Virus record (IMG/VR): IMGVR_UViG_3300009788_000007
Span: 16,601-80,600 of that record
Length of the DNA stretch: 64,000 nucleotides
From: a virus
Strand: one strand, 5' to 3'
Shown: piece after piece, positions 1-64,000 of the stretch
How the letters are laid out: each line of letters opens with the position of its first letter
How positions within the stretch are numbered: position 1 is the stretch's first letter
The notes under the pieces: model-generated
What the model saw: only the letters and a program-made list of their open reading frames with translations
Database searches by the model: none
What the model was told of the DNA's origin: nothing
Position numbers and translations under genes: made by a program

Positions 1-48
1 TACAGCTCACCTAAGAAACTACTTAAGGCTATTGCGGAAACAGAGTAA
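1..48 (+). CDS. 3' end of an unknown protein (partial)
   Basis: The first 15 codons of the window are open and end at a TAA (46-48); the peptide end SSPKKLLKAIAETE is lysine-rich. The gene is cut by the window edge. A strong terminator follows 43 bases later, which supports a real gene end. Nothing can be said about function. Confidence 0.55.
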   Translation, partial: YSSPKKLLKAIAETE

Positions 49-90
49 CTTATTTATTAAGTTAAATATTACAAGCACAGCAGGTACTTA

Positions 91-124
91 GGGGGCCAAC
101 TTAGTAGGCTTGGCCCCCTTTTTT
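91..124 (+). terminator. Rho-independent terminator
   Basis: A perfect 9-bp stem (GGGGGCCAA / TTGGCCCCC) with a 10-base loop is followed by six T. It lies between the truncated gene at 1-48 and the primase-helicase, so it ends the upstream plus-strand unit. Confidence 0.9.
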
Positions 125-137
125 GAGAGATGGGGAA

Positions 138-3041
138 ATGGGCACATCATTAACAAAATTTGTACAAGATAATGTAAACCCTGCAGATTACTACCAGTGG
201 GTGTTTTCCAACACTTCAATAACATCCGGTGAGAATCGGGTGCTATCTCCTTTCTCAAATGAAAAAACACCGTCCTTAATGATTAATGGGTCCAGTGGCA
301 AATGGAATGATTTATCTGGTGGCGGTAAGGGCGAAAAATCAGGTGGGCCTTCTATCATATCATTTCATGCAGCCCTGGAAGACGAAAAACAAATCATTGC
401 GGCACGACAACTATTCAGTAAGTTTATACATCCTACTATTAAAAGATCAGTTGTAAAACACTGGGCACGTGTTCTTAGAAAAACACCTATTGCTAAAAAA
501 TATATCGTTATCAAAAGATTATTATCTCCTGAATTTATTAAAGAAATGAATATAGGGTGGGATGGGGACCGCATAACAATACCCGTAGAGAACGAATTTG
601 GTTTATTTGTAAATGCAAAGCTTTATGATTTTGCTGCTAAAGCAAAGTCAACTAAAAAATTCACAGTAGCTAAGATGTTAAATTATTCTGATAAGAAAGA
701 TCATAAAAAACCTAACGGCGAAAAAATGAAATTTGGCTCACCCGTTATGATTTACCCTTTCTCAGCTTTTAAGTTAGCCGAAAAAGAAGGTTACATTGTT
801 GTCACTGAAGGTGAATGGGATGCTTTGTTTTTATTGTCCATTGGTATTCCTGCAGTAACAAGTACAGGTGGCAGCGAATCGTGGCCGGTACAGTACAACC
901 ACATGTTTAGAAGTCTAGATGTTATTATAGCTTATGATAATGATTCTGCAGGATTTATTGGCCGTAAAAAATGGGTGATACCTAACCTTTCAAAATATGC
1001 GAAATCAATTAAAGTTTTAAAAATTCCTAAACTGGCCATAGGGGAAGGTAAAAAAACAAAAGATGTTTTAGACTGGGCATTAACTAAAAAATCAATGCGT
1101 AAAAAATCAGGGTGGTTAGAGAAGTTTGAAAAACGCGCAACTTTAGTTTTAAAAAATGATGAAAAAGATATAATACATGAAGAAATTTTACATGTACCTC
1201 TAGATAAAGCCAGCCTGGGGAAGTACTACCATAAACAAATAAAAGTAAAAGCACTTGTTAGCGGTAAGATAAATTCACCATATGTGATACCTAGAAAATA
1301 CCGTGTGTCATGTGCACAGCTTGACAGTTGTGACGCCTGCCCACTGCGAGAATACAACAAAGAATTCCAAGAAAATTCAGTGCAGGAAAACGACCCGGAA
1401 CTTTTAAAATTGTTAGATGTTTCTGATAAAGCCCAGCGGGAAATGCTGCAAAGGAAAGCAGGTTTTATTAAAACTACAGATGCTTGTAAGTGCAAAGTTG
1501 ACACTATCTCTAGCATGAACGTCGAGCAGCTTTTACTGATACCCACTCTTGATTCTGACAGTGTGTACACGAATCGAATGGCCTATTACGTGGGCCATGG
1601 TTTGGCGGCCAATAAAGCCTATGAATTTAAAGGCACTACCACATCATCCCCCAGGACCCAGCACGCCATACACCTGTTTGACAAAGCTTCGCCTATAGAG
1701 GGCGAAATTGACACGTTTTCAATGACTGATGATATCTATGCCCAGTTAAAAGTTTTCCAGCCTAAAGGCAAGGAGACCCCTCTGGGCAAGCTTATGAAGA
1801 TAGCAGACTGGCAAGCCCGTAATGTCACCGAGATCATAGAACGTCCTGACTTACATATGGCAGTTGACATGTCATTCCACAGCGTAAAAGAATTTAGGTT
1901 TAATGGCTCCCTTATGAAAAAAGGCATGATGGACGTGCTTATATTTGGTGATGGGGCTTGCGGTAAGGGCTGGGTTAGTGAGCGTTTAGGGGGGTACTAC
2001 GGGGTAGGCTCTGTGGTGTCTGGAGAGAATTGTACTTTTGCAGGTCTAGTAGGCGGGGTACAGTCCACAGGTAAGCAGTTTTTAGTCACCTGGGGGGCTA
2101 TCCCACTTAATAACGGGGGGCATGTGATCATTGATGAGGCTGGAGCGCTGGGGCATGAGGAATGGTCTAGGATGTCCAGGGTACGCTCTGAAGGTGTGGC
2201 TGAAATTAATAAAATTGTTTCAGAAAAAACTCAGGCATACACACGCCTATTATGGTTAGCTAATGAAAAAAACGGTAAACCCATAATGAGTTTAAATACA
2301 GGTGTTGAAGGTATCAAACAATTGATAGGTGCTAACGAGGATATCCGAAGATTTGATGTAGCCCTTACTGTAGCCATTGATGAAGTACCAAGCGAACTTA
2401 TCAATACACTTAATCCAGTCGATTATTCTGATTCTGGAAAGTACCCTGCAGAACTTTGTAAGCAGCTTTTAATGTGGTTGTGGTCTCGCACTGTAGACCA
2501 AATTGAATTTAGTGAAGCTGCAGAAAAAGAAATAATAAAACAATCGATAAAATTTGGTAGAATGTACTCTGCAGAAATACCACTAATACAAACTGAGAAT
2601 GTACGCTACAAGATTTGTAAATGGGCCATTTGGGCTGCAGGTAGACTGTTCAGTACTGACCCCACTGGAGAAAAATTAATTATACAGTCTAAACATGTGC
2701 GCACAGCCTGCCAAGTGGTAGACGGCTTTTATGAAAAAGAAAGCATGAATTATAAAATGTTCAGTGAACAGAAACATTCAACAGGTGGCAACCTGCATGA
2801 TAAAAAAGTTATTAAAATATTCAGCAGTAATGATGCTAACCGTGCAGTAGTTATTGAAGGGCTACTAAGACTGCATATAATAACAACAGATAACCTAGCA
2901 GACTATTGTGACGGTGACTTAGCAGAGGCCAAAATATTAATAGGTACATTGGTGCAGGCTAAATGTTTAAGCCGTGTTAAAAACGGTTACTTAAAAAACC
3001 AAGCTTTTTCTATGTGGCTCAGAGGCCAAGGGGGTATGTGA
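138..3041 (+). CDS. TOPRIM primase fused to MCM-like AAA+ helicase
   Basis: About 967 residues; probable primer-synthesising and DNA-unwinding enzyme of the phage replisome. Around residue 224 lies the TOPRIM motif TEGEWDAL, and near 267 the metal-binding DNDSAG. A Cys-rich stretch (CAQLDSCDACP near 392, CKCK near 451) may bind zinc. The C-terminal half has Walker A GDGACGKG near 604 and Walker B HVIIDEAG near 663. The block between and after them (AGLVGGV, WGAIPLNNGG, MSRVRSEG, RLLWLAN) resembles the MCM helicase core rather than DnaB. The ATG at 138 is preferred over the in-frame TTG at 123, which lies inside the terminator T-run. The stop overlaps the next start (TGATG). The middle (about 1500-2200) is visibly richer in G+C than the ends. 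Confidence 0.88.
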   Translation: MGTSLTKFVQDNVNPADYYQWVFSNTSITSGENRVLSPFSNEKTPSLMINGSSGKWNDLSGGGKGEKSGGPSIISFHAALEDEKQIIAARQLFSKFIHPTIKRSVVKHWARVLRKTPIAKKYIVIKRLLSPEFIKEMNIGWDGDRITIPVENEFGLFVNAKLYDFAAKAKSTKKFTVAKMLNYSDKKDHKKPNGEKMKFGSPVMIYPFSAFKLAEKEGYIVVTEGEWDALFLLSIGIPAVTSTGGSESWPVQYNHMFRSLDVIIAYDNDSAGFIGRKKWVIPNLSKYAKSIKVLKIPKLAIGEGKKTKDVLDWALTKKSMRKKSGWLEKFEKRATLVLKNDEKDIIHEEILHVPLDKASLGKYYHKQIKVKALVSGKINSPYVIPRKYRVSCAQLDSCDACPLREYNKEFQENSVQENDPELLKLLDVSDKAQREMLQRKAGFIKTTDACKCKVDTISSMNVEQLLLIPTLDSDSVYTNRMAYYVGHGLAANKAYEFKGTTTSSPRTQHAIHLFDKASPIEGEIDTFSMTDDIYAQLKVFQPKGKETPLGKLMKIADWQARNVTEIIERPDLHMAVDMSFHSVKEFRFNGSLMKKGMMDVLIFGDGACGKGWVSERLGGYYGVGSVVSGENCTFAGLVGGVQSTGKQFLVTWGAIPLNNGGHVIIDEAGALGHEEWSRMSRVRSEGVAEINKIVSEKTQAYTRLLWLANEKNGKPIMSLNTGVEGIKQLIGANEDIRRFDVALTVAIDEVPSELINTLNPVDYSDSGKYPAELCKQLLMWLWSRTVDQIEFSEAAEKEIIKQSIKFGRMYSAEIPLIQTENVRYKICKWAIWAAGRLFSTDPTGEKLIIQSKHVRTACQVVDGFYEKESMNYKMFSEQKHSTGGNLHDKKVIKIFSSNDANRAVVIEGLLRLHIITTDNLADYCDGDLAEAKILIGTLVQAKCLSRVKNGYLKNQAFSMWLRGQGGM

Positions 3042-3184
3042 TGGGAAAATCTAAAGGTAAGCATATTAAATGTATGACATGTTTTGTTAAAAAGACTGAG
3101 CATAAATTTGATAGTAATGATGTATGGGACATGCACACAAACGGTGTGCGTATTACCTGCAAGAAATGTAAAGGTAAAAAATAA
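3041..3184 (+). CDS. Small zinc-ribbon protein (47 aa)
   Basis: This short gene is open from an ATG overlapping the helicase stop to a TAA that overlaps the next ATG, so it is translationally coupled on both sides. It has two CxxC pairs (CMTC and CKKC) about 30 residues apart and is lysine-rich. It looks like a small zinc-binding nucleic-acid protein; exact role unknown. Confidence 0.75.
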   Translation: MGKSKGKHIKCMTCFVKKTEHKFDSNDVWDMHTNGVRITCKKCKGKK

Positions 3185-3453
3185 TGGCTGTATACGTTGA
3201 CCCCATACAAAATTGCCCCACAAATAAAAACTGGCCGTACACCCAGTTCTGCCACATGATTGCAGACACACCAAAAGAATTAAAAGCCTTTGCTTTAATA
3301 ATAGACTTGAAACTAAGTTGGTACCAAGAAAAATCATTTCCACATTTTGATTTAACAAAATCACGCAGGGTAGAGGCTATAAAAATGGGGGCTATAGATT
3401 TAAACTTAAGACAATTTGTAAAAAAGATGCAGGAGATTAGAGGAAATGGGTAG
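3184..3453 (+). CDS. DUF4031 family protein
   Basis: 89 residues. The start MAVYVD, the central CHMIADTPKELKAFA, then SFPHFDLTKSRR and a run with MGAIDL match the DUF4031 family, small proteins common in phages and some bacteria with no known biochemical role. The gene is coupled to both neighbours and lies in the replication operon between the primase-helicase and the polymerase. Confidence 0.85.
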   Translation: MAVYVDPIQNCPTNKNWPYTQFCHMIADTPKELKAFALIIDLKLSWYQEKSFPHFDLTKSRRVEAIKMGAIDLNLRQFVKKMQEIRGNG

Positions 3454-3595
3454 AGTACCAGACCAAGTGTTTACAATTGAAGGTGTAGTAAGGCATTTCG
3501 AATGTAAGATAACAAACCACCAAGCACGCTACTATAGAGAAACTACAGCTTTTTGGTTGTACGTATATGAAAACTTTATTGTGGGTAAAAAATAG
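3446..3595 (+). CDS. Hypothetical protein (49 aa)
   Basis: The ATG lies inside the end of the DUF4031 gene behind an AGAGGAA-type ribosome site, and its TAG shares a base with the next GTG. The peptide has one Cys and an aromatic-rich C-terminus (TTAFWLYVYENF). Not recognised. Confidence 0.6.
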   Translation: MGRVPDQVFTIEGVVRHFECKITNHQARYYRETTAFWLYVYENFIVGKK

Positions 3596-4284
3596 TGCTC
3601 TGCAAGATTGACACCTGCACTCAACCCCAACTAGAGGGTAGACCTTTCTGCTGTAAAAAACATTGGAATAAACTACCACGCAAAATAAAAACCGAACTAA
3701 ATAAATTGTATGACGATGGTAAAGGATCTATTACAGTTATCGCTCTTGAACGTTTAACTATAAAAGCAAACTTTGCAATTAAGCTACCCAGTACCTGGGA
3801 AAAACGCGCTGCATTTTACTTAAAGAAACTTAAAAAACAGGTTAAGAAAGAGCGCATATTAATTGTCACTGGGGATGTTACAAGAACTAATAAAAATAGG
3901 GGCTTATGGAAGATCTTAAATAAATTAATTGTTAGGGCTGGTATTGAAAATGAATCTGCAGTAAGAACAAATTTTAATAGTGAGCCCCACAGCATCGCAG
4001 TAGTCTTAGGTGTAGAAGGCTTTAAACAAACCCTACCACCCTATAAAGTAAAAAATGGTATAGTGCATATGCAAAACCAGATAGTAACACCTGAAGATTA
4101 TATAAACGCAGCTTGGGCCACACGCCCTAATAAAGGCACACGCTTGGGTAACACATATATGATATCTTGTGAGCCCCACCCAGAAGAGTATGACGAATTT
4201 GGTGAAGATGAAATAACTGAAATAAAATTTTGTTTAGCGTGGGCCGCAAAACTATATAAATCAAAAATGAAAGTTGGTATTTAA
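3595..4284 (+). CDS. Hypothetical protein with N-terminal Cys cluster
   Basis: 229 residues from a GTG start that overlaps the preceding TAG. The N-terminus carries CKIDTC and PFCCKKHW, a possible zinc site. The next 80 residues are strongly basic and probably helical; the C-terminal 40 are acidic. It sits in the replication operon, so a DNA-linked role is plausible, but no family is recognised. Confidence 0.7.
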   Translation: MLCKIDTCTQPQLEGRPFCCKKHWNKLPRKIKTELNKLYDDGKGSITVIALERLTIKANFAIKLPSTWEKRAAFYLKKLKKQVKKERILIVTGDVTRTNKNRGLWKILNKLIVRAGIENESAVRTNFNSEPHSIAVVLGVEGFKQTLPPYKVKNGIVHMQNQIVTPEDYINAAWATRPNKGTRLGNTYMISCEPHPEEYDEFGEDEITEIKFCLAWAAKLYKSKMKVGI

Positions 4285-4614
4285 ATGAAAGATAGTGTAT
4301 ACCCTATATGTTGCTGTGGTAAAGCAATGATAAGTACTATGGCGTTCCATGGTAAAGAATATTGGTGTTGGAATTGTGGAGAAACCGATAGCTTTTTTGT
4401 TTCTGGTGATCGTCGTGAAATAACAGAGGAAGAAGAAAAAGAACTACAGCAAAAACAAAAAGAAGCTATTGAATTTTTAGATGCTAGAGGCTGTAAATAT
4501 GGCGGCGGTATGCGAAAAGTAAATGATGGGTACACCCCGTTTGATTGCCTACCCGAAGAACTTAAAGAAGAGATTTCTAAACTAGCTGATTCCTGGGTAT
4601 ACCTAAATGAATAA
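4285..4614 (+). CDS. Zinc-ribbon protein with acidic helix
   Basis: 109 residues. The N-terminus has CCCG and CWNCG, together a zinc-ribbon-like pair of CxxC motifs. A Glu/Lys-rich helical stretch (residues about 50-70) follows. The start lies directly after the TAA of the upstream gene. The end overlaps the homing-type gene by 8 bases. Function unknown. Confidence 0.7.
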   Translation: MKDSVYPICCCGKAMISTMAFHGKEYWCWNCGETDSFFVSGDRREITEEEEKELQQKQKEAIEFLDARGCKYGGGMRKVNDGYTPFDCLPEELKEEISKLADSWVYLNE

Positions 4615-5080
4615 ATGGCAGTCACCAACATCTATAAAACTTAAAAATGGTAAACGTATGTACTTTAGACTTTATAGTATCTGGAGAGGGATGAAAATAC
4701 GTTGCTACAGTAAGAAAAATAAAGACTATGAAAAATATGGTGGCCGTGGTATTTTAATGTCCCTAGGCTGGTATGAAAGCTACGACGAATTTTATGAATG
4801 GTCTGTAAACAATGGTTACAAAGAAAACCTAAGCATTGATAGAAAAGAAAATTCTAAAGGGTACACACCTAATAACTGTAGATGGGTGGATAAATGGACC
4901 CAGACTAATAATAGAGATATCACATTAACTATGACTTATCAAGGTATGACAAGAAATTTATATTGGTGGTCAGACCAAATTGGGGTATCGTATGACACAC
5001 TAGTAAAAAGAAAACAAAGATACAAATGGTGTGATGCTAAATGTATTGAAACACCCTTGCATAAGGGTAGTACATGGTAA
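4607..5080 (+). CDS. AP2/HNH-type homing protein
   Basis: 157 residues. The order SIWRGMKIRCY, YEKYGGRGI, a Trp/Tyr-rich segment, then LSIDRKENSKGYTPNNCRW is the signature of small phage proteins that pair an HNH-like domain with AP2 DNA-binding features; these are often free-standing homing endonucleases. The gene lies 10 bases before the DNA polymerase gene, a favoured neighbour of such selfish genes. It may be mobile in its own right. The cleavage residues cannot be assigned with certainty. Confidence 0.75.
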   Translation: MNKWQSPTSIKLKNGKRMYFRLYSIWRGMKIRCYSKKNKDYEKYGGRGILMSLGWYESYDEFYEWSVNNGYKENLSIDRKENSKGYTPNNCRWVDKWTQTNNRDITLTMTYQGMTRNLYWWSDQIGVSYDTLVKRKQRYKWCDAKCIETPLHKGSTW

Positions 5081-5090
5081 ATAATGTAAC

Positions 5091-5216
5091 ATGACAGCTT
5101 TAAAAAACCATTATAAAAAAACTAAAGTGCCTTACAAGTTATCTGGGAAATTAGTTGCACTTGACTTTGAGACCACAGGTTTAGACCTGTACCATGGGGA
5201 CCGTATTTTTTGCTGA
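5091..5216 (+). CDS. DNA polymerase N-terminal fragment ending at in-frame TGA
   Basis: The ATG at 5091 opens the same frame as the polymerase at 5250 and encodes 41 residues with the proofreading Exo I motif LDFETTGLD (Asp25, Glu27). It stops at TGA 5214-5216, after which the frame continues as AYVTDEAEAGF into the polymerase with no further stop. The natural start of the polymerase is therefore almost certainly 5091. The TGA may be a nonsense mutation (TGG to TGA would restore Trp), read-through or recoding, or a sequence error. Confidence 0.8.
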   Translation: MTALKNHYKKTKVPYKLSGKLVALDFETTGLDLYHGDRIFC

Positions 5217-5249
5217 GCTTATGTTACTGATGAAGCTGAAGCAGGTTTT

Positions 5250-7082
5250 ATGTATAAAACAAAAGCTAACTTAAAATGGTTAGAGCGCCTAATGATGGAC
5301 CCTACTAAGCACGTTATTTTCCATAATAAAAAGTTCGATTTAACTGCTATGCTTGTAGAAGGTTTTAACATTTTTAATTTTAAAGCAATAACAGAATGCA
5401 CACTAAGACTAGCAAAACTTTTTAATGCTACCTGGAACAGTTACAAGTTAAAAGATTTAGGTGCTAGGCTACTGGGCGTACCGACTGCAGACAAAGATGA
5501 AATTGAAGAATGGGTTAAAGATCGTAAGCGTGTAAATTATTATCGTAGAGAGTTTAGCCGTAAACCTAATTTTTCTGACGCCCCTGCAAGCATAATTAAA
5601 AAGCGTGCCGTATGGGATGTTGAAACTACTTTGATGCTGTACCTTAAACTACGTCCTGCAATAAATAAGGCTGCTGAGAAACTATACCAAACAGAGCTTG
5701 AGTTAGCTTATGTGTGTGTTGACATGGAAAGCCATGGGGTACCCGTTGATATAACACGTGCCAAACAATTAAAATCTCAGGCTGAAAAAGACATGGCTAT
5801 TATTATGAAAGACCTGCGTAAACTAGTAGGTAATTTAATAGTAGATAAAACTAAAGCTGGTGAGCAAATAAAAGTGCCCATCACCGCAAAAGAATTTAAC
5901 CCAGGGTCCTCAAAACATTTAGCTGCTGCTTTTAAAAAAGTTGGTATTGAGCTTGAATATAAGACCGATAAAGGTAACTGGTCATTTGATGAGTATTCCA
6001 TGATTCGTTATGTATCAGACCCATTAGTTAAAGTAATGCGCAAAGCTTCAGAAAACGGGTGGCAAGCTAATCAGTTTTACAGACGTATTAAACATGCAGT
6101 AAAACGCTACGACCTGGACATTAAAGAATTATTACCGCCCCTTATTTTAAAACATCAAAATCTTAAAAAGATGATAAGTACTTACTATAATGCAATTATT
6201 AACAAGTCGCTAAATAAGTACACTGCACCAAACGGTATAGAGTACGGGACGTTGCATTGTTCGTTTAACCCTACTACAGCAGTAACAGGTAGATTTTCAG
6301 CAACAAACCCACCGCTACAAACTATACCTCGTAACAGCGGACCTAGAGAATGCTTTGTACCTCGTAAATCCAGGCGCAATTGGTACCTGGACTATGACCA
6401 AGTGGAAATGAAAATATTTGTGCATTTTGCCAAAGATGAAGACATGGCCCGTGAAATTGAGAATGATATCCACGCTTATGTCGCAGGGCAGGTGTACAAG
6501 GTCGCCAAATCCTCTGTAACGAAAGAACAGCGGAAAAGGGGTAAAGGGGTAGGCTTCGGGGTTTTGTACGGCTCAGGGGCTAATACGATGGCTGAGACGA
6601 TGACTAAACAGGGCCTTAAAACCACTAAAAAAGATGCCGTGTATCTGGTGCGCAATTACCATGAATCATTCCCTTCAGTGCGCAGAACAACACGGTACTT
6701 TGAAGCTCAACTGCGGAAAAAGGGGTTCCTTACAAACCCATTCGGCAGGCGGTACCATATACCCGTAAAATTCGCTTACAAGGCCCTTAACTATATGTGC
6801 CAAGGTACATCAGCTGACATCATCAAGCAGGCCATGGTGAAGCTGTGGAAGTGGTTACGCAAGCATAAATTTAAAACTAAACTTATAATGACAATCCATG
6901 ATGAAATTGTTCTAGAATGCCCCAGGAGTGAAGAGAAGAAAGTCATTCCCCAGGCCCTGCGAATCATGGAAGACCTTAAAAATTACTTTGTACCGATTAC
7001 TGCTAGTGCAGAAGTTGTCACGGAAAGATGGTCTAAAAAGAAAGATGCCGTGAAAGATTTAAATCTTGCATGGGCTGTTTAA
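5250..7082 (+). CDS. polA: Family-A (Pol I-like) DNA polymerase, main part
   Basis: 610 residues from the first ATG after the TGA; 664 codons counting the TGA if read from 5091. It copies phage DNA. Visible motifs (numbering from 5091): Exo II HNKKFDL near 78, polymerase motif A LDYDQVEMK near 434, motif B RKRGKGVGFGVLYG near 480, motif C TIHDEIV near 603. The Phe in motif B is typical of enzymes that discriminate against dideoxynucleotides. If translation starts only at 5250, the enzyme lacks the Exo I carboxylates and should be proofreading-deficient. The 3' half (about 6380-6980) uses more G+C-rich codons than the rest. A terminator follows at 7107. Confidence 0.92.
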   Translation: MYKTKANLKWLERLMMDPTKHVIFHNKKFDLTAMLVEGFNIFNFKAITECTLRLAKLFNATWNSYKLKDLGARLLGVPTADKDEIEEWVKDRKRVNYYRREFSRKPNFSDAPASIIKKRAVWDVETTLMLYLKLRPAINKAAEKLYQTELELAYVCVDMESHGVPVDITRAKQLKSQAEKDMAIIMKDLRKLVGNLIVDKTKAGEQIKVPITAKEFNPGSSKHLAAAFKKVGIELEYKTDKGNWSFDEYSMIRYVSDPLVKVMRKASENGWQANQFYRRIKHAVKRYDLDIKELLPPLILKHQNLKKMISTYYNAIINKSLNKYTAPNGIEYGTLHCSFNPTTAVTGRFSATNPPLQTIPRNSGPRECFVPRKSRRNWYLDYDQVEMKIFVHFAKDEDMAREIENDIHAYVAGQVYKVAKSSVTKEQRKRGKGVGFGVLYGSGANTMAETMTKQGLKTTKKDAVYLVRNYHESFPSVRRTTRYFEAQLRKKGFLTNPFGRRYHIPVKFAYKALNYMCQGTSADIIKQAMVKLWKWLRKHKFKTKLIMTIHDEIVLECPRSEEKKVIPQALRIMEDLKNYFVPITASAEVVTERWSKKKDAVKDLNLAWAV

Positions 7083-7106
7083 TTTTGGTGTTTGAGTGAA
7101 CGCCCC

Positions 7107-7150
7107 GCCTCCCTGTCTCTGGCACGCCTGCTACTCAGGGGGGCATTTTT
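7107..7150 (+). terminator. Rho-independent terminator after polymerase
   Basis: A 9-bp stem (GCCTCCCTG with CAGGGGGGC, one G-T pair) closes a 20-base loop and is followed by ATTTTT. It lies 25 bases after the polymerase stop and ends the replication operon. Confidence 0.8.
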
Positions 7151-7205
7151 AACACTAAAACTACAATTTCTCCCTATTATGTAGCCCTTTCGTATAATTA
7201 AAGTA

Positions 7206-7234
7206 TTGCTTTAAGTTACATTAAGCAGTATATT
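7206..7234 (+). promoter_or_regulatory. Sigma70-type promoter
   Basis: TTGCTT, a 17-base spacer and TATATT lie between the terminator at 7107 and the next gene. Position and spacing fit a housekeeping promoter for the 7284-8119 genes. Confidence 0.55.
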
Positions 7235-7283
7235 TATATAGGTACAGATGCAAATTTGTAATAAGCAGCGAGAGAGAACATAC

Positions 7284-7496
7284 ATGTATAAGCCTTTAAA
7301 ACCAATCCAAATTGGTAAGCATATTGATATATTTGCAGGTGTTCTTTGTAGTGCTTATACACCGACAATAGCTCAACAAAAACTATTTAAAAATATTTTT
7401 GAACATGAGAAGAGAGAATGTAACAATGGATATAAATATAAATTTCAAATTTCTAAGTGGCGGCCACGCCCTCTTTACAGTAGGAAGCCCACGTAA
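7284..7496 (+). CDS. Hypothetical protein (70 aa)
   Basis: The ATG at 7284 is preferred over 7248 because a GAGAGAGAA ribosome site stands just before it. The peptide begins MYKPLKPIQIGKHIDIF and has a basic C-terminus. It overlaps the next gene by about 70 bases in another frame, which lowers confidence in one of the two starts. Not recognised. Confidence 0.5.
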   Translation: MYKPLKPIQIGKHIDIFAGVLCSAYTPTIAQQKLFKNIFEHEKRECNNGYKYKFQISKWRPRPLYSRKPT

Positions 7497-7902
7497 TAGG
7501 TTTACATTTAAGATCATTAAAAAACCTGACAGCCCTTTTTATGTGTCGTATCTTACTGGTAAAGATAATACAAAAGATTATACATACTTGGGCTGTTTTA
7601 TCCCCCTATCAAAAGATAGGTTTTTAAAACTGACAAATAAAAGTAGGTTAGGGGTAGCCTCCCAACCTGTAAAAGTTTTTGAATGGGCTGCAGAGATATT
7701 AGCAGGCCGCAAAGACAATCATATAAACCACCCAAACACTGCAGGATGTTATATTATTCATGCGGGTAAATGTTGTGCTTGTGGTAGACAGTTGACGACA
7801 CCTGCATCAATAAAAAATGGTATAGGCCCTGTATGCGTTCAGCTTAGGGATGGTGCAAAGAAAATAAAACCTAAAAAAGAAAACCAAGCAGCATTATTTT
7901 AA
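7426..7902 (+). CDS. DUF6011-type zinc-binding protein
   Basis: About 158 residues from the ATG at 7426 behind GAGAAGAGAG. The C-terminal third holds CCACGRQLTTPASIKNGIG followed by PVC, the DUF6011 pattern (Cys-x2-Cys plus a distal Cys). The preceding part (FKIIKKPDSPFYVSYLTG) looks like a small beta domain that often accompanies this zinc motif in phages. The tail is lysine-rich. Role unknown; a nucleic-acid-binding accessory protein is likely. Confidence 0.75.
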   Translation: MDININFKFLSGGHALFTVGSPRNRFTFKIIKKPDSPFYVSYLTGKDNTKDYTYLGCFIPLSKDRFLKLTNKSRLGVASQPVKVFEWAAEILAGRKDNHINHPNTAGCYIIHAGKCCACGRQLTTPASIKNGIGPVCVQLRDGAKKIKPKKENQAALF

Positions 7903-7921
7903 AATTGAAAGGATCGCCTTA

Positions 7922-8119
7922 ATGAGTGGTTTAAAAGTAGAAGTAGATAAGAAAAAGAAAGTTCTTAAAATTGAGCTACCTTACGGGGACCCCCGCCCAT
8001 CAGCATCTGGAAAAAGTCTTATAGTGGCCACAACCAGTGGAAGCATCCAAACCGATACAAAATTTGAAGGTAAAAATTTAACAATTGGTATTAATGCCTA
8101 TATACCTAACATCAATTAA
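7922..8119 (+). CDS. Small conserved phage protein (65 aa)
   Basis: A good GAAAGGA ribosome site precedes the ATG. The peptide (LKVEVDKKKKVLKIELP, then SASGKSLIVATTSG) resembles a small conserved hypothetical protein of phages and mobile elements. It looks all-beta. No function is known to me. A terminator stands at 8172. Confidence 0.7.
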   Translation: MSGLKVEVDKKKKVLKIELPYGDPRPSASGKSLIVATTSGSIQTDTKFEGKNLTIGINAYIPNIN

Positions 8120-8171
8120 GCAGTAGTATATTAATCATAGCTTTCCTCAAATGGAATGCTCTCTTCTCTCA

Positions 8172-8207
8172 GGGGAGGCGGCTGCCCGGTCGTCTCCTCA
8201 TTTTTTT
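8172..8207 (+). terminator. Rho-independent terminator
   Basis: GGGGAGGCG pairs with CGTCTCCTC (9 bp, two G-T pairs) around a 10-base loop and is followed by A and seven T. It ends the unit containing the 65-residue gene. Confidence 0.88.
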
Positions 8208-8343
8208 GAGGCGGGGTTAAGTTGGGTAATTGTGGGTTTAAATGGGCTACCAAGGTCAAGTGCACTACCCCTTCCCCCTCTCTTTTTCCTTAAAAATAAG
8301 CATTTTTAAATTAATTTTAAAAATATGGTTATTTTTATTATTT
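8208..8343. other. Gene-free A+T-rich leader region
   Basis: No gene is seen between the terminator at 8172 and the gene at 8431. The stretch is a G-rich segment followed by an A+T-rich segment that leads into the operator-promoter at 8344. No other repeat or RNA gene was noticed. Confidence 0.5.
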
Positions 8344-8363
8344 TATACTGGACACGTGTACAG
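8344..8363 (+). promoter_or_regulatory. -10 element overlapping a LexA-like box
   Basis: TATACT at 8344 overlaps CTGG-ACACGTGT-ACAG (8348-8363), one mismatch from the CTGT-N8-ACAG LexA consensus of gammaproteobacteria. It resembles the boxes at 41174 and 42337. A repressor here would block RNA polymerase for the 8431-9444 genes. No convincing -35 element is seen. Confidence 0.5.
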
Positions 8364-8396
8364 TAATCAATTAATATTTAGTTATGAGATTTGAAG

Positions 8397-8430
8397 AACA
8401 GCCCAACTAACCCAGAAAGAATTGAAGATT
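8397..8430 (+). repeat. Shared translation-leader repeat, copy a
   Basis: AACAGCCCAAC followed by CAGAAAGAATTGAAGATT, ending directly at the ATG of the next gene. Near-identical copies stand at 8714-8753 (plus) and 40531-40564 (minus), with a shorter one at 40713. Confidence 0.8.
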
Positions 8431-8643
8431 ATGAAAAAGCCAACCATGAAACAAATAGCCGCCTACTGTATCAGAGAGGTATTCGATAATGCCGCCTACA
8501 CTCTTGGAGACAACTTTGACAGCTTGACCGAGAAGCAAAAAGACGAGGCGGTAAGACACATGGAGAACATGTTGAAGCCCATGTATGACAGAATGGACAA
8601 TATCGTTGGTGAGCAGGATTCTGACATAGGGGACTTGAGATAA
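8431..8643 (+). CDS. Hypothetical protein (70 aa)
   Basis: Start chosen at the ATG ending the leader repeat. The peptide (KKPTMKQIAAYCIREVFDNAA, acidic C-terminus with GEQDSDIGDL) is mostly helical. Its stop overlaps the next start (TAATG). It is likely under the LexA-like box at 8348. Not recognised. Confidence 0.6.
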   Translation: MKKPTMKQIAAYCIREVFDNAAYTLGDNFDSLTEKQKDEAVRHMENMLKPMYDRMDNIVGEQDSDIGDLR

Positions 8644-8933
8644 TGAATCTGAACCACCAAAGAACACTGTTTGAAAAAGTAAATGGTCATCCTTGGGACA
8701 ATAGGCCAAAGGAAATAGCCCAACTGAAACCAGGGCAGAAAGAAGTGAAGATTATGAGCTGGAAAAAGAAACATTTTAAAAGGGTGTCGGTCCATTGGCA
8801 CGAGAAACTAAAGCAAGTGGAAGTAGTTCACGGAAGTATGAACGAAGACCCGGAATATTTTGACAGTTTTTTAGGGGAACTAAAAGAAGCCATAGCGTTT
8901 GGTTTGACTAAAAAGGCTGAACTAAACAGATAA
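8643..8933 (+). CDS. Hypothetical protein (96 aa), possible internal start
   Basis: The ATG overlaps the upstream stop. A second copy of the leader repeat lies inside the gene and ends at an in-frame ATG (8754, MSWKKKHFKRVSVHW), so a 59-residue form may also be made, or may be the true product. The shorter part has HWHEKL and an acidic C-terminal half. Function unknown. Confidence 0.55.
   Translation: MNLNHQRTLFEKVNGHPWDNRPKEIAQLKPGQKEVKIMSWKKKHFKRVSVHWHEKLKQVEVVHGSMNEDPEYFDSFLGELKEAIAFGLTKKAELNR
8714..8753 (+). repeat. Shared translation-leader repeat, copy b
   Basis: AATAGCCCAAC, then AGGGCAGAAAGAAGTGAAG and ATT, ending at the ATG at 8754. GCCC and GGGC can pair as a small hairpin ahead of the ribosome site. 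The copy lies inside the 8643 reading frame. Confidence 0.75.
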
Positions 8934-9001
8934 AATAATGCTTCTTAACCACCCAGACCCTATCAGACCGGATGACAATGAAACTAATTAGAAAGGTAAC
9001 A

Positions 9002-9268
9002 ATGAAATTTTTACACGTACAGTTACTTAGAATAGCTCAAAAATCTAGTGCAACAGATTTTTCAAAATTTTCGTACATAGAGCTAGAATCTTATTTAGCC
9101 TGGAACAACTTACTACCCTCAGAACACCAACAAACAACTACAGGAAAAGTTAACGAGTTATCAAACGCTTTAGGAAAAGATACAAAATTAGTATATGAAG
9201 TCGCACTATTACTTGCAGAAAATAAAATTGGTACAATAGACCAACTTAAGGTACAATTGCAAAAATGA
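9002..9268 (+). CDS. Hypothetical protein (88 aa)
   Basis: The ATG at 9002 follows AGAAAGG at good distance, better than the upstream ATGs at 8972 and 8978. The peptide looks all-helical. The stop overlaps the next start as ATGA. Not recognised. Confidence 0.6.
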   Translation: MKFLHVQLLRIAQKSSATDFSKFSYIELESYLAWNNLLPSEHQQTTTGKVNELSNALGKDTKLVYEVALLLAENKIGTIDQLKVQLQK

Positions 9269-9444
9269 AAAAAGTTACTCTATTACTGTTGATTATCTTT
9301 TGTACTGGGTGTTCCCATAAAACTAAAATGATGTTTGCTAATTTTGCTGCAGGCGCAGCCCAGGGGGCCATAGATCAACTATCTAATGACTTATTTGATA
9401 AAAGCCAAAAAGAATTTGCAAGGTTAGAGCGCCGTTTAAAATAG
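9265..9444 (+). CDS. Small lipoprotein-like protein (59 aa)
   Basis: The N-terminus MKKVTLLLLIIFCTGCSHK is a short hydrophobic export signal ending in a Cys, close to but not a perfect lipobox (Cys instead of Leu at -3). The rest is a short charged helix. The gene is the last on the plus strand and overlaps the end of the convergent gene at 9436 by 9 bases. A lysis role (outer-membrane spanin) is possible for such a small lipoprotein but is not shown. Confidence 0.65.
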   Translation: MKKVTLLLLIIFCTGCSHKTKMMFANFAAGAAQGAIDQLSNDLFDKSQKEFARLERRLK

Positions 9445-9954
9445 CCAAGCTATCACCCACCCCACAACTGCAATGAAAAAAGTTAAGTAAAAACCATAAC
9501 GCCATTTTTTATCAGCGTCTGCTTTACCTTCAGCCTTGTCTTCAACATCAGCCACTGCTGCGGCTGTAGCTTCCTTAGCTTCTAAACTAGTTTCAAAAAC
9601 AGTTTTTAAATTAGAAAACCCATTAGTTATCTTATCTTCCATATTTTTAGTATTTGATTGTATCTTATCTTCTAGGTTTTCTTTATTTGTACCGCACAAT
9701 GTTTCATTACTCTTTACTTTAACTTTTATTGCGGCGATATCACGTTCATGTTGTGCTTGATTTGTTGTAAGGTTAACGCATTGAGTGGCCATAGCATCAA
9801 CGCATTTTTCCATACTCTCAGCTGACTTATTAATTTGGGCTACGTGCTGGCTTTGTAATTCCATTTGCCCATTAACAGTGGCTTTGAAAGTTTTCATCTC
9901 GCCCTCCAATTCTATCAACCTTCTCAGGTTTGTTTCTGCTGTTGGTTCGGTCAT
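9436..9954 (-). CDS. Coiled-coil protein with C-terminal membrane anchor (XhlA-like)
   Basis: 172 residues. A long region of Glu/Lys/Asn-rich helix, likely coiled coil, is followed by one membrane segment (YGFYLTFFIAVVGWVIAWLF) at the very C-terminus. This layout is seen in XhlA-type lysis helper proteins and some spanins. It is the last gene of the long minus-strand structural operon, a usual place for lysis genes. Its 3' end overlaps the plus-strand lipoprotein gene. Confidence 0.65.
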   Translation of the reverse strand: MTEPTAETNLRRLIELEGEMKTFKATVNGQMELQSQHVAQINKSAESMEKCVDAMATQCVNLTTNQAQHERDIAAIKVKVKSNETLCGTNKENLEDKIQSNTKNMEDKITNGFSNLKTVFETSLEAKEATAAAVADVEDKAEGKADADKKWRYGFYLTFFIAVVGWVIAWLF

Positions 9955-9958
9955 CCCA

Positions 9959-10153
9959 TTAACCTTTCAAATTATTTTTAACTATAAACTGCTCTAACAA
10001 CTTCCTAGCCGCTAGTCTTCTGTGTTGGCATTTTCTGTGGTCGCTAAACCTTATTAATGCAGTTGTCATCGCAGGCCATTTATCTCCCACAATTAAAAGT
10101 ATTTCAGCATCAGACAAATTTGAAAGTGCTGTCATAACTTTCAAATTCTTCAT
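9959..10153 (-). CDS. Hypothetical protein (64 aa)
   Basis: Starts MKNLKVM inside the end of the upstream gene; the internal ATG at 10135 is an alternative start. The C-terminal half is basic (FSDHRKCQHRRLAARKLLEQF). Likely helical. Not recognised. Confidence 0.5.
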   Translation of the reverse strand: MKNLKVMTALSNLSDAEILLIVGDKWPAMTTALIRFSDHRKCQHRRLAARKLLEQFIVKNNLKG

Positions 10154-10595
10154 CAGTGGGCATTTTACTAAATGCTACCTTCTGTTCCACTATTGCCCAA
10201 TCTTTTTGATTAGATACATCAAGGTTATCATGCACTAAACCCATCCAAATATACCTTTGTTCTCTTTTTACTTTTTCTAATACTTCCGCAGCTTTTAAAT
10301 CTACAGTATTCTGATTTACTTCAGCAACTCCGTCAATAATTTCGCCTGTATAAAAACAATGTGATACACCTTCTAAATCAAGAAAACATCCTAAAGGTAT
10401 TGTTTCGTCAAATTCAACTAACGCATAGTTTTTATTTTTAAATTGCAGTTTTGCAAAATGGTCTTCATCAGGGGTTTTTAATTTACCATCCTTACCTAAA
10501 CTACAGTGTACTTGTTTATGGCAAGCTTTGTTGACTGTAATAATAGGCATTTCTAATTTACCATCATCATCTATAGGTGTATAAAGTTGTAGCAT
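10110..10595 (-). CDS. Hypothetical tail-fibre-associated protein
   Basis: 161 residues. The start overlaps the stop of the DUF2793 gene (TAATG). It looks mixed alpha/beta, with no transmembrane segment. The position just after the DUF2793 fibre gene suggests a fibre chaperone or tail accessory role; no family is recognised. Confidence 0.6.
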   Translation of the reverse strand: MLQLYTPIDDDGKLEMPIITVNKACHKQVHCSLGKDGKLKTPDEDHFAKLQFKNKNYALVEFDETIPLGCFLDLEGVSHCFYTGEIIDGVAEVNQNTVDLKAAEVLEKVKREQRYIWMGLVHDNLDVSNQKDWAIVEQKVAFSKMPTDEEFESYDSTFKFV

Positions 10596-11302
10596 TAGTT
10601 CATCTCCTTAACTTCAATAGAAAACGCACCGTCTTCTTGGTCAATTTCAAGTATTAAACAGGTAGCACATGAAAATTGTTTCAATTCATCCATTTGCACC
10701 CTACACCCAGTAGGAGTACCAGCCCCAGTATCAGAAGTTTTATCTGTCACAGATTTTATATAAAGTGACTTGTCACCAGCTAACCTGTCATTAAGTTGGC
10801 TATTTATATAAACATTTGTTACAAGTATACCTGTAAATGTTAAATCATAAATTCCAGCACTTGGGTGAGACACAGCCACACTCGCCCCTACTTCACTAGT
10901 TTGTAATAGAATACTTCCTGCAGCATTAAAGCGTGCTAAAAGTAAAGTATTACCGGACCCTATTCCCCCAGTCACCCATGCAGTACCATTAAAATTATAC
11001 TCAACAGATTCATCTTCTACAAAGGCTCTCCAGCCCTGCAGTGGTGTAATAAAATTCCAGGTATTCCCAAAGAAAAAAGCTATGTTGTCTTCTTGCCCAG
11101 TCCAGTCACCAGAAGCTACCGAGGCAACTATATACCTATCACCTTCTGCAGGTGACCCTGGGGGTGCTGTAAGATCTTTGTCTTTTACTCTTGTTTGCAC
11201 CATGGCATCAAGAATATTTAAGGCTTCGTTATGGGTCACCTCTGCATTAGCCTGTGATTCACGCAGTAAGGGCATCTGTAGGTTTGGAGTAAAATCTACC
11301 AT
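10595..11302 (-). CDS. DUF2793 tail fibre / receptor-binding protein
   Basis: 235 residues. Residues about 1-115 carry the DUF2793 pattern (NEALNILDAMVQ, APPGSPAEGDRYIV, WTGQEDNIAFF, GWRAFVEDE, FNGTAW), a domain found in distal tail fibres. The C-terminal half is Gly/Thr/Ser-rich and beta-like, probably trimeric and possibly receptor-binding. It follows the tail tip gene, overlapping at TAATG. Confidence 0.82.
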   Translation of the reverse strand: MVDFTPNLQMPLLRESQANAEVTHNEALNILDAMVQTRVKDKDLTAPPGSPAEGDRYIVASVASGDWTGQEDNIAFFFGNTWNFITPLQGWRAFVEDESVEYNFNGTAWVTGGIGSGNTLLLARFNAAGSILLQTSEVGASVAVSHPSAGIYDLTFTGILVTNVYINSQLNDRLAGDKSLYIKSVTDKTSDTGAGTPTGCRVQMDELKQFSCATCLILEIDQEDGAFSIEVKEMN

Positions 11303-13992
11303 TATAAAGTAGCCGCCTTTCCTTTTCCTCTTTGTTTAATTTCTGTAAGTTGGTATATGATCATGTTTACATCAGCCCCAGGTGCTAGCCCTGCAGCAGT
11401 TTGGTCTGCAGCTGTAAAAGTAAATTCTGGTAGTTGTGGTCTATCTACAGGCCATGGCCCCTCTACAGTAATAGTATCTACAATTACTGTAAATCCTGCA
11501 TCAAAAAAATCTATCTGGAATATTTCTCTATTTTCTAAAAGTGGGGTGGTTGTTCCTACTACAAAATGTTTTACTAGTGCCCTGGTTGCACGCTTCCAAA
11601 GTATCCTTAAATCGTTTGCCGTATTTCTAATACCTGTAATGTGTACGGGGCTAAAACCTTGTATTGTGTTTGCTTCTAAGGGTAACAGGGAAAACCCTGG
11701 GACCTGCCCAGGTAACACATTAGGGGGTACTGCTTTAAAAAATCTATCAAAATTTATTTCGCTTATGGCTACTTCATTAAACTGAACTCTCCCTATGTCC
11801 AATAAAATAAATCTTTCATCAGTTTGGGTGTGCGCCACTTCATCTGCAGTGTCCCTTCGTCCTCTGAGAAGTTTTGAAATCGTATAAATATTAGTGTCAA
11901 TGAGTACTGCATTTTGAAATTGTAAAACTTCTTCACCTATAATGCAGGTGTTAGCCCCTTCTAACATTTCTTCTTCAGTTACAGATTCTAAAGTACCATT
12001 AACCAAAGTAACATCTATAGTAGTGCCATTATCAAAATAACCTACTGGGCCTGCAGGAACAGCTACAGGCACAAAACCCATTGTGGATTCCTGAAAAATA
12101 GAACCTTTATAAAAAAAGTTTTGCCCATCATCTGATTTGAATATTTGCGCACTATTGAATTCTGCTGTAGGGTCTATTTTAGCTACTGCCATGTATACCC
12201 CAGGTGAATGATTTTGATCATTTGTAAATGGGGCAATATCAATAATTTCAAATAATAATGTGCCTCCTTGAAAAACAGCACGTGTAAGGTTTTGATTTGT
12301 ATTATCTTCTTCACCTACTTGTACGTTTGTCCTAATATCTTCAACAACACCTTCAATTAGCAAAACATGGTCTTTACCTCGGTCTATTTTTTTAGTAAGT
12401 ACTGTATAAGTTTCATCTTCAAAATTAAGATTAACTTTGTCATTTTCTTCTAAATCTATATATGCTATAGGTAAAGAAAATGTAATGGCTTGTCTACGTT
12501 GCCATGCGCTCCATAACTCACGCCTAGCAATAGTTCTAGCTTCTGCAGCACTCATAACAATAGGCACATTAAAAATAACTGATGTATTATTAGGTACATC
12601 TACTCTACGTTCTCTTTGGGCTGCTTCTTGAAAAGCTTGTTTTGGCTCAATAAATTTTACTATAATTTCGCTCGGTAAGTCAGGTCCAAAAGTATCTGAA
12701 ATTTCAAAAGGTCTTTGTATTGTGTTGTCTCTACCTGGAGAAGCTGCAAAATCTCCATCTTTAATTAGTTCTACAGTGGGGTCATCTTTCTTTTTAAATA
12801 TAATAGCCCCGTTACGCTCAAATGCATGAAGATTAGCGAAACGCATAAGTGGTATTAATAGTTCTACAGCTGGTTGAGGCCCTAATGCATGAAAGCCTTG
12901 CAATACATCTGTGGCCACAGAAGCATCAAATTCTGAGCTATCTAAACCTGCACGTGTTAATATTTTGTCAATACCACCCGCCACTGTTTCTGTAGCGGTT
13001 CGCTGCACAATAAATTGCATTTGGGGAAATTGGTTGCCAAAATTTATTAAATGTATTTTTTCTATAACTACATAACAAGTGCCTCTAAATGTAGGCACAT
13101 TACCAGTACCTTCTTTAGATTCTATTAATGGGTCTGCAGTTTGTACTAAATCACCTGGATAAAATCTAACATCAAAAATTTGATTAGGGTCAAAGGCATC
13201 AGTGTTTTCCTGTAAGGTTATAGTATTTCCTGCAGCCTCAGAGCCTGATGAGTTAGTTTCATTCTGTAAAGTCACAAAAGTCTCACTAGTAGCTGTATTT
13301 GTTCCTGATGAGCCTATAACCCAAGTGTCATTTAAAATGCTTGCGGTCCATCCTGACATAATCATTTCTTTACCACTTTGAAACACACTTAAGTCAACAC
13401 CAGATGCAACTGTAGCAATTACACGTACAAAGTTAGCCCCACCAACACTTTCTGCATTAGCCCTAATACCATCTGAAACAATATTTGTTAGTTCTGGGTT
13501 TTGATATATAACTTCACCATTGGCTATTATTTTGTCAAGCCTAGTACAGATTCCTTCACATAAACCTATAGCAAAATCTGCAAAATAATTGTAACCCACA
13601 ATATTGTTTTCAATAACTGTTTTAGACCTTGGTATAAGTTTTCCAGAATCTGAATTTGGTCTGGCTGTCTCTGAAGTTTCTGTTACGATTTCTTCGATTA
13701 AGCCTGATGTCCAAATAATTTGCCCTGCAAAACGATTTGTGGGACCAAGCACAAATGCCATAGGCCCGCCTTCAGCAGATGATTGTATTTGTAGCCCACC
13801 TACACGAGGCCCAACAGGGGATACAATTTCAGCCCCTAACCCACCATCACCAGCAATTTTTGGGAATAAATATTTGTTATCAATGTACGCACCTGCCGCG
13901 CTCCCAATTGCACCCCCAATTGCACCCCCAACTCCAGGTGCAATATAGTTACCAATTGCCGTACCAACGTAATTACCAACTATTGTTGCCAT
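11302..13992 (-). CDS. Tail tip / host-specificity protein (GTA-like)
   Basis: 896 residues. It begins with a Gly/Ala-rich hydrophobic stretch (GNYIAPGVGGAIGGAIGSAAG, one residue dropped here: positions about 10-30), as in many tip-attachment proteins of siphoviruses. The middle contains the region typical of the phage tail_3 / gene-transfer-agent hub family. The gene comes after NlpC/P60, DUF2163 and DUF2460, the standard order of this tail type. It probably forms the central tail hub and contributes to host recognition. Confidence 0.78.
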   Translation of the reverse strand: MATIVGNYVGTAIGNYIAPGVGGAIGGAIGSAAGAYIDNKYLFPKIAGDGGLGAEIVSPVGPRVGGLQIQSSAEGGPMAFVLGPTNRFAGQIIWTSGLIEEIVTETSETARPNSDSGKLIPRSKTVIENNIVGYNYFADFAIGLCEGICTRLDKIIANGEVIYQNPELTNIVSDGIRANAESVGGANFVRVIATVASGVDLSVFQSGKEMIMSGWTASILNDTWVIGSSGTNTATSETFVTLQNETNSSGSEAAGNTITLQENTDAFDPNQIFDVRFYPGDLVQTADPLIESKEGTGNVPTFRGTCYVVIEKIHLINFGNQFPQMQFIVQRTATETVAGGIDKILTRAGLDSSEFDASVATDVLQGFHALGPQPAVELLIPLMRFANLHAFERNGAIIFKKKDDPTVELIKDGDFAASPGRDNTIQRPFEISDTFGPDLPSEIIVKFIEPKQAFQEAAQRERRVDVPNNTSVIFNVPIVMSAAEARTIARRELWSAWQRRQAITFSLPIAYIDLEENDKVNLNFEDETYTVLTKKIDRGKDHVLLIEGVVEDIRTNVQVGEEDNTNQNLTRAVFQGGTLLFEIIDIAPFTNDQNHSPGVYMAVAKIDPTAEFNSAQIFKSDDGQNFFYKGSIFQESTMGFVPVAVPAGPVGYFDNGTTIDVTLVNGTLESVTEEEMLEGANTCIIGEEVLQFQNAVLIDTNIYTISKLLRGRRDTADEVAHTQTDERFILLDIGRVQFNEVAISEINFDRFFKAVPPNVLPGQVPGFSLLPLEANTIQGFSPVHITGIRNTANDLRILWKRATRALVKHFVVGTTTPLLENREIFQIDFFDAGFTVIVDTITVEGPWPVDRPQLPEFTFTAADQTAAGLAPGADVNMIIYQLTEIKQRGKGKAATL

Positions 13993-14414
13993 GTCTCACT
14001 AACTCCTGGCCATTGGAAAGCATGTGTTATCCGCTCATCCCAATTATAGTGTGTGTGGGTCTCGACTACCTTTTTAACTTTATCATATGTGTGCAGGATA
14101 CCTATATCAGTCATCACACCTACATGCTGTGGATGTTTTGAAATATGGTTTACCCAATAAATAATAACATCTCCTGGTTGTCGGTCTTCCACAGCTATAG
14201 GTATAAAAACTTTTTTCATATGCTCCATTAATAAAGTACCATCAGAATAACGCTTATAAACTGTATGGTCATAGTTAAATAATTCAAGCTCTTTAGCTAT
14301 CCCAACTATTAAACCTATGCAGTCTACCCCTATACCCTTTTTTCTTGCTTGATGCACGAATGGAGTATTTAAATATTCCCTAGCTTTTTCTATAATATTT
14401 TTTCTTGTGACCAT
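13980..14414 (-). CDS. NlpC/P60 cell-wall peptidase of the tail
   Basis: 144 residues. The catalytic Cys lies in GVDCIGL (residue about 30) and the His in QHVGVMTDIG, the NlpC/P60 Cys-His pattern. In this tail type the enzyme is mounted at the tail tip and opens peptidoglycan during DNA entry. It overlaps the tip gene by 13 bases and its start touches the end of the DUF2163 gene. Confidence 0.88.
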   Translation of the reverse strand: MVTRKNIIEKAREYLNTPFVHQARKKGIGVDCIGLIVGIAKELELFNYDHTVYKRYSDGTLLMEHMKKVFIPIAVEDRQPGDVIIYWVNHISKHPQHVGVMTDIGILHTYDKVKKVVETHTHYNWDERITHAFQWPGVSETWQQ

Positions 14415-15286
14415 TATTTAGCCTTTGGTGTTTCTAACATCGCATCTGAGCCTGGGATAAAGGGGAACCCCCCGAAATTTTCTATAATGTTAAACTTATT
14501 TATACAGGTATCACGCAATTTGTCACATCCTGGCTGCACATTAAATGTGTCTAACACAGATATATTAAAATCAGTAGGCAGTTGCAATTCTAAAGTTTGC
14601 ACAGCTGCTGGTGTGCTGTGTAACTTTACTACAGATGTTTTAGCAGTGTTTGGACCTGTTAACCATGTAAGCCTGCCATGAGTGAAAAAATCAGCTGATT
14701 CTGTTAGTCCTGATGCCTCAAACAACGATCTATTATTAAGGCTACCCCCTGTAACAGATAGTATAGAGCCTGCCTCACTAAGCCCAACAACATCTACCCT
14801 ACACACAGCATCACCTAAATCATTATCACACTCTCTTGTGTACATGCGCCCTACTCTGGGTATTATCCAACGTGTTAAACCTTCTACCTTTGCTTCCCAT
14901 CTTTCAGCTGAATATTTGACTTCAGTAATCCAGTATTTTGCAGTTGTTATAGCAGGCATCCATGGGAATCTGTAATCAATCCAACTTTCAGTTATTTCTG
15001 CTTCATTAAAAAGACCTGAACGTAAATCTTCATGAGTTATTAAATTTGAGGTTATTGGCCCAATCATCTCAAGATTCTCTATAGCTAAATCAGCTTCTTT
15101 TCTTCTAGCGCTTACTTGCACACTATCTACAGGAGTATATAGCTCATTTTCAAAAGTTATTTCCTGAGTGTTACTTGTAAATCTAAAAACAGTACTATCT
15201 GTGCGTTCAATTTTCCACAAGGTAGCTAACCAGTGTTTTCTTCTTTTCAGAAGTTCCCTTGTACCGTTATCTAGAGGTATTGTCAT
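14414..15286 (-). CDS. DUF2163 (BR0599-type) tail protein
   Basis: 290 residues. WKIERTDSTVFRFT, then FENELYTPVDSVQVSARRK, LRSGLFNEAEI and the Cys-rich YTRECDNDLGDAVCRVDV match DUF2163, a baseplate or distal tail component of gene-transfer-agent-like tails. Cysteines at the end (GCDKLRDTCINKF) may bind metal or form a disulfide. The gene overlaps its upstream partner by ATGA. Confidence 0.88.
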   Translation of the reverse strand: MTIPLDNGTRELLKRRKHWLATLWKIERTDSTVFRFTSNTQEITFENELYTPVDSVQVSARRKEADLAIENLEMIGPITSNLITHEDLRSGLFNEAEITESWIDYRFPWMPAITTAKYWITEVKYSAERWEAKVEGLTRWIIPRVGRMYTRECDNDLGDAVCRVDVVGLSEAGSILSVTGGSLNNRSLFEASGLTESADFFTHGRLTWLTGPNTAKTSVVKLHSTPAAVQTLELQLPTDFNISVLDTFNVQPGCDKLRDTCINKFNIIENFGGFPFIPGSDAMLETPKAK

Positions 15287-15636
15287 GGTGCTAATTCTCC
15301 AGCAGTTGTGTTAGTTAGCCCAAATATTTTACCAAACCAGCGCTCCTGACCATCATTTTTAAACGCACCTAAAACAATACCTTCTTCAGTACCTAATGAA
15401 AATAAATCAAATCCATTAGGTGATTCAACATCAAAAGTAAAGGTGTCACTAGTATTAATTATATAAAAATGTGGCCCACCTTTTTTTAATTGTGCAGTGT
15501 CCGGTAGTTCTACAGTATACCCATTAGCATCAGGTGTGAGCACTTGCACACGTGGAGCCCCCCGGTACAAAGATGTGTTGGCAGTGAGCGCTATAAAAGT
15601 GCCATTACCCATAAATTCAAGCATACGGTTCATCAT
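15283..15636 (-). CDS. Small distal tail protein
   Basis: 117 residues; starts MMNRM in the ATGATG overlapping the tape measure stop. The second half (GGPHFYIINTSDTFTFDV, then a short loop and ERWFGKIFG) resembles the C-terminal 80 residues of the DUF2460 protein at 22312 (GGPYFYLENSGSNLL, EWVGLL), so both seem to carry one small beta domain. Exact role unknown. Confidence 0.65.
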   Translation of the reverse strand: MMNRMLEFMGNGTFIALTANTSLYRGAPRVQVLTPDANGYTVELPDTAQLKKGGPHFYIINTSDTFTFDVESPNGFDLFSLGTEEGIVLGAFKNDGQERWFGKIFGLTNTTAGELAP

Positions 15637-18248
15637 GCGTTAGCCAATCCTGCTTGTAAGTCACCTAAAATTTGAGATCGTGACTGTTTAAAACTATTAG
15701 CATCAGTAGCGTTTACTGTAAAATTAATATTATTGTTAACTGTAGTACCCCCACCACCATCGGATGATACCCCAAGTTTACCATTCTTACGTTTGAGTGG
15801 TAGGATAGCTTCAGGGCCTACTTCAGACATAGATGAAAGTTTTCCGTTCGCCTGATTAAACAATGTTGGAGTATTTACAACACCCCCATTTTGAAATTGT
15901 TGGATATTACCTTGATTAAAAACATTACCGTTCGCACTTTGAAAATTCGTACCCGCACTACTAAATGTTTGTGTTTGTGCTCCTGCAGACTGTAAAGCTT
16001 CTGCATTAGTTTGTGTACCTCCAGAGAACCCTGCACTAATACCAGTTGTGATTGCTTGTGCAATAGCTTGTTTCGCTATCTGCTGTGTAATCTGTCTACC
16101 TGTTTCATTTAAAACTTCTCGTAAACTTTTTGCCTGGAATAACGCTGTAGTCAAACCATCGGCAATACCGCTACCGATAATTTGCCCGGTTTTTTCCATC
16201 TGGCCCATAGTTTCATTTGCATCTTTTAATTTTTTAAGAACTTCATCTAAACCATTATTTGTTTTTTCTATAGAATCAGGTATTTTTCCTGCTGAATTAG
16301 CCATTTTATCAAAACTAATAGCAACATCAAAAGATGCCTTACTAGTTAAATCTAAACCTAAATTGAGTTCATTGATTCCTGTGATAAGTTCTTTAACAGA
16401 TTTTTTTGCAGCTTTAAATATGTCACCTTTACTTTGCTTTTTACCAAACTCTTTTTGTATTCTTAAAAATTCTTCATTAGCATTTTTTCTTATAGCATTT
16501 AGTCTTACTCCAGATTCTAAAGCATCTGCTATGATTTCAGCATTGGCTTTTTTCTCAGCATCCACAATATCTTTTAGAGAATCTTTAAGTACCTGATTAG
16601 CTTTGTCATCAACAAACTTCCTAGCTAAACTAACATCTAAGTTTTTATTAAAAAAAGAAGCTACATCTAAGATACCATTTTCTATAAATCTCTCTGCTTC
16701 AGACCACGCAATTTTAAAACCACTAGTAAACGTCACCCAAATTTTAGTTAATTGTGACACGCCAGTATTCCAACCAAACCTAATACGCTCAACAATATTT
16801 AAAAAGAATTCAGCAAAAGCAGCTGCGGCTTCTTGGGCTATTTTAAATTCATTAAATAATGTTTTACCTATAACTATACCTGCAGCTAAAGCAACGAGGC
16901 TAGCAAATATAGTTAATAAAGGTGCTGTAGATATAGCAGCTGCTGCAGAGCCTTTAGCCAGTGCAAACATAGCCTTACTCATTCCAATAATTACCGCAGT
17001 AAATTTAAATGCAATAATAGCCCCTATAAAAATACTTATTGCCTTTAATGTTGCGGCAACAGCCGCAGCCCTTTGTGCCGTACCTGATAAACTATCCTGC
17101 AAACCTAACAAAAATCTTATGCCATCAGTTACGGCTTCCACCATATTTTTTAAACTACCCGCCGCCCCTGAATCACCGATAGATAAAATAAATTCTTCAG
17201 TTGCAGAGATAAGAGATTTAAACGCACCGCCTAAAGTATCAGCCATTACTCTAGCCTGTTCTTCTGCCGCACCTCTATTTTCTTTTTGGGCTTCTGTGAG
17301 TTCATCAACTCTGTTTGCAGCTTCACCGATAATAAGAGCAGCACCTGCAAATCTAGTATTAAAAACATTAGCCGCCCTGGGTAAGTCTGCGCCTGCCGCA
17401 ACAAATCTTCTTAATATTTCTGTGGCGGATACCCCTTGCTTATTAAATTCATCAAGGTCTAGACCTAAAGACCTAAAAGCTTTTCTAGCTTTTACTGATG
17501 GGTTTTCTAAACTAAGTAATATACCACGTAGGGCAACGCCAGCTTTACTACCTTGAATACCAGAATCACCAAGTACACCTAACTGTGATGCAGTTTCTTC
17601 TAAGCTTTGCCCGGCAGCCTTGGCAATAGGGGCCACATCTACAAATGCTTGCGCGAGTTGTGCAACACTTGTGTTTGCTCTATTGGATACGTTAACTAAA
17701 GAATCGACCACACGTGAAGTTTCTTTTGCTTCTAAGCCAAACCCGCTTAAGATGTTACTAGCCACATCTGCAGCCTCGCCTAGTTCAATGGCTCCCGTAG
17801 TGGCTAGATCTAAAGTAGCTGGTAAAGCGGCTATGGCTTCTTCAGTCTCAAATCCCGCCCTAGCTAAGAACAGGAGCCCATCAGCAGCCTCTGTAGCACT
17901 AAAACGTGTTGTGGCCCCTAGTTTCCTCGCAGTTACTTCAAGGGCTTCCAGTTGATCTCCAGTAGCCCCTGCCACAGCACCAAGTGTCACCATCGATTGC
18001 TCAAAATCCGCTATGGTCCTGATAGCATCTTTTGCCGCAGCCACTGCAGCAAGTACAGTAACAAATTGACCTAATGAGCTTGTTACAGACTTGGTTGATT
18101 TTTCAAGCTCTTTGTTCTTCTTATCGAATTTATCCAGCTCACCACGGGCACCTTTTGCACCTGTTTTTAATTTCTTAAAAGCTCTATCGGCTTTTGAGGC
18201 CCCTGTAGTGGCTGGTCGTGCATCAATGGCAACACTTAGTACTGGCAT
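15633..18248 (-). CDS. Tail tape measure protein
   Basis: 871 residues. The N-terminal third matches the phage minor tail / TP901 tape measure domain (FEQSMVTLGAVAGATGDQLE, ARKLGATTRFSATEAADGLL, LARAGFETEEA). Hydrophobic segments lie around residues 395-465. The C-terminal part is helical and Gln/Asn-rich, then Gly-rich. The protein sets tail length and travels with the DNA. It follows the chaperone G/GT pair, as is usual. Confidence 0.92.
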   Translation of the reverse strand: MPVLSVAIDARPATTGASKADRAFKKLKTGAKGARGELDKFDKKNKELEKSTKSVTSSLGQFVTVLAAVAAAKDAIRTIADFEQSMVTLGAVAGATGDQLEALEVTARKLGATTRFSATEAADGLLFLARAGFETEEAIAALPATLDLATTGAIELGEAADVASNILSGFGLEAKETSRVVDSLVNVSNRANTSVAQLAQAFVDVAPIAKAAGQSLEETASQLGVLGDSGIQGSKAGVALRGILLSLENPSVKARKAFRSLGLDLDEFNKQGVSATEILRRFVAAGADLPRAANVFNTRFAGAALIIGEAANRVDELTEAQKENRGAAEEQARVMADTLGGAFKSLISATEEFILSIGDSGAAGSLKNMVEAVTDGIRFLLGLQDSLSGTAQRAAAVAATLKAISIFIGAIIAFKFTAVIIGMSKAMFALAKGSAAAAISTAPLLTIFASLVALAAGIVIGKTLFNEFKIAQEAAAAFAEFFLNIVERIRFGWNTGVSQLTKIWVTFTSGFKIAWSEAERFIENGILDVASFFNKNLDVSLARKFVDDKANQVLKDSLKDIVDAEKKANAEIIADALESGVRLNAIRKNANEEFLRIQKEFGKKQSKGDIFKAAKKSVKELITGINELNLGLDLTSKASFDVAISFDKMANSAGKIPDSIEKTNNGLDEVLKKLKDANETMGQMEKTGQIIGSGIADGLTTALFQAKSLREVLNETGRQITQQIAKQAIAQAITTGISAGFSGGTQTNAEALQSAGAQTQTFSSAGTNFQSANGNVFNQGNIQQFQNGGVVNTPTLFNQANGKLSSMSEVGPEAILPLKRKNGKLGVSSDGGGGTTVNNNINFTVNATDANSFKQSRSQILGDLQAGLANA

Positions 18249-18257
18249 ATCAAAACC

Positions 18258-18653
18258 TTATTTCTTCTTTGATGTAGATGGTAAAAGTCTGTCTGAATCA
18301 TTACCATCTTCATCTGTTTCAGATTTTTTTCTAATGTACTGGAGATATGAACTTTCAACTGATTGAAACATTTCCATAAGAGTGACACGGTCATCAAAAG
18401 TGTAGTCATTATCACAGTAGAAATTAATCCAGCTAACCGCCTCAGAGAATAGAATAGGGGTGATGCCTTCGGTGTGTGGTCGTATGTTGTGTAACATAGT
18501 CCACATTTCCCAAATGAAAAAAACATGTTCTTCAAGCTCTGGCTGTTTAAGGGCTGTAATTTCTTTACCCTTAGCTTTAAGCCTTTCATTATGTTTTTTA
18601 AGTTTGTTCGCATACTTACCCCATTCTAAATGCCATCTAAGGCGGTCAGTTAG
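18258..18653 (-). CDS. Tail chaperone T extension, read by -1 frameshift
   Basis: This 131-codon frame (LTDRLRWHLEWGKYANKLKK onward to STSKKK) has no good start of its own but follows the upstream chaperone G frame at -1. It would be read when ribosomes slip on A-AAA-AAC at 18659-18653, giving a GT fusion of about 274 residues. This is the arrangement of lambda gpG/gpGT and most siphoviruses. The GT form recruits tail tube protein to the tape measure. A shorter start at 18506 (MWTMLHN) is possible but less likely. Confidence 0.82.
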   Translation of the reverse strand, partial: LTDRLRWHLEWGKYANKLKKHNERLKAKGKEITALKQPELEEHVFFIWEMWTMLHNIRPHTEGITPILFSEAVSWINFYCDNDYTFDDRVTLMEMFQSVESSYLQYIRKKSETDEDGNDSDRLLPSTSKKK

Positions 18654-19081
18654 TTTTTTACGTCTTCTTCTTGCCCTTCAACTTGGTAAGCTTCAAAATC
18701 ACCTGCATACTCAGTAATAATTTCTGCGAACTTATCCATTTCATTTAAGTATTTAAGTGCAACTGCTTCTGAATACAAAACATCAAAAACTTTTCCATCT
18801 TTGCCTATATCCTGTAGATGCTTCCAATCAAGTAGAACATGCTTTGCTGTGACTTTATTATTTAGTTCTTCTATAATCTCAACCTCACCAGCTTGTATGG
18901 CTATTCTGTTTTTTCTATAAAGCTTATTTCTGTACGCTTTTGCTTTAGGGTTATTGGAACGGGCTATAAGCAGTTCTAGCCCGTTATGGTCTTGCCAAAC
19001 TCCCTCAACATCTTTTGATTTGTCAGTACGTAAAGAGGCGATATTAAACCCCTTTACGTCTGTTTTGTTATCATCACTCAT
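18650..19081 (-). CDS. Tail assembly chaperone G
   Basis: 143 residues between the tail tube gene and the tape measure gene, the standard place for this protein. Size and overall look fit. The last codons GTA-AAA-AAC-TAA contain the slippery heptamer for the -1 frameshift into the T frame. It begins behind GGAAA after the hexamer repeat at 19114. Confidence 0.8.
   Translation of the reverse strand: MSDDNKTDVKGFNIASLRTDKSKDVEGVWQDHNGLELLIARSNNPKAKAYRNKLYRKNRIAIQAGEVEIIEELNNKVTAKHVLLDWKHLQDIGKDGKVFDVLYSEAVALKYLNEMDKFAEIITEYAGDFEAYQVEGQEEDVKN
18653..18659 (-). promoter_or_regulatory. Programmed -1 frameshift slippery site
   Basis: On the minus strand the heptamer A-AAA-AAC directly precedes the TAA of chaperone G (zero frame GTA AAA AAC). 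It fits the X-XXY-YYZ rule, and the -1 frame stays open for 131 codons. Confidence 0.82.
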
Positions 19082-19113
19082 TTGTGATTTTCCTTTCTGG
19101 TAGGCTCATACTT

Positions 19114-19155
19114 TTTTACTTTTACTTTTACTTTTACTTTTACTTTTACTTTTAC
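19114..19155 (-). repeat. Seven tandem hexamers (TTTTAC)7
   Basis: Seven perfect head-to-tail copies of TTTTAC on plus (GTAAAA in the mRNA) fill the gap between the tail tube stop codon and the chaperone G leader. Copy number could change by slippage. Confidence 0.92.
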
Positions 19156-21882
19156 TTAGCAGTCACCAACAATACCTGGGCCTGTGAACTTAGCTACACG
19201 TAAAGTAATGTCTTCACTTGGGCAGCGGACAGCGGTAAATTCCATGTCAGCAATGATGTCTGAGTTCTGGCCACCTGCAACTTTTTGACCTGAAGAGTAT
19301 TTAACTTTTGGTAAGTCGTAAACATAAACGTTACCCCCAGCGTCTGTAGCCAAGAATGCAATACTACTTGTTTCAAAATCCAGGTACCTTTGAATGATTC
19401 CAATGTTATTGAAATAACTTTGAAGAGTTCCAGTGATTGTCACAACACCAGCACCAATACTATCTGCACCAAGCACCCCAATTAATGGCCGTGCTCTTAA
19501 GTTATTTTCTACAGCCAGAGATAATTGGGTGGCTGCAAATAAAACACCATTTTCTAGAATAGCGTTTGTGTCTTCGATACCAGTCATAACCGGATTAGTT
19601 GAAAGTTCAAGTGCATCAACAGTACCTAGTGACACTATGTTACTTTGCTCATTTTTACCAATAAAACTAAATGACCCAGTGGCCACTGCTCCTGCAGCTA
19701 TCTCTAAAGACATAGTACTAACCACCATACCCTGGTATAAGTTAAATGCGCCGGGTACATCAGTAAACTCTTTCTCAATACTAAAGAAACTTGTAGTCAC
19801 ACCATTTGTAACTTCACTAAGTTGTTCAAACGTTGTCGTGTCACTGTTACCACTTCCTGCAGTAGTTGTACCTAGTGTCGCAGCATCAAAAAAGTTACTA
19901 CCAGACACAAATACTGAAGTAGTTACAATACTGTTTCCTCCAACACCTGCGAGGTCAGCTGTAATGATAGAATCATCAGTAGCAAAAGCACCAGCACCTG
20001 TAGTTGGGTGCTCAGTAGTTGCTAAAGAATAATCAGTACCTGGAGTACCTGTTAGGTTAATGGCTGCAACTGTGTTATTTTGAGCATCAGCAGCTGAAGC
20101 ACCTACATCAATAGCACCATCAAAATTAAGTATTGATGCGTCACTAACATATTGATAGGTTTTTGCATCAATAGTTATTGTGTCACCATCTACACCTGCT
20201 GTAGTTGTGCCAAGTGTTACAGCATCAAAAACGTTAGTACCTGCTGTAAAAGTTTGTGTAGTGCTCACAGAATCACCTAAAGTTCCAGGTAGTTTTGAAG
20301 TTAAGATTGCATCATCAACGATGAATGATGCAATACTTGCCTGCCCGTTAACTGTCATTGCAGCAGCATAGCCTACACCAGGAGTACCCGTAAGATTAAC
20401 AGCGTTTTCAATGTTGACTTTGCATTGTGCAAGTGTGATTGCATTTTCAATATTACCGTCAACATTAGTTAAGGTATCTTTAAAAGTGTAAGTTTTACTA
20501 CCTATGGTCATTGTATCCCCGTCAGTTGGGATAGTGTCTAAGGTAAGTGTACCCTGGGATTCTGTAGATGCTGTAGGTTGTACAGGCATAGTTAAAGTAC
20601 CTTGCGCCTGTACTCCGGTATCCTGTTCATCAACTACATCAGTAAACCCGCGTAAAACAGCTTTACCTGGAGTTACAGAAATAAGTTTAAAAAACCCATT
20701 ATTTTCTACATTCACCCAGTCTTTAGTATTGATCCATTTACCGACCACTAAACCTGCAGTAACCAAACCGTTACTCTCATCATTCAATGAGTTATCTGAA
20801 TCCAGCATGAAATAAGTTGAACCACTAACTATTACCGCAGTGTCAAACGGATCAGAAAACAAACCGCCTTCAATAAACTCTTCATGTGATTCATAAGACA
20901 GTTCTGTATTAATATCGCCTTCAGCTTGGATGTTTGTTCTAATCAAATCTGAAAGCTGTCTGTCATCACGAAGTTCTGCAGAGGCAGTGGTGTCTGTACT
21001 TTGAATAAGGCTCTCACTAGTTAGCCTTATCTCTTTCATTTGTATATCAGTACCCAGGGTGACATTACCCAAAGTGACAGCATCAAAAAAGTTACCTGCA
21101 TCAAAAAATGTTTCACTTAAGGGTATCGCATTTCCTGCAGTACCAAGATTATTTTTATCAGTCAATGTGGCAACATTCGCTACAAAACTAGTAGTGCTTA
21201 CATCAGGGTTTATTGTAGTAGCTGTTGAATATTGCGTACCAGCTACCCCTGTAAGATTAATTGCAGCGGCTGTGTTGTTTTGTGTGTCAGTAACTGTGGC
21301 ACCTATTTTAATTTCACCATCAATCAAGTTATCTAACGTATTTTTAAATGTGTACACCTTAGCATTAATAGTCATAGTGTCTGCAGTAGTACCACCCAAT
21401 AATGTAGCAGTTGAGAACCCATCGCCACCAGCAGTAAGACTACTGACTGTAGCAATACTATTACCTGCTGTACCTGCAGTTTGAGCCCGTACTACAGCCT
21501 CATTTACAACCAATGCCCCAAAGGCATCTATATCTACAGTAGGGTGTGCAGTCATTGACAAAGCATAATCAGTACCGGGGATACCTCCTGCAAGGTCAAC
21601 AGCATTTTCTAAGTTTAATTGTGCTTGTGCAAGTGACCCACCAATAGCGACATTACCATCAAAATCAGTAAGCGCTGTTTGAAAAGTATAAACTTTACCA
21701 TCAATTGTTACAGTGTCGGCATCAGTTGGCATAGTTGCAATAAGTAATACGTTTTGTGCTTTGGCCTCGCCTATAGGGTTTACAGCAATTGTCAAAGCAC
21801 CTTGTGCTGCCTGCGCAGTAGGTGGATTAGCAAAACCATTTTCCTTTAGGTAAGACACTTTAATTCTATCTGCATCAGACAT
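19156..21882 (-). CDS. Major tail tube protein with four inserted beta-domains
   Basis: 908 residues, far longer than usual tail tube proteins (about 150-350). The likely tube core is at residues about 280-440 and 680-908. Four copies of one domain stand at about 45-165, 167-275, 443-563 and 564-676. Each begins with a pattern like GDTxTIxxKxYTF, then DGxIxIG, AAINLTGTxGTDY, GTAGNSI and ends in FFDAxTLG. The copies occur as two tandem pairs. The position before the chaperones and the tape measure supports the tail tube call. The added domains probably decorate the tail surface. Confidence 0.78.
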   Translation of the reverse strand: MSDADRIKVSYLKENGFANPPTAQAAQGALTIAVNPIGEAKAQNVLLIATMPTDADTVTIDGKVYTFQTALTDFDGNVAIGGSLAQAQLNLENAVDLAGGIPGTDYALSMTAHPTVDIDAFGALVVNEAVVRAQTAGTAGNSIATVSSLTAGGDGFSTATLLGGTTADTMTINAKVYTFKNTLDNLIDGEIKIGATVTDTQNNTAAAINLTGVAGTQYSTATTINPDVSTTSFVANVATLTDKNNLGTAGNAIPLSETFFDAGNFFDAVTLGNVTLGTDIQMKEIRLTSESLIQSTDTTASAELRDDRQLSDLIRTNIQAEGDINTELSYESHEEFIEGGLFSDPFDTAVIVSGSTYFMLDSDNSLNDESNGLVTAGLVVGKWINTKDWVNVENNGFFKLISVTPGKAVLRGFTDVVDEQDTGVQAQGTLTMPVQPTASTESQGTLTLDTIPTDGDTMTIGSKTYTFKDTLTNVDGNIENAITLAQCKVNIENAVNLTGTPGVGYAAAMTVNGQASIASFIVDDAILTSKLPGTLGDSVSTTQTFTAGTNVFDAVTLGTTTAGVDGDTITIDAKTYQYVSDASILNFDGAIDVGASAADAQNNTVAAINLTGTPGTDYSLATTEHPTTGAGAFATDDSIITADLAGVGGNSIVTTSVFVSGSNFFDAATLGTTTAGSGNSDTTTFEQLSEVTNGVTTSFFSIEKEFTDVPGAFNLYQGMVVSTMSLEIAAGAVATGSFSFIGKNEQSNIVSLGTVDALELSTNPVMTGIEDTNAILENGVLFAATQLSLAVENNLRARPLIGVLGADSIGAGVVTITGTLQSYFNNIGIIQRYLDFETSSIAFLATDAGGNVYVYDLPKVKYSSGQKVAGGQNSDIIADMEFTAVRCPSEDITLRVAKFTGPGIVGDC

Positions 21883-21895
21883 TTCTAAATCTCCT

Positions 21896-22312
21896 TTATA
21901 ATAAGTTGTCTTTAAAGAATGGGCAACTTATTTCAGTTTGCCATTCGGAACCTTTGCGCCCTAAGTTACGCACCACCGGGGTTTGAAATGTAACGCCCTG
22001 GAACGTTAACCCCCTAAAAGCGTTTACAATAGCATCAGCCACTTCCAAGTTTTCACCGTCTCCAGCTTGTATTGGGAAGTGAACCAACGCTATTGCAACA
22101 CCACGTACCCTGAAGCGTCTTTTGGCTGCACCAACATCTACCTGACGACTAGATTCCGGTGTAATCCTAAGACGCACCCAACCATTAACGCAATCGTCTG
22201 GCTGGGGATCAGGGGCATTGTCATACTGCACAAATATAGGTAAAGCATCTTCTATATCTGTACCGAATTTACAGCGGATAGTATTGAATATGTCTACATA
22301 CACAGTAGCCAT
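21896..22312 (-). CDS. Tail terminator protein (DUF4128-like), copy 1
   Basis: About 138 residues from the ATG that overlaps the DUF2460 stop (TAATG). The pattern IFVQYDNAPDP, GWVRLRITP, RRFRVRGVAIALVHFPI and SEWQTEISCPF fits the phage tail-terminator family that caps the tail tube. A clear paralogue stands at 26146. Confidence 0.75.
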   Translation of the reverse strand: MATVYVDIFNTIRCKFGTDIEDALPIFVQYDNAPDPQPDDCVNGWVRLRITPESSRQVDVGAAKRRFRVRGVAIALVHFPIQAGDGENLEVADAIVNAFRGLTFQGVTFQTPVVRNLGRKGSEWQTEISCPFFKDNLL

Positions 22313-23331
22313 TACAGTAACCCTACCCATTCTTTAGTGCCTGCATTATCTGCAAGCAGCACAATCATTGTTTCATCTTGCAGCAAGTTACCTAACTCAC
22401 CGCCTAACCCTATACCTTGTTCCGGTACAATTCTTAAAAGGTTTGAGCCACTATTTTCTAAATAGAAATATGGGCCTCCAGGTTCAAGGTCATCAACCAG
22501 CGGTAGGATTATTTCAAGATTTGGAATAACACCAGATGTCATACGCAATACTCGACCCATGGCTACTGATATACGGAAGTCTGCGATGATGCTAAAGTCT
22601 TTGCCACCACCATAAAAAAATTCAGATTCAGTAAAACTTTCATTACGAATTTCGACAATAGGGATACTTGCACTGGCTGCTTTAAATGCATTCCACGTGA
22701 TACTTAATAGTTTGTCAGCTTCAGTACTAAATCTGCAGGGCACATCAAATTCACCACCCCAGGTTAGCTGTACTCCTGTAGCAGGGGCAATAGTGAATGT
22801 TACTTTTCCTGTAGTCGTGTCAACTGAGAATCCAGCTGTTTGCAGCGTACCATCAAAGGCTATCTTTACAGTACCACTTCTGGGTTTGGTGATATTGCGT
22901 ATTTTGGTATTCAGACCATCCTGGTATCGCTTGATAAGTTGGAATTCTGTTTGAGAAGAATCACCCACACCAAATACCACATCTTCAGCATCTGGGAGCG
23001 CTGCCCCATCCCCAAAGGTAATATGGTTACTTGTTGTGGCGTAATCACCCCAATCTTTGAATCTGAAGGACCCCAGGGCCCCCTCACGGGCTAAATAGAA
23101 CTCCATTACAGCACTAAGGTCATCTTGATCCCGCACCCCGTAACGGGCGTTATATTGCCTCAGGGCATCCGTCCAACGTGCGGTACGATGTTCAGCACCT
23201 GAATCTGTGGTCACAATGGCCGTATTGTACCCAGGGCCACCCCTTGAACCAAAGCTTATATTATCAGGGAATAGTGGCTCATCAAAGCCTGCCTGAACAT
23301 CTAAATTAAATAGTGTTGACACCTGGGCCAT
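22312..23331 (-). CDS. DUF2460 (TIGR02217) distal tail protein
   Basis: 339 residues. NISFGSRGGPGYNTAIV, YNARYGVRDQDDL, then LAREGALGSFRFKDWGDY match DUF2460, a gene-transfer-agent-like distal tail component that usually stands next to DUF2163. Here it is separated from DUF2163 by the tube, chaperone and tape measure genes. The C-terminal 80 residues share a beta domain with the small protein at 15283. Confidence 0.87.
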   Translation of the reverse strand: MAQVSTLFNLDVQAGFDEPLFPDNISFGSRGGPGYNTAIVTTDSGAEHRTARWTDALRQYNARYGVRDQDDLSAVMEFYLAREGALGSFRFKDWGDYATTSNHITFGDGAALPDAEDVVFGVGDSSQTEFQLIKRYQDGLNTKIRNITKPRSGTVKIAFDGTLQTAGFSVDTTTGKVTFTIAPATGVQLTWGGEFDVPCRFSTEADKLLSITWNAFKAASASIPIVEIRNESFTESEFFYGGGKDFSIIADFRISVAMGRVLRMTSGVIPNLEIILPLVDDLEPGGPYFYLENSGSNLLRIVPEQGIGLGGELGNLLQDETMIVLLADNAGTKEWVGLL

Positions 23332-24077
23332 TAGTTCCCATCCTCTGCAATAACTTTGATGTTCAAACTTCCTATGTCATCTGTGGCGGGTACCCCGCTA
23401 AATGTCCTGGTTGATGAATCGAACATAAGCCAGTTTGGTAGCGGGTCGCCATTCTCAAGTTCGGCTGTATAGGTCAGCGTGTCCCCATCGATATCTTCAA
23501 AAGCATCACTAGGAAATTGGAAATTAAAGGCTGTGTCAGCTGTAGCTATCTGGTCTGATATCCCTTGGTCTACAGTAGGGCCATCATTCACATTTATTAT
23601 TTCAAGTTGGAATGTGTCAGAAACAGTGCTACCTACATCATCTTCAGCAATAACTTTGATATCTAAAAAACCCACATCATCATTAGTAGGGGTACCTACA
23701 AATCTACGGGTGGCCCCTGTGAAAGTTATCCAGGCTGGAAGAGGTGAATCATCACCTTTTGTTGCAGTGTATGTTAACGGCTGCATTTCAGGATCTTCAA
23801 AAGTGTCTTCAGCAAAAATAAAATCCCATATTTCATCTTCTAAATTTTGTTGATCAGGGATAGGGTTAGCCACTATAGGCGGTTCATTTATTGTAAAATT
23901 TACGCCTTGTTGAAAACTGGCAAATTTCCTAGTTCTAAATGAGTAGTTTTCGTCTAATGCCCATACAGCCGGATTAGAGCTTGAGAATTTACGTGTACGT
24001 TTAGAATAGTTCTCATCTAAAGCCCACACTGCAGGGTTAGAACTTGAAAATTTCCTAGTGAACAAAAAGTTAGCCAT
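23331..24077 (-). CDS. Cadherin-like (CADG/He_PIG) structural protein with tandem N-terminal repeat
   Basis: 248 residues. Residues 8-28 and 29-49 are near-perfect copies of a 21-residue unit (RKFSSSNPAVWALDENYS plus three residues); a third, partial copy follows. Two dystroglycan/cadherin-like domains come next (DPEMQPLTYTATKGDDSPLP; DIDGDTLTYTAELENGDPLP). The second domain ends just after IKVIAED, shorter than the first, so the gene may be truncated or be one part of a longer fibre. Likely a surface adhesion protein of the tail. Confidence 0.7.
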   Translation of the reverse strand: MANFLFTRKFSSSNPAVWALDENYSKRTRKFSSSNPAVWALDENYSFRTRKFASFQQGVNFTINEPPIVANPIPDQQNLEDEIWDFIFAEDTFEDPEMQPLTYTATKGDDSPLPAWITFTGATRRFVGTPTNDDVGFLDIKVIAEDDVGSTVSDTFQLEIINVNDGPTVDQGISDQIATADTAFNFQFPSDAFEDIDGDTLTYTAELENGDPLPNWLMFDSSTRTFSGVPATDDIGSLNIKVIAEDGN

Positions 24078-24078
24078 T

Positions 24079-26136
24079 TTATGTAGGTCCTACTGGTGAG
24101 CTTTTGAATGTACCACTGCTAAATTTAACATCATGGTAATTGTCATTCATTGGTGATTTATTATTAAAATCAGTACGTACCCATCTATCGATCCCTTCAG
24201 CATCCACACCTCCAGTGCCTTCGACACCAGAATCACTAGGGTCTCCAGTGCCTAGGTCATTCCAAATACCGCTAACAGCTGGGTCAGATACTCCATCGTA
24301 ATCAGTTGAAAATTCGTAAACACGTGCTGCATCGTAAAAATTTTCTAATACTGTATCATCAGCTTCATGGCTTGCGGCACTACCTGTATCAACAGGCCTA
24401 AACCCAGACCATCTATAAAAGAAATTAGCAATATCAGTACCTGTACCTGCAAGAATAACGAAGTTAGTTATAGCGCCTGAAACGGCAATACTCATTTTCT
24501 GAGTACCGGAATTATATGTGGGTGTGTACGTACCTGTGGCACTTGGTGCGGCTTCCATCTGTGTCTTAATTTCAGCAAGTACGGTTACAGTATTATAGAC
24601 ACCTACAGTTAGTGTAGCTGTACGTTCTGCACCACCATCTTCAGTAAAATTAATTTTGTTATCAGAAGTCGTGATATTTAAAGGCCATGCATCAAGAATA
24701 ACTAAGTCAGTATCCATATCAATATTTGAAGCCTGTAAAAATCTAGGCTGTACTGTACCTACACCATCAGGATCATCAGTAACTTTTGCGGCTAAGTAGA
24801 CTGGGCTAAAAGTAATAACATTTTTCGGTGACGCAACTTCTGCAATAGGAGGCAACATACCTAAAGCATTTTGGCATGGCCCTACCCCACGCTGTGAGAA
24901 TAAAGCATTACCATTTGCTGATGTTGCTGTACTGGGATCAACACTATCACCCCACAAGAAATTTAAACAATCGTAATCTTGATAGTCGTTACTACTTAAT
25001 GCATCAGTATGAAAAGAAAGTACTTCAGGAATACTACCTTTATCAAGTATTAGAGATGAGTTATTTAATGATGGGTCAGCATCAGAAACTATATCAGGGT
25101 CGCCTTCACTACTAAGTAAATCATAATTTGCACTAGGGCTAAATGAGCTTTCTACGGGCAGTGCAGAGTTCCATTTTGCAAAATCAGCACTATTTCTTAA
25201 CCAGTACCTATTATTATCACGCACCAAAACATTACTAATATCTGAAGACCCAACATTATTGTCATGGCATAATAGCCCTACTCCATCTAAATTAAAAATA
25301 CAATTCAAAGTTTCTGTTCTTGTGTTTATAGCTCCAGCCCAGTTATGTACTAAAATATTTTTTGTAGTATTGTGATAATAACAATTAACATGGAAGTAAG
25401 TGTCATTGTCAGCTGCAAATATATTATCAAATGGGTGTATTGAACAATCAAAAAATTGTGAGTGTGAATAACTTATCTCAGCAGCGCTTGTTGCTATTGG
25501 GTGTGAAGTTGTACCAACATGTGTATTACCTGCTTTAGTCGATGTACCACTATGACTACATCCGTAATATCTAATTCTGACACTATCTAGTATTGCCTGT
25601 GTTAGAGTAACTCTGATAGCAACATCTGCAAGATTAGCTGAATTATTTACAAATCTAATATCTTTCCATTCCATCAGCTTAGGGCCATGCAAATTTGAGG
25701 TTATAGTTCTTTGGAAATTACTAAACTCTGGTTTATGGGCTTGGCTTGCCCATCTTCCAGACTGGTCCCCGTAGAGTTGGTCACCCCATTCTTTTAGCCA
25801 TCCACGAAATGTAAATATAAATTGATCCGTAGAAGGGTATGTAGTATCAGAGTTATGGGTAATGGTCCCATAAGCACTTGCTTCATCATCATCAGTTAAA
25901 AATCTAAGTTCCCAGTCCTGAGTTACAAGCTCTTGACCTTCAAAAGCCCGTATCTCTTCCCAAGCTTGTTCAGGCGTAGCATAAGGAGCCCCTGCAACAT
26001 CACCACTGCGGCCATCTCCTGTTGTGTCATTACCAAGTTTCCAAGCCACACCGCCTTTAGTTTCAGGTACTCCTGTACCTGGGTCGTAACAGTAAACTAC
26101 TTTTAGGGCTGCTTGTCCGGCATTTAATGCACTCAT
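24079..26136 (-). CDS. Large beta-rich structural protein
   Basis: 685 residues. The middle (about 120-330) has short hydrophobic strands with many Asn, His and Cys and looks like a parallel beta-helix. The C-terminal third (about 490-610) has an inserted domain with TSDNKINFTEDGG and FVILAGTGTDIANFFY, a type often seen in phage surface proteins. No catalytic motif is visible. Probably a tail fibre or tail-surface protein. Confidence 0.6.
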   Translation of the reverse strand: MSALNAGQAALKVVYCYDPGTGVPETKGGVAWKLGNDTTGDGRSGDVAGAPYATPEQAWEEIRAFEGQELVTQDWELRFLTDDDEASAYGTITHNSDTTYPSTDQFIFTFRGWLKEWGDQLYGDQSGRWASQAHKPEFSNFQRTITSNLHGPKLMEWKDIRFVNNSANLADVAIRVTLTQAILDSVRIRYYGCSHSGTSTKAGNTHVGTTSHPIATSAAEISYSHSQFFDCSIHPFDNIFAADNDTYFHVNCYYHNTTKNILVHNWAGAINTRTETLNCIFNLDGVGLLCHDNNVGSSDISNVLVRDNNRYWLRNSADFAKWNSALPVESSFSPSANYDLLSSEGDPDIVSDADPSLNNSSLILDKGSIPEVLSFHTDALSSNDYQDYDCLNFLWGDSVDPSTATSANGNALFSQRGVGPCQNALGMLPPIAEVASPKNVITFSPVYLAAKVTDDPDGVGTVQPRFLQASNIDMDTDLVILDAWPLNITTSDNKINFTEDGGAERTATLTVGVYNTVTVLAEIKTQMEAAPSATGTYTPTYNSGTQKMSIAVSGAITNFVILAGTGTDIANFFYRWSGFRPVDTGSAASHEADDTVLENFYDAARVYEFSTDYDGVSDPAVSGIWNDLGTGDPSDSGVEGTGGVDAEGIDRWVRTDFNNKSPMNDNYHDVKFSSGTFKSSPVGPT

Positions 26137-26145
26137 GAAATTCTC

Positions 26146-26622
26146 CTAACCTACTTGGTCTGCCTGAAACGGGCAATTAATTAAAATCATCCATTCAGAA
26201 TCAAATCTTTTCCTATCACCTGTAAAGGGTGTTCTAAATCTAATACCTGAAACATTTATTGCTCTAAAATTATCCATGATGATATCGCTTATTTCATTCA
26301 TGCCACCATCACCTATTTCTATGGGTGCAAACAATTGAAAACGTGTGATACCTGCAGTACGATAAGTACGTTTACTGCCAAACATCACTTGCTTAGATTC
26401 AAGCGTTTTTATTTCAGCCCTTATCCAATGTGTTTTCTTTGGTTTTATAAATGGTGCGTTGTCGTATTGAATTAAACAAGGCACTGCACCAAAATCAATA
26501 TTTCCTATTTTCTTTCTGATAAGGTTATGGATTGCAGACATAGTTGGCACAACAACGACCAACGAATCCGATAAACCCCCAGGTGGGCAAATATAGCCAT
26601 TTGTTAAAAGACCTGTACCCAT
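26146..26622 (-). CDS. Tail terminator protein (DUF4128-like), copy 2
   Basis: 158 residues, with ATG behind AGGTGG. Residues 28-158 match the protein at 21896 (LIQYDNAP, WIRAEIKTLESKQV, RTAGITRFQLFAPI, DSEWMILINCPF). The first 27 residues (GYICPPGGLSDSLVVVVPT) have no match in the sister protein. Two terminators in one tail module is unusual; one may instead act at the neck. Confidence 0.72.
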   Translation of the reverse strand: MGTGLLTNGYICPPGGLSDSLVVVVPTMSAIHNLIRKKIGNIDFGAVPCLIQYDNAPFIKPKKTHWIRAEIKTLESKQVMFGSKRTYRTAGITRFQLFAPIEIGDGGMNEISDIIMDNFRAINVSGIRFRTPFTGDRKRFDSEWMILINCPFQADQVG

Positions 26623-27176
26623 TAGCCACCTACTCTTGTTTGAGTAAAGCTAACTAACCTGCCCTGTGTGTCGTATGTTGCCAAAACATCGTATGTGTCC
26701 TGCAAACCTAAAGCCGTATTCGCTGCAGCGTTTGCCGCAGTATCATAAACTTTTGCGGTACTGACTGTAGGCTGACTGCTTACAGGGTCATAGGCTGTCG
26801 ATTCAATTACAATATTTTCATGCGATAACCCAAGTATGCGCGATACCTTTTCTTCAAGGCTATTAAAGAACGGGTCAACATATGCAAATAAAACTTCAGG
26901 CTGTATCGTTGCAGTTAACGCTTCATTTCTCGGTTCAATAACATAATTATTTGTATCTAAACCTAATGATGTATTAAAATCAAATTTCCAAAATGTCCTA
27001 TCAACAGTAGTTTCTACTAAAAGCATAGCCACAGACACACGGGTACCTACAAAAACTAACCCATCAAAATACTCATCATTTAATTTTTCTCGTATAAATA
27101 CTACACCCGATGCGCCCAATTCCATAACAGCCTCGATAGGTATAATTTCACCAGTCCTAAATTTTTCACTGCTCAT
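26622..27176 (-). CDS. Hypothetical structural protein
   Basis: 184 residues between the long fibre and the terminator-like protein, overlapping the latter by TAATG. Mixed alpha/beta composition. The C-terminal segment (YDTAANAAANTALGLQD, then YDVLATYDTQG) is a common phage structural type. Function unknown. Confidence 0.6.
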   Translation of the reverse strand: MSSEKFRTGEIIPIEAVMELGASGVVFIREKLNDEYFDGLVFVGTRVSVAMLLVETTVDRTFWKFDFNTSLGLDTNNYVIEPRNEALTATIQPEVLFAYVDPFFNSLEEKVSRILGLSHENIVIESTAYDPVSSQPTVSTAKVYDTAANAAANTALGLQDTYDVLATYDTQGRLVSFTQTRVGG

Positions 27177-30100
27177 TTATGTAATCCTCTTAATCGTCAA
27201 GCCTGATGTGCCTGTACCGCTTGTAGTTGTCATTGTTACATTAGCAGGGTCAGTAAGCCCAGGCTCCCTACGTGCGCCCAATGTTAAAATATCATTAATA
27301 TTTACTGATAAAATATCAGATATTGACGAGGTGCCCTGATTTGCTGCAGAAGAATTCCTAACGTAAGCCGCCCCAACAGGACCTAAGGAAGCGTTATTTA
27401 TCTGAAATCTTGTTTGTATAATATTTCTGTTCACACCTACACCGATTAAATCACTGGTACTACTAACTTCTACATCGCCCGTAAAATCGAATTGTATTTG
27501 AGTATCATTTAACCTTGTAAAAAGACCGTTTATAGTTGTTGTTGAAATACCAAACACTGGAACATCTGTGTCAAAATCGGCTGAAGCTACATTTAGGTTT
27601 GTCGTTACGTCTATATTTATAGCTCTTACAAATTGTTTTGGTATATCTATTGCTTCAGTTAACCCCACAACATCGTTTATAGTTATAAGACTTAGAGCGT
27701 CAACAAATGATCTTCTTGAGGACCCGAAAAATAATGTGAAATTCTTTACTCCGCCAGCCGTACCTATTTTTTCACAAAGTACATGGTATCTAACACGATT
27801 ACCCACTGCAAAAATAAAATCTTGTGATAGAAAGCCAACTAACCTTATAAAGAATTGGTCGTTAGCATCCATGTTCAATTCAGCACTAAGCATTGTAAAA
27901 ACTGGACGTACTCCTAAGTCGCCAACGGGTTCAGAGAGTATACCCGAATCAATAACTACTCCTTGGTCATCAGAATCATAAACTTCTATATGCAATCTCT
28001 CTTGAGCATTGCTATTATTAACAGTTATTTCTAGTTGACTTGTATGTTCACCCTGAGAAGCGCTCAGTGAGTTAGCCAGAACTTCTGTAAGGTGGTCTTG
28101 ATCTGATCCAATTGTAGAATTATCATTAACAGGAACTACAACAGTAGCGCTAGTTATAGTTCCTTGGTCACTTCTCTTTGCTAAAAATACAGTCTCAGGT
28201 GTTGTAGTTATTTCCTCATCAGCAGTTAACCAAACTCTATCAACACCAACAGGCACAAGAGTATCACCTACTTGATTACTAGATACTGTGTTAACAAAAA
28301 TTATTCCTTCAGTTGCACTTACTTTAGAAACTTTCCCAACAACAAAAGCATTAATAGTTGGTTTAATGTTTGTTAAGTCTCCTGTAGTTACTGGATCAAC
28401 ATACAGAACGTCATTAATACTCCATAGGGAAGTGTTTGTATCTTTAACTTCACCATAAGTAGTAATTTTACCCTTTGCATTATTTAATAAACTAGTAGTG
28501 TTTATTCCCCATAACCCACCCTCAATAATCGTTGGGTCTGAAGCAAGCGCCTTAACAACATCATGAAAATCTTCATCGCCTATTTTTGCCCCCGTAGCTC
28601 TAAATACTTTTGGGTTCAATGCTGTTACTGCAACATCATTATTAAAAGCTAGAAAAAAAGTTTCTCGACCTAAGTTTTGAGTTTGGCCATCTTGTGTTTG
28701 AGGTAAACAAAAAGCATCTGTAAGTGCATCATATTGTAGCGTAATATTTTGCCAAGCATTACCCCCTAGTATAGGGACTATAGATTCAAATTTATTTTTG
28801 GTGTCACTAGCAAACCATATTTGGTTCGGGAAAGAAGAAGGATCTGATGCAAGAATATTAGCTTCTGTATCTACACCATCATATAGAGGTTCCGCAACAG
28901 TTCTTGTAAAAAATATAATAACTCCACAAACTCTATTATTTCCTAAATCAACTCCCGAATTTTCAATTACTATTGGAATTTTAAAATAAGTTGTGGCATC
29001 GGTAGGGTCACCCGTAACCCTGGCTAAATGAAAATTATCTGATTCAGCTGATTCTTGAATGTACAAACGATCATTATTTTTAAGTTGAGCAATTATGTTT
29101 GAAGCATCAACACCACTTTCAGCAATATTACTTATAAACATAAATGTTGATGCTGACTGTGTTGCATTATTTAGTCTAAAGTTTTTATTTCCGGGGTCGG
29201 CGTCCGTTATCGTTGTGCTAAAACGCCACGTTGTGCCGAGCGTTGCCCCACCTGCATTTGAAAGTTCATCAAGGGCACCTTTTACAAAAACAGCGTCTAG
29301 ACCAGAATCAGTATTATCGTAGGGAACATTAGCGGCTATTTGGTCACCCGTGTTTACACCAGATTGATTATCAAGATTTATAACCTGTGCGTCTGTTAAG
29401 TGATTTCTTTCCCCAGTTGTGCCGCCTTGAATATTACTTAAATTATTATGGTCATTGATTGAAGAGGTCATTTTAAACCACCGACCAACCCCCACCGTTG
29501 GCTGAACAATTCTATCTATGTCTTCTGTGTCTGTTGCGTCCCGGTCTAGTCTATACAGACCGTTATCCTCAACATTAATTAATGTCTTATCTGGGAAATC
29601 TACTGCAACAGTAGTATCGATTGCTTTTAAAGCCGTAATATCTTGAACAGGTGGAAGAAGTCTTGAACCTATATCTGCAGCAATATTATCTAATTCAGTT
29701 TGTATTTTTGTACCCGAGTACAGTGTAGTTAAAGAAGCGGTTACATCATCTATCTCACGGTGAGGGTCAAGGTCAGCAATATGCGAATCAATTTGTGCGT
29801 GTGAGTTTGTACCAATGTCTTGAATATTTAAATGGCTGATTGAACCTTCAGTAAAATGAATTGTTGGATCAGACATATGGCCATCAATCTGACTATGAGA
29901 ATTAGTACCGATATTTTGGATGTTTGTATGATCAATACTTGCTTCAGTAAAATGCTCTGAGGTATTATCTAAATGTGCTCGTAAATCAGCAGCGGTCACT
30001 TCGTTAGGTTGCCCATTATCTAAACTAGTATCAGTATTTTGTGTGTGTGTCGAACCTTCCAGGCTGTCAATACGTCCATCATTTTCATCTATGCCATCTT

Positions 30101-30845
30101 GTGCATTTGTTGCGGCCATTCCTGATGCAGTATTATCAAATGGTACCTCTGCAGCATTTTGGTCATCTTTAGCATTTTCTTCAATGTTAAATAATTTGGT
30201 TTTTTCAGCCCCAGTAAAAACTTGATCAATAGCTTGCACATCAGTTAATTCTAAGTCTGTTAAGTGGTTTACATTAGGTACACCATCATCTAAATGCAAT
30301 CTTAAATCAGCACTTGTTACTTCATTAACCTGACCATTATCAAGTTTAGTGTCAGAATCTTGAGCATGCAAACCTAGCCTTTCTGCATCAGTTATTATTG
30401 ACCCACTACCTGCACTATCTACGTCATCATGAGCAGTAACTAAACCAGCGTCACCAGCAATGCCTGCAGGGTCTACGAAAATAACCCCATTAGTTATATC
30501 TGATAGTAATATTTGCCCTACCTTTAAACCAGTTTCAGTTATGGTTAAATTACCATTAGCATCAGAAAATATTAAATCTAAATTTGAAAATGTAGCAGTG
30601 TTCACCCCTTCAACAAATCCTAATGCAGTGATAGAACCATTAGAATTATTTAATATTTCAGCATTAATTAATCCAGCAGGCTCGTCTGTTTCTGCAGTGA
30701 TAGCAGTAACAGTTGGTAGCCCAGAATCAAAACCAGAATACTTAACGACTTTCAAAGAAGTTAAAGTAACTCCTGAGATATTACGTACCTGCACGTTTGA
30801 TGGTTCATGCAGATCTTCACCTACTAATAAATGATGGAAGCCCAT
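27177..30845 (-). CDS. Long tail fibre / surface fibre protein
   Basis: 1222 residues. Residues about 180-390 hold repeats of the kind HFTExSIxHxNIQDIGTNSH and AQIDSHIxDxDPH, known from phage fibre shafts, plus DNGQPNEVTAADLRAHLD units. The remainder is a series of beta-rich domains. It lies between the head-tail connector genes and the tail genes, an unusual place for a fibre. Confidence 0.75.
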   Translation of the reverse strand: MGFHHLLVGEDLHEPSNVQVRNISGVTLTSLKVVKYSGFDSGLPTVTAITAETDEPAGLINAEILNNSNGSITALGFVEGVNTATFSNLDLIFSDANGNLTITETGLKVGQILLSDITNGVIFVDPAGIAGDAGLVTAHDDVDSAGSGSIITDAERLGLHAQDSDTKLDNGQVNEVTSADLRLHLDDGVPNVNHLTDLELTDVQAIDQVFTGAEKTKLFNIEENAKDDQNAAEVPFDNTASGMAATNAQDGIDENDGRIDSLEGSTHTQNTDTSLDNGQPNEVTAADLRAHLDNTSEHFTEASIDHTNIQNIGTNSHSQIDGHMSDPTIHFTEGSISHLNIQDIGTNSHAQIDSHIADLDPHREIDDVTASLTTLYSGTKIQTELDNIAADIGSRLLPPVQDITALKAIDTTVAVDFPDKTLINVEDNGLYRLDRDATDTEDIDRIVQPTVGVGRWFKMTSSINDHNNLSNIQGGTTGERNHLTDAQVINLDNQSGVNTGDQIAANVPYDNTDSGLDAVFVKGALDELSNAGGATLGTTWRFSTTITDADPGNKNFRLNNATQSASTFMFISNIAESGVDASNIIAQLKNNDRLYIQESAESDNFHLARVTGDPTDATTYFKIPIVIENSGVDLGNNRVCGVIIFFTRTVAEPLYDGVDTEANILASDPSSFPNQIWFASDTKNKFESIVPILGGNAWQNITLQYDALTDAFCLPQTQDGQTQNLGRETFFLAFNNDVAVTALNPKVFRATGAKIGDEDFHDVVKALASDPTIIEGGLWGINTTSLLNNAKGKITTYGEVKDTNTSLWSINDVLYVDPVTTGDLTNIKPTINAFVVGKVSKVSATEGIIFVNTVSSNQVGDTLVPVGVDRVWLTADEEITTTPETVFLAKRSDQGTITSATVVVPVNDNSTIGSDQDHLTEVLANSLSASQGEHTSQLEITVNNSNAQERLHIEVYDSDDQGVVIDSGILSEPVGDLGVRPVFTMLSAELNMDANDQFFIRLVGFLSQDFIFAVGNRVRYHVLCEKIGTAGGVKNFTLFFGSSRRSFVDALSLITINDVVGLTEAIDIPKQFVRAINIDVTTNLNVASADFDTDVPVFGISTTTINGLFTRLNDTQIQFDFTGDVEVSSTSDLIGVGVNRNIIQTRFQINNASLGPVGAAYVRNSSAANQGTSSISDILSVNINDILTLGARREPGLTDPANVTMTTTSGTGTSGLTIKRIT

Positions 30846-30847
30846 TA

Positions 30848-30991
30848 TTAAATGCCCCTTACTACGTTGCCGTTAAGGTCTACTACCACTAAAGGCCCAT
30901 TAGGTAGCTCTTCACCCACGCCATCGAATTTATGTGTAATAATAGTATCAACATTAAATCCAGTACCAGCCGTTTCAAGATTTGCAATCAT
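30848..30991 (-). CDS. Small hypothetical protein (47 aa)
   Basis: Starts at an ATG overlapping the stop of the upstream neck gene (ATGA) and ends just before the fibre start. The peptide MIANLETAGTGFNVDTIITH, with LVVVDLNGNVVRG at the end, looks like a small beta protein. Not recognised. Confidence 0.6.
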   Translation of the reverse strand: MIANLETAGTGFNVDTIITHKFDGVGEELPNGPLVVVDLNGNVVRGI

Positions 30992-31386
30992 GCTTGCCCC
31001 CCTGGAAAAAGTAATAACAATTCTTCAAATGTTTCTGCAACCATACCGTTAGGTGCCTGGGGGCTTCCTGGTCCTGGTCTACCTTCTTCAAGAAAAATAA
31101 TATAGGGTACGTTGTTTGCAATGTAAACGATTTCAAAAGGTCCTAAATTAAGTTCAGGTACAGGTGGCTCACCTAAGTTAAATGTTTCTTCTTCAGCAGG
31201 CGCACCTATTGTCATTTGCCAACCACCACGCGCACGGCCAGTATCAACTGGAGTTTTCTGCACAATACGGCTAAAGGCTTCAATTGCAATTGCTTTTTGA
31301 AATATTACTATTTGTACTTGAGTTAGATTTTTAGAGAACGCATCTACTTCTTTATTGAACCTTTCAAGACTACCTATCCTAGTCAT
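30988..31386 (-). CDS. HK97 gp10-like neck protein
   Basis: 132 residues. FQKAIAIEAFSRIVQKTPVD followed by TGRARGGWQ is the classic pattern of the HK97 gp10-like family of neck and tail-completion proteins, followed by YIANNVPYIIFLEEG. It stands between the connector genes and the fibre. Confidence 0.85.
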   Translation of the reverse strand: MTRIGSLERFNKEVDAFSKNLTQVQIVIFQKAIAIEAFSRIVQKTPVDTGRARGGWQMTIGAPAEEETFNLGEPPVPELNLGPFEIVYIANNVPYIIFLEEGRPGPGSPQAPNGMVAETFEELLLLFPGGQA

Positions 31387-31390
31387 CGGC

Positions 31391-31777
31391 TCAACTCCTT
31401 ATCTGTAATTCCCACGCTGCAATAGATTCACCACTATAAATAGGGTTTGTACTAATGACTTCCCAGCAGATACTATCAATATCAATATTCCAACCATTTA
31501 AAGTTCCACCTTTAACAGGTGTAAAATCATTACCCTGATTTCCAAGTAACACTTTTGCATCACCTGCCTGGATTAAATCGCCATCGATAAAGAATTTTTT
31601 ATATGGATCTGGGGGAGATACTTTTGCGGTGTGTGTGGTTTGAGATGTCGGTGTAGTTACACCTGTATTACGATCATACTCCCCAGGCAGAGGAGCTGAG
31701 GTAAAGATAACTACTTTACCAAACTCATTAATAAGCCGTTCAGCAAGTGGTAAAAACACAGTGTCAAGTCGTGTCAT
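31391..31777 (-). CDS. Head-tail stopper / joining protein
   Basis: 128 residues. Position between the connector and gp10-like protein, length and sequence look (LINEFGKVVIF, KKFFIDGDLIQAGDAKVLLG, WEVISTNPIYSG) fit a head-closure protein that seals DNA in the capsid. The start overlaps the connector stop. Confidence 0.7.
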   Translation of the reverse strand: MTRLDTVFLPLAERLINEFGKVVIFTSAPLPGEYDRNTGVTTPTSQTTHTAKVSPPDPYKKFFIDGDLIQAGDAKVLLGNQGNDFTPVKGGTLNGWNIDIDSICWEVISTNPIYSGESIAAWELQIRS

Positions 31778-32646
31778 CCTCTTCGTACCTCACCGGCTGG
31801 TCGTAAAATGTTCCAAAGTAAATCGGTTACTTTGCGATATCTTTTTATAGGCTCAAAACCACCAACATACCTAATACGCTCAAGTAGTGATGCAACTCTT
31901 ACTTCTGTTTCTGCAATAACACCATTATTATCTGAATCTGAATCAAATATATCTGTACCATCAACACCTTTTAAAGCCATCTCAGCAGTAGCATTTAATA
32001 ACTCTATTGGTAGTTCATTTGTCCCTAAAGAACGGCCATCATTTAAAACTACACCAGCACGTGGCCAATGGAGGCCCTGCTCATTAGAAAACCTGCTACC
32101 TATATAACGAGGTACGTATGTTGAATCTAGATACTGTGTACCAAAAATTAACGCCTGCTCTTTAGAATCTTCTCCACCTATTAAAAAATCAGATGAAAAA
32201 ATATTTAAAGCACTTAAAAAAGTTTCTGTAACTAAAATAGAATTACCCGCAGTACCGCCCACCTTTGCAGTAACCAAAACAGCAGCCGTACCGCTTAAAG
32301 CTGCAGCGACATCTGGGTGTGGTGTTGTCGTCGGTGGTATGTCGGGATTTCTCACAACATCACCATTAATCACATCTTTAGTATTTTTCAAAGATGCAGC
32401 AACATCTGCCCCTATGGGTATTTCACCGTCTGTAGGGGTTACTGTTGTTTTGTAAGTGTACACTGTTGCCCCTATGGTTATAGTTTCACCATCCAGGGGC
32501 AAAGTGCCCAAAGTCAAAGAGGTAGACGCTGCAGCATCAACCCAAGCAGCAGGGCTTCCGTGGTTAACGAAATATGCATCAGCATCTGCAACAGATAGAT
32601 AACTGTTTGCACCGACTACACCGCTACCGTCTTCGACTATGAACAT
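31774..32646 (-). CDS. Head-tail connector (DnaT-like) with inserted beta-domain
   Basis: 290 residues. The ends (GANSYLSVADADAYFVNHGS; then KEQALIFGTQYLDSTYVPRY, GLHWPRAGV, ELLNATAEMAL) match a phage connector family usually about 170 residues long. Residues about 38-158 are an insertion with LDGETITIGATVYTYKTT, DGEIPIGADV and GGTAGNSILVTETF. This is the same domain present four times in the tail tube protein. Confidence 0.78.
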   Translation of the reverse strand: MFIVEDGSGVVGANSYLSVADADAYFVNHGSPAAWVDAAASTSLTLGTLPLDGETITIGATVYTYKTTVTPTDGEIPIGADVAASLKNTKDVINGDVVRNPDIPPTTTPHPDVAAALSGTAAVLVTAKVGGTAGNSILVTETFLSALNIFSSDFLIGGEDSKEQALIFGTQYLDSTYVPRYIGSRFSNEQGLHWPRAGVVLNDGRSLGTNELPIELLNATAEMALKGVDGTDIFDSDSDNNGVIAETEVRVASLLERIRYVGGFEPIKRYRKVTDLLWNILRPAGEVRRG

Positions 32647-32663
32647 TTTCTAAAAGTCCTTCT

Positions 32664-33047
32664 CTACTCTTCTAATTCAAGAATAGAAATTACTTTATCT
32701 TTTTTCATTGAAAGAGTATCGCCATCAACAAAACCTGCATCAATGCTATACTCTTTTACGAATACATCCATATCTTTATTTGATCTGATATCACGAATAC
32801 TTTCTGCAGTAACCTCTTTACTAGAAGTTTCTCCAGTTTCAACATTTGAAGTTTTTATAGTAGGCTCTTTATGAATTTTAAAACCGTCACGTTCACATAG
32901 TTCTTTTGCTTTTTCTAGACTTACTTTACAAATACCTCCTGGACCTTTGACGGCTACCAGTTTAGTAGTAGTTGTTGGTTTTAGCCTCATATTATTATTT
33001 AGCTTAGTGATTGCTTTATTTACATGTTCTTCTGTATGGTTTGTCAT
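32664..33047 (-). CDS. Hypothetical head protein
   Basis: 127 residues between coat protein and connector. Highly charged and Lys/Thr-rich, with no membrane segment. The C-terminus (FVDGDTLSMKKDKVISILEL) may fold as a small alpha/beta domain. Position suggests a head fibre or decoration role, but this is a guess. Confidence 0.6.
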   Translation of the reverse strand: MTNHTEEHVNKAITKLNNNMRLKPTTTTKLVAVKGPGGICKVSLEKAKELCERDGFKIHKEPTIKTSNVETGETSSKEVTAESIRDIRSNKDMDVFVKEYSIDAGFVDGDTLSMKKDKVISILELEE

Positions 33048-33102
33048 TATTACCTTTCTGCTTAGTTAAAAAAATTCTATTTTAAAAATACCCACCCACC
33101 AA

Positions 33103-33129
33103 CTACCTCTGAGCCTACCAGCTCAGTAG
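33103..33129 (-). terminator. Hairpin after coat protein gene
   Basis: On the minus strand CTAC-TGAGC ... GCTCA-(GAG)-GTAG forms a two-part stem 60 bases after the coat stop. The T-rich tract follows only about 15 bases later, so termination is uncertain; it may be a processing or attenuation site. Confidence 0.35.
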
Positions 33130-33191
33130 TGTGAAGTAACCCCAGCGAAAAGTTTAGAAAGCTCTCCACTAGGGCTACAAATTAGTGCGTG

Positions 33192-34442
33192 TTACCCAAG
33201 CAAACGTGCAGCAAGTTCTGCACGAATAAGGCGGGTACCCCATAAGATATCAAATTCCCAAACAACTTGTTTATGTTGCCTTGATACTTCAAGACGTAAA
33301 ACAATACCTGTTTTAGGGTCTTGCATTGACATGATTTTAGAACCCAAAGCCAAATCTTGAGTGCTTTGAGTAAGTGGGCGTGTCGCAAAAGCAAATGCGT
33401 CACGATGGAACACAAGGTTAACTACGTGGTCATCAATAACAGTCAACACTTCGTCATCAGCAACAGCAGTTTGCAAAGCTGGGAAAAATTTTAGTGCAGT
33501 GATAGCATTTGCAGCAAATGTGTACGTGCCAACTGTACCTGCTTGGTTATCAGTAACATTAGCAAATTCAGCAGAGGCTGCGTTATCTACAACCACATAA
33601 GATTGTGCATGACCAGCAAAAGTGAAAATGTCACCATTAAGCAAAGTGCCAGCAACAGACACTTCAGCACCATTGTCTATATTGATGGTGTCGATGCCAA
33701 TAGCATAACCAGCACCATTATTAACTGCAGCTGTACGTGTGGCACCCGCAAGAATAGTACCGGCTATGTGTGTGATAACTTCGTCATCAGCAACCCAGTC
33801 AATACCAAATTTCCGGCCAATCTCACCTTCAAGAATAACGTCTGCACTCAAAGTATTGTTTGCAGAAAAGAACGGTTCAAGCTCAAGCGCTTGGGCTTCT
33901 GCATCAAAATCAAGTACACCGCGCCTGTTATCTTTAGGGCAAACCTGCTGATTCAAAATTTTACGTACTTGAGTAGCTGATTTAACGCCTACGCTTGTAC
34001 CAAATGGAGTTGTGCCAGCTGTTCCGGTAACACCAAAAACACCACGCACTGGGCCACGGTACTCTTCATGAATAGAACGGTTTACATCATTGGCTAGTGT
34101 TCTGATAGCTTCTGACATTTGCATAGGTAAAAAATCTTCACGTGCGTCAATTTCAACCAAATCTTTATCGGTCAAATGGATAGCGTCGTTCTGCCTCCAA
34201 TAATTCAAAGGGATGGGCACTGTTTCAATCGTGGTGCTTGCAGGTACTGGGGGTGTGTTTGATGGTGCTACATCAGAAGTAGATACTGCAGAAGGAATGG
34301 GCACATTAATTGTGTCGCCTTTTTTTGCAGCCTCTTGTGCGTAGTCACCATTGACCAAACGAGGCATAACCGCAGCCTCGCGTAATGCCAAAAGTCCCCG
34401 TGCGAGAATTTTTGGTAGGATATCATCCAAATTATTTGCCAT
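33192..34442 (-). CDS. Major capsid protein (P22 coat-like)
   Basis: 416 residues. Lack of HK97-type pro-domain, the N-terminal LARGLLALREAAVMPRLV, then KKGDTINVPIPSAVS and the C-terminal VFHRDAFAFATRPL and VLRLEVSRQHKQVVWEFDIL fit the P22 coat protein family. Residues about 240-345 form a Gly/Ala/Asn-rich insertion domain. A very strong AGGAGG ribosome site and a structured leader precede it, as expected for the most abundant virion protein. Confidence 0.88.
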   Translation of the reverse strand: MANNLDDILPKILARGLLALREAAVMPRLVNGDYAQEAAKKGDTINVPIPSAVSTSDVAPSNTPPVPASTTIETVPIPLNYWRQNDAIHLTDKDLVEIDAREDFLPMQMSEAIRTLANDVNRSIHEEYRGPVRGVFGVTGTAGTTPFGTSVGVKSATQVRKILNQQVCPKDNRRGVLDFDAEAQALELEPFFSANNTLSADVILEGEIGRKFGIDWVADDEVITHIAGTILAGATRTAAVNNGAGYAIGIDTINIDNGAEVSVAGTLLNGDIFTFAGHAQSYVVVDNAASAEFANVTDNQAGTVGTYTFAANAITALKFFPALQTAVADDEVLTVIDDHVVNLVFHRDAFAFATRPLTQSTQDLALGSKIMSMQDPKTGIVLRLEVSRQHKQVVWEFDILWGTRLIRAELAARLLG

Positions 34443-34453
34443 TGTTATAGCCT

Positions 34454-34543
34454 CCTAGATAGAGCTTAATTGTTTACGATTCATGTTTAACAGAAAGCTA
34501 CCATCTCGGAAGCTACGCAGCGTCTCGCCGCGATTTATCTAGG
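34454..34543 (-). promoter_or_regulatory. Structured leader of coat gene, inverted repeat over ribosome site
   Basis: CCTAGATA and TATCTAGG can pair across 74 bases of leader. The 3' arm runs into the AGG of the coat AGGAGG site, so the pairing could hide part of the ribosome site. A GCGGCG-AGA-CGCTGC hairpin (34517-34531) stands inside the loop. Confidence 0.5.
34517..34531 (-). repeat. AGA-loop hairpin, coat leader copy
   Basis: On the minus strand GCGGCG-AGA-CGCTGC, a 6-bp stem (one G-T pair) with loop AGA. It is a third copy of the hairpins at 35395 and 35414. Confidence 0.7.
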
Positions 34544-34567
34544 GGATTTTTAGGATAACTTCAATCG

Positions 34568-35383
34568 TTAGCGTACGACCTTAGTGTTCCCTTTTGCAAT
34601 TGCCTCTAAGCTATTATTGATAGCATTTTGATCATTACCATCAACTTCACCTTTAACTACAGGTTTATTGCCACCCCCTGTGTTTCCTGCATTTTTATCG
34701 GATGAATCGCCAGACCCTCCACCACTGCCGGAATTTCCAGTACCACTAAAAGCAGCACCAAAACTATCTTTACTTTTCATTTCTTCGACTAATTGAGTTA
34801 TTGTCATTGCCGTACCTGCACTACCTGCAATGCGTGCCACACCTTCTGCATTAACAACTTCTGCTACAAACTTATCGTCTACCTGCTTCATCTTTACATG
34901 TTGTTTAACGTGCGGTAAAAGTAACTCAATAGAACCCCCAGCTTCTTGAATAGCCTTTGTTGCCTGGGCATCAATCAAGTTTGTTCTCAATTGCCCCATA
35001 GAGGCGTCCACTACTTGCTGCATAGTTGCCATCTCGGTAGTATGCGCTGTAATAAGATCACCTTTCATTCCTTCAAACTGCTCTTTAGCCTTAGCGTCCG
35101 GGTCCAAGTTTTTAAATTCTTCATACTTGGCTATGGCTACCTTTGCGGCTTTTGCATCAATACCATCAAAAACTTTTAAGGCTTTAACGCTTTCAGCGCC
35201 AGTATGCCTTTCAGTTTCGAGAGCTGATTTTAATGCGGCTGTGTTTGCAAATTCAAAACCGTCCATAGGTTTGATATCTGGGATGAATTTCCCAGGCTCT
35301 TTTGGGTTTTCAATGTACTCTGCTTTAATCACATCTTCTAGAGTGTCGTATGCTTCTTTGTTAATTACTGCTGCTAGTGTCAT
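34568..35383 (-). CDS. Capsid scaffold protein
   Basis: 271 residues. The ATG at 35383 (MTLAAVINKEAYDTLEDV) follows AAGGA; longer starts would translate the two leader hairpins and are rejected. The protein is highly helical and acidic in the middle, then Gly/Ser-rich with GNSGSGGGSGDSSDKN near the end. Position directly before the coat gene and this composition fit a phage scaffold or GP20-like internal scaffold that guides shell assembly. Confidence 0.8.
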   Translation of the reverse strand: MTLAAVINKEAYDTLEDVIKAEYIENPKEPGKFIPDIKPMDGFEFANTAALKSALETERHTGAESVKALKVFDGIDAKAAKVAIAKYEEFKNLDPDAKAKEQFEGMKGDLITAHTTEMATMQQVVDASMGQLRTNLIDAQATKAIQEAGGSIELLLPHVKQHVKMKQVDDKFVAEVVNAEGVARIAGSAGTAMTITQLVEEMKSKDSFGAAFSGTGNSGSGGGSGDSSDKNAGNTGGGNKPVVKGEVDGNDQNAINNSLEAIAKGNTKVVR

Positions 35384-35394
35384 ATTTAATCCTT

Positions 35395-35428
35395 GGGCGT
35401 CTCGCCCTGTTGGGTGGCGTCTCGCCAC
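35395..35428 (-). repeat. Two AGA-loop hairpins in scaffold leader
   Basis: On the minus strand GTGGCG-AGA-CGCCAC (35414-35428) is followed after six bases by GGGCG-AGA-CGCCC (35395-35407). Both are perfect stems with loop AGA; the second ends one base before the AAGGA ribosome site. Confidence 0.85.
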
Positions 35429-35522
35429 GTTTTAAAATACTGAGGTTTCGCTCAACTGCTTACTAAATAATATATGGTCTCAAAACAGACTTTTCAAACC
35501 CTTAAAATTTGGCGTTTCTGGT

Positions 35523-35542
35523 CCCTCCCTCCCTATAGGGGG
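35523..35542 (-). promoter_or_regulatory. CCCTATAGGGAG motif, copy 1 (putative late promoter)
   Basis: On the minus strand CCCCCTATAGGGAGGGAGGG lies in the 239-base gap (35384-35622) between MuF and scaffold genes and points toward scaffold and coat. Related motifs stand at 40250 and 55015. The CTATAGGGAG core is also the core of T7-type promoters, but no single-subunit RNA polymerase is seen in this window. Confidence 0.45.
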
Positions 35543-35622
35543 AAATGTGGTTTTTAGAAAAAGTTTTAAATAGTCCTAAATAGTTACAAATATTTTAAAA
35601 TATTTCAAAGTATCTACACAAA

Positions 35623-37710
35623 TTAATCTAATTTTGCTTCAGCTGCACGCATCTGTGGAAGGGTAAGCTGCTTAGTTTTATCATTAAAAAAGAACTTATC
35701 GTTCAGCTTCCCGCGCCGAAATAACGCAGACCTTTCTTTGCCTAAAGCCATTTGCTGGGTAGCCTTTGACTGATTGCGTAACCACTGGGGGTATGTTTGA
35801 GTAGCCGGAACCTGCCCTTTAAAGGTATCGCTTGCTGATGCCCTGGTAGATGGTGGTAATTCATTAAGCCCTGGTATGCCTAAATCCTCAAATGATTTTA
35901 TTACAGGTACCGTGGTACTCCTGCAATTATGCACTAATAACCCATTAGCTAAATAAGTCTCGTCATCCACAACAGCTAGATTGTAAACATACCCGTTGTA
36001 GTACTCATCTACATTTGATATGCTTGATGAGGCAAACCAATTAGAGGGGGAGTTATGGCTACGTTCACTAAAAAAGAACTTGAAAAAATTATTAAAAGAG
36101 AGCACTGGAAATTGGGTAAACCTCTTAGACAAATTGAAAGAGAACTTGGGGTAGGTAAAACTGTTGTGCAAAGTAGTTGCAAACGCTTGGGAATTAAGAC
36201 ACGCACCAGAACCGAGAGTATTAGAAGTGGGCACGCTAATGGCCATCTTAAGGGGGCATCTGGTGCTGACCATTGGAGAAAACAGAATATCAAAAAAAGT
36301 AAAAAGCTTGCTAAACAAAGTTCTGCAAGAATGAAGAAGTCTAACCCAATGTTTGATAAAGGCACTAAAGAAAAAATTCTTAAAACACGTGCTGATAATT
36401 ATAGTAAAAATCCAACAAGACATGAAGCGGCACTTATTAAAATATTTCAACGCAGGGGTATAATATTTTGTTTTCAAAAATCTGTCAGGGGTGGTATTGC
36501 TGATTTTACTTTTGGTAAAGTTATCCTTGAGATTGACGGTAGAGGACATGCCAGCAGAAAAACTGCTGATGCTATACGGGATAAGGTCCTCAATACACTT
36601 GGTTGGCATGTTGTGCGAGTTAGTCAAGACAGCCTGCGTGATTACAGACGACACCCCAACGGCCATTGGCATCTTAGTAAACTTTTCAAAGTTTTGAAAA
36701 AGTACATCACCTGTACAAACATCCCTAGCATTAAGCCATCCTCTGGTTTTGGTAAGTATCGGGTGGTCGTCCGTGAGGCTAACACAGGTATTGAAAGACG
36801 TTTTTAGTTTTTTAATTTTACCGTTATGTGATTTAGCCATAACTGTATAAACTTTTTTCCATCTGTTTAAATGTGTCAATACCTCGTCACCTACCTTAAC
36901 ATCTTCAATAGGTGTTAAACCTTTTTTTGTAGTTATTAGAGTACCCCCCACAAGCGCATTAAAATGTTGGGGAGGCCTGGGGCCTTCACCAATTGGGAAT
37001 ACCTCACCATCAAGAGAAGCGCAGATAGGTGTTGTACGGCTGTCTAGTGTTGCGACATATTTTACTTTATCAATCACATCAGAATTTGCTTCGTAGGTTG
37101 CTTCTCTTGCTTTTACAGTTACCTCGGTCACAGATGTGCGCACTAACGTCTGCGCGTTATGGCGAGTACCATTAAAAACACCATCTGAAAAACCTTGTGC
37201 TTTTGTGCCGACAATCCTACGCGTCATATCCGGGATACTGTCACCCTCTGCTAAACCTATACTAAGCCGTCTTGTAATTTCATTGGCGTCCCGGTCTGCA
37301 TACTGATTAAAATATTTTTTAATAGTTTGCCCTCTTACTTTACCATTTACAATTTGCCGCATCACTGCTTGAGAGGGTACAGTTAGTGCTAATGAAATAG
37401 GGGAATTTTTATTAATAATACGTATTTGATTCTCTGCTTCATTATTTGCAATGTCTAAAAGATCACTCTTAAGGTCAACACCTAAACCCTTGTACCCTTC
37501 ACGCAAAAGTATTGTGTATGCTTTTCGCATTCTGATAAATCTATCCGCTGACATATTTCTGCGCAGTCTGCGGTTTATCTCTTTTTCGACATCAGGCAGC
37601 ACATCATCATTAAGCGTGGCTAAAATTTTATTGACTTCTTTATTACGCAGGCGCTCTAAAAAAATAGCATGCTTTATGGCCTCATCTTGTATGTCGTCAT
37701 TTATTGCCAT
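35623..37710 (-). CDS. MuF / SPP1 gp7-like head protein carrying an intein
   Basis: 695 residues as translated: exteins 1-251 and 596-695 plus an intein at 252-595. Spliced length would be 351 residues. The N-extein has TRHNAQTLVRTSVTEVTVKA and YVATLDSRTTPICASLDG; the joined extein would read PPQHFN-CRSTTVPV, the conserved MuF motif (His and Cys). MuF proteins are minor head proteins attached to the portal and are often injected or used for assembly. The gene starts behind a 35-residue basic gene after the portal gene. Confidence 0.88.
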   Translation of the reverse strand: MAINDDIQDEAIKHAIFLERLRNKEVNKILATLNDDVLPDVEKEINRRLRRNMSADRFIRMRKAYTILLREGYKGLGVDLKSDLLDIANNEAENQIRIINKNSPISLALTVPSQAVMRQIVNGKVRGQTIKKYFNQYADRDANEITRRLSIGLAEGDSIPDMTRRIVGTKAQGFSDGVFNGTRHNAQTLVRTSVTEVTVKAREATYEANSDVIDKVKYVATLDSRTTPICASLDGEVFPIGEGPRPPQHFNALVGGTLITTKKGLTPIEDVKVGDEVLTHLNRWKKVYTVMAKSHNGKIKKLKTSFNTCVSLTDDHPILTKTRGWLNARDVCTGDVLFQNFEKFTKMPMAVGVSSVITQAVLTNSHNMPTKCIEDLIPYSISSFSAGMSSTVNLKDNFTKSKISNTTPDRFLKTKYYTPALKYFNKCRFMSCWIFTIIISTCFKNFFFSAFIKHWVRLLHSCRTLFSKLFTFFDILFSPMVSTRCPLKMAISVPTSNTLGSGACLNSQAFATTLHNSFTYPKFSFNLSKRFTQFPVLSFNNFFKFFFSERSHNSPSNWFASSSISNVDEYYNGYVYNLAVVDDETYLANGLLVHNCRSTTVPVIKSFEDLGIPGLNELPPSTRASASDTFKGQVPATQTYPQWLRNQSKATQQMALGKERSALFRRGKLNDKFFFNDKTKQLTLPQMRAAEAKLD
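35926..36957 (-). other. Ala1 intein (344 aa) with antisense-encoded endonuclease gene
   Basis: Block A: ALVGGTLITTKKGLTPIEDV then GDEVLT (residues 1-27), with Ala instead of Cys/Ser at position 1. Block B: SLTDDHPILT (about 60-69) with the T-x-x-H residues. Blocks F and G: YVYNLAVVDDETYLANGLLV then HN, followed by extein Cys+1. Position F4 is Asn, not Cys, so it fits class 2 (KlbA-like) better than class 3. Residues 51-301 are antisense to the endonuclease gene at 36055, and about 200 of them resemble no known intein segment. Without that stretch the splicing domain is about 136 residues, the usual minimal size. Confidence 0.88.
36055..36807 (+). CDS. Vsr/EDxHD-like homing endonuclease, antisense inside the intein
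   Basis: 250 residues, preceded by a strong GAGGGGGAG ribosome site. Residues about 24-46 form a helix-turn-helix (RQIERELGVGKTVVQSSCKR). The nuclease core follows: RHEAALIKIFQRRG, GGIADFTFGKVILEIDGRGH, then DKVLNTLGWHVVRV, typical of Vsr-fold / DUF559-like / EDxHD homing enzymes. It probably cuts intein-free MuF alleles so that the intein is copied in. All neighbouring genes run the other way, so it needs its own promoter. Its 16 Leu codons include no TTA or CTA and its 18 Ser codons no TCA, unlike other genes here. Confidence 0.85.
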   Translation: MATFTKKELEKIIKREHWKLGKPLRQIERELGVGKTVVQSSCKRLGIKTRTRTESIRSGHANGHLKGASGADHWRKQNIKKSKKLAKQSSARMKKSNPMFDKGTKEKILKTRADNYSKNPTRHEAALIKIFQRRGIIFCFQKSVRGGIADFTFGKVILEIDGRGHASRKTADAIRDKVLNTLGWHVVRVSQDSLRDYRRHPNGHWHLSKLFKVLKKYITCTNIPSIKPSSGFGKYRVVVREANTGIERRF

Positions 37711-37804
37711 TAGGTTTATTTTTCTTTTTAACAGTACGTTTAGTTATAGATCTTTTGGTTACAGATTTTTTAGGTGCAGTAGTTTTTTTAAGGTGTTTTG
37801 GCAT
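37697..37804 (-). CDS. Very basic small protein (35 aa)
   Basis: Starts at an ATG behind GGGAG and overlaps the MuF start by 14 bases. The peptide is over a third Lys/Arg (MPKHLKKTTAPKKSVTKRS and so on). It could bind DNA or act as a translational coupler for MuF. Not recognised. Confidence 0.55.
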   Translation of the reverse strand: MPKHLKKTTAPKKSVTKRSITKRTVKKKNKPNGNK

Positions 37805-37964
37805 CAGTGTCTCCCATTATTTTATCTATATAGTGTTGCCGCATGCCTTTATCTAAATGGATAAAAATTCTTTCCATCATTTCACGCCCACGTATACCGC
37901 GCTTGTATTCAAGATATAATAAAAACGCTAGTTCTTCACTCGTCCATTTCAAGTTCGCTATCAT
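37788..37964 (-). CDS. Hypothetical protein (58 aa)
   Basis: Start at MIANLKWTSEELAFLL inside the portal 3' end; in-frame upstream ATGs lie in the Asp-rich portal tail. Helical with several Met (GREMMERIFIHLDKGMRQ). It may regulate or accompany the portal; function unknown. Confidence 0.55.
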   Translation of the reverse strand: MIANLKWTSEELAFLLYLEYKRGIRGREMMERIFIHLDKGMRQHYIDKIMGDTDAKTP

Positions 37965-39444
37965 CTTGGTTTGTCCCATCATCATCGGGGTCATCATCGT
38001 CCCCTGTAATAAGTCCTAAAGCTGGGCCTTCAGCTAAAATAGCTTCTATCTCATCTTCAATATTTACATTTTCAGATAACACACTTCGGCGTTTCAACTC
38101 AGTTAAAAATGTAGTTTGTGATATTTCTTTAGCAGCTCTCATGTTAAAAAGAATTGTTAAATCTTCTTTATTGCTAAACACCACACCAAAGTCATTAAAA
38201 ATATCAAATGAAAAATCTTTAGGTAATTTTTTATTTAACCACCGCGCAGAAAATTCTGCAGATTTATTTAGGGCTTCTTCTTCTCGCCTAATCCAAGCTT
38301 GTACAGCACTCTCATTGTCATTAGCATCAATGGCCCTACCAGTAGCACTTACAGAAGGGCTTGTAATAACCAAAGGTTCAGTACCTACCACAGTCATTTT
38401 ATTTTCGATATCCATGATATCATCTTGACCTACTTTAATTGAATTTCCTGAATGTTCTACCCATTTCATATCAGCCTCATGGTTCGCTGTAGCAAATTGT
38501 GCACGAGGTCCTATAGTAATACCATTATCTACTTGTTCTTGTGTGACACCTTTAATAAAAAGTACACCTGCACGTGCAACATTAAGTAAGCTGCGTTGGT
38601 CAGAGTATGATTGCCAATGTGTAAGGTTTAACCAAGCTAGTTTTAAAAATGGTGGCTTTGCTGTTAGGTCTCCATCTTGATCTGTGTAGTAAGTAACTAA
38701 AGGTATCTCCCCAAATGTATGTGTGTCACTTTCCTTTAGAACCCAAGTACTAGAGCTATCAGCATTTTTACTTTCTTGCCATAGTTCCCATTTTGTACGT
38801 GTCCATCTTTTAATTTGTTTAACTACTTCGTCCCCAAAATCACCTTCACTAGAAATAAAACTTTGAAAATACCTTATCTCATCTAACTTTGTGTCCTCTC
38901 CCACCTTCCAGAAGAACAAATTTAACGGCGAAATCTCAGACCATACAGGCCTTGCCCCTGCAGATTTTTCTTCTGCTATTGTGGCTGTTCTTGGCACATC
39001 ATTTTTATCAAAAAATTTCATTGTGTTAAAATCTACAAGTACATGTGAAAGGCCCCACTTTAAAGATGTTCTAAAAAGGTCATACCCAAACTGAGTTACA
39101 CTCCTGCCTTTTTTATCCACATCTTTAAAAACAGCTTCTAAAGCAGGGTCTAAACCTTCAGTAGGAGCCCATGTAACCTGTTTTTTAAATGGTTTTGCAG
39201 ACAGCCTATCAATAGTGTTTCCCAAACCTTCAAACAAAAATGATCTATCTAACCTGTTTTCATATGCAGTTTGTGATTCGGCTTCCTGCTTAGGTAGCCA
39301 CTTGGTAGCACCTTTACGCATTGCTTTTGTGCCATCAAGTAAATCTGATATTAAATCCCAAGAGAACTTTTCACGCATGGTATCATAGCGTACTGAAGGT
39401 GTAGATACATCAGCTTTTTTAGGAGTACTTACAGTGTTCACCAT
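37936..39444 (-). CDS. Portal protein (DUF4055)
   Basis: 502 residues. YENRLDRSFLFEGLGNTID, then RLSAKPFKK, LKWGLSHVLVDF, LTHWQSYSDQRSLLNVARAG and PSVSATGRAIDANDNESA match DUF4055, a portal family. The C-terminus is a strongly acidic tail (DDDDPDDDGTNQDDSELEMD). The portal forms the DNA channel at one capsid vertex. The start overlaps the small upstream gene by TAATG. Confidence 0.9.
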   Translation of the reverse strand: MVNTVSTPKKADVSTPSVRYDTMREKFSWDLISDLLDGTKAMRKGATKWLPKQEAESQTAYENRLDRSFLFEGLGNTIDRLSAKPFKKQVTWAPTEGLDPALEAVFKDVDKKGRSVTQFGYDLFRTSLKWGLSHVLVDFNTMKFFDKNDVPRTATIAEEKSAGARPVWSEISPLNLFFWKVGEDTKLDEIRYFQSFISSEGDFGDEVVKQIKRWTRTKWELWQESKNADSSSTWVLKESDTHTFGEIPLVTYYTDQDGDLTAKPPFLKLAWLNLTHWQSYSDQRSLLNVARAGVLFIKGVTQEQVDNGITIGPRAQFATANHEADMKWVEHSGNSIKVGQDDIMDIENKMTVVGTEPLVITSPSVSATGRAIDANDNESAVQAWIRREEEALNKSAEFSARWLNKKLPKDFSFDIFNDFGVVFSNKEDLTILFNMRAAKEISQTTFLTELKRRSVLSENVNIEDEIEAILAEGPALGLITGDDDDPDDDGTNQDDSELEMDE

Positions 39445-39563
39445 TATTTTTTACTCCGCTTTTCTCCAACAATATAAGTGCAGCTTAAGTAACCCCCAAC
39501 ACCCCAGGCACTACCTACACACCACTTAACACTAATGTATTGATCTTCTGAGTATCTAAGCAT
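39444..39563 (-). CDS. Small hypothetical protein (39 aa)
   Basis: Open from an ATG overlapping the previous stop to a TAA overlapping the portal ATG. Trp/Gly-rich centre (WCVGSAWGVGGYLSCTYIV) and basic end. Coupled on both sides; could be a short membrane-associated peptide. Not recognised. Confidence 0.55.
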   Translation of the reverse strand: MLRYSEDQYISVKWCVGSAWGVGGYLSCTYIVGEKRSKK

Positions 39564-39696
39564 TCGGTTGATCCATTTCTTTAGGATGATCTAAAAAATC
39601 TAGTTCTGATTCTATCTCTACTTCGTTGAAATTATCCCATTCAGGCAATAACCCTTTAAGTATTGAGAAAATGAATTCGCCAAGTGCAGCACACAT
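39556..39696 (-). CDS. Small acidic protein (46 aa)
   Basis: ATG lies three bases after the start of the previous gene's stop codon (TAG-TATG). Hydrophobic N-terminal helix (ALGEFIFSILKGLLPEW) and acidic C-terminus. Unknown; sits in the putative lysis block. Confidence 0.55.
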   Translation of the reverse strand: MCAALGEFIFSILKGLLPEWDNFNEVEIESELDFLDHPKEMDQPNA

Positions 39697-39697
39697 A

Positions 39698-39949
39698 CTA
39701 AAAATTATCTATGGTCATATCATCATGTGTATGGCGGTCTTCACCACCTGGGGAAAATGTCACTTCAAACTTCTTTTTATCACCATCCCACCACATAGAC
39801 CAATTATGATCATGAAATCTTGAAGTGCGTGTACCGTCTAAAGTAGTTTTGCCAAATGCATGTGTTGCATTGTCATCAAGCCTTTTACCGTCTTCTTGCA
39901 TTGGCACAAACGCATGGCTATGGCCGTTAACTTCTGATGTTCTGGGCAT
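39698..39949 (-). CDS. His-rich hypothetical protein (83 aa)
   Basis: Contains HSHAF, THAFG, HDHNW and HTHDD, so nine or so His in a short acidic protein, likely metal-binding. The start coincides with the end of the holin-like gene. Role unknown. Confidence 0.6.
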   Translation of the reverse strand: MPRTSEVNGHSHAFVPMQEDGKRLDDNATHAFGKTTLDGTRTSRFHDHNWSMWWDGDKKKFEVTFSPGGEDRHTHDDMTIDNF

Positions 39950-40161
39950 TATATCTTCTTTCCTTGAGATGACTTATCGCCGTCACGTGAAGCTGCAAAA
40001 CCAAGCAGGACGCCAACAGCCCCCAAAACTATTTTCCACTCTGGGTTAGTTGTGGGGTCATCGTCAATGTAGTACTGCACTTGTGGAAAAATAATAGCAC
40101 CTGCAGTGACAACACCTGCAGCAGTAGTTTTCCAATTAGTTAAAAATTTAGGTTTCTTCAT
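39949..40161 (-). CDS. Holin-like membrane protein (70 aa)
   Basis: ATG at 40161 follows AAAGGA. Two hydrophobic stretches (TTAAGVVTAGAIIFPQV and KIVLGAVGVLLGFAAS) flank a short polar loop, with charged ends (RDGDKSSQGKK). Size and layout fit a class II holin, which would release the endolysin. No endolysin is recognised next to it, so holin is an inference. Confidence 0.6.
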   Translation of the reverse strand: MKKPKFLTNWKTTAAGVVTAGAIIFPQVQYYIDDDPTTNPEWKIVLGAVGVLLGFAASRDGDKSSQGKKI

Positions 40162-40249
40162 ATCCCATTCCTTTGCTAAAAGTATTTCAATAATAGCAAA
40201 AGAATTTATTTTTACCACATGAGGTTATTTAAGTATGATTTAGCAGCCT

Positions 40250-40277
40250 GCTCCCTATAGGGAGCGAGGGAGGGAGG
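40250..40277 (-). promoter_or_regulatory. CCCTATAGGGAG motif, copy 2 (putative late promoter)
   Basis: A perfect palindrome GCTCCCTATAGGGAGC followed on plus by GAGGGAGGGAGG. It stands between a minus-strand terminator (40288) and the first gene of the holin-portal-MuF unit (40161), just where a new promoter is needed. Confidence 0.5.
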
Positions 40278-40287
40278 TAAATAAATA

Positions 40288-40319
40288 GAAAAACCCCAAA
40301 TGACATAATCAAATGGGGT
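40288..40319 (-). terminator. Rho-independent terminator (minus strand)
   Basis: On the minus strand ACCCCA pairs with TGGGGT around a 15-base loop and is followed by a run of T ending in C. It ends the small-gene unit of 40369-42292. Confidence 0.7.
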
Positions 40320-40368
40320 AAAAAGTAATTATTATGTGCTTAATATTATAGCAGATTTCTTATCTGGT

Positions 40369-40530
40369 TTATACTCTGTTCAATCCTTCCATTAAAATTT
40401 CTAAGGCTTTGTACTGGCTGTGGTGGAAAATTGTTTTACTCCTATCGTTTGCATTCTGAGCGTGAATGTACTCATCACAGTGTTTTTTGAATTCATCTTG
40501 ATAAATCTTTTTTAATTCTTCTTTTTCCAT
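40369..40530 (-). CDS. Hypothetical protein (53 aa)
   Basis: Starts directly after leader-repeat copy c. Charged and helical (MEKEELKKIYQDEFKKH, ending in KALEILMEGLNRV). Last gene before the terminator at 40288. Not recognised. Confidence 0.6.
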   Translation of the reverse strand: MEKEELKKIYQDEFKKHCDEYIHAQNANDRSKTIFHHSQYKALEILMEGLNRV

Positions 40531-40564
40531 AATCTTCAATTCTTTCTGCCCTTGTTGGGCTGTT
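40531..40564 (-). repeat. Shared translation-leader repeat, copy c
   Basis: On the minus strand AACAGCCCAACAAGGGC then AGAAAGAATTGAAGATT, ending at the ATG of the 53-residue gene. GCCC-AACAA-GGGC forms a small hairpin. Nearly the same as 8397-8430. Confidence 0.8.
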
Positions 40565-40592
40565 GGTGGTTAAGAAGTCGTTTCGATAGGGG

Positions 40593-40712
40593 TTATTTAG
40601 AGTTGACTGAATTTTTAAAACACTCAAAACTTAAGTACCCTAGATTTAAGTTAATTTTTCTTTGTTTGTAGATATCGTATGCCAATTCTATTTCCTTCAA
40701 TGTGTATTTCAT
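40593..40712 (-). CDS. Hypothetical protein (39 aa)
   Basis: Starts after GAAAGATTTGAAGATT, the 3' part of the shared leader. Peptide MKYTLKEIELAYDIYKQRK with a hydrophobic second half. Not recognised; leader identity supports translation. Confidence 0.5.
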   Translation of the reverse strand: MKYTLKEIELAYDIYKQRKINLNLGYLSFECFKNSVNSK

Positions 40713-40728
40713 AATCTTCAAATCTTTC

Positions 40729-40905
40729 TTAAGCATTTCTGCTAATCAATGGCCAGCGTCCCGCCTCGTATTCTTTTAAATCTGGGGCCGGTACGTACAC
40801 CCCATCTTTTGCTTTTTTATATTTTTCAAGTGCCAAAATATTTAAGTGGTCTTGTGGGCATGTGTGCCTTGTTTGCCGCGCTGTTATAAATTTTACTACT
40901 TGCAT
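40729..40905 (-). CDS. Hypothetical protein (58 aa)
   Basis: ATG at 40905 (MQVVKFITARQTRH) overlaps the end of the upstream gene. One Cys; basic N-terminal half and a Pro-containing C-terminal half. Not recognised. Confidence 0.5.
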   Translation of the reverse strand: MQVVKFITARQTRHTCPQDHLNILALEKYKKAKDGVYVPAPDLKEYEAGRWPLISRNA

Positions 40906-41126
40906 GGCTCTGACCAAACATTAGTAATTTCAACATCATTTTTAAACTGCAGAAATAAATATCCATGTAAATTATATAATGGCGTGCCTTCTTCTTTTTC
41001 GAAATCAAAATCAAAATAGTCTATATTTATTAGTTCTGATACAAGGGATTCGCAACCCGCAACTTCAGATAAAATACTTTGATCTATTGTTTTAATTTCA
41101 CCGTTACCTTCAAAATTAAGTTTCAT
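40896..41126 (-). CDS. Acidic hypothetical protein under LexA-like promoter
   Basis: 76 residues from the ATG at 41126 (behind AAAGGTG). The ATG at 41153 lies at the predicted transcription start and is rejected. Acidic and aromatic (INIDYFDFDFEKEEG). First gene after the LexA-like box at 41174, so possibly DNA-damage induced. Function unknown. Confidence 0.6.
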   Translation of the reverse strand: MKLNFEGNGEIKTIDQSILSEVAGCESLVSELINIDYFDFDFEKEEGTPLYNLHGYLFLQFKNDVEITNVWSEPCK

Positions 41127-41159
41127 AATCTTTTCACCTTTTGTCATTTCCATATAACT

Positions 41160-41189
41160 ATAATACTAAACTACTGTACAGATGTACAG
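41160..41189 (-). promoter_or_regulatory. Promoter with LexA-like box
   Basis: On the minus strand CTGT-ACATCTGT-ACAG (41189-41174) is a perfect CTGT-N8-ACAG box. TGTACA inside it serves as -35; 17 bases on lies TATTAT as -10 (41165-41160). It directs transcription toward the 40896 gene. Confidence 0.6.
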
Positions 41190-41212
41190 CAGAATAGTAT
41201 ATATTTTTAAAA

Positions 41213-41401
41213 TTAGTTTAAATGTTTGAATTTTGCTGCATAGTTAACACATTTTATTAAAGCCTTGGCAAATTTACGTGCCCTTTTATCACTTTTTGGC
41301 CTGTGGTCATTAAAAAATATGGCCGTATCTACCATAGGGAATTTGTCTGATAACTTCTGCTTAACAAATTCCTGCAAAAATATAGGTTGTGGCTTATTCA
41401 T
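41213..41401 (-). CDS. Basic hypothetical protein (62 aa)
   Basis: MNKPQPIFLQEFVKQKLSDK, then a basic helical part (RPKSDKRARKFAKALIKCVN). Preceded by AAAAGGAG. Could bind nucleic acid. Not recognised. Confidence 0.6.
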   Translation of the reverse strand: MNKPQPIFLQEFVKQKLSDKFPMVDTAIFFNDHRPKSDKRARKFAKALIKCVNYAAKFKHLN

Positions 41402-41479
41402 AATAAAAACTCCTTTTGCTAAGTCCTGTTACTTATGTAAAATCCCCAGGCACAAAGTACCTAGGGTAAAAAGTATTTG

Positions 41480-41626
41480 CTAATCTTTTTTCTTTGGCCA
41501 AAATTTAGAGATTAGCCAAACTGTGATATTTAATATCACAGTAAGTATGATAGCTGACCATATGATATAGCCAATATCTCCTTGTCTTGCCTCTCCTGGA
41601 AAGTCTTTTGCAATTAATAGTAGCAT
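41480..41626 (-). CDS. Single-span membrane protein (48 aa)
   Basis: A good AAAGGAG site precedes the ATG. One long hydrophobic segment (IIWSAIILTVILNITVWLIS) is followed by a basic tail (KFWPKKKD). In this block it may belong to the lysis functions (for example an antiholin or pinholin), but this is not shown. Confidence 0.6.
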   Translation of the reverse strand: MLLLIAKDFPGEARQGDIGYIIWSAIILTVILNITVWLISKFWPKKKD

Positions 41627-41648
41627 AATGTATACTCCTTTCTACTAG

Positions 41649-41683
41649 AAAAAGGCCCTGTTAACAGTTAAGTTAACAGGACC
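41649..41683 (-). terminator. Rho-independent terminator (minus strand)
   Basis: On the minus strand GGTCCTGTTAAC pairs with GTTAACAGGGCC (12 bp, one G-T) around a 6-base loop and is followed by five T. It ends the unit holding the 41705 gene. Confidence 0.85.
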
Positions 41684-41704
41684 ACAAACTAAAAGACTTA
41701 CTTT

Positions 41705-41917
41705 TTAAAGATCTTTGATACCTTGCATAATAGCTTCGATCTTTTGTATAGCAACGGTATGAAAAACTACTTCTGTGTTTGCTTTTTCTTTTTTCACATC
41801 GTCTGCAGCCTTCACAGCTTCATTAGCTGCTAATTCTGCTTTTGCTTTTAGTTCTCCATGCTTCTGCACTGCTTCCTCCAGTGCCTTAAGCATTTCTTCT
41901 TTGTCTTTTTGTACCAT
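41705..41917 (-). CDS. Helical coiled-coil protein (70 aa)
   Basis: Preceded by a strong AAAGGAGG site. Ala/Lys/Glu-rich, almost certainly one long helix (EEMLKALEEAVQKHGELKAK). A terminator follows. May act as a small structural or regulatory protein; not recognised. Confidence 0.65.
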   Translation of the reverse strand: MVQKDKEEMLKALEEAVQKHGELKAKAELAANEAVKAADDVKKEKANTEVVFHTVAIQKIEAIMQGIKDL

Positions 41918-41968
41918 AGGCGGTACCCTCCTTTCTGGCCTTTTGGCCGGTTAGTTGTTTTGTTTTAT

Positions 41969-42292
41969 TTAGCTTAAAACATCCTCCACATTTGCTACCC
42001 ATTTAGCCTTGCGGCCATCACTAACACCCTCACGTTTACTATGTGTGGCTTTAACAATCTTAAACCATGTGTCTATCATGTCATCTTTTAATTCGTGAGT
42101 TATCCAGTCACGACCACCTATGATTAGCTCAACTTTTCTACGCAAGCCAGAACCCAGCACTACTTGCGCTTTCCAGTCAACACCTACTTTATGTTGGTTA
42201 GTTACTTGCCCTTCTATTTGGTTATCCCTCACTGTATCAATAATGTGGCTCTTACTGATGAGTGTTTCTATTGATTCAAAAATATCTTTCAT
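41969..42292 (-). CDS. Hypothetical protein under LexA-like promoter (107 aa)
   Basis: ATG at 42292 (MKDIFESIETLISKSHIIDT) stands six bases after AAAGGA. Longer starts overlap the promoter. Charged alpha/beta protein with VGVDWKAQVVLGSGLRRKVE. The promoter carries a perfect LexA-like box. Function unknown. Confidence 0.65.
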   Translation of the reverse strand: MKDIFESIETLISKSHIIDTVRDNQIEGQVTNQHKVGVDWKAQVVLGSGLRRKVELIIGGRDWITHELKDDMIDTWFKIVKATHSKREGVSDGRKAKWVANVEDVLS

Positions 42293-42322
42293 TTTGTTTC
42301 CTTTGTCAGTTGTCATATAAAT

Positions 42323-42352
42323 ATTATCGTCTATCACTGTATGCGTGTACAG
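42323..42352 (-). promoter_or_regulatory. Promoter with LexA-like box
   Basis: On the minus strand CTGT-ACACGCAT-ACAG (42352-42337) is a perfect CTGT-N8-ACAG box. TGTACA within it, a 17-base spacer and GATAAT (42328-42323) make a sigma70-like promoter of the same layout as at 41160. Confidence 0.6.
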
Positions 42353-42437
42353 TACTTTATTAAAAAAATATTAAAATAAATATAATAGTGCGTTTTTTGT
42401 AAAATAATGGGGGTTATGGGGAAATAAAAGTACAGGA

Positions 42438-42459
42438 GGAAGGGCATACCGACCCTTCC
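42438..42459 (-). terminator. Stable hairpin downstream of structured region
   Basis: GGAAGGG and CCCTTCC form a perfect 7-bp stem with an 8-base loop. On the minus strand a T-containing stretch (TCCTGTACTTTT) follows, so it may end the TerL transcript and the structured region, though the T-run is not immediate. Confidence 0.5.
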
Positions 42460-42890
42460 CTTAATTACATCCTAGCATTGGAAGATACTCTCAATAATTA
42501 ATTCCTGCACAAAATGGTGGGATCTGCCAGATGTTTCCAGCATCGTGACTTTCTAATCACCGCAAAGGCTGTTAACCTTGAACGCCCATAATATGGGAGG
42601 AAGGGGAGGGACTTGCACCCCCTTTTAAATCCCCTCATCGCGTTTAGGGAAATACGGCTATCCGCTGCCTCGATTCTTCAGCATCACTTCCTATAAAAAA
42701 AATATGGTGGACGCGGCTAGGTGAGGGTGTCCCTCGATGTTCCCTACCCGTTTCCATGTAAAAATTGATGCTCGTTTGCCTCGTCACTTAATTTTAATGG
42801 TGATATTCTAGCCTAGATTGCTTATCGGTTAGGCGGTGATCTCTTATCACTATTGGCTATCCATTAAAAATAACATCTGCTTAACAGTAT
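42460..42890 (-). ncRNA. Possible structured noncoding RNA after TerL
   Basis: No gene is seen in these 430 bases, which are richer in G+C than the flanks. On the minus strand several domains close with long stems: TTTTAATGG/CCATTAAAA (about 42870 and 42795), GTGACGaGGC/GCCgCGTcCAC (about 42785 and 42712), AGGAAGtG/CcCTTCCT (about 42692 and 42600). Inner hairpins include GTGAT/ATCAC, GCCTA/TAGGC, GCTG/CAGC and AAGG/CCTT. Two domain ends read CCACCA followed by T-rich sequence, and one arm resembles a T-arm (TGCAAGT loop), but no complete tRNA can be folded. The strand is inferred from TerL. Confidence 0.45.
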
Positions 42891-42892
42891 AC

Positions 42893-44386
42893 CTAAATAT
42901 CAGTAATCGCAATACCACCTTCTTCAATTGGGAATTTATTGACCACATAGTACCCTACTGCATCGGAAATGTGGGTTAAATGCTTTTCTGACTTTTTATC
43001 AATCTCGCCGCTGCCGCCCTCGACCACAGAAACACCTTCAAAATCTTTTACCACATGTGGTGCGTTATCGGGGTCAACTAAAAACCTTATCTGGCCGTCC
43101 ATAGTTTGTATACGTGAATTCATAGCATTAACACGCACACGCTCTGGTCCGTTTTTATTTGCAACTCTATATTTTAATCGAGTGCCAAACACAGGTTTTA
43201 ATTTCTTGCGTATCAAATCCCAGTCAGACCCGGCTACCTTTGCGCTGCCCTGATTACCCCCTGTAGAATCACCATATAAATATACATCACCTGTATGGTG
43301 TTTCCAGTCTTTGATTATTCGGTCACAGACTATCAATGTATTTGAATGCCTGGGAATATAAACTTCACCTATTACTGCAGTGAATCGTCGGGACACCTTT
43401 GGGTTTTTGCCTTTATACAATTGCTCCTGCATAACTGCACAAACACCTGGAGCGATATTAAAATCAAAGGCTAAGATAATATCTTTGTCTGGGTCGTAAT
43501 CTAAAGATTCAACGGCGTGCACCTCTGAATCAAAATCATAATAGGCCCTGCCCTGGAAATTAATAAAGAGCCCCAGGACCTCCTGCCGATATGACAGCTC
43601 ATCCATGTCAGCTTTCATGGCTTCAATTTCACTCGGGTCTAAAATGTCTTCAGCTGACCAATGGAAGTACCCCCAATTTTTATTACGCTTACCTTTGGCC
43701 TTCATTGCCAAATCGTAGTAATGGTTGCGCCCTTCAGGTACACCGATAAACCAAGCGAACCCAGGGCGGCCTATGGTGGCCAAAGCTGGACGGATATGGT
43801 CTATCCATGCAGTCTTTTTCATGTTGCCGAACTCGTCAAGTATGATGCCATCCAGAGGTGAGCCCTCAATACGCTCCGGTTTGTCCATCCCCATCACCTG
43901 GATTTTAGGACCATGTACCAATGTAATTGTCAAGTCAGATTCTGATATTTTGTCAACACAGGATTTAGGCACCAGCTGTTTCAGGTCTTCCCAGTAGATT
44001 TGCTTAGCCTGGGCTCTGGTGGGCGCTGCAGCCACAAACCACCCGTTAGCGTGCATACAACGCAAGGCTTTGATAATAAGTGCCCTTTTGCAGTATTCCG
44101 TCTTACCAGAGCGCCTGCCGGACGGTACAACGACAAAACGCTTTATTCCCGACACGATGGTGTGGTACAGCGCTAAACGTTCCTTGTGTGGCCTGAGAGG
44201 GTACCAGCGATGCCCCAGGGTGGTGTTTACGGCCTGCTGTATGGCGTCATCGGCTTCCTTGAGGGATGCAGCCTTGATCTCATTCTCACCAATAGGGTCT
44301 TTTTTGGCTTTTTTTGGGTGTTTTAAGGCCTTCTGCCCTTTGACCAAGCGCACCGATTTCTTCAAATTTACTGATTTTGTGGTCAT
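42893..44386 (-). CDS. terL: Terminase large subunit
   Basis: 497 residues. ATPase: Walker A SGRRSGKT (89-96), Walker B GIILDEFG (180-187). Nuclease: AFDFN (Asp308), then YGDSTGG and HISDAVGYYV near the C-terminus, the usual acidic metal ligands. It pumps DNA into the capsid and cuts it. The start overlaps the DUF2493 stop (ATGA). TerS lies 9.8 kb away. The 5' two-thirds are richer in G+C than the surrounding genes. Confidence 0.95.
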   Translation of the reverse strand: MTTKSVNLKKSVRLVKGQKALKHPKKAKKDPIGENEIKAASLKEADDAIQQAVNTTLGHRWYPLRPHKERLALYHTIVSGIKRFVVVPSGRRSGKTEYCKRALIIKALRCMHANGWFVAAAPTRAQAKQIYWEDLKQLVPKSCVDKISESDLTITLVHGPKIQVMGMDKPERIEGSPLDGIILDEFGNMKKTAWIDHIRPALATIGRPGFAWFIGVPEGRNHYYDLAMKAKGKRNKNWGYFHWSAEDILDPSEIEAMKADMDELSYRQEVLGLFINFQGRAYYDFDSEVHAVESLDYDPDKDIILAFDFNIAPGVCAVMQEQLYKGKNPKVSRRFTAVIGEVYIPRHSNTLIVCDRIIKDWKHHTGDVYLYGDSTGGNQGSAKVAGSDWDLIRKKLKPVFGTRLKYRVANKNGPERVRVNAMNSRIQTMDGQIRFLVDPDNAPHVVKDFEGVSVVEGGSGEIDKKSEKHLTHISDAVGYYVVNKFPIEEGGIAITDI

Positions 44387-44736
44387 ACGTACTTAATTAT
44401 AACAACAGCTTTGCAAGATTCCTTGAACAAATCTATAGTGTGCCGGGTGCCGGGGGATTGGCCATCCCAGAAAGCTATGCATTCATCAGCGCGTTCTTCG
44501 ATCTCAGCATTACGGATAAAGCCTGCATCCTTGCCGTACAGGTCCCAGTCAGCCTTTAATTTTTCGTAGGGTATGTGCCAAACTTTTTTAGCCAGCTTCA
44601 CTGCGCAATCATCAGCCCCTTTGGCATCTCCGGTAATAATTTTAATACAGTCCAAATCGTAACGTTGCTTAATCTCATTAATCATAAATCTAGGTCGACA
44701 AAAATCACGACCACCAACTACTGCAAGGTTAAGCAC
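44383..44736 (-). CDS. DUF2493 / SLOG-family nucleotide-binding protein
   Basis: 117 residues from a GTG. LAVVGGRDFCRPRFM, then IITGDAKGADDCAVKLAKK and FIRNAEIEERADECIAFWDG match the DUF2493 (YspA/cpYpsA-related) branch of the SLOG Rossmann fold, which binds nucleotides or their derivatives. Such proteins are linked to nucleotide signalling in other systems; here the exact ligand is unknown. The gene overlaps TerL and the membrane protein upstream. Confidence 0.88.
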   Translation of the reverse strand: MLNLAVVGGRDFCRPRFMINEIKQRYDLDCIKIITGDAKGADDCAVKLAKKVWHIPYEKLKADWDLYGKDAGFIRNAEIEERADECIAFWDGQSPGTRHTIDLFKESCKAVVIIKYV

Positions 44737-44857
44737 CTCGTATTACCAAGCTCATAAGCATTACTATTGCAGAACCAACAAACACAATATTACCCTGTAT
44801 TGAGCCTACCAATAAAAATAATACTGCAATAATAAACCGTATAGGGTGCTTATTCAT
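44729..44857 (-). CDS. Two-span membrane microprotein (42 aa)
   Basis: Two hydrophobic segments (RFIIAVLFLLVGSI and NIVFVGSAIVMLMSLVI) with a short turn. Its end overlaps the next GTG by 8 bases and its start overlaps the upstream stop. Not recognised; holin-like size. Confidence 0.55.
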   Translation of the reverse strand: MNKHPIRFIIAVLFLLVGSIQGNIVFVGSAIVMLMSLVIRGA

Positions 44858-45036
44858 TTTCTCTTCTTACTCTTCTTACGCTTTTTAGATTTTCTAGCCT
44901 GCTTAAGTTCTGCAGTACACGTGGTGCAGCGCTTTTTGTTGTCTACCCAAAACTGCTTAGGTGTTCTTAAGCCGCATTCTACACAAAGGCATTCAGGGTC
45001 ATGTGGCCTGAAGCCGCTTTCGTTAGTTGTACTCAT
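44854..45036 (-). CDS. Zinc-ribbon protein with basic tail (60 aa)
   Basis: CxxC pairs (CLCVEC and CTTC) about 20 residues apart, then a Lys/Arg-only tail (KSKKRKKSKKRK). Likely binds nucleic acid. Starts inside the end of the upstream gene. Confidence 0.65.
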   Translation of the reverse strand: MSTTNESGFRPHDPECLCVECGLRTPKQFWVDNKKRCTTCTAELKQARKSKKRKKSKKRK

Positions 45037-45226
45037 AGTGTCCCATTCTACTAAATTCTAAAAAAGTATTATCGTGCACGGTAAAAGTTTTACAGTGTAA
45101 GTTACCAACCTCATCTATTTTTATAAATCCAATTTTACCAGTTCGTCTTTTAGTTTCTTTTTCTGCAAATAACTCTTGGTAAATATCTTCACTGTATTTT
45201 AAATCAGTCTCATCTGTTATTGTCAT
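45023..45226 (-). CDS. Hypothetical protein (67 aa)
   Basis: Charged N-terminal helix (YSEDIYQELFAEKETKRR) followed by a beta-like part (GKIGFIKIDEVGNLHCKTF). Not recognised. Confidence 0.55.
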   Translation of the reverse strand: MTITDETDLKYSEDIYQELFAEKETKRRTGKIGFIKIDEVGNLHCKTFTVHDNTFLEFSRMGHYEYN

Positions 45227-45367
45227 TTGTATGTGCTTTCTAAATGGTGGTAGTGTCAGTTTGCATTAGCATTTCCCCACTGCGGGTAATAAATGAGGTG
45301 GTAAAATGATTAAACAAAACCCACCCTCTAAGCCATGGCCCCATACCAAAGGCCACACTACCATATG
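45227..45367. other. Intergenic stretch, uncertain short frames only
   Basis: Two short overlapping minus-strand frames (45266-45364, 32 codons; 45240-45344, 34 codons) are open but lack clear ribosome sites. No hairpin with T-run was seen. Confidence 0.3.
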
Positions 45368-45811
45368 TTATTTTTTCTTTTTAACTTTCTTTTCTTTCTT
45401 TTTAGGCTTAGGTTTTACTAATGGTATGCCTAAGCTCTTTAGCATAAATTCTAATTGTTTAACAGTCTTTTCACAACAGGCCCCAAACACTACATCCATT
45501 GCCATAAATTCTGGCTTAGTCATGAGCAGGCTAGCAGCCTTTCTGTATGTTTCAAATTCTGCATGTACTACGTGCAGCATTTCATGACGTATTGTGCGCA
45601 CTAAAATTTCTTCGTTTTCATGTAGTTCAAAGTTAATTTTTATAGTTGCAGTATTGTAGTCTGGATCAGGCCAACACTTACCATAAAAACTATCTTCAGC
45701 GTCGTCTATCCATCCGTATTGAAAGTTAAATATCCAATGGGGTAAATTTAAAAGCTTTTGATAACGTGGGACTTCTCGTTTAGCTATTTTTATTACTTCT
45801 GGTTTATCCAT
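45368..45811 (-). CDS. SprT-like zinc metallopeptidase
   Basis: 147 residues. VRTIRHEMLHVVHAEFE contains the zincin motif HExxH (His76, Glu77, His80). The preceding strand ATIKINFEL and the length fit SprT/wss1-like domains, which cut DNA-protein crosslinks or bind zinc. The C-terminus is a Lys-rich tail. A third ligand is not certain. Confidence 0.7.
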   Translation of the reverse strand: MDKPEVIKIAKREVPRYQKLLNLPHWIFNFQYGWIDDAEDSFYGKCWPDPDYNTATIKINFELHENEEILVRTIRHEMLHVVHAEFETYRKAASLLMTKPEFMAMDVVFGACCEKTVKQLEFMLKSLGIPLVKPKPKKKEKKVKKKK

Positions 45812-46038
45812 TAAAATAACCTTTTTATAATTTCTAATTCCTGGTCTTCATTACACACACCGCTATCACCATCAGCCCAAAATATAACACAGTCACCCGA
45901 ACCATAAGGCCCACCTATACCTTCTCCCAGTTTAATAGCGATGCCCTCGATATCCATACTAATAATACGCACTAGGTACGCAGGCTGCAGGCAATCATCA
46001 ATAGCTTTTAAATGCTTCTCAAAATCTTCCCATCTCAT
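45811..46038 (-). CDS. Hypothetical protein (75 aa)
   Basis: MRWEDFEKHLKAIDDCLQPA, then Gly-rich beta part (IKLGEGIGGPYGSGDCVIFW). Overlaps both neighbours by one or a few bases. Not recognised. Confidence 0.55.
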   Translation of the reverse strand: MRWEDFEKHLKAIDDCLQPAYLVRIISMDIEGIAIKLGEGIGGPYGSGDCVIFWADGDSGVCNEDQELEIIKRLF

Positions 46039-46935
46039 TTATTCAATCTCCAGCTCTGGGCATTTGTGGTTTTGTAGCTTATCGTGGTCTTTAAATTTTT
46101 TATCACACAACATACATTTAAGTTCATTCACCCATTTATCTAAAGGGGCTGCATTTTTTAAATGGTAAGGGCTTTCTGTGCTGTACAAATCACTAGGGCC
46201 AATCATGGGCTGCACTAACGCTTTAGTTTTTTTGGCGATATTTGCCAACACTGGATTCATCAACGGGTGCTTTAATGGTAGTGCGCAGCCAGGGCTGCCA
46301 GCTTCCCCCATAATAACAGGGCCTTTAAGTTTAACAATACCACCACTAGCTAATCTACTTTTGCAGTTTTTTGTATGGCCAAATTTTAAAAAATCTGCAG
46401 GCTCTAATTCTGCAACAGCATCAGCACCACAGTCACAATTTTTAAGGCTGTCTAATATTTTTTGTCTAAACCCAGGCATATGGGGTGCTTTGGCTACGGC
46501 TTCTTCCATAACTTTTTTACCTGCATTTTTAAGCATAACCTCTTGTATATTACAGGCACATACAATCTGGTCATCTACCTTAAGTTCATAATCTTTTTTA
46601 CATGTTGGGCAGATATCCCCAGGGCGCTTTATTTCACCACTGCGTAATTTAGCATAATACTCATCTGTTAGCTTTTGGGCAATACTTGTATTCGTTGCAG
46701 GTGCTGTTGGCATGTTGGCCATAGATCTAATAGGGTCTTCAGTATGTACTATTTTTATAGGCCCTACCATTTCAAAATATCGTGACCACCTATCAGGGTA
46801 ATGGTACTCTGTAGTCCTGAATAAATCAGCTATGGCTAGTTCTGCTGTGTCCCCTGATCCTACATGCCGTAATAAATGTACTTCTGGAAAGCTTGCCCTA
46901 AAATGGTCAGTATGTTCTGTTATATTAATTTTCAT
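46039..46935 (-). CDS. Multi-zinc-finger protein with HicB-like N-terminus
   Basis: 298 residues. The first 45 (FRASFPEVHLLRHVGSGDTA then ELAIADLF) resemble the HicB fold. Then CPTCKKDYEL...CAC, CDCGADAV...C and a C-terminal C2H2-type finger CMLCDKKFKDHDKLQNHKC. Probably binds nucleic acid through several zinc sites. Domain combination not recognised. Confidence 0.65.
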   Translation of the reverse strand: MKINITEHTDHFRASFPEVHLLRHVGSGDTAELAIADLFRTTEYHYPDRWSRYFEMVGPIKIVHTEDPIRSMANMPTAPATNTSIAQKLTDEYYAKLRSGEIKRPGDICPTCKKDYELKVDDQIVCACNIQEVMLKNAGKKVMEEAVAKAPHMPGFRQKILDSLKNCDCGADAVAELEPADFLKFGHTKNCKSRLASGGIVKLKGPVIMGEAGSPGCALPLKHPLMNPVLANIAKKTKALVQPMIGPSDLYSTESPYHLKNAAPLDKWVNELKCMLCDKKFKDHDKLQNHKCPELEIE

Positions 46936-47098
46936 TTTTACCTTTATTGTAGTAGGGCTCCATTACTTTAATAGTTTCTTCATAAAGTTTAAGTATCTCA
47001 CATTGCTTTTCTATAATTTTATCTTTCATCTCGGTCTGTTCTGTGTGACACTTAATTAATAAATCTTTTATTTCTTCTATTTTATCTATTTTATCCAT
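46925..47098 (-). CDS. Coiled-coil protein (57 aa)
   Basis: Lys/Glu/Ile-rich, one long helix (MDKIDKIEEIKDLLIK, then EMKDKIIEKQCEILKLY). Overlaps the next start by 11 bases and the upstream stop by 8. Unknown. Confidence 0.6.
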   Translation of the reverse strand: MDKIDKIEEIKDLLIKCHTEQTEMKDKIIEKQCEILKLYEETIKVMEPYYNKGKNEN

Positions 47099-47234
47099 CT
47101 TCTTCCATTTCCTTTAAATGTTTCTCTACCCACTCCATCAATGCAGGGCTTTCATAATAAACTTCCATAGTGCCAGTTATAGTAATACTCCCAGATAAGC
47201 CTTTTGGTTTTTCCTCTGGTTTTGGTATGGGCAT
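47091..47234 (-). CDS. Small acidic protein (47 aa)
   Basis: MPIPKPEEKPKGLSGSITIT, followed by an acidic helix (EWVEKHLKEMEEDG). Coupled to the next gene. Not recognised. Confidence 0.55.
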   Translation of the reverse strand: MPIPKPEEKPKGLSGSITITGTMEVYYESPALMEWVEKHLKEMEEDG

Positions 47235-47239
47235 AATCA

Positions 47240-47452
47240 TCAATCAAATGGGTGGTTTATTTTACAGCTATCACACAGCCCATTATTCCTATAATCTGTT
47301 TCTTCAGTTATTGGTGTAAAACAATCATCGCAACACCGCGACATCATTAGTATGTTTGTGCCTACTGTAATAACTCTACCATCAGATTTAACATAACCTA
47401 AAGGCTTTGTGTTGTCGCATAGTACTTTAATTTGTAAGGTTACTTTAGGCAC
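47240..47452 (-). CDS. Zinc-binding protein (70 aa)
   Basis: CCDDC and CDSCKINH toward the C-terminus suggest one zinc ribbon; the N-terminal half is beta-like (VTLQIKVLCDNTKPLGYV). Not recognised. Confidence 0.6.
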   Translation of the reverse strand: MPKVTLQIKVLCDNTKPLGYVKSDGRVITVGTNILMMSRCCDDCFTPITEETDYRNNGLCDSCKINHPFD

Positions 47453-47489
47453 TTAAAATCTCTAATGCCATTTTATATTATTTTCAATT

Positions 47490-47729
47490 TCAATTTTCAA
47501 TTTCTACCCCTTCTCTAAATACTCTGCCTACAGTTAAACCTTCTTTCTCTACTCTATCTTGAATATCTTGCCACATCTTTAATTTTTCTAACTGCCATGG
47601 GTGTACATTCTGGCTATAATTATGCTTTTTAATAAATCTATTTATGGCTCTAACTTGTGTCTCAAGTTCAAATATATTCATGTACTTAAAATCACCTTCT
47701 CTATTAAAATAATCATCAATAATATTCAT
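47490..47729 (-). CDS. Hypothetical protein (79 aa)
   Basis: Helical, charged, with ELETQVRAINRFIKKHNYSQ and a C-terminal EGLTVGRVFREG. A 13-codon frame (47776-47738) precedes it and may be its leader. Not recognised. Confidence 0.55.
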   Translation of the reverse strand: MNIIDDYFNREGDFKYMNIFELETQVRAINRFIKKHNYSQNVHPWQLEKLKMWQDIQDRVEKEGLTVGRVFREGVEIEN

Positions 47730-47776
47730 GTATTTAAGCTCCTAATATTTTCAGTGCTTTTTCGTAGTCAGTCATT

Positions 47777-47992
47777 TTAAATAACCTCAATTTCTATAGT
47801 ATTACCTCTGTGTATTCTTGGCCAGCCTTCCAGGCGTTCAGTCATACACAAAGTTAAATCAGTAAAAGCTGTAGCCTCACACATACCTTTTCCCTGCAGT
47901 CCGTTAAAGTGGTCTATATCTAGTACAAAGGCTTCGTACAGATAAGGCGCAGTACTTTTGTTTATGGCTTTTCTAATTTGTATTTTCATCAA
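47777..47992 (-). CDS. Hypothetical protein, paralogue of next gene (71 aa)
   Basis: MKIQIRKA, then LYEAFVLD, TAFTDLTLCMTERLEGWPRI and ending NTIEIEVI. The gene at 47973 has the same plan (MKIEVKRI, LYQACVVG, GLLATLSVSFPNWPSKPW, KNIEIEMI). Tandem duplicates of an unknown small fold. Confidence 0.6.
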   Translation of the reverse strand: MMKIQIRKAINKSTAPYLYEAFVLDIDHFNGLQGKGMCEATAFTDLTLCMTERLEGWPRIHRGNTIEIEVI

Positions 47993-48197
47993 TCATTTCT
48001 ATTTCTATATTTTTTGCCCAAGGCTTTGAAGGCCAGTTAGGAAAACTTACAGATAAAGTAGCCAGTAACCCTGTAACTGTACGGCCTGGGTCACGTTCCC
48101 TATATGCAGTGTTTTTAAAACTAGGTGCACCAACCACACATGCTTGGTAAAGTTCATCTACTCCTTCATCCTCTATTCTTTTAACTTCAATTTTCAT
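47973..48197 (-). CDS. Hypothetical protein, paralogue of previous gene (74 aa)
   Basis: Shares start, central LYQA and C-terminal IEIEMI patterns with the 47777 protein, and overlaps it by 20 bases. The plan resembles a small HicB-like or DUF1902-like beta-alpha fold, but this is unsure. Confidence 0.6.
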   Translation of the reverse strand: MKIEVKRIEDEGVDELYQACVVGAPSFKNTAYRERDPGRTVTGLLATLSVSFPNWPSKPWAKNIEIEMIDENTN

Positions 48198-48586
48198 TTC
48201 TTCTTAGGCCCATCATTACGCACTGCGCCCCTAATGCCATCCATCAGCTTAAGGTAATTATCATGATGCAGCCCAGACAGTACTTCATCACTTAGGTACT
48301 TACCTAAAGTTATCATGTGTTCTTTGCAGTTGTCTATGGCCTGGGTACAACTTAATTCTTTAGGTGCAGCATTCTCGGCTTCTTTTTGCCTGCGTTGTAT
48401 TTCTTTGCCCATTAGTATTTGTGGGCATGTGCTCTTATGGGGTGTCATAAATACTGCGTTACAATCTGGGCACGGTGCGCTTGCTTCCTCTGGCGTCTTG
48501 GCTTCTTTGATATTGTCGTCTTGGCTTTCTATGCCTCCAGGCTGTGCCCCTTTTAAAGGTTTGCCATTCTCATCTACTTGATCCAT
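48194..48586 (-). CDS. Zinc-finger protein (130 aa)
   Basis: CPDCNAVFMTPHKSTC (about residues 39-54) is a C2HC-type zinc site. The rest is charged and helical. Overlaps the next gene by ATGA. Not recognised. Confidence 0.6.
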   Translation of the reverse strand: MDQVDENGKPLKGAQPGGIESQDDNIKEAKTPEEASAPCPDCNAVFMTPHKSTCPQILMGKEIQRRQKEAENAAPKELSCTQAIDNCKEHMITLGKYLSDEVLSGLHHDNYLKLMDGIRGAVRNDGPKKK

Positions 48587-48614
48587 CTTTATTAATCTCC
48601 TGTTACTTGTGTAC

Positions 48615-49094
48615 TTACTTAGTTTTTATTAACTGGTTTGCATCTTCGTGGTGTCGCCTATTAGTCTTTACTGCTAATTCATATGCATGTAAACAGTTTA
48701 TCAAATATTCAGACAAAACATAATCAGGGGTGTCTGAAAAATTCTCTTGGCTTGTGCAATTTAGTAGCTCAGTAAGTTTATCATAAAAAGTTTGTCTAGC
48801 ACTGCCACCAGTACCCCCGCCTTCTTGTTGTTTGTCTTCTGCAGGTATTGGCTCACTGCATGTCACATTCACTACATTATCAACTAAATCATTCTGTACA
48901 CGCTCAATTAATGTATTCATATCACGCTCTCTAATATTCATGTCATTAGCAACATCAACACAAGCTTCAGACCATGCCCAGCCCACAGCCTCAATACGGG
49001 CATCTCTAATTAGTTGGGCTACACGCTCTGCCATTGTTGTACCATTGTCGTGTATCTTAAGGGCCGCTGCTACTTTTATTAAATCATTGTCCAT
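48615..49094 (-). CDS. Hypothetical helical protein (159 aa)
   Basis: No Cys cluster; helical with WAWSEACVDVANDMN and a low-complexity EDKQQEGGGTGGSARQ linker near residue 90. Overlaps the next upstream gene by 11 bases. Not recognised. Confidence 0.6.
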   Translation of the reverse strand: MDNDLIKVAAALKIHDNGTTMAERVAQLIRDARIEAVGWAWSEACVDVANDMNIRERDMNTLIERVQNDLVDNVVNVTCSEPIPAEDKQQEGGGTGGSARQTFYDKLTELLNCTSQENFSDTPDYVLSEYLINCLHAYELAVKTNRRHHEDANQLIKTK

Positions 49095-49371
49095 TTTGCC
49101 ATTCTTTCATTCTTAGTTGCCATAGTTTATCACGTTCTTCAACACTTTTTATAGACCAATCATATCTAAATTTTTCAACATTATCCGCTATTGGTTGATC
49201 TATTATTTCGTAGTCACTATCCCATTTAAGTTTTTTACTATCATGGTCAAAAATAACAGGGGCGTTATTAGCTAACATTACAGTAAGTGTAATTTGTTTT
49301 GAATCCATACCTGTTAGCTTCAATAAATCAAACACACGGTGTAAGACTACTACACAGCCTGAGTTATACAT
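49084..49371 (-). CDS. Hypothetical protein (95 aa)
   Basis: Start at 49371 overlaps the upstream stop; the ATG at 49308 (MDSKQITLTVMLANNAP) is an alternative. C-terminal half helical with Trp (DKLWQLRMKEWQNGQ). Not recognised. Confidence 0.5.
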   Translation of the reverse strand: MYNSGCVVVLHRVFDLLKLTGMDSKQITLTVMLANNAPVIFDHDSKKLKWDSDYEIIDQPIADNVEKFRYDWSIKSVEERDKLWQLRMKEWQNGQ

Positions 49372-49552
49372 TTGTTACCTCTTTTCCTAAATCATACCAT
49401 GTAGCATTTTCCATATCACCTGCATAATTAACTGAGCAATGGAAAACTAATTCAGGGTGGGTTTTCTCGGTCACTACTTTTTGTTTAATAATCTCCCCAT
49501 TGTCGCAGTAAGTAATTATCATGCGTTTAGTGATATCCTGGTGCTTAATCAA
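49364..49552 (-). CDS. Hypothetical protein (62 aa)
   Basis: Beta-like (RMIITYCDNGEIIKQKVV, ELVFHCSVNYAGD). Coupled by overlap at both ends. Not recognised. Confidence 0.5.
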   Translation of the reverse strand: MIKHQDITKRMIITYCDNGEIIKQKVVTEKTHPELVFHCSVNYAGDMENATWYDLGKEVTNV

Positions 49553-49826
49553 ACCTATACCTTTCGCGCTCTACCTGCATAATAATAACTAAACATTTTT
49601 CGCAGTAAATGGTAACCCTTACTTTACTAATCTTTTCTTTATTCTCGGATACATACGTATCATGCCCAAACCATTTGCACCTAAAATAATACCAAAGAAT
49701 AACTGGTACCTGCTGCTTTACAATCGCCCATCGCCAACTTAAAGGTAGGTGGTCCTCATTAATCCTAAAAGCCTCAAAAAGGTGGTACCACAATCTAGGC
49801 TTTCTTTTGGGGTCCCATTCAATCAT
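49545..49826 (-). CDS. Zinc-binding hypothetical protein (93 aa)
   Basis: Aromatic and basic (RLWYHLFEAFRI, WYYFRCKWFGHDTY), ending with YCEKC; Cys and His may form one zinc site. Not recognised. Confidence 0.55.
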   Translation of the reverse strand: MIEWDPKRKPRLWYHLFEAFRINEDHLPLSWRWAIVKQQVPVILWYYFRCKWFGHDTYVSENKEKISKVRVTIYCEKCLVIIMQVERERYRFD

Positions 49827-50167
49827 GTGCCATCATACCCGTGTATAGGACCAGTTGCATTATGTAGTTTATTAAACTTGGTATGATTTTTTCTAGCCAA
49901 CCATGCAGCATATTTTGCTACGACTAGTGGGTGGTCACATGTAGACACTTCAAATTCTTTATAGTCACCATTTTTAAATTGTTCAATATTTACTGTAGTT
50001 ACTTTAGTTTTATTTAATAGCTCATGTAAAACAACACCATTAAGTTTACCGTTTGGTGCAGCAGCTTGTTTAACTGCATCTTCATGCTCTACTAACTCAT
50101 AAGTGTACGACTGTACTCTAAATATCTGCCCTACTCTATTAAAAACAAATCCTATTGGTCTATCCAT
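49823..50167 (-). CDS. Hypothetical protein (114 aa)
   Basis: The C-terminal half (HPLVVAKYAAWLARKNHTKF) recalls the AAWVLNQN stretch of the protein at 56065, so the two may be distantly related. Otherwise mixed alpha/beta. Not recognised. Confidence 0.5.
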   Translation of the reverse strand: MDRPIGFVFNRVGQIFRVQSYTYELVEHEDAVKQAAAPNGKLNGVVLHELLNKTKVTTVNIEQFKNGDYKEFEVSTCDHPLVVAKYAAWLARKNHTKFNKLHNATGPIHGYDGT

Positions 50168-50170
50168 TAG

Positions 50171-50662
50171 TCATTTTCTCCTGTAACAATTCTTACAAAT
50201 TTTATCATTCATAAACACTGCTATATAATTTTCAGGGTCTTTTGCATTTTGGTGTAGCCCTATCTTACATAAAGTTTCTTTCTTAACTACACGTACAAAG
50301 TTAGCCCACTCACGCTTTAAGTTTTCCCAGGGTGTGCGTGCCTGTACACCTTGTAGAAACCTGCATCTATAACAAAGTTCATTTAGTACTGGGCTATAAA
50401 CCTGAGCTTTACCGCACTTAGGGCAAGGGTACGGGTCAGGTATTATAGCTTTTAGTAAATCGTATTTTCTCAGCTCATTTTTTAAATTTTCAGTATTATA
50501 AATAGGCTCTAATTCTACATCAGGGAAAGGCACACAATAACTATCATCGGGGCAGTACAGTAAATCATTTGCATTAGCCCCTTTAGGCCATACAGTATGC
50601 TTATGCACTGGCTCATTACAAATTGTACAAATCCTATCAGCATCTTTTTTAAGATCGATCAT
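50171..50662 (-). CDS. Multi-zinc-ribbon protein (163 aa)
   Basis: Three Cys groups: CTICNEPVH, CPKCGKAQ with CYRC, and CKNCYRRK at the C-terminus. A zinc-ribbon protein likely to bind nucleic acid or protein. Overlaps the next upstream gene by 14 bases. Confidence 0.65.
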   Translation of the reverse strand: MIDLKKDADRICTICNEPVHKHTVWPKGANANDLLYCPDDSYCVPFPDVELEPIYNTENLKNELRKYDLLKAIIPDPYPCPKCGKAQVYSPVLNELCYRCRFLQGVQARTPWENLKREWANFVRVVKKETLCKIGLHQNAKDPENYIAVFMNDKICKNCYRRK

Positions 50663-50804
50663 CTTTTTTCATCTCTTCCAGTTCATCATTGCACCAATGG
50701 TGGTAAATACTATTCAATCGTGTAAGCCCTATATTTGCAGGGCCTTTACCAATCCCATATTTACCAGAGCCTATACTGTTATGGTTAAAGGGTTTGTTAC
50801 TCAT
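50649..50804 (-). CDS. Hypothetical protein (51 aa)
   Basis: Gly/Asn-rich start (MSNKPFNHNSIGSGKYGIGK) and acidic-basic end. Coupled to neighbours on both sides. Not recognised. Confidence 0.5.
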   Translation of the reverse strand: MSNKPFNHNSIGSGKYGIGKGPANIGLTRLNSIYHHWCNDELEEMKKDDRS

Positions 50805-51018
50805 GTTTACTCGATGTCTCATCTAACACAATTATTTTTGTCCCTGGTTTTATCACTATAGCACTAATACCCAGTTCTATTGTTAGTGGATCAGCCGCAA
50901 TGTACTCTGCAAATTCTACGTGCCCACCTTTACGATGAATATCAAATAGCTTAGATATTTCTGGCCTATGCTCCCAAGCAAACTCACCTTCTATTGATAA
51001 AACTATCTTCCTACTCAT
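50797..51018 (-). CDS. Hypothetical protein, PG-x-K type (73 aa)
   Basis: Ends with PLTIELGISAIVIKPGTKII then VLDET. The protein at 51555 has the same plan (PLMVNLGRVKIELQPGAK, then ET), so the two are paralogues of an unknown beta fold. Confidence 0.6.
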   Translation of the reverse strand: MSRKIVLSIEGEFAWEHRPEISKLFDIHRKGGHVEFAEYIAADPLTIELGISAIVIKPGTKIIVLDETSSKHE

Positions 51019-51220
51019 CGTACTTTTCCAAAGATTTTTTAATTAGAGATATCTTATCATTAATAAGGTTTATAGTTTCATCAATACTTTGCCTAATCTC
51101 ACCTACTCCTTGCACGCTATTTGTGCAGGCTTTGGTTTGATATGCACACCATTCACATCTTTTTAGAGCTTCCACAGCATCTTTTTGTTGCTTTAAAAAA
51201 CGTTCTTTTGCGTCACTCAC
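51011..51220 (-). CDS. Helical protein with Cys pair (69 aa)
   Basis: GTG start overlapping the previous stop. CEWCAYQTKAC near the middle; then a helical C-terminus (NLINDKISLIKKSLEKY). Not recognised. Confidence 0.5.
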   Translation of the reverse strand: MSDAKERFLKQQKDAVEALKRCEWCAYQTKACTNSVQGVGEIRQSIDETINLINDKISLIKKSLEKYDE

Positions 51221-51297
51221 TTCATTAACCTATTAGTACGCACAATAACACCTGCGAACATAAAGGCAATACAAACAATAATAATAAAATTACTCAT
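51217..51297 (-). CDS. Single-span membrane microprotein (26 aa)
   Basis: MSNFIIIVCIAFMFAGVIV is one membrane segment followed by RTNRLMK. Both ends overlap neighbours (ATG within one frame, GTG of the next), which argues for real translation. It follows a CWD-type protein, like the pair at 52495/52403. Confidence 0.5.
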   Translation of the reverse strand: MSNFIIIVCIAFMFAGVIVRTNRLMK

Positions 51298-51427
51298 CGT
51301 TCCAACACTGGCAACCTTTAGCATTATCCCAACATACAGTACAAATATCTTCGATTACTCTTTTAATAATGTCTATGGCTACATTATTAAAGCCTTCGTC
51401 TGCAAGTTTTTTATCAAATGGTTTCAT
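51290..51427 (-). CDS. CWD-type small protein, copy 1 (45 aa)
   Basis: Helical N-terminus (GFNNVAIDIIKRVIEDI), then CTVCWD and CQCW: four Cys in the last 17 residues. The protein at 52495 has the same plan. Overlaps the microprotein gene by 8 bases. Possible zinc site. Confidence 0.55.
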   Translation of the reverse strand: MKPFDKKLADEGFNNVAIDIIKRVIEDICTVCWDNAKGCQCWNDE

Positions 51428-51558
51428 TTCAGGCTTATTCTCAAAAAAATAGCAAACAATAAATCTATCATAGCCTTATCATATTCTTCTTTATAGATAA
51501 AAAAGGTAACAGCGCCTATTAATAAAACTATGCATATTTCTATAAAAATTTTAATCAT
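51424..51558 (-). CDS. Single-span membrane microprotein (44 aa)
   Basis: KIFIEICIVLLIGAVTFFIY is a membrane segment; the C-terminal half is amphipathic. ATGA overlap with both neighbours. Not recognised. Confidence 0.5.
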   Translation of the reverse strand: MIKIFIEICIVLLIGAVTFFIYKEEYDKAMIDLLFAIFLRISLK

Positions 51559-51791
51559 TGCTTGCAAACTCCTATAACCTCATTGATATCTGTCACTGTT
51601 TCCTGTATCTGCAGTTTTGCCCCTGGCTGTAGTTCAATCTTAACTCTGCCCAGGTTAACCATTAGTGGCACTGCTCCTGTGTACTTTAACTTGCTTACCT
51701 CGCCCATTATCTGTTCAAACTCTGGGGCCATATCACAGTTAGTAAATACTTTGTAATCATCTTCTATAGTAATTCTTATTAATTTAGCCAT
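51555..51791 (-). CDS. Hypothetical protein, PG-x-K type (78 aa)
   Basis: LIRITIEDDYKVF at the start and PLMVNLGRVKIELQPGAKLQ at the C-terminal half. Paralogue of the 50797 protein. All-beta look. Function unknown. Confidence 0.6.
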   Translation of the reverse strand: MAKLIRITIEDDYKVFTNCDMAPEFEQIMGEVSKLKYTGAVPLMVNLGRVKIELQPGAKLQIQETVTDINEVIGVCKQ

Positions 51792-51803
51792 ATTGTTTTA
51801 CCT

Positions 51804-52022
51804 TTACCAAAACTTCCACCATTTTTTAGCAGGGCTGTAAACTTCAATACCGGCTAACTCCATACCTGAACCCCCTGCAACCTTATCAGCATCATCACAA
51901 AATTTTGTTATATGGTCAACCACTTCTTTTAATTCCACTGTACTTAACCCGCTAGGTACTTCAATTTTAACAGTCAATATCTTGTCAGTGCAGGCAGCCC
52001 CTAAATATTTAAATTTCGTCAT
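51804..52022 (-). CDS. Hypothetical protein (72 aa)
   Basis: ATG at 52022 follows GAGAGG; the upstream GTG is rejected. Beta start (ILTVKIEVPSGLSTVELKE) and Trp/Lys-rich end (AKKWWKFW). Not recognised. Confidence 0.55.
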   Translation of the reverse strand: MTKFKYLGAACTDKILTVKIEVPSGLSTVELKEVVDHITKFCDDADKVAGGSGMELAGIEVYSPAKKWWKFW

Positions 52023-52266
52023 GGTAAACCTCTCTCTTCGTACCACAGTGTATACAAAATTCGCCTACATTAAAAATACCGTTTGATTTATATTTAAATT
52101 CATGTTTAGCAAAGATGCGCATACTAATCAGTAGCGCCATAGCGTGGCAGTACTTGGCCCACTGGTTTAAATAATGCGTAGGGTTAGGGTGCCCTGTAGC
52201 CTGGGGTAATTGTACTAAATTAATTCTTTCTTCCAAATCTTTGCATAGCTGCTGCCTCATCGCCAT
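52009..52266 (-). CDS. Hypothetical protein with Cys/His site (85 aa)
   Basis: Helical with HYLNQWAKYCHAMALLISM, then FCIHCGTKREVYH, a Cys-x2-Cys near the C-terminus. Could bind zinc. Not recognised. Confidence 0.55.
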   Translation of the reverse strand: MAMRQQLCKDLEERINLVQLPQATGHPNPTHYLNQWAKYCHAMALLISMRIFAKHEFKYKSNGIFNVGEFCIHCGTKREVYHDEI

Positions 52267-52406
52267 AACAACGCATCAACTATATTTATCATTATCTGGG
52301 TCTGTGTCATCTCTGGGTGACTGAATGCATACGATGCTTCTGCAATTGTAAGATAGGCAATTACAAAGATTAGCCCGTAGTAGAATACCTTTTCTTTTTT
52401 AGTCAT
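52257..52406 (-). CDS. Single-span membrane protein (49 aa)
   Basis: VFYYGLIFVIAYLTIAEASY is a membrane segment after a short Lys-rich start. Coupled by overlap to both neighbours. Not recognised. Confidence 0.5.
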   Translation of the reverse strand: MTKKEKVFYYGLIFVIAYLTIAEASYAFSHPEMTQTQIMINIVDALLWR

Positions 52407-52489
52407 GATAGGTGACGATATATAAAGATAATAATATTTATCAGTACAAAGATAAGGGACAGGGCAGAACGTTTACGATACTTATCCAT
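52403..52489 (-). CDS. Single-span membrane microprotein (28 aa)
   Basis: Basic N-terminus (MDKYRKRSA) then LSLIFVLINIIIFIY. The stop overlaps the next ATG (TCATGA context). It follows the second CWD-type gene, mirroring the pair at 51290/51217. Confidence 0.5.
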   Translation of the reverse strand: MDKYRKRSALSLIFVLINIIIFIYRHLS

Positions 52490-52494
52490 CGTTC

Positions 52495-52620
52495 TCACAA
52501 TGACAGGGGGTAAACTTCATCCCAACAACTATTACAGACATACGTAATAGCCAGATTAATCTGTTTAATTTGTAGTTCACTAAAGCCCTTTTGGGTAAGG
52601 TATTCTTCAAATAGGTTCAT
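52495..52620 (-). CDS. CWD-type small protein, copy 2 (41 aa)
   Basis: GFSELQIKQINLAITYVCNS then CWDEV: helix followed by C-x2-CWD, like the protein at 51290. Starts inside the end of the HD-domain gene. Unknown role. Confidence 0.55.
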   Translation of the reverse strand: MNLFEEYLTQKGFSELQIKQINLAITYVCNSCWDEVYPLSL

Positions 52621-53030
52621 TTGTTTAATATCTCCAATGCACGTTTATATTTATTTCTACGGTCATCATACTTAGGATCGTCAGGCATGGTAGACGTGTT
52701 ATGCTCAATATCTGCAATCTTAATCAAACGGGTTGAACTGTCCGAGGCAACTAACCGTATGTAGTCAAGGTAGTCCATGTTTTTATCTTTACTGAGAAGT
52801 TTAATTCGGAAGATCATACCTTCACTAAACCCATTAGAATATAAAATACCTTCAGTAATTTTAGTATCTTCAAAGATGTCATGGAATACGGCAAGTATCC
52901 TTAATGACTCATCAGTGAATTGGTTAGATACCATGATAGGGTGTACTGATGCAGGTGTAACACCATCCATCCTATATTGTCCCTCATGATATCGTAGACA
53001 TAACCCTAGTGCTTTTTCATATGTGCTCAT
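52617..53030 (-). CDS. RelA/SpoT-like HD hydrolase
   Basis: 137 residues. CLRYHEGQYRMDGVTPASVH then P, FHDIFEDT (HDxxED) and IKIADIEHN match the HD domain of RelA/SpoT and small alarmone hydrolases. The HDxxED pair is the residue set of hydrolase-active members. It could therefore degrade (p)ppGpp-like nucleotides in the host. No synthetase domain is present. Confidence 0.72.
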   Translation of the reverse strand: MSTYEKALGLCLRYHEGQYRMDGVTPASVHPIMVSNQFTDESLRILAVFHDIFEDTKITEGILYSNGFSEGMIFRIKLLSKDKNMDYLDYIRLVASDSSTRLIKIADIEHNTSTMPDDPKYDDRRNKYKRALEILNK

Positions 53031-53131
53031 TGTATTCTTCCTTTTGTTTTCTTTGGTAGTTTGGGTTTGTTGTGCCTACACTCATTACGCTTTACATAAC
53101 GATTACAGGTCTTACACCATTTCATTTTCAT
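53027..53131 (-). CDS. Zinc-finger microprotein (34 aa)
   Basis: CKTC and CRH make a C2CH-type zinc site; very basic tail (KPKLPKKTKGR). ATGA overlap with the HD gene. Likely binds nucleic acid. Confidence 0.55.
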   Translation of the reverse strand: MKMKWCKTCNRYVKRNECRHNKPKLPKKTKGRIQ

Positions 53132-53159
53132 GACTGTCTTTCTTCGTATATGTCTAAAC

Positions 53160-53216
53160 CTATTCACCCTTATCAGGATCTATAGTTATACATAGTACCA
53201 TTTGTTCTTTACCCAT
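53160..53216 (-). CDS. Possible 18-residue peptide
   Basis: A short frame (MGKEQMVLCITIDPDKGE) starts in a TAATG overlap with the upstream gene. Too short for certainty. Confidence 0.25.
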   Translation of the reverse strand: MGKEQMVLCITIDPDKGE

Positions 53217-53503
53217 TATATTTGCTCCTTTAGTATTTCGTATTCTTCTCTTGTTATCTCTTCGCTATATACTAATGTATATTCCTCATCTTTGAGTTTG
53301 TTACACAACACACCAGCATACATAGCGGGCTTTTTCTCTGTAACGGTATGCCAGTAATCACCCAATTTTAATGCTTGTTCAGAATTAGGTTTCGCCTTTT
53401 GTTCATCAGTCATCAAGTTAAATATTAACGCTATATAATCAGCGCCTTCACAGTTTTCACACATACTCACTGTGACATTAGGATTGCTAACTAAAATACT
53501 ACT
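53216..53503 (-). CDS. Hypothetical protein (95 aa)
   Basis: ATG at 53503 (MSSILVSNPNVTVSMCENCE) overlaps the upstream stop. Contains CENC; helical and acidic C-terminus (EEITREEYEILKEQI). The start region looks like a phage zinc-containing protein, but no family is recognised. Confidence 0.5.
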   Translation of the reverse strand, partial: SSILVSNPNVTVSMCENCEGADYIALIFNLMTDEQKAKPNSEQALKLGDYWHTVTEKKPAMYAGVLCNKLKDEEYTLVYSEEITREEYEILKEQI

Positions 53504-53801
53504 CATCACTACTGCTTTCTGGTGCTTTAGAGATACACCGCCATGAATTAAATATATGGCTTTCCCACACAGAACCATCTTCTAAAGCTGCCACTTTACT
53601 ACCACCACGATTAACACTAACATCAACAGCTTTTCCAGGTAAGTCTTTTACTACAATGCCTGCTTTTTTATCAAAGTGGTATTGCTGTACTTTTTCTGCA
53701 GTGCGTGCATCACGATTTTTTCCAAGCTGTCTATCTAAAAATATAATTGATGAGACAACAACTAAACCAAAAGCAAGTAGAGCCTTATCTGAATGCCTCA
53801 T
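53499..53801 (-). CDS. Membrane-anchored hypothetical protein (100 aa)
   Basis: N-terminal membrane segment (ALLAFGLVVVSSIIFL), then a charged soluble part with Trp near the end (VWESHIFNSWRCISKA). Possibly anchored with the C-terminus outside. Not recognised. Confidence 0.6.
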   Translation of the reverse strand: MRHSDKALLAFGLVVVSSIIFLDRQLGKNRDARTAEKVQQYHFDKKAGIVVKDLPGKAVDVSVNRGGSKVAALEDGSVWESHIFNSWRCISKAPESSSDE

Positions 53802-54127
53802 TTTTTACTTACCTCTCTAATAACATTTTCAAAGTCTTCAAGCATTTTAGATAAAGCTTGTGCCTCTCCTGCGTGCTCATCATCTATCTGTTCGTGTGGC
53901 TTAAAAGTCCATAAATCTTTTATACGTACAGCAGCTTCTAATGCTGCAAGCATAACGGGTGCATTCTTAAATAAGTTAGCGTAATACTTTTGTTCAGATT
54001 CAAAAGGTTCATCGTAACCAAGCTCTACAGCACAGATACAAATTTTACTATCTGCACATCGTTTATCTGTTGTTATTGAGATTTTATCTGCATCATCGCA
54101 GTAAAATGTTTTTAATTGATCTCCCAT
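53798..54127 (-). CDS. Hypothetical protein (109 aa)
   Basis: The C-terminal part (LWTFKPHEQIDDEHAGEAQA then LSKMLEDFENV) resembles LWTYTDVVSDENIGEAEALC in the protein at 59187; a small shared domain. Function unknown. Confidence 0.55.
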   Translation of the reverse strand: MGDQLKTFYCDDADKISITTDKRCADSKICICAVELGYDEPFESEQKYYANLFKNAPVMLAALEAAVRIKDLWTFKPHEQIDDEHAGEAQALSKMLEDFENVIREVSKK

Positions 54128-54202
54128 AAGAGTAACCTTTATTTTTTGTTTCCATTAAGCAAACTATTATAAAGCATTACACTAGTGGTATGTCAAGGGC
54201 TT

Positions 54203-54922
54203 TTATTCTATCTCCTCATCCCAGTCTGGGGGCGGGGCCATAACCTTTGTTATCTCGGCTAAAACTTCCCTTACCGCTGTCGCTTTATCGTCTGTGGTGC
54301 CGCCTGTACCCTGGTTTTCTGGGTAGTATGTTTCTCGTCTTCTGCCTCTAAGCATAAAAGTAGTCAGCTGAGTTTCCCATTTTTTCTTAGTTAAAAAACA
54401 TTTCTCACCTGTTTTCGGGTCTTCAGTAAAAACAGGTTCACCTTCCCATAAGTACAATTCATCAGTGCCATGTATCGCCCTGTGTGTGGCTGACTTTTCA
54501 ATTTTATCTGTGATGCTATCCCTAACATCTTCACAGGCTGTTCTAAATTCTCGGCATCCACGCATGTACCTACGCAGTGTGTCTGCGTGTATAGGTAACT
54601 CAGCACAAGCAATACTTTTCGTGTAGTGTGTTGCGTATAGTTCTAAATATTGTTCAGCCCAATCAGGCCAATGTTTATAAATTTCACCTGTCACATCATG
54701 TGCTGGTGGTCTACCTACTCTTCTAAAAGGGGGGGTACTAATTACAACACTATTCTTATTATTTTTATTTTTAGTAACGGCTTTTTTCTTAGTAGTTTTC
54801 TTTTTCGTACTCTTTTTCTTCTTATACTTATCAGCTGCCGTAGGTTTACGTTTTTCTTTTTTAATAACTAACTTACCAATTATTTTTTTCTTAGTACTTT
54901 TCTTAATATTTTTATCTGTCAT
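54203..54922 (-). CDS. terS: Terminase small subunit
   Basis: 239 residues. The first 60 residues are an extremely Lys-rich tail. The core has an HTH-like part (WAEQYLELYATHYTKSIACA, HADTLRRYMRGCREF) and the C-terminal pattern THRAIHGTDELYLWEG then WETQLTTFMLRGRR of known small terminases. It recognises the packaging site. It lies 9.8 kb upstream of TerL. The ATG at 54922 is used; no clear ribosome site precedes it. Confidence 0.82.
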   Translation of the reverse strand: MTDKNIKKSTKKKIIGKLVIKKEKRKPTAADKYKKKKSTKKKTTKKKAVTKNKNNKNSVVISTPPFRRVGRPPAHDVTGEIYKHWPDWAEQYLELYATHYTKSIACAELPIHADTLRRYMRGCREFRTACEDVRDSITDKIEKSATHRAIHGTDELYLWEGEPVFTEDPKTGEKCFLTKKKWETQLTTFMLRGRRRETYYPENQGTGGTTDDKATAVREVLAEITKVMAPPPDWDEEIE

Positions 54923-55002
54923 ATAAAATATAATACATAATCCCTGCAACTAATACAATCATACCTCTTTACTGCATTTACCCTTAGTCTACAGCATTGC
55001 AC

Positions 55003-55030
55003 CCCTAGTCCCTCAGTCCCTCCCTATGGG
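55003..55030 (-). promoter_or_regulatory. CCCTATAGGGAG-like motif, copy 3 (putative late promoter)
   Basis: On the minus strand CCCCATAGGGAGGGACTGAG stands about 80 bases upstream of TerS and overlaps the end of the zinc-ribbon gene. Same purine-rich tail as the copies at 35523 and 40250, with one core base changed. Confidence 0.4.
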
Positions 55031-55815
55031 GTAGGTAGTACAGTTTCGTCAGTACCTATTAAATATTTCCAAAATTTATACATAAACCCTGATAAATGTA
55101 TTGATGGGTGTAACCTATACACTGCATAAATAACTTCAGGGTCGGTCACTGCATCGCACTCTTCCATGTCTAATATATTCCATGTGTAGTGCACTGCATC
55201 TTTATTACGTGTAAACATTGTATAGTTAAAAGGGTCTTCATCCTCTAACCATACCTGCACATAACCGTCTTGTGGGCCACCTATAAACTTATACTGTTTA
55301 GCATTACCTTTTTTATTACTGCGCTGCATTAAATTATTCCAAGCATCCTTGGCTGCTGTGATATTACTTTTAGCCTCAACACTAAACTTCTTACCACAGC
55401 TTGCATTGCTACATGTAAAAGTATGTGATGCAAATAATTTTTGGTACATAGGGTGTGCCCCGCATCCTGCACAATAATCTAATACAAATAAATGTTTATT
55501 AATTACTATAGTATATGTTGGTTTAGGTTGGCTTGGTAGCATTTTAAAGGCTTTCTCTTGCACATAACTTATACCGGCCTCTACAGGTCCTTCTGTACCA
55601 CCTCTACATTCTGCACTAATCATCTCATTCCAATGGTCAACGGCTTCTGCAACACTGCCACACTGTACCCTGGGGGTATGCGTGCACTTTTCATCCTCAC
55701 ACTGCATCACATGCTGGCTGGTAACCATTATCTCTGTGTACTCTGGCCTGCTGCCGCACACGTAACAACAATACACTTTGTACATAGTGCCATTTATTTC
55801 AATGGGTTTAATCAT
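55024..55815 (-). CDS. Tandem Lar-like zinc-ribbon protein
   Basis: 263 residues. Two zinc ribbons in a row: YCCYVCGSRPEYTEI ... CEDEKC ... AVDHWNEMI (about 14-68) and YCAGCGAHPMYQKL ... CSNASC ... DAWNNLM (about 113-163). The CxxCG...CxxxxC then WN pattern resembles restriction-alleviation Lar-type proteins. The third part (YKFIGGPQDGYVQVW) is a common small phage domain. An antirestriction role is possible but unproven. Confidence 0.65.
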   Translation of the reverse strand: MIKPIEINGTMYKVYCCYVCGSRPEYTEIMVTSQHVMQCEDEKCTHTPRVQCGSVAEAVDHWNEMISAECRGGTEGPVEAGISYVQEKAFKMLPSQPKPTYTIVINKHLFVLDYCAGCGAHPMYQKLFASHTFTCSNASCGKKFSVEAKSNITAAKDAWNNLMQRSNKKGNAKQYKFIGGPQDGYVQVWLEDEDPFNYTMFTRNKDAVHYTWNILDMEECDAVTDPEVIYAVYRLHPSIHLSGFMYKFWKYLIGTDETVLPTP

Positions 55816-56087
55816 AATTCAATTACCACGGGTTTACCTACCATATTGCCATCCCAGTCATTCGGTGCAGAGGCATCAAGCATTTCCCATTGTTTCTGTG
55901 TAACTAAAATACATGTCAAATTCCCAACATATACATGCTGTTTATCTGCCCAATAAGTTCTTAACTTACAAATAAATTCATCAGGTGTGGTAAGTGGTTC
56001 ACTAGTTAAATTAATAACATACTTAGGTCGCCTAACATTTTCTAATTTATGGTTTAAAGCCTCTTCAGCTGTGTGTGGCTTGTTCAT
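55812..56087 (-). CDS. Hypothetical protein (91 aa)
   Basis: Mixed alpha/beta (YVINLTSEPLTTPDEFICKL, VYVGNLTCILVTQKQWEML). Overlaps the Lar-like gene by 4 bases. Not recognised. Confidence 0.55.
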   Translation of the reverse strand: MNKPHTAEEALNHKLENVRRPKYVINLTSEPLTTPDEFICKLRTYWADKQHVYVGNLTCILVTQKQWEMLDASAPNDWDGNMVGKPVVIEL

Positions 56088-56340
56088 TAGTTACGCCTTT
56101 CTTCAATCGCTTCTGCACATACTGCACTAAATTACCAAGTAACAATTCATGCGTTTTACCACGTGCTACGGGCTGCTCGGGCGCTCGATCTACATAATTT
56201 TGATTAAGTACCCAAGCAGCATATTTACCCTCTGTAGTAGCACCTATAGAACGCCCAACAGTGTACAGCACGCCATCTTTGCCTGAATAAATTGTGCCTA
56301 CTTTGTACAAACAATTACCAACAACATCTTCAGTTTTCAT
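56065..56340 (-). CDS. Hypothetical protein (91 aa)
   Basis: ATG at 56340 overlaps the previous stop (TAATG). Contains KYAAWVLNQNYVDRAPEQP and RGKTHELLLGNLVQYVQKR; weak similarity to the protein at 49823. Not recognised. Confidence 0.5.
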   Translation of the reverse strand: MKTEDVVGNCLYKVGTIYSGKDGVLYTVGRSIGATTEGKYAAWVLNQNYVDRAPEQPVARGKTHELLLGNLVQYVQKRLKKGVTNEQATHS

Positions 56341-56561
56341 TATACAAAGCACCATGTCAAAAGCTTATAGCATAGCCCAATTAAAACCAATAGCACCAAC
56401 ACTACAAAAAATATAAAAGTAAAATAACACCCAGTAGCTTTAGGTTTTAAAAAGCTAAAAATGTCATTACATAATTCTGCAACTATTTCTTCTGTGGCGT
56501 CCTTAGTAGCATCTTCAATAATCTCATCTATTTCCTGGCCTAAATTCTTATAGTCATTCAT
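56340..56561 (-). CDS. Membrane protein with one C-terminal span (73 aa)
   Basis: Acidic helical N-terminus (LGQEIDEIIEDATKDATEE) then YFTFIFFVVLVLLVLIGLCY. Membrane-anchored; not recognised. Confidence 0.6.
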   Translation of the reverse strand: MNDYKNLGQEIDEIIEDATKDATEEIVAELCNDIFSFLKPKATGCYFTFIFFVVLVLLVLIGLCYKLLTWCFV

Positions 56562-57034
56562 TTAACCATCTCCATTACAGCCTGCAATGCTGCGTACTCA
56601 GGGTTTAAAAATACTGGCATAGCATTAAATATATTAAAGGCTACCGCACACATAGCAAATATTAAACCGCATCCTGCAAATATTACAGGTAAATAATTGT
56701 CACTATCCCATTCAGGTAAGTCTTTAATTTCTTTATAGCCTTCCCCATACTTAGGTATCCGTTTTTCAATATTATGTTTTTTAGCAGCCTCATTTTTTTC
56801 TTTTGTTTCTTTTAAATCTGCATTAAATTTATCTAACTTATTTTTATGCCTCTTTTTTTCAAAATCAAAAATAAGCGCTAACACAATACTAAAAAACAAC
56901 CAAATAAAAATATCTGAGAGTTCATTAAGTATTTGCTGCTTAACAAAAATAGGCCAAAAGTGTTCTACACCTGTACCTAACTTATCTGCAATAACATCAA
57001 AAGCCTCTATAACCTTTTGTTCTACATTTTCCAT
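56558..57034 (-). CDS. Two-span membrane protein (158 aa)
   Basis: Membrane segments at about 37-55 (IFIWLFFSIVLALIF) and 112-135 (YLPVIFAGCGLIFAMCAVAF) flank a Lys/Glu-rich cytoplasmic helix. Overlaps the next gene by 4 bases, so both membrane proteins are likely made together. Not recognised. Confidence 0.6.
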   Translation of the reverse strand: MENVEQKVIEAFDVIADKLGTGVEHFWPIFVKQQILNELSDIFIWLFFSIVLALIFDFEKKRHKNKLDKFNADLKETKEKNEAAKKHNIEKRIPKYGEGYKEIKDLPEWDSDNYLPVIFAGCGLIFAMCAVAFNIFNAMPVFLNPEYAALQAVMEMVK

Positions 57035-57047
57035 TTTTTCCTACTTT

Positions 57048-57233
57048 CTAAATTACTTTCTTATCCCACGGCATTTTAAAAATTTTATAATCAGGCACTC
57101 CTGATATATTTTTATTAAGCCCTATACCTATACGCTTATTTGCATCATAGCATTTTCTGCACATCCTTGCACCTGCAAAATAATAGCTGTACACATGCCA
57201 CCCATTACAGCTGCTACAACTACACACTACCAA
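57048..57233 (-). CDS. Zinc-binding protein (61 aa)
   Basis: CSCSSC at the start and CRKC near residue 26; a compact zinc ribbon. Not recognised. Confidence 0.55.
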   Translation of the reverse strand: MVVCSCSSCNGWHVYSYYFAGARMCRKCYDANKRIGIGLNKNISGVPDYKIFKMPWDKKVI

Positions 57234-57495
57234 AACTTTCTAAAATGGTTAAGGCCGCATTAACATACTCTTCTTGATGCTGTGTAAACCCACATGCTTT
57301 AATATTAGTAATTAACTTATCTAACTCTCCAACAACATTATCAACTTCTTCAGCCCTGTACACCTCAACACCTTCAGAAGGTATTTTTACTAGCTGGCCT
57401 TCACACTCTGTATTAAGGGTAGGTATAGGTGCCTGGGTACTATTCATGCCTCTATCTACATGTTTTGTCTGTGCACCTAATTTATATTTTCTCAT
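57220..57495 (-). CDS. Hypothetical protein (91 aa)
   Basis: Middle and end helical (VDNVVGELDKLITNIKACG). Overlaps the zinc gene by 14 bases. Not recognised. Confidence 0.5.
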   Translation of the reverse strand: MRKYKLGAQTKHVDRGMNSTQAPIPTLNTECEGQLVKIPSEGVEVYRAEEVDNVVGELDKLITNIKACGFTQHQEEYVNAALTILESFGSV

Positions 57496-57658
57496 TCGCT
57501 TTCTTTCTCCATTTTATAAAACTGTATTTATACCCCCAGTAGGTTTTATGGAATGCCCACTGTTTACTTTTGACTATAAAAGCTATGAATTCAGTGAAAG
57601 AATTTGTCATAGCAATACAGTACTTCTCGCCTTCACTCTCGCCGTGGCTGAATCTCAT
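57482..57658 (-). CDS. Hypothetical protein (58 aa)
   Basis: Aromatic-rich (FTEFIAFIVKSKQWAFHKTY, then WGYKYSF). ATG overlaps the previous gene and the stop overlaps the next start. Not recognised. Confidence 0.5.
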   Translation of the reverse strand: MRFSHGESEGEKYCIAMTNSFTEFIAFIVKSKQWAFHKTYWGYKYSFIKWRKKANEKI

Positions 57659-58064
57659 TAGCTTTTTCCTGTTCAGGTGTGGGGAATAGTTTTAAATCTG
57701 TTAGGTAACAGTAAGCACACCATTCACCTCTTATTAAATGTGGTTCACAGACATCATCATTGTAATGAAGGCAACCGTCACTTCCCTCCAGTAAAAACTT
57801 AACGCTCTCCATAAAATCAGCAGGGTCTTTTATACCCTTGAATTGCTTATGTAACGCAACAGCCTCCGCAAGCTCCTCTGTGGTTAGGTCGGCTGTGAGG
57901 TTTGCTATTTTAAGAAACTTAGCAGCCTTTTTATCAGCTTCTCTAGAGTGTTCCTCGTAATATGGATAGAAAACAATAGTAACTCCATACCCTCTTTTCT
58001 CAAGACAGGGCGCATCATAGTTAGGGTGCTTTCTTTTAGTCCACTTCTTCCCATCATTTGTCAT
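57633..58064 (-). CDS. Zinc-binding hypothetical protein (143 aa)
   Basis: CLHYNDDVCEPH and WCAYC in the last third suggest a zinc site; the middle is helical (LTTEELAEAVALHKQFKGIK). Not recognised. Confidence 0.55.
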   Translation of the reverse strand: MTNDGKKWTKRKHPNYDAPCLEKRGYGVTIVFYPYYEEHSREADKKAAKFLKIANLTADLTTEELAEAVALHKQFKGIKDPADFMESVKFLLEGSDGCLHYNDDVCEPHLIRGEWCAYCYLTDLKLFPTPEQEKANEIQPRRE

Positions 58065-58082
58065 TGGTTTTTCTCCTTTGGT

Positions 58083-58253
58083 TTAATCACAACAACTTTG
58101 ACAGCCTTTACAAAAACAAGGCCCGTCCCATTCTTCAGGGTGTTCATCTATATTTTTTGTAAGAGTAAAAATATGAGACGGTTTAGTGTTTTTGTCTAAC
58201 AATCTTTCCTCTAACTTCTTTGACCAGGATGTAAATGGTTGTACTTTTTTCAC
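58083..58253 (-). CDS. Cys-rich protein (56 aa)
   Basis: GTG start overlapping the upstream stop (GTGA). C-terminus PCFCKGCQSCCD packs five Cys in 12 residues, a likely metal cluster. The first 40 residues are basic and helical. Not recognised. Confidence 0.55.
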   Translation of the reverse strand: MKKVQPFTSWSKKLEERLLDKNTKPSHIFTLTKNIDEHPEEWDGPCFCKGCQSCCD

Positions 58254-58600
58254 TCCTCCCCGCCAATCTGCCTAAAGGCTTCTATGATTGCGATGACTAG
58301 TGATCGATAGAGTTGATCCCTAAAAGAGATTTCCATTATTGGTTTATCGTTACCAAAAAACATTGCTACAAAATCTGGCGACCCTTCGCCTTCCCCAAAT
58401 GTTATTTTAGTTCTGATACCTTTCTTCTTCAACTCCGGCAGCAAGTAGCGGAAAATCTGGTTGTAGTCTTGGGTGGGTTTCCAGAATTCAGTCCCATCCT
58501 GGACAACCATTAATGGTTTTAACGGAATATCAGTTTTTATTAATTCAGCCACAATCCGATCAAGCTCAGAATCTTCAAGATCGCTTAGGGGTTTATTCAT
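58250..58600 (-). CDS. Hypothetical protein (116 aa)
   Basis: IPLKPLMVVQDGTEFWKPTQ, DYNQIFRYLLPELKKKGI and a helical end. Pattern resembles small phage proteins with a mixed alpha/beta fold; no family recognised. Confidence 0.55.
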   Translation of the reverse strand: MNKPLSDLEDSELDRIVAELIKTDIPLKPLMVVQDGTEFWKPTQDYNQIFRYLLPELKKKGIRTKITFGEGEGSPDFVAMFFGNDKPIMEISFRDQLYRSLVIAIIEAFRQIGGEE

Positions 58601-58842
58601 GATTGCTCGCTTTCTAGGACTTCAGTAAAATCTTTCTCACCTCTATGTACTTCATCCCAATGGTCGGCAAGATCAGGCATACTTTCAAGATGCTTTGAGC
58701 ATTCAGGGCATACGATCATTAACTCAGCCGACAATTCTGTAGAACAAACAGAGCATAAAGCGCCTCCGTCTAAAACGGTAAAATTACAATCTTTCGAGAT
58801 ACACTCCTTCAACTCTTCTCCTGCGGGGTTCGGTGGGGTCAT
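58597..58842 (-). CDS. Zinc-finger protein (81 aa)
   Basis: Two zinc sites: CSVCSTEL and CPECSKHLESMPDLADHWDE then VH, a C2H2-like finger. ATG at 58842 overlaps the upstream stop (ATGA), preferred to GTG 58857. Confidence 0.65.
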   Translation of the reverse strand: MTPPNPAGEELKECISKDCNFTVLDGGALCSVCSTELSAELMIVCPECSKHLESMPDLADHWDEVHRGEKDFTEVLESEQS

Positions 58843-59015
58843 TTTAGAGACTTCCACATTTTAGGTACAAAATAAACATACATTGAATCATCAGGAAACC
58901 ACCAAAGATTTCCTCGCTTCTTTAATTCCTGTACGTGTCCTCCACTGTCCATAACAGAAACAACTTCGTTTTCTGGAGGGTCTATTTTTTCGGTAACATT
59001 CCAATCGTCACTCAT
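58839..59015 (-). CDS. Hypothetical protein (58 aa)
   Basis: Acidic start (MSDDWNVTEKIDPPENE), then LWWFPDDSMYVYFV: beta and aromatic. Resembles the small phage WxFPxD-like unknowns. Function unknown. Confidence 0.55.
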   Translation of the reverse strand: MSDDWNVTEKIDPPENEVVSVMDSGGHVQELKKRGNLWWFPDDSMYVYFVPKMWKSLK

Positions 59016-59190
59016 CTCCTAAAATTCCTTTCTCGTTGTGTGGGGGTTTGGTTTCTTTATCTAAAATCTTTTGATAGTAAGGGTCAGGCTTATCGTGTGG
59101 GTAATGCGCATTTTTAGGGCACCATAAAACATGATGACGGTACATGTGGCAGCCTAATTCTATACACTTGTCATTATACTTACCCTTCAT
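59008..59190 (-). CDS. Cys/His-rich protein (60 aa)
   Basis: CIELGCHMYRHHVLWC offers a zinc site; the C-terminal half is Lys/Pro-rich. Coupled to the next gene. Not recognised. Confidence 0.5.
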   Translation of the reverse strand: MKGKYNDKCIELGCHMYRHHVLWCPKNAHYPHDKPDPYYQKILDKETKPPHNEKGILGDE

Positions 59191-59708
59191 TTACTCTCTC
59201 CATCCGTGGGTTGTGGGTTTAGGGCTTTTTGAAAATCATTAGCCATTTTACATAAGGCTTCAGCTTCACCTATATTTTCATCTGAAACAACGTCTGTGTA
59301 GGTCCATAGAGATTTTATATTTAATGCACTTTGTATTAAACCTTTCAGCCTCTCCACCTCATCCAAAGCCGCCTTAAGCTCATCTTCAGCAATAATCAAC
59401 CTATCTAAAATACTACCCTTAACAATCGTGTAAGAATCACAACCTGTTATTTTCCATGTGGGCCATTGCTCTATCTGGTCACGTACTGAAATATCATGCT
59501 TTAGTTTTTGGATTTCGGTTTTTAGGGTTTGGTTTTCTTCATTTAATTCACCAATAGCTTTATTAAAATGGGCATAGGGTCTTGTAATTGTTACGTCTTC
59601 AGCGATTGCTTTGCCTTCCAGCTCTTCCACCCTGGCTTCTGAGGCTTTTAGTTTTTGTAATGTATTTGTTAACAGATCACCGTCAATACTTTCATATTCT
59701 TCACTCAT
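59187..59708 (-). CDS. Coiled-coil protein (173 aa)
   Basis: Long helical, Glu/Leu-rich. The last third (KSLWTYTDVVSDENIGEAEA) shares a small domain with the 53798 protein. Not recognised. Confidence 0.55.
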   Translation of the reverse strand: MSEEYESIDGDLLTNTLQKLKASEARVEELEGKAIAEDVTITRPYAHFNKAIGELNEENQTLKTEIQKLKHDISVRDQIEQWPTWKITGCDSYTIVKGSILDRLIIAEDELKAALDEVERLKGLIQSALNIKSLWTYTDVVSDENIGEAEALCKMANDFQKALNPQPTDGESK

Positions 59709-60271
59709 TTGCTTCCTATCTCCTTTGCTTTGTCTAAGTAAAAACTAGCTATTGTGACACAAGATGGTTTATCTAGTTTCCCGGTAACAATAGCCTCCAG
59801 CCCCTTTTCCAACTCTTCTTTTTGGGCTTTTAGGGTGGTGAGAAGATTGGCAGCTTGCATAAGGTATTTTGTATTTTTTGAAACACCCAATTCTCTTGAA
59901 GCAGCTTTGATACCTTCTATTATCTCGGCAACATCAGGGGTTTGTTCAGCTAATTGCTTTCTGAGATTGTCGTTTATCAAACGTTCTGTTTTGACTATTT
60001 TTTTATAATCTTCTAATTCTTCGTTTTGGGCTTTTAGGGTTTTGAGAGCATCGGCCATACCACTAAAACTTTCTGCGATAGGGTCTAGCTGCCCCTCAAC
60101 AAGTTCTGTAAGTACTGCGTGATCTATATTGTCAACACCCACTATTTTAAGTGTCTCTTCCATAATAGTCATGCTTGCCGTGTGTACTTCCATACTTGCT
60201 TTACTTTCTGGATCATTGGACAATTTTTCATATTCTGTTAGATTTTTATCTACATCAGGTTTGTTTGTCAT
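59705..60271 (-). CDS. Coiled-coil protein (188 aa)
   Basis: ATG at 60271 follows AGAGAGG; longer starts overlap the upstream gene. Highly helical (SQSFSGMADALKTLKAQ-like run, then NEELEDYKKIVKTERLINDN). Not recognised. Confidence 0.6.
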   Translation of the reverse strand: MTNKPDVDKNLTEYEKLSNDPESKASMEVHTASMTIMEETLKIVGVDNIDHAVLTELVEGQLDPIAESFSGMADALKTLKAQNEELEDYKKIVKTERLINDNLRKQLAEQTPDVAEIIEGIKAASRELGVSKNTKYLMQAANLLTTLKAQKEELEKGLEAIVTGKLDKPSCVTIASFYLDKAKEIGSK

Positions 60272-60434
60272 TTTTAATCCTCTCTTCACCGTGAATACAG
60301 AGCGTGTATTGATCAGGATGAATTGTGGCAAACGAAGTTTTACTTTCCCTATGCCATTCACTCATTTTAACGACATCATTAACGGTTTCTGAGCTTACCC
60401 AAAGTAATCCATTATCATCTATCTCAACTCTCAT
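60255..60434 (-). CDS. Hypothetical protein (59 aa)
   Basis: ATG at 60434 stands nine bases after AAAGGA. MRVEIDDNGLLWVSSETVND, then YTLCIHGEERIK; compact beta-alpha. Not recognised. Confidence 0.5.
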   Translation of the reverse strand: MRVEIDDNGLLWVSSETVNDVVKMSEWHRESKTSFATIHPDQYTLCIHGEERIKNDKQT

Positions 60435-60543
60435 CAGCTCCATTCCTTTCTTGTGGGTGGCGGGTAATGCTTCTGTATGTGAACCAATAGCTGCAATTAG
60501 TTCTATGACATATAGGGCAAGGCTTCAGCGGTTCAGTGGTCAT
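60424..60543 (-). CDS. Zinc-binding microprotein (39 aa)
   Basis: CPICHRTNCS is a clear zinc-type motif. Overlaps the next gene by 11 bases and the upstream one by 4. Not recognised. Confidence 0.5.
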   Translation of the reverse strand: MTTEPLKPCPICHRTNCSYWFTYRSITRHPQERNGADES

Positions 60544-60752
60544 TGTTGGGCCTCTTTTTTCTTGATAACACTTTGCATTTCAGCAACAAAGTCTTTAGCT
60601 TCGTCTATCGTCATCTCTACTGCACTATCATAGCCCTGTAACCTGCAAATATAAAAACCAACATTATTAATTTCATTTGAAAACATAACCGGGTTAACCT
60701 CAGTTTGTACTGTTGATAATAGTTTGAAGTAATCATATTCTAGGTAATTCAT
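60540..60752 (-). CDS. Hypothetical protein (70 aa)
   Basis: YFKLLSTVQTEVNPVMF, then IDEAKDFVAEMQSVIKKKE; likely alpha/beta. ATGA-type overlaps on both sides. Not recognised. Confidence 0.5.
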   Translation of the reverse strand: MNYLEYDYFKLLSTVQTEVNPVMFSNEINNVGFYICRLQGYDSAVEMTIDEAKDFVAEMQSVIKKKEAQQ

Positions 60753-60973
60753 CCCTCCCCTCTCATCTTTTTCTGCGAATCCACCGCTGCAACAATAACA
60801 TGTGGCCTAATCTTATCACAGACTGTACAAATAACTTCAGCGTTTTCATTATTCATATGTTTAGTACGCATAAAGTTAGCGTAGCCACAATGGTAATCAA
60901 TATTGCTTGACGCATGGTAGTCAATTTTACCGCAAAAAGTACATCTAGTTTTAAAAACAATTTCATCTTCCAT
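60749..60973 (-). CDS. Zinc-ribbon protein (74 aa)
   Basis: CTFCGKIDYHASSNIDYHC and CTVC: two CxxC pairs, a full zinc ribbon or treble clef. Not recognised. Confidence 0.6.
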   Translation of the reverse strand: MEDEIVFKTRCTFCGKIDYHASSNIDYHCGYANFMRTKHMNNENAEVICTVCDKIRPHVIVAAVDSQKKMRGEG

Positions 60974-60984
60974 TATCTATACCT

Positions 60985-61173
60985 CTACTTTTTATCTTCC
61001 TCATTATTAAATGGTTTATCAAATGAACTGTAAACATCTGAACTACCGCCCATCCTATCTCCATAAGCAATTTGGTAACGCTTACCACATGGGCACCTAA
61101 ACTTAGCTACCCATGAGCTATCAGTCACTAACCTTATCAATTTTTGCCCACAATCGCTGCAATGTTTCATCAC
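60985..61173 (-). CDS. Zinc-ribbon protein (62 aa)
   Basis: MMKHCSDCGQKLIR, then FRCPCGKRYQIAYG: a classic pair of CxxC knuckles. Likely nucleic-acid binding. Not recognised. Confidence 0.65.
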   Translation of the reverse strand: MMKHCSDCGQKLIRLVTDSSWVAKFRCPCGKRYQIAYGDRMGGSSDVYSSFDKPFNNEEDKK

Positions 61174-61577
61174 TTACCGCCTGGGTGGTTATTACCTAAA
61201 TTCTCAGTATCAAAACCATCATCACCTTCAACCTCATTACACCCGTCAATAATATACTTATCATTGTCCTGCACAAACATTTCAGCTTCGTCCCCATGCT
61301 CAAGCCAATCACTATTATTAACTTTGTCTAGTAGCTCTATAGCATCTGATAATGTTTGCCGCCTACCTTTAATATTTGCAAACACCTCTTTAACAACTTT
61401 AATGTTAATGGGCATTTCACAAGCAAGGTTTAAAAACTCTTTTCTAATTTCTAATAAAGTTTTCATATCCATCCCTACTATTAAAGCCCTACTGTTTAAT
61501 AACTGCTCAAAAAATCCATCCTCATCAAAGTATTGGTAGTTACCGTTTTGGTCTTGTAGCACTATTTGCTCTGCCAT
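61170..61577 (-). CDS. Hypothetical acidic protein (135 aa)
   Basis: ATG at 61577 (MAEQIVLQDQNGNYQYF) follows AAAGGTG; an earlier ATG at 61598 is possible. Acidic, no Cys cluster. Ends DGFDTENLGNNHPGGK. Not recognised. Confidence 0.55.
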   Translation of the reverse strand: MAEQIVLQDQNGNYQYFDEDGFFEQLLNSRALIVGMDMKTLLEIRKEFLNLACEMPINIKVVKEVFANIKGRRQTLSDAIELLDKVNNSDWLEHGDEAEMFVQDNDKYIIDGCNEVEGDDGFDTENLGNNHPGGK

Positions 61578-61578
61578 T

Positions 61579-61893
61579 TTAATAACACCTTTCATCATCT
61601 GCGTTTATTTCATCCACATAATGCCATTTTATTTCATCCATAGTGCTACCCATTCTATAAGCAATATCAATTTTTTTAATAGTACAAACACGGTCTACAT
61701 TAAATTCTACCCATGCCCCACACCCACCCTTATCTTCACTTTTATCTTTCTCACACTCAGTATAAAAATTACTTACTTGCTGTGGTTTTAAAGTCTTTAA
61801 ATTACAAGGCCCATCTTTACTTTGGAAGCCCTCTAAAGGTTTACCACAGTTTGGGCAATTAGCTTCATGCTTTATATAATCATACATTCCCAT
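61579..61893 (-). CDS. Zinc-binding protein (104 aa)
   Basis: CPNCGKPLEGFQSKDGPC, then CEKDKSEDKGGCGAW: typical of small phage zinc-ribbon proteins that begin MGMYDYI. Conserved unknown type. Confidence 0.65.
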   Translation of the reverse strand: MGMYDYIKHEANCPNCGKPLEGFQSKDGPCNLKTLKPQQVSNFYTECEKDKSEDKGGCGAWVEFNVDRVCTIKKIDIAYRMGSTMDEIKWHYVDEINADDERCY

Positions 61894-61895
61894 TT

Positions 61896-62264
61896 TTAAT
61901 CCTTTTCATCGTAGCCACATTCACATCGGTCTTCATCCTCACCACAAAAAGTGCAAATACTATTTGCGGTGTACCCTACAGAGACTTCCAGGTTAACAGC
62001 ATCTTTTCTTAGCCTTATAGCCTTAACTAATACCCCTTCTACACCTTTATTTTTCTCAAAATAAGCGGTTACATCTTTTATAAAAAGTTTAGTGCATGGC
62101 ACACACAGATTACCTGGATCATTTAAAGTACTGTGTGTAATACAGGGCTTAGTTATATTACACCCGTAACATGTACCCTTACTTAAACCTATTTTATTGC
62201 TAACAAATTTTACTCTTTTTTTAACAGCTTTACGTTTCTTAGTTGATTTTTTCTTTTTGCTCAT
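61896..62264 (-). CDS. Double zinc-ribbon protein with basic start (122 aa)
   Basis: MSKKKKSTKKRKAVKKR, then CYGCNITKPC and CVPC, and a C-terminal CTFCGEDEDRCEC. Likely nucleic-acid binding. ATG 62264 is preferred; 62279 is possible. Confidence 0.6.
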   Translation of the reverse strand: MSKKKKSTKKRKAVKKRVKFVSNKIGLSKGTCYGCNITKPCITHSTLNDPGNLCVPCTKLFIKDVTAYFEKNKGVEGVLVKAIRLRKDAVNLEVSVGYTANSICTFCGEDEDRCECGYDEKD

Positions 62265-62266
62265 TC

Positions 62267-62920
62267 TTAAATCTCCCATTGCTTAGTTATTGTTAGTAAT
62301 TTTACACTACTACTGTCTATGTATATAGGTATTTTATAATTATAAAGTTTAATATTTCTCTGTACCCCATTTTCCCCAAATCTAAAGCCTTTTATGGGTA
62401 AATTTCTATAGCCTTCTTCATAACCTTTTCTCGTATACCCTATATTGTTTTTTGTTTTAGCAACAGTTTTAAGTGGGCACTCCATAGCCTTATCATGCAC
62501 GTAACCTGCTTTATTAACCACTAACTTAATGCCCCTACTTTGTAACTGCTTATAAATTTCTCTAATACTTCTGGCTTCTTTTATTTGGTGTACCCCAAAA
62601 ATATATAATAATCTATTTGTAAAAGGTTTTTCTTTTTCCATACGCCAGTCATACAAAACTACTTTACCCTTAGCCCTAACACTTTTTATCTCATAAAAAT
62701 AATCTCTTTTAAAAGCATCAAAATTTATTTCATAGTTACCATTAATTGGTATAGGGTTAAGCTGCAAAGCTTTGCACACAACATTTTCTACAGCTGCACC
62801 ATAATAATTACGGGCTGCACCGCTAGTATCAAACTGTACATCTTTTAAAAACTCAAACAGTACACCCTGTACTTCAGTTGGCCTATTTACGTTTAGCATA
62901 TCTTTGTTTTTGTTTTTCAT
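62267..62920 (-). CDS. Putative PD-(D/E)XK nuclease
   Basis: 217 residues. GAAVENVVCKALQLN (conserved Glu helix), then NFDAFKRDYFYEIKSVRAKG with D-x(n)-E-I-K, the metal-binding core of PD-(D/E)XK enzymes such as Holliday-junction resolvases and restriction enzymes. The remainder is basic. Family assignment is by motif only. Confidence 0.6.
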   Translation of the reverse strand: MKNKNKDMLNVNRPTEVQGVLFEFLKDVQFDTSGAARNYYGAAVENVVCKALQLNPIPINGNYEINFDAFKRDYFYEIKSVRAKGKVVLYDWRMEKEKPFTNRLLYIFGVHQIKEARSIREIYKQLQSRGIKLVVNKAGYVHDKAMECPLKTVAKTKNNIGYTRKGYEEGYRNLPIKGFRFGENGVQRNIKLYNYKIPIYIDSSSVKLLTITKQWEI

Positions 62921-63035
62921 TTTTTATTGCCCTACAATACTTACACTCTGCAGCTAAATGTCCACTAGCCCTTTGGTAGTCTTTAATGTTGTATATATCT
63001 TGGCACCCTGGGCACCAGCGGCTACCTTTTAACAT
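62883..63035 (-). CDS. Zinc-ribbon microprotein (50 aa)
   Basis: CPGC and CKYC with a basic helix at the end (NEKQKQRYAKRK). Overlaps the nuclease start by 38 bases. Resembles small zinc proteins near HNH genes. Not recognised. Confidence 0.55.
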   Translation of the reverse strand: MLKGSRWCPGCQDIYNIKDYQRASGHLAAECKYCRAIKNEKQKQRYAKRK

Positions 63036-63056
63036 AGGGCGTATTCTTCTAAGCAC

Positions 63057-63239
63057 TTAAATTTGTTCCTTTAAACTTTTAATACACTTATTACACAAAC
63101 TTAATGTACTATGGTACCTGCTATGGTGGTGTACAACTGCACATTCATTAGTGTGGGTGCCGCATACATAACAAGTTCTGTTGGGCTGTGATTTTCTAGG
63201 TTTACAGCAAGGCTTTGTGCAGATACGTTTAACTTCCAT
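63057..63239 (-). CDS. HNH-like or zinc-ribbon protein (60 aa)
   Basis: CTKPCC, CYVCGTHTNECAVVHHHSRY and CNKC: many Cys/His in the order of a degenerate HNH or treble-clef fold (CxxC ... HHHSRYH ... CxxC). Too short for a full HNH nuclease. Confidence 0.55.
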   Translation of the reverse strand: MEVKRICTKPCCKPRKSQPNRTCYVCGTHTNECAVVHHHSRYHSTLSLCNKCIKSLKEQI

Positions 63240-63540
63240 CAGTAATACTTTTTGCAAAATCTAATAATACTTTTAAGTCACTCGCACAATAACTATTAAA
63301 CCCTACAGGTGTACGTGGGTACCACTGCATAAACCAAAAATCATTAGCTGCAATGGCTTTTTGTTTTTCTTCTTCAGATACCCATGTATAGTAATCGGGC
63401 TGCGCGTCTGTATATTGCTCTACAGTTTCATACACGCCCTTATGGTCATTGTGCTGAATTGTAATACCGCCTTCATGGGGTGGCAACATCTTTTCAAACT
63501 CTTCAGTTACTTCTTTTTTCCAGCCTTTAATTTTATCCAT
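63229..63540 (-). CDS. Hypothetical protein (103 aa)
   Basis: Helical N-terminus, then FWFMQWYPRTPVGFNSYCAS and a helical end (DLKVLLDFAKSI). The second half recalls phage proteins of the WYPxTPVG type. Function unknown. Confidence 0.55.
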   Translation of the reverse strand: MDKIKGWKKEVTEEFEKMLPPHEGGITIQHNDHKGVYETVEQYTDAQPDYYTWVSEEEKQKAIAANDFWFMQWYPRTPVGFNSYCASDLKVLLDFAKSITDGS

Positions 63541-63890
63541 TATCTTTTAACCTTCTTTTTAGTTTTTTGCATTATACGTATTAGCAAGCCGTAGCACTTA
63601 CCGCCCATTTGCCTCCATTGTATATCCATGTGTGACTTGTAGCCGTATTTACCTACGGGTTTTCTTTTATCTGTGTACAAAGTGTACATTTTTGTTTTAT
63701 TATTGTATGAGTAATAAAATATTTTATGCAAGGGCGCAAAGCTTACCCCATTATCCCACATAACAGCCCCGCACAAACCACAATCACTACCTAATAAAGT
63801 GCTATATGGATTTGAATTATTTATACGTTTTAGTTTACCCCTACATATTGGGCAATATTTTCTGTGTGCCCAATTTTTAATTTTACCCAT
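63540..63890 (-). CDS. Zinc-ribbon protein with basic tail (116 aa)
   Basis: CPICRGKLKR and CGLCGAVMW form a zinc ribbon; then aromatic beta part and a Lys/Arg tail (MQKTKKKVKR). Not recognised. Confidence 0.6.
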   Translation of the reverse strand: MGKIKNWAHRKYCPICRGKLKRINNSNPYSTLLGSDCGLCGAVMWDNGVSFAPLHKIFYYSYNNKTKMYTLYTDKRKPVGKYGYKSHMDIQWRQMGGKCYGLLIRIMQKTKKKVKR

Positions 63891-64000
63891 TATCTATTCC
63901 TTGTTATCCCTGCGTTCATAAATGATATCGTGGCCTCAAGTACTTTAATATGGTTAAGTAAACCCTTCCTATCCATTGTAGATAAATCTGGCTGCACGTA
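63890..64000 (-). CDS. Hypothetical protein, 5' part cut by window edge
   Basis: 36 codons to a TAA that overlaps the next ATG. The frame continues off the window (YVQPDLSTMDRKGLLNHIKV). A start at the internal ATG is also possible. Not recognised. Confidence 0.5.
   Translation of the reverse strand, partial: YVQPDLSTMDRKGLLNHIKVLEATISFMNAGITRNR

Follow-up and report, generated by a model that had tools for sequence, protein, structure and literature searches.

SAH proteins encoded by phages are already known and they are common: 308 phage records have a tblastn match at E≤0.01 to the protein described here, and at least 293 IMG/VR stretches were found with such proteins. In those portions of the literature that were covered, few tests of what phage SAHs cut are described. 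Aph1 from Bacteroides caccae (PDB 7smg) is a (p)ppApp hydrolase with a compact HD fold of around 140 aa, and prophages carry Aph1 immunity proteins; the gene order Apk2-IapK-Aph1 has been described in prophages (PMC12226406). PaSpo of the Salmonella phage SSU5 is described as removing from tRNA the modification that the toxSAS enzyme FaRel2 installs (PMC11559606), and it was co-expressed for the purification of CapRel-SJ46 (PMC9712102). The toxSAS enzymes, or toxic small alarmone synthetases, are themselves described as belonging to antiphage immunity (PMC11559606, PMC9712102). For the SAH of phage Adele an interference with alarmones, either (p)ppGpp or (p)ppApp, was proposed without proof, and its substrate was considered not predictable (PMC12846349). 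According to PMC9765508, SAHs can be promiscuous. MESH1 and the SAH of Pseudomonas aeruginosa are stand-alone HD hydrolases of around 180 aa, and in RelA, SpoT and Rel the hydrolase domain is accompanied by synthetase and regulatory domains.

The gene that we analyze here lies in the window, by which we mean the whole stretch of 64,000 nucleotides that was studied. It covers positions 16601-80600 of a virus record that is 80.6 kb long and may be a fragment, and the other genes of this record encode a portal protein, a major head protein, a MuF head protein, a large terminase and a DNA polymerase A. The elements of the locus are:

52617-53030, minus strand: complete SAH-type HD-domain ORF of 137 aa, PHROG 990, from ATG to stop
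52866-52883, minus strand: HDIFED motif, residues 50-55, with the predicted metal ligands H50 and D51 and the predicted catalytic residues E54 and D55
52938-52982, minus strand: base-binding loop and third His, residues 17-31 (GQYRMDGVTPASVHP)
52692-52721, minus strand: second Asp motif KIADIEHNTS, residues 104-113, with K104, D107 and N111
53027-53030, minus strand: ATGA shared by the HD start codon and the stop codon of the 46-aa ORF upstream (53027-53167), read from the sequence
53037-53042, minus strand: AGGAAG, Shine-Dalgarno-like, 6 nt 5' of the HD ATG, read from the sequence
52617-52620, minus strand: ATGA shared by the HD stop codon and the start codon of the 41-aa ORF downstream (52495-52620), read from the sequence

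The ORF that the preliminary description had reported at this position is real: it is complete with 137 aa, contains the HDIFED motif, is coupled by ATGA on both sides and matches the PHROG 990 profile ('metal-dependent phosphohydrolase') over residues 3-136 with E=1.3e-24. A second IMG/VR contig carries an identical copy of the HD gene, and the 7,411 bases of it that were compared match the window to 100%.

The window protein is almost certainly a member of the SAH family. Its best sequence match in the PDB is Aph1 (7smg, E=5.9e-14), with Rel enzymes next at 2e-4 and weaker, and a profile built from 13 phage relatives retrieves 7smg with 3e-47 and the best Rel enzymes with 3e-20 to 1e-18. The Pfam HD_4 model did not reach the protein, and the NCBIfam model spoT_relA scored it far under the cut-off. 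An AlphaFold2 model computed from 58 window and locus sequences has a pLDDT of 97 and a pTM of 0.90. Foldseek ranks Aph1 first for this model, followed by Drosophila and human MESH1, the P. aeruginosa SAH and then Rel/SpoT. The VIA-align Z scores follow a similar order: 21.9 for Aph1 (rmsd 1.5 over 136 residues, 31% identity), 17.2 for the P. aeruginosa SAH, 17.1 for MESH1, 14.7 for SpoT and 12.9 for RelSeq. H30, H50, D51, E54, D55, K104, D107 and N111 are invariant across the 58-sequence alignment. Because of the PHROG 990 and 7smg matches, the 308 phage records, the pLDDT of 97 and the Z score of 21.9, the HD match is more than chance. The preliminary description had proposed structure prediction as a check and a different HD subfamily as the alternative. 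SAH-class folds match the model best, and a 5'-nucleotidase of the YfbR/HDDC2 type, which has the general HD fold in common with the window protein (Z 7-8), is for all practical purposes ruled out, since its Z scores (7.8 for HDDC2, 7.3 for YfbR) lie far below those for Aph1, SAH and MESH1, and sequence profiles retrieve SAH and RSH proteins only. Among the BFVD matches are predicted giant-virus proteins (Clandestinovirus, Terrestrivirus) that are named (p)ppGpp synthetase/hydrolase or HD-domain proteins.

The further claim of the preliminary description, a hydrolase of the RelA/SpoT and MESH1 type, stood as far as the superfamily is concerned, but the nearest relatives are of the Aph1 type. 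The window protein is a stand-alone HD protein of the RelA/SpoT-MESH1-SAH superfamily; at 137 aa it lacks the synthetase and regulatory domains and the long architecture of the RSH enzymes, with which it shares the HD motifs and the Arg at the guanine-stacking column. The spacing between the HD motif and the second Asp (AD) is 56 residues in the window protein and in Aph1, compared to 60 in MESH1 and 66 in RelSeq. For the trees, relatives were gathered from phages, IMG/VR and bacterial genomes, using the best 80 matches in the related-locus scans of IMG/VR and of bacterial genomes, and RSH and SAH references were added. Near copies (>85%) were merged before trees and counts, and the rows of L186, L188, L013, L007 and L225 were left out of both. 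In a tree of 176 rows a branch with support of 100/94 separates RSH/MESH1 (19 rows, joined by the viral row L065) from a compact Aph1-like set that comprises 156 rows, among the matches listed, and includes the window protein. When the base-loop columns were removed, in a tree of 75 of the 176 rows, this split was retained (100/97) and the window protein stayed on the compact side, with the viral rows L198 and L209 as neighbors (97/85). MESH1 is on the other side of the tree; the P. aeruginosa SAH was not part of it. It is to the compact (p)ppApp hydrolases of the Aph1 type, and not to RelA/SpoT or MESH1, that the window protein is most closely related.

Two columns of the base site set the window protein apart from Aph1. 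At the column of RelSeq R44, Arg is present in 19/19 RSH/MESH1 rows, while, among the matches listed, Asp occupies it in 132 of the 140 rows of the Aph1-type set and Arg in 15 of 17 rows of the set that contains the window protein. The commonest residue at the R150 column is Arg in RSH/MESH1, Asp in the Aph1-type set and Ser in the window's set. Taken as a pair, the two columns read Arg/Arg in 16/19 RSH/MESH1 rows, and, among the matches listed, Asp/Asp in 108/140 Aph1-type rows and Arg/Ser in 10/17 rows of the window's set. R20 in the loop GQYRMDGVTPASVHP occupies the R44 column and S113 of KIADIEHNTS the R150 column, where Aph1 has Asp24 and Asp116. MESH1 has Arg at the first column, like the window protein, and Arg at the second, unlike its Ser. 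The Lys of the RelSeq K45 column is Met in the window protein, and the Arg that Aph1 conserves at the K153 column is Pro. With Arg20/Ser113 in place of Asp/Asp the protein therefore fails, as far as aligned residues can tell, the Aph1-type pattern despite its Aph1-like scaffold. This Asp/Asp pattern was defined in our analysis and may differ from the published (p)ppApp-hydrolase signature, which is reportedly that of a PNAS study from 2023. Compact rows derived from genomes have Asp in 71 of 73 cases and Arg in none (0/73), among the matches listed. The Arg-loop compact variety thus appears mostly in viruses, a picture that is biased because the Arg-type alignment was scanned against viruses only. 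L065, which groups with RSH/MESH1 outside the compact clade, is an Arg-type viral row as well. In the first tree the Arg-type rows fall between RSH/MESH1 and the Asp clade; the loop-free tree does not resolve how the Arg-type and Asp-type rows branch within the compact clade, and since this order collapses without the loop columns we claim no ancestral state. A third loop type occurs in Vibrio, Caulobacter and Pakpunavirus phages (L005, L009, L240, L243), where GQMYG, GQRYGD or GQKYA/GQKYG precedes PY and the Arg/Asp position is lost or replaced.

The Aph1-like scaffold could suggest a (p)ppApp-specific immunity protein of the Aph1 type that protects against a MuF-Apk2 toxin of the same phage. 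The window does encode a MuF head-morphogenesis protein (35623-37710, minus strand, 695 aa), and the order Apk2-IapK-Aph1 reported for prophages (PMC12226406) is seen in phage relatives: phages of Streptococcus and Aggregatibacter carry a small gene and then the HD gene after a gene for a MuF (or minor head) protein. However, the HD gene of the window phage lies 15 kb from the MuF gene, Arg and Ser stand at the two columns where the Aph1 clade has Asp, and the MuF protein has intein/Hint matches instead, with an intein/Hint-like insert at around residues 253-610. Its C-terminal part matches phrog_14819. A profile search of the record with PF04607 gave no match, which is a weak test because the same model also missed Streptococcus phage records that bear Apk2. 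It was replaced by a protein search with the Apk2 toxin domain, in which the controls were positive and the 80.6-kb record, possibly a fragment, had no match. The same search found the Apk2 domain in none of 15 Arg-type records, the window included, and in 9 of 31 Asp-type viral records (5/6 in one set, 4/25 in another); for L018, L049 and L094 the Asp type was read in the sequence itself or in one identical to it rather than in the merged alignment. The difference between 9/31 and 0/15 gives p=0.021 in Fisher's test for records that are possibly fragments and not independent, and without two records of already known Apk2-linked types it becomes 7/29 versus 0/15 (p=0.077). We regard an immunity function against a toxin of the same phage as very improbable, and the best reading is that the HD gene is an orphan accessory gene.

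As for the substrate, the preliminary description had suggested that a stand-alone hydrolase could lower host alarmone levels, and for (p)ppGpp this is possible. In its strict form, a (p)ppGpp hydrolase that reduces the stringent-response alarmone of the host during infection, we consider the proposal unlikely. The fold of the window protein is that of the MESH1/SpoT class, a comparable role has been put forward, without proof, for the SAH of phage Adele (PMC12846349), and the Arg of the guanine-stacking type is kept; in SpoT the Arg equivalent to R20 is described as stacking the guanine, and hydrolysis is abolished when it is substituted (PMC9974481). Against this, the nearest relative of solved structure hydrolyzes (p)ppApp, and a Tyr that is essential in SpoT is missing.

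PaSpo offers a different comparison. Like the window protein, it is a phage SAH of PHROG 990 with the Arg/Ser pair; the pneumococcal phage relative is assigned to the same PHROG. PaSpo differs in its length of 213 aa (137 in the window protein) and its spacing of 64 residues (56), it keeps the Tyr (DYINHP), and among solved structures it comes closest to RSH and Lmo0812/MESH1-type proteins, not to Aph1. Since the second column varies among phage proteins (R, K, P, K, T, E, W, T and S in nine further proteins from phage records) and the two proteins are 27% identical over 106 positions, the shared Arg/Ser pair is suggestive only. PaSpo-like SAH proteins are also carried by jumbo phages (PhiKZ-like and others; L241), several of them annotated as hypothetical. 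The SAH of an unverified 'Listeria phage' record (OR846721, L242) matches Listeria Lmo0812 as printed for PDB 4yf1, so this record may hold bacterial DNA.

The strongest evidence against an ordinary activity of the window protein is the replacement of the Tyr that SpoT requires. The column of RelSeq Y50 and SpoT Y51 is occupied by Tyr in 171/176 rows, among the matches listed, and the RSH rows keep it. In Aph1 this residue is Tyr30; here it is Ala27, encoded by GCA. Substitution of Y51, E82, D83 or N147 is reported to inactivate the SpoT hydrolase (PMC9974481). Hydrolase activity is not assured, because a residue that is essential in SpoT is Ala here, and the protein may be altered or inactive. 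A repurposed or inactive HD protein, which with metal site and pocket intact would bind or sequester a nucleotide or use a different substrate, is supported by the Ala, by the agreement of the codon in both contigs and by a homologue in the Manatee Spring phage MW202657, which has Leu at the Tyr position together with an HDAVEE motif; the terminase of this phage is 45-46% identical to that of the window phage. Yet the protein retains all metal ligands as well as E54/D55, K104 and N111, as would be expected under continuing selection for catalysis, and we consider a loss or change of function doubtful. A compensation of Ala27 by Tyr14 was considered; in L005 the Tyr14 column holds Trp, but the loop Tyr is kept. 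L007, whose row was left out of the trees and counts, has Leu at the Tyr position. The homologue of Vibrio phage IBT_VpB-34 (L013:2001-2465) has SLYTVYL where a metal-ligand His is expected and is possibly another altered HD protein.

Our preferred reading, to which we assign a probability of about 0.5, is that the window protein is a phage-borne, compact, Aph1-like stand-alone SAH with an Arg loop that would act as a 3'-pyrophosphohydrolase on guanosine alarmones and/or toxSAS products. That it hydrolyzes a 3'-pyrophosphate to some extent is somewhat more probable than this reading as a whole and, given activity, a use against host alarmone or toxSAS signaling would be likely. Next to the family, fold and residue pattern observed, we infer activity, substrate and role as follows. 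A divalent metal (Mn2+) would most likely be bound by H30, H50, D51 and D107, and E54 and D55 would most likely remove the 3'-pyrophosphate from a purine ribonucleotide end. Likely substrates would be (p)ppGpp and/or the products of toxic small alarmone synthetases, that is pyrophosphorylated tRNA 3' ends and (p)ppApp. In the infected host, stress signals or defense signals of the toxSAS type would be undone by the window protein. In a wider version, a largely phage-borne Arg/Ser compact subfamily, distinct from the toxin-linked Aph1 enzymes, would reverse toxSAS immunity or host alarmones, and its Tyr-less member in the window would have an altered catalytic geometry or sequester the signal instead of cleaving it; we hold this version to be improbable. 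The SAH kind itself is known, and what appears new is the Arg-type compact viral group and an SAH without the Tyr: in the open-licence literature, within the parts of the papers covered, neither is described. The two active-site columns sort the phage SAHs, with the forecast that Asp-type proteins are toxin-linked or (p)ppApp enzymes and that Arg-type proteins are orphans that act on guanosine or toxSAS products. With the window protein, nature offers a case for testing whether the 'essential' Tyr is dispensable.

PADLOC gave no match, and no match to the HD protein lies in the first 50 kb of phage MW202621, whose terminase is the closest. The terminase genes of the window lie around 10 kb apart on the minus strand (large subunit at 42893-44386, putative small subunit at 54203-54949), and the interval holds the HD gene together with many small ORFs. 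Rhodococcus phage Weasels2 and Vibrio phage IBT_VpB-34 likewise have their HD gene near the large terminase. Immediately next to the large terminase gene of the window, at 44383-44736 (minus strand), a small SLOG-like protein is encoded that is related to YspA/cpYpsA and matches phrog_289 ('GTP-binding domain'); it is possibly a nucleotide-binding protein. When Arg-type phages were compared with the window for synteny, this SLOG-like ORF was the only match beyond the HD gene (32% identity, L052), and in L052 it lies near the HD gene of that locus.
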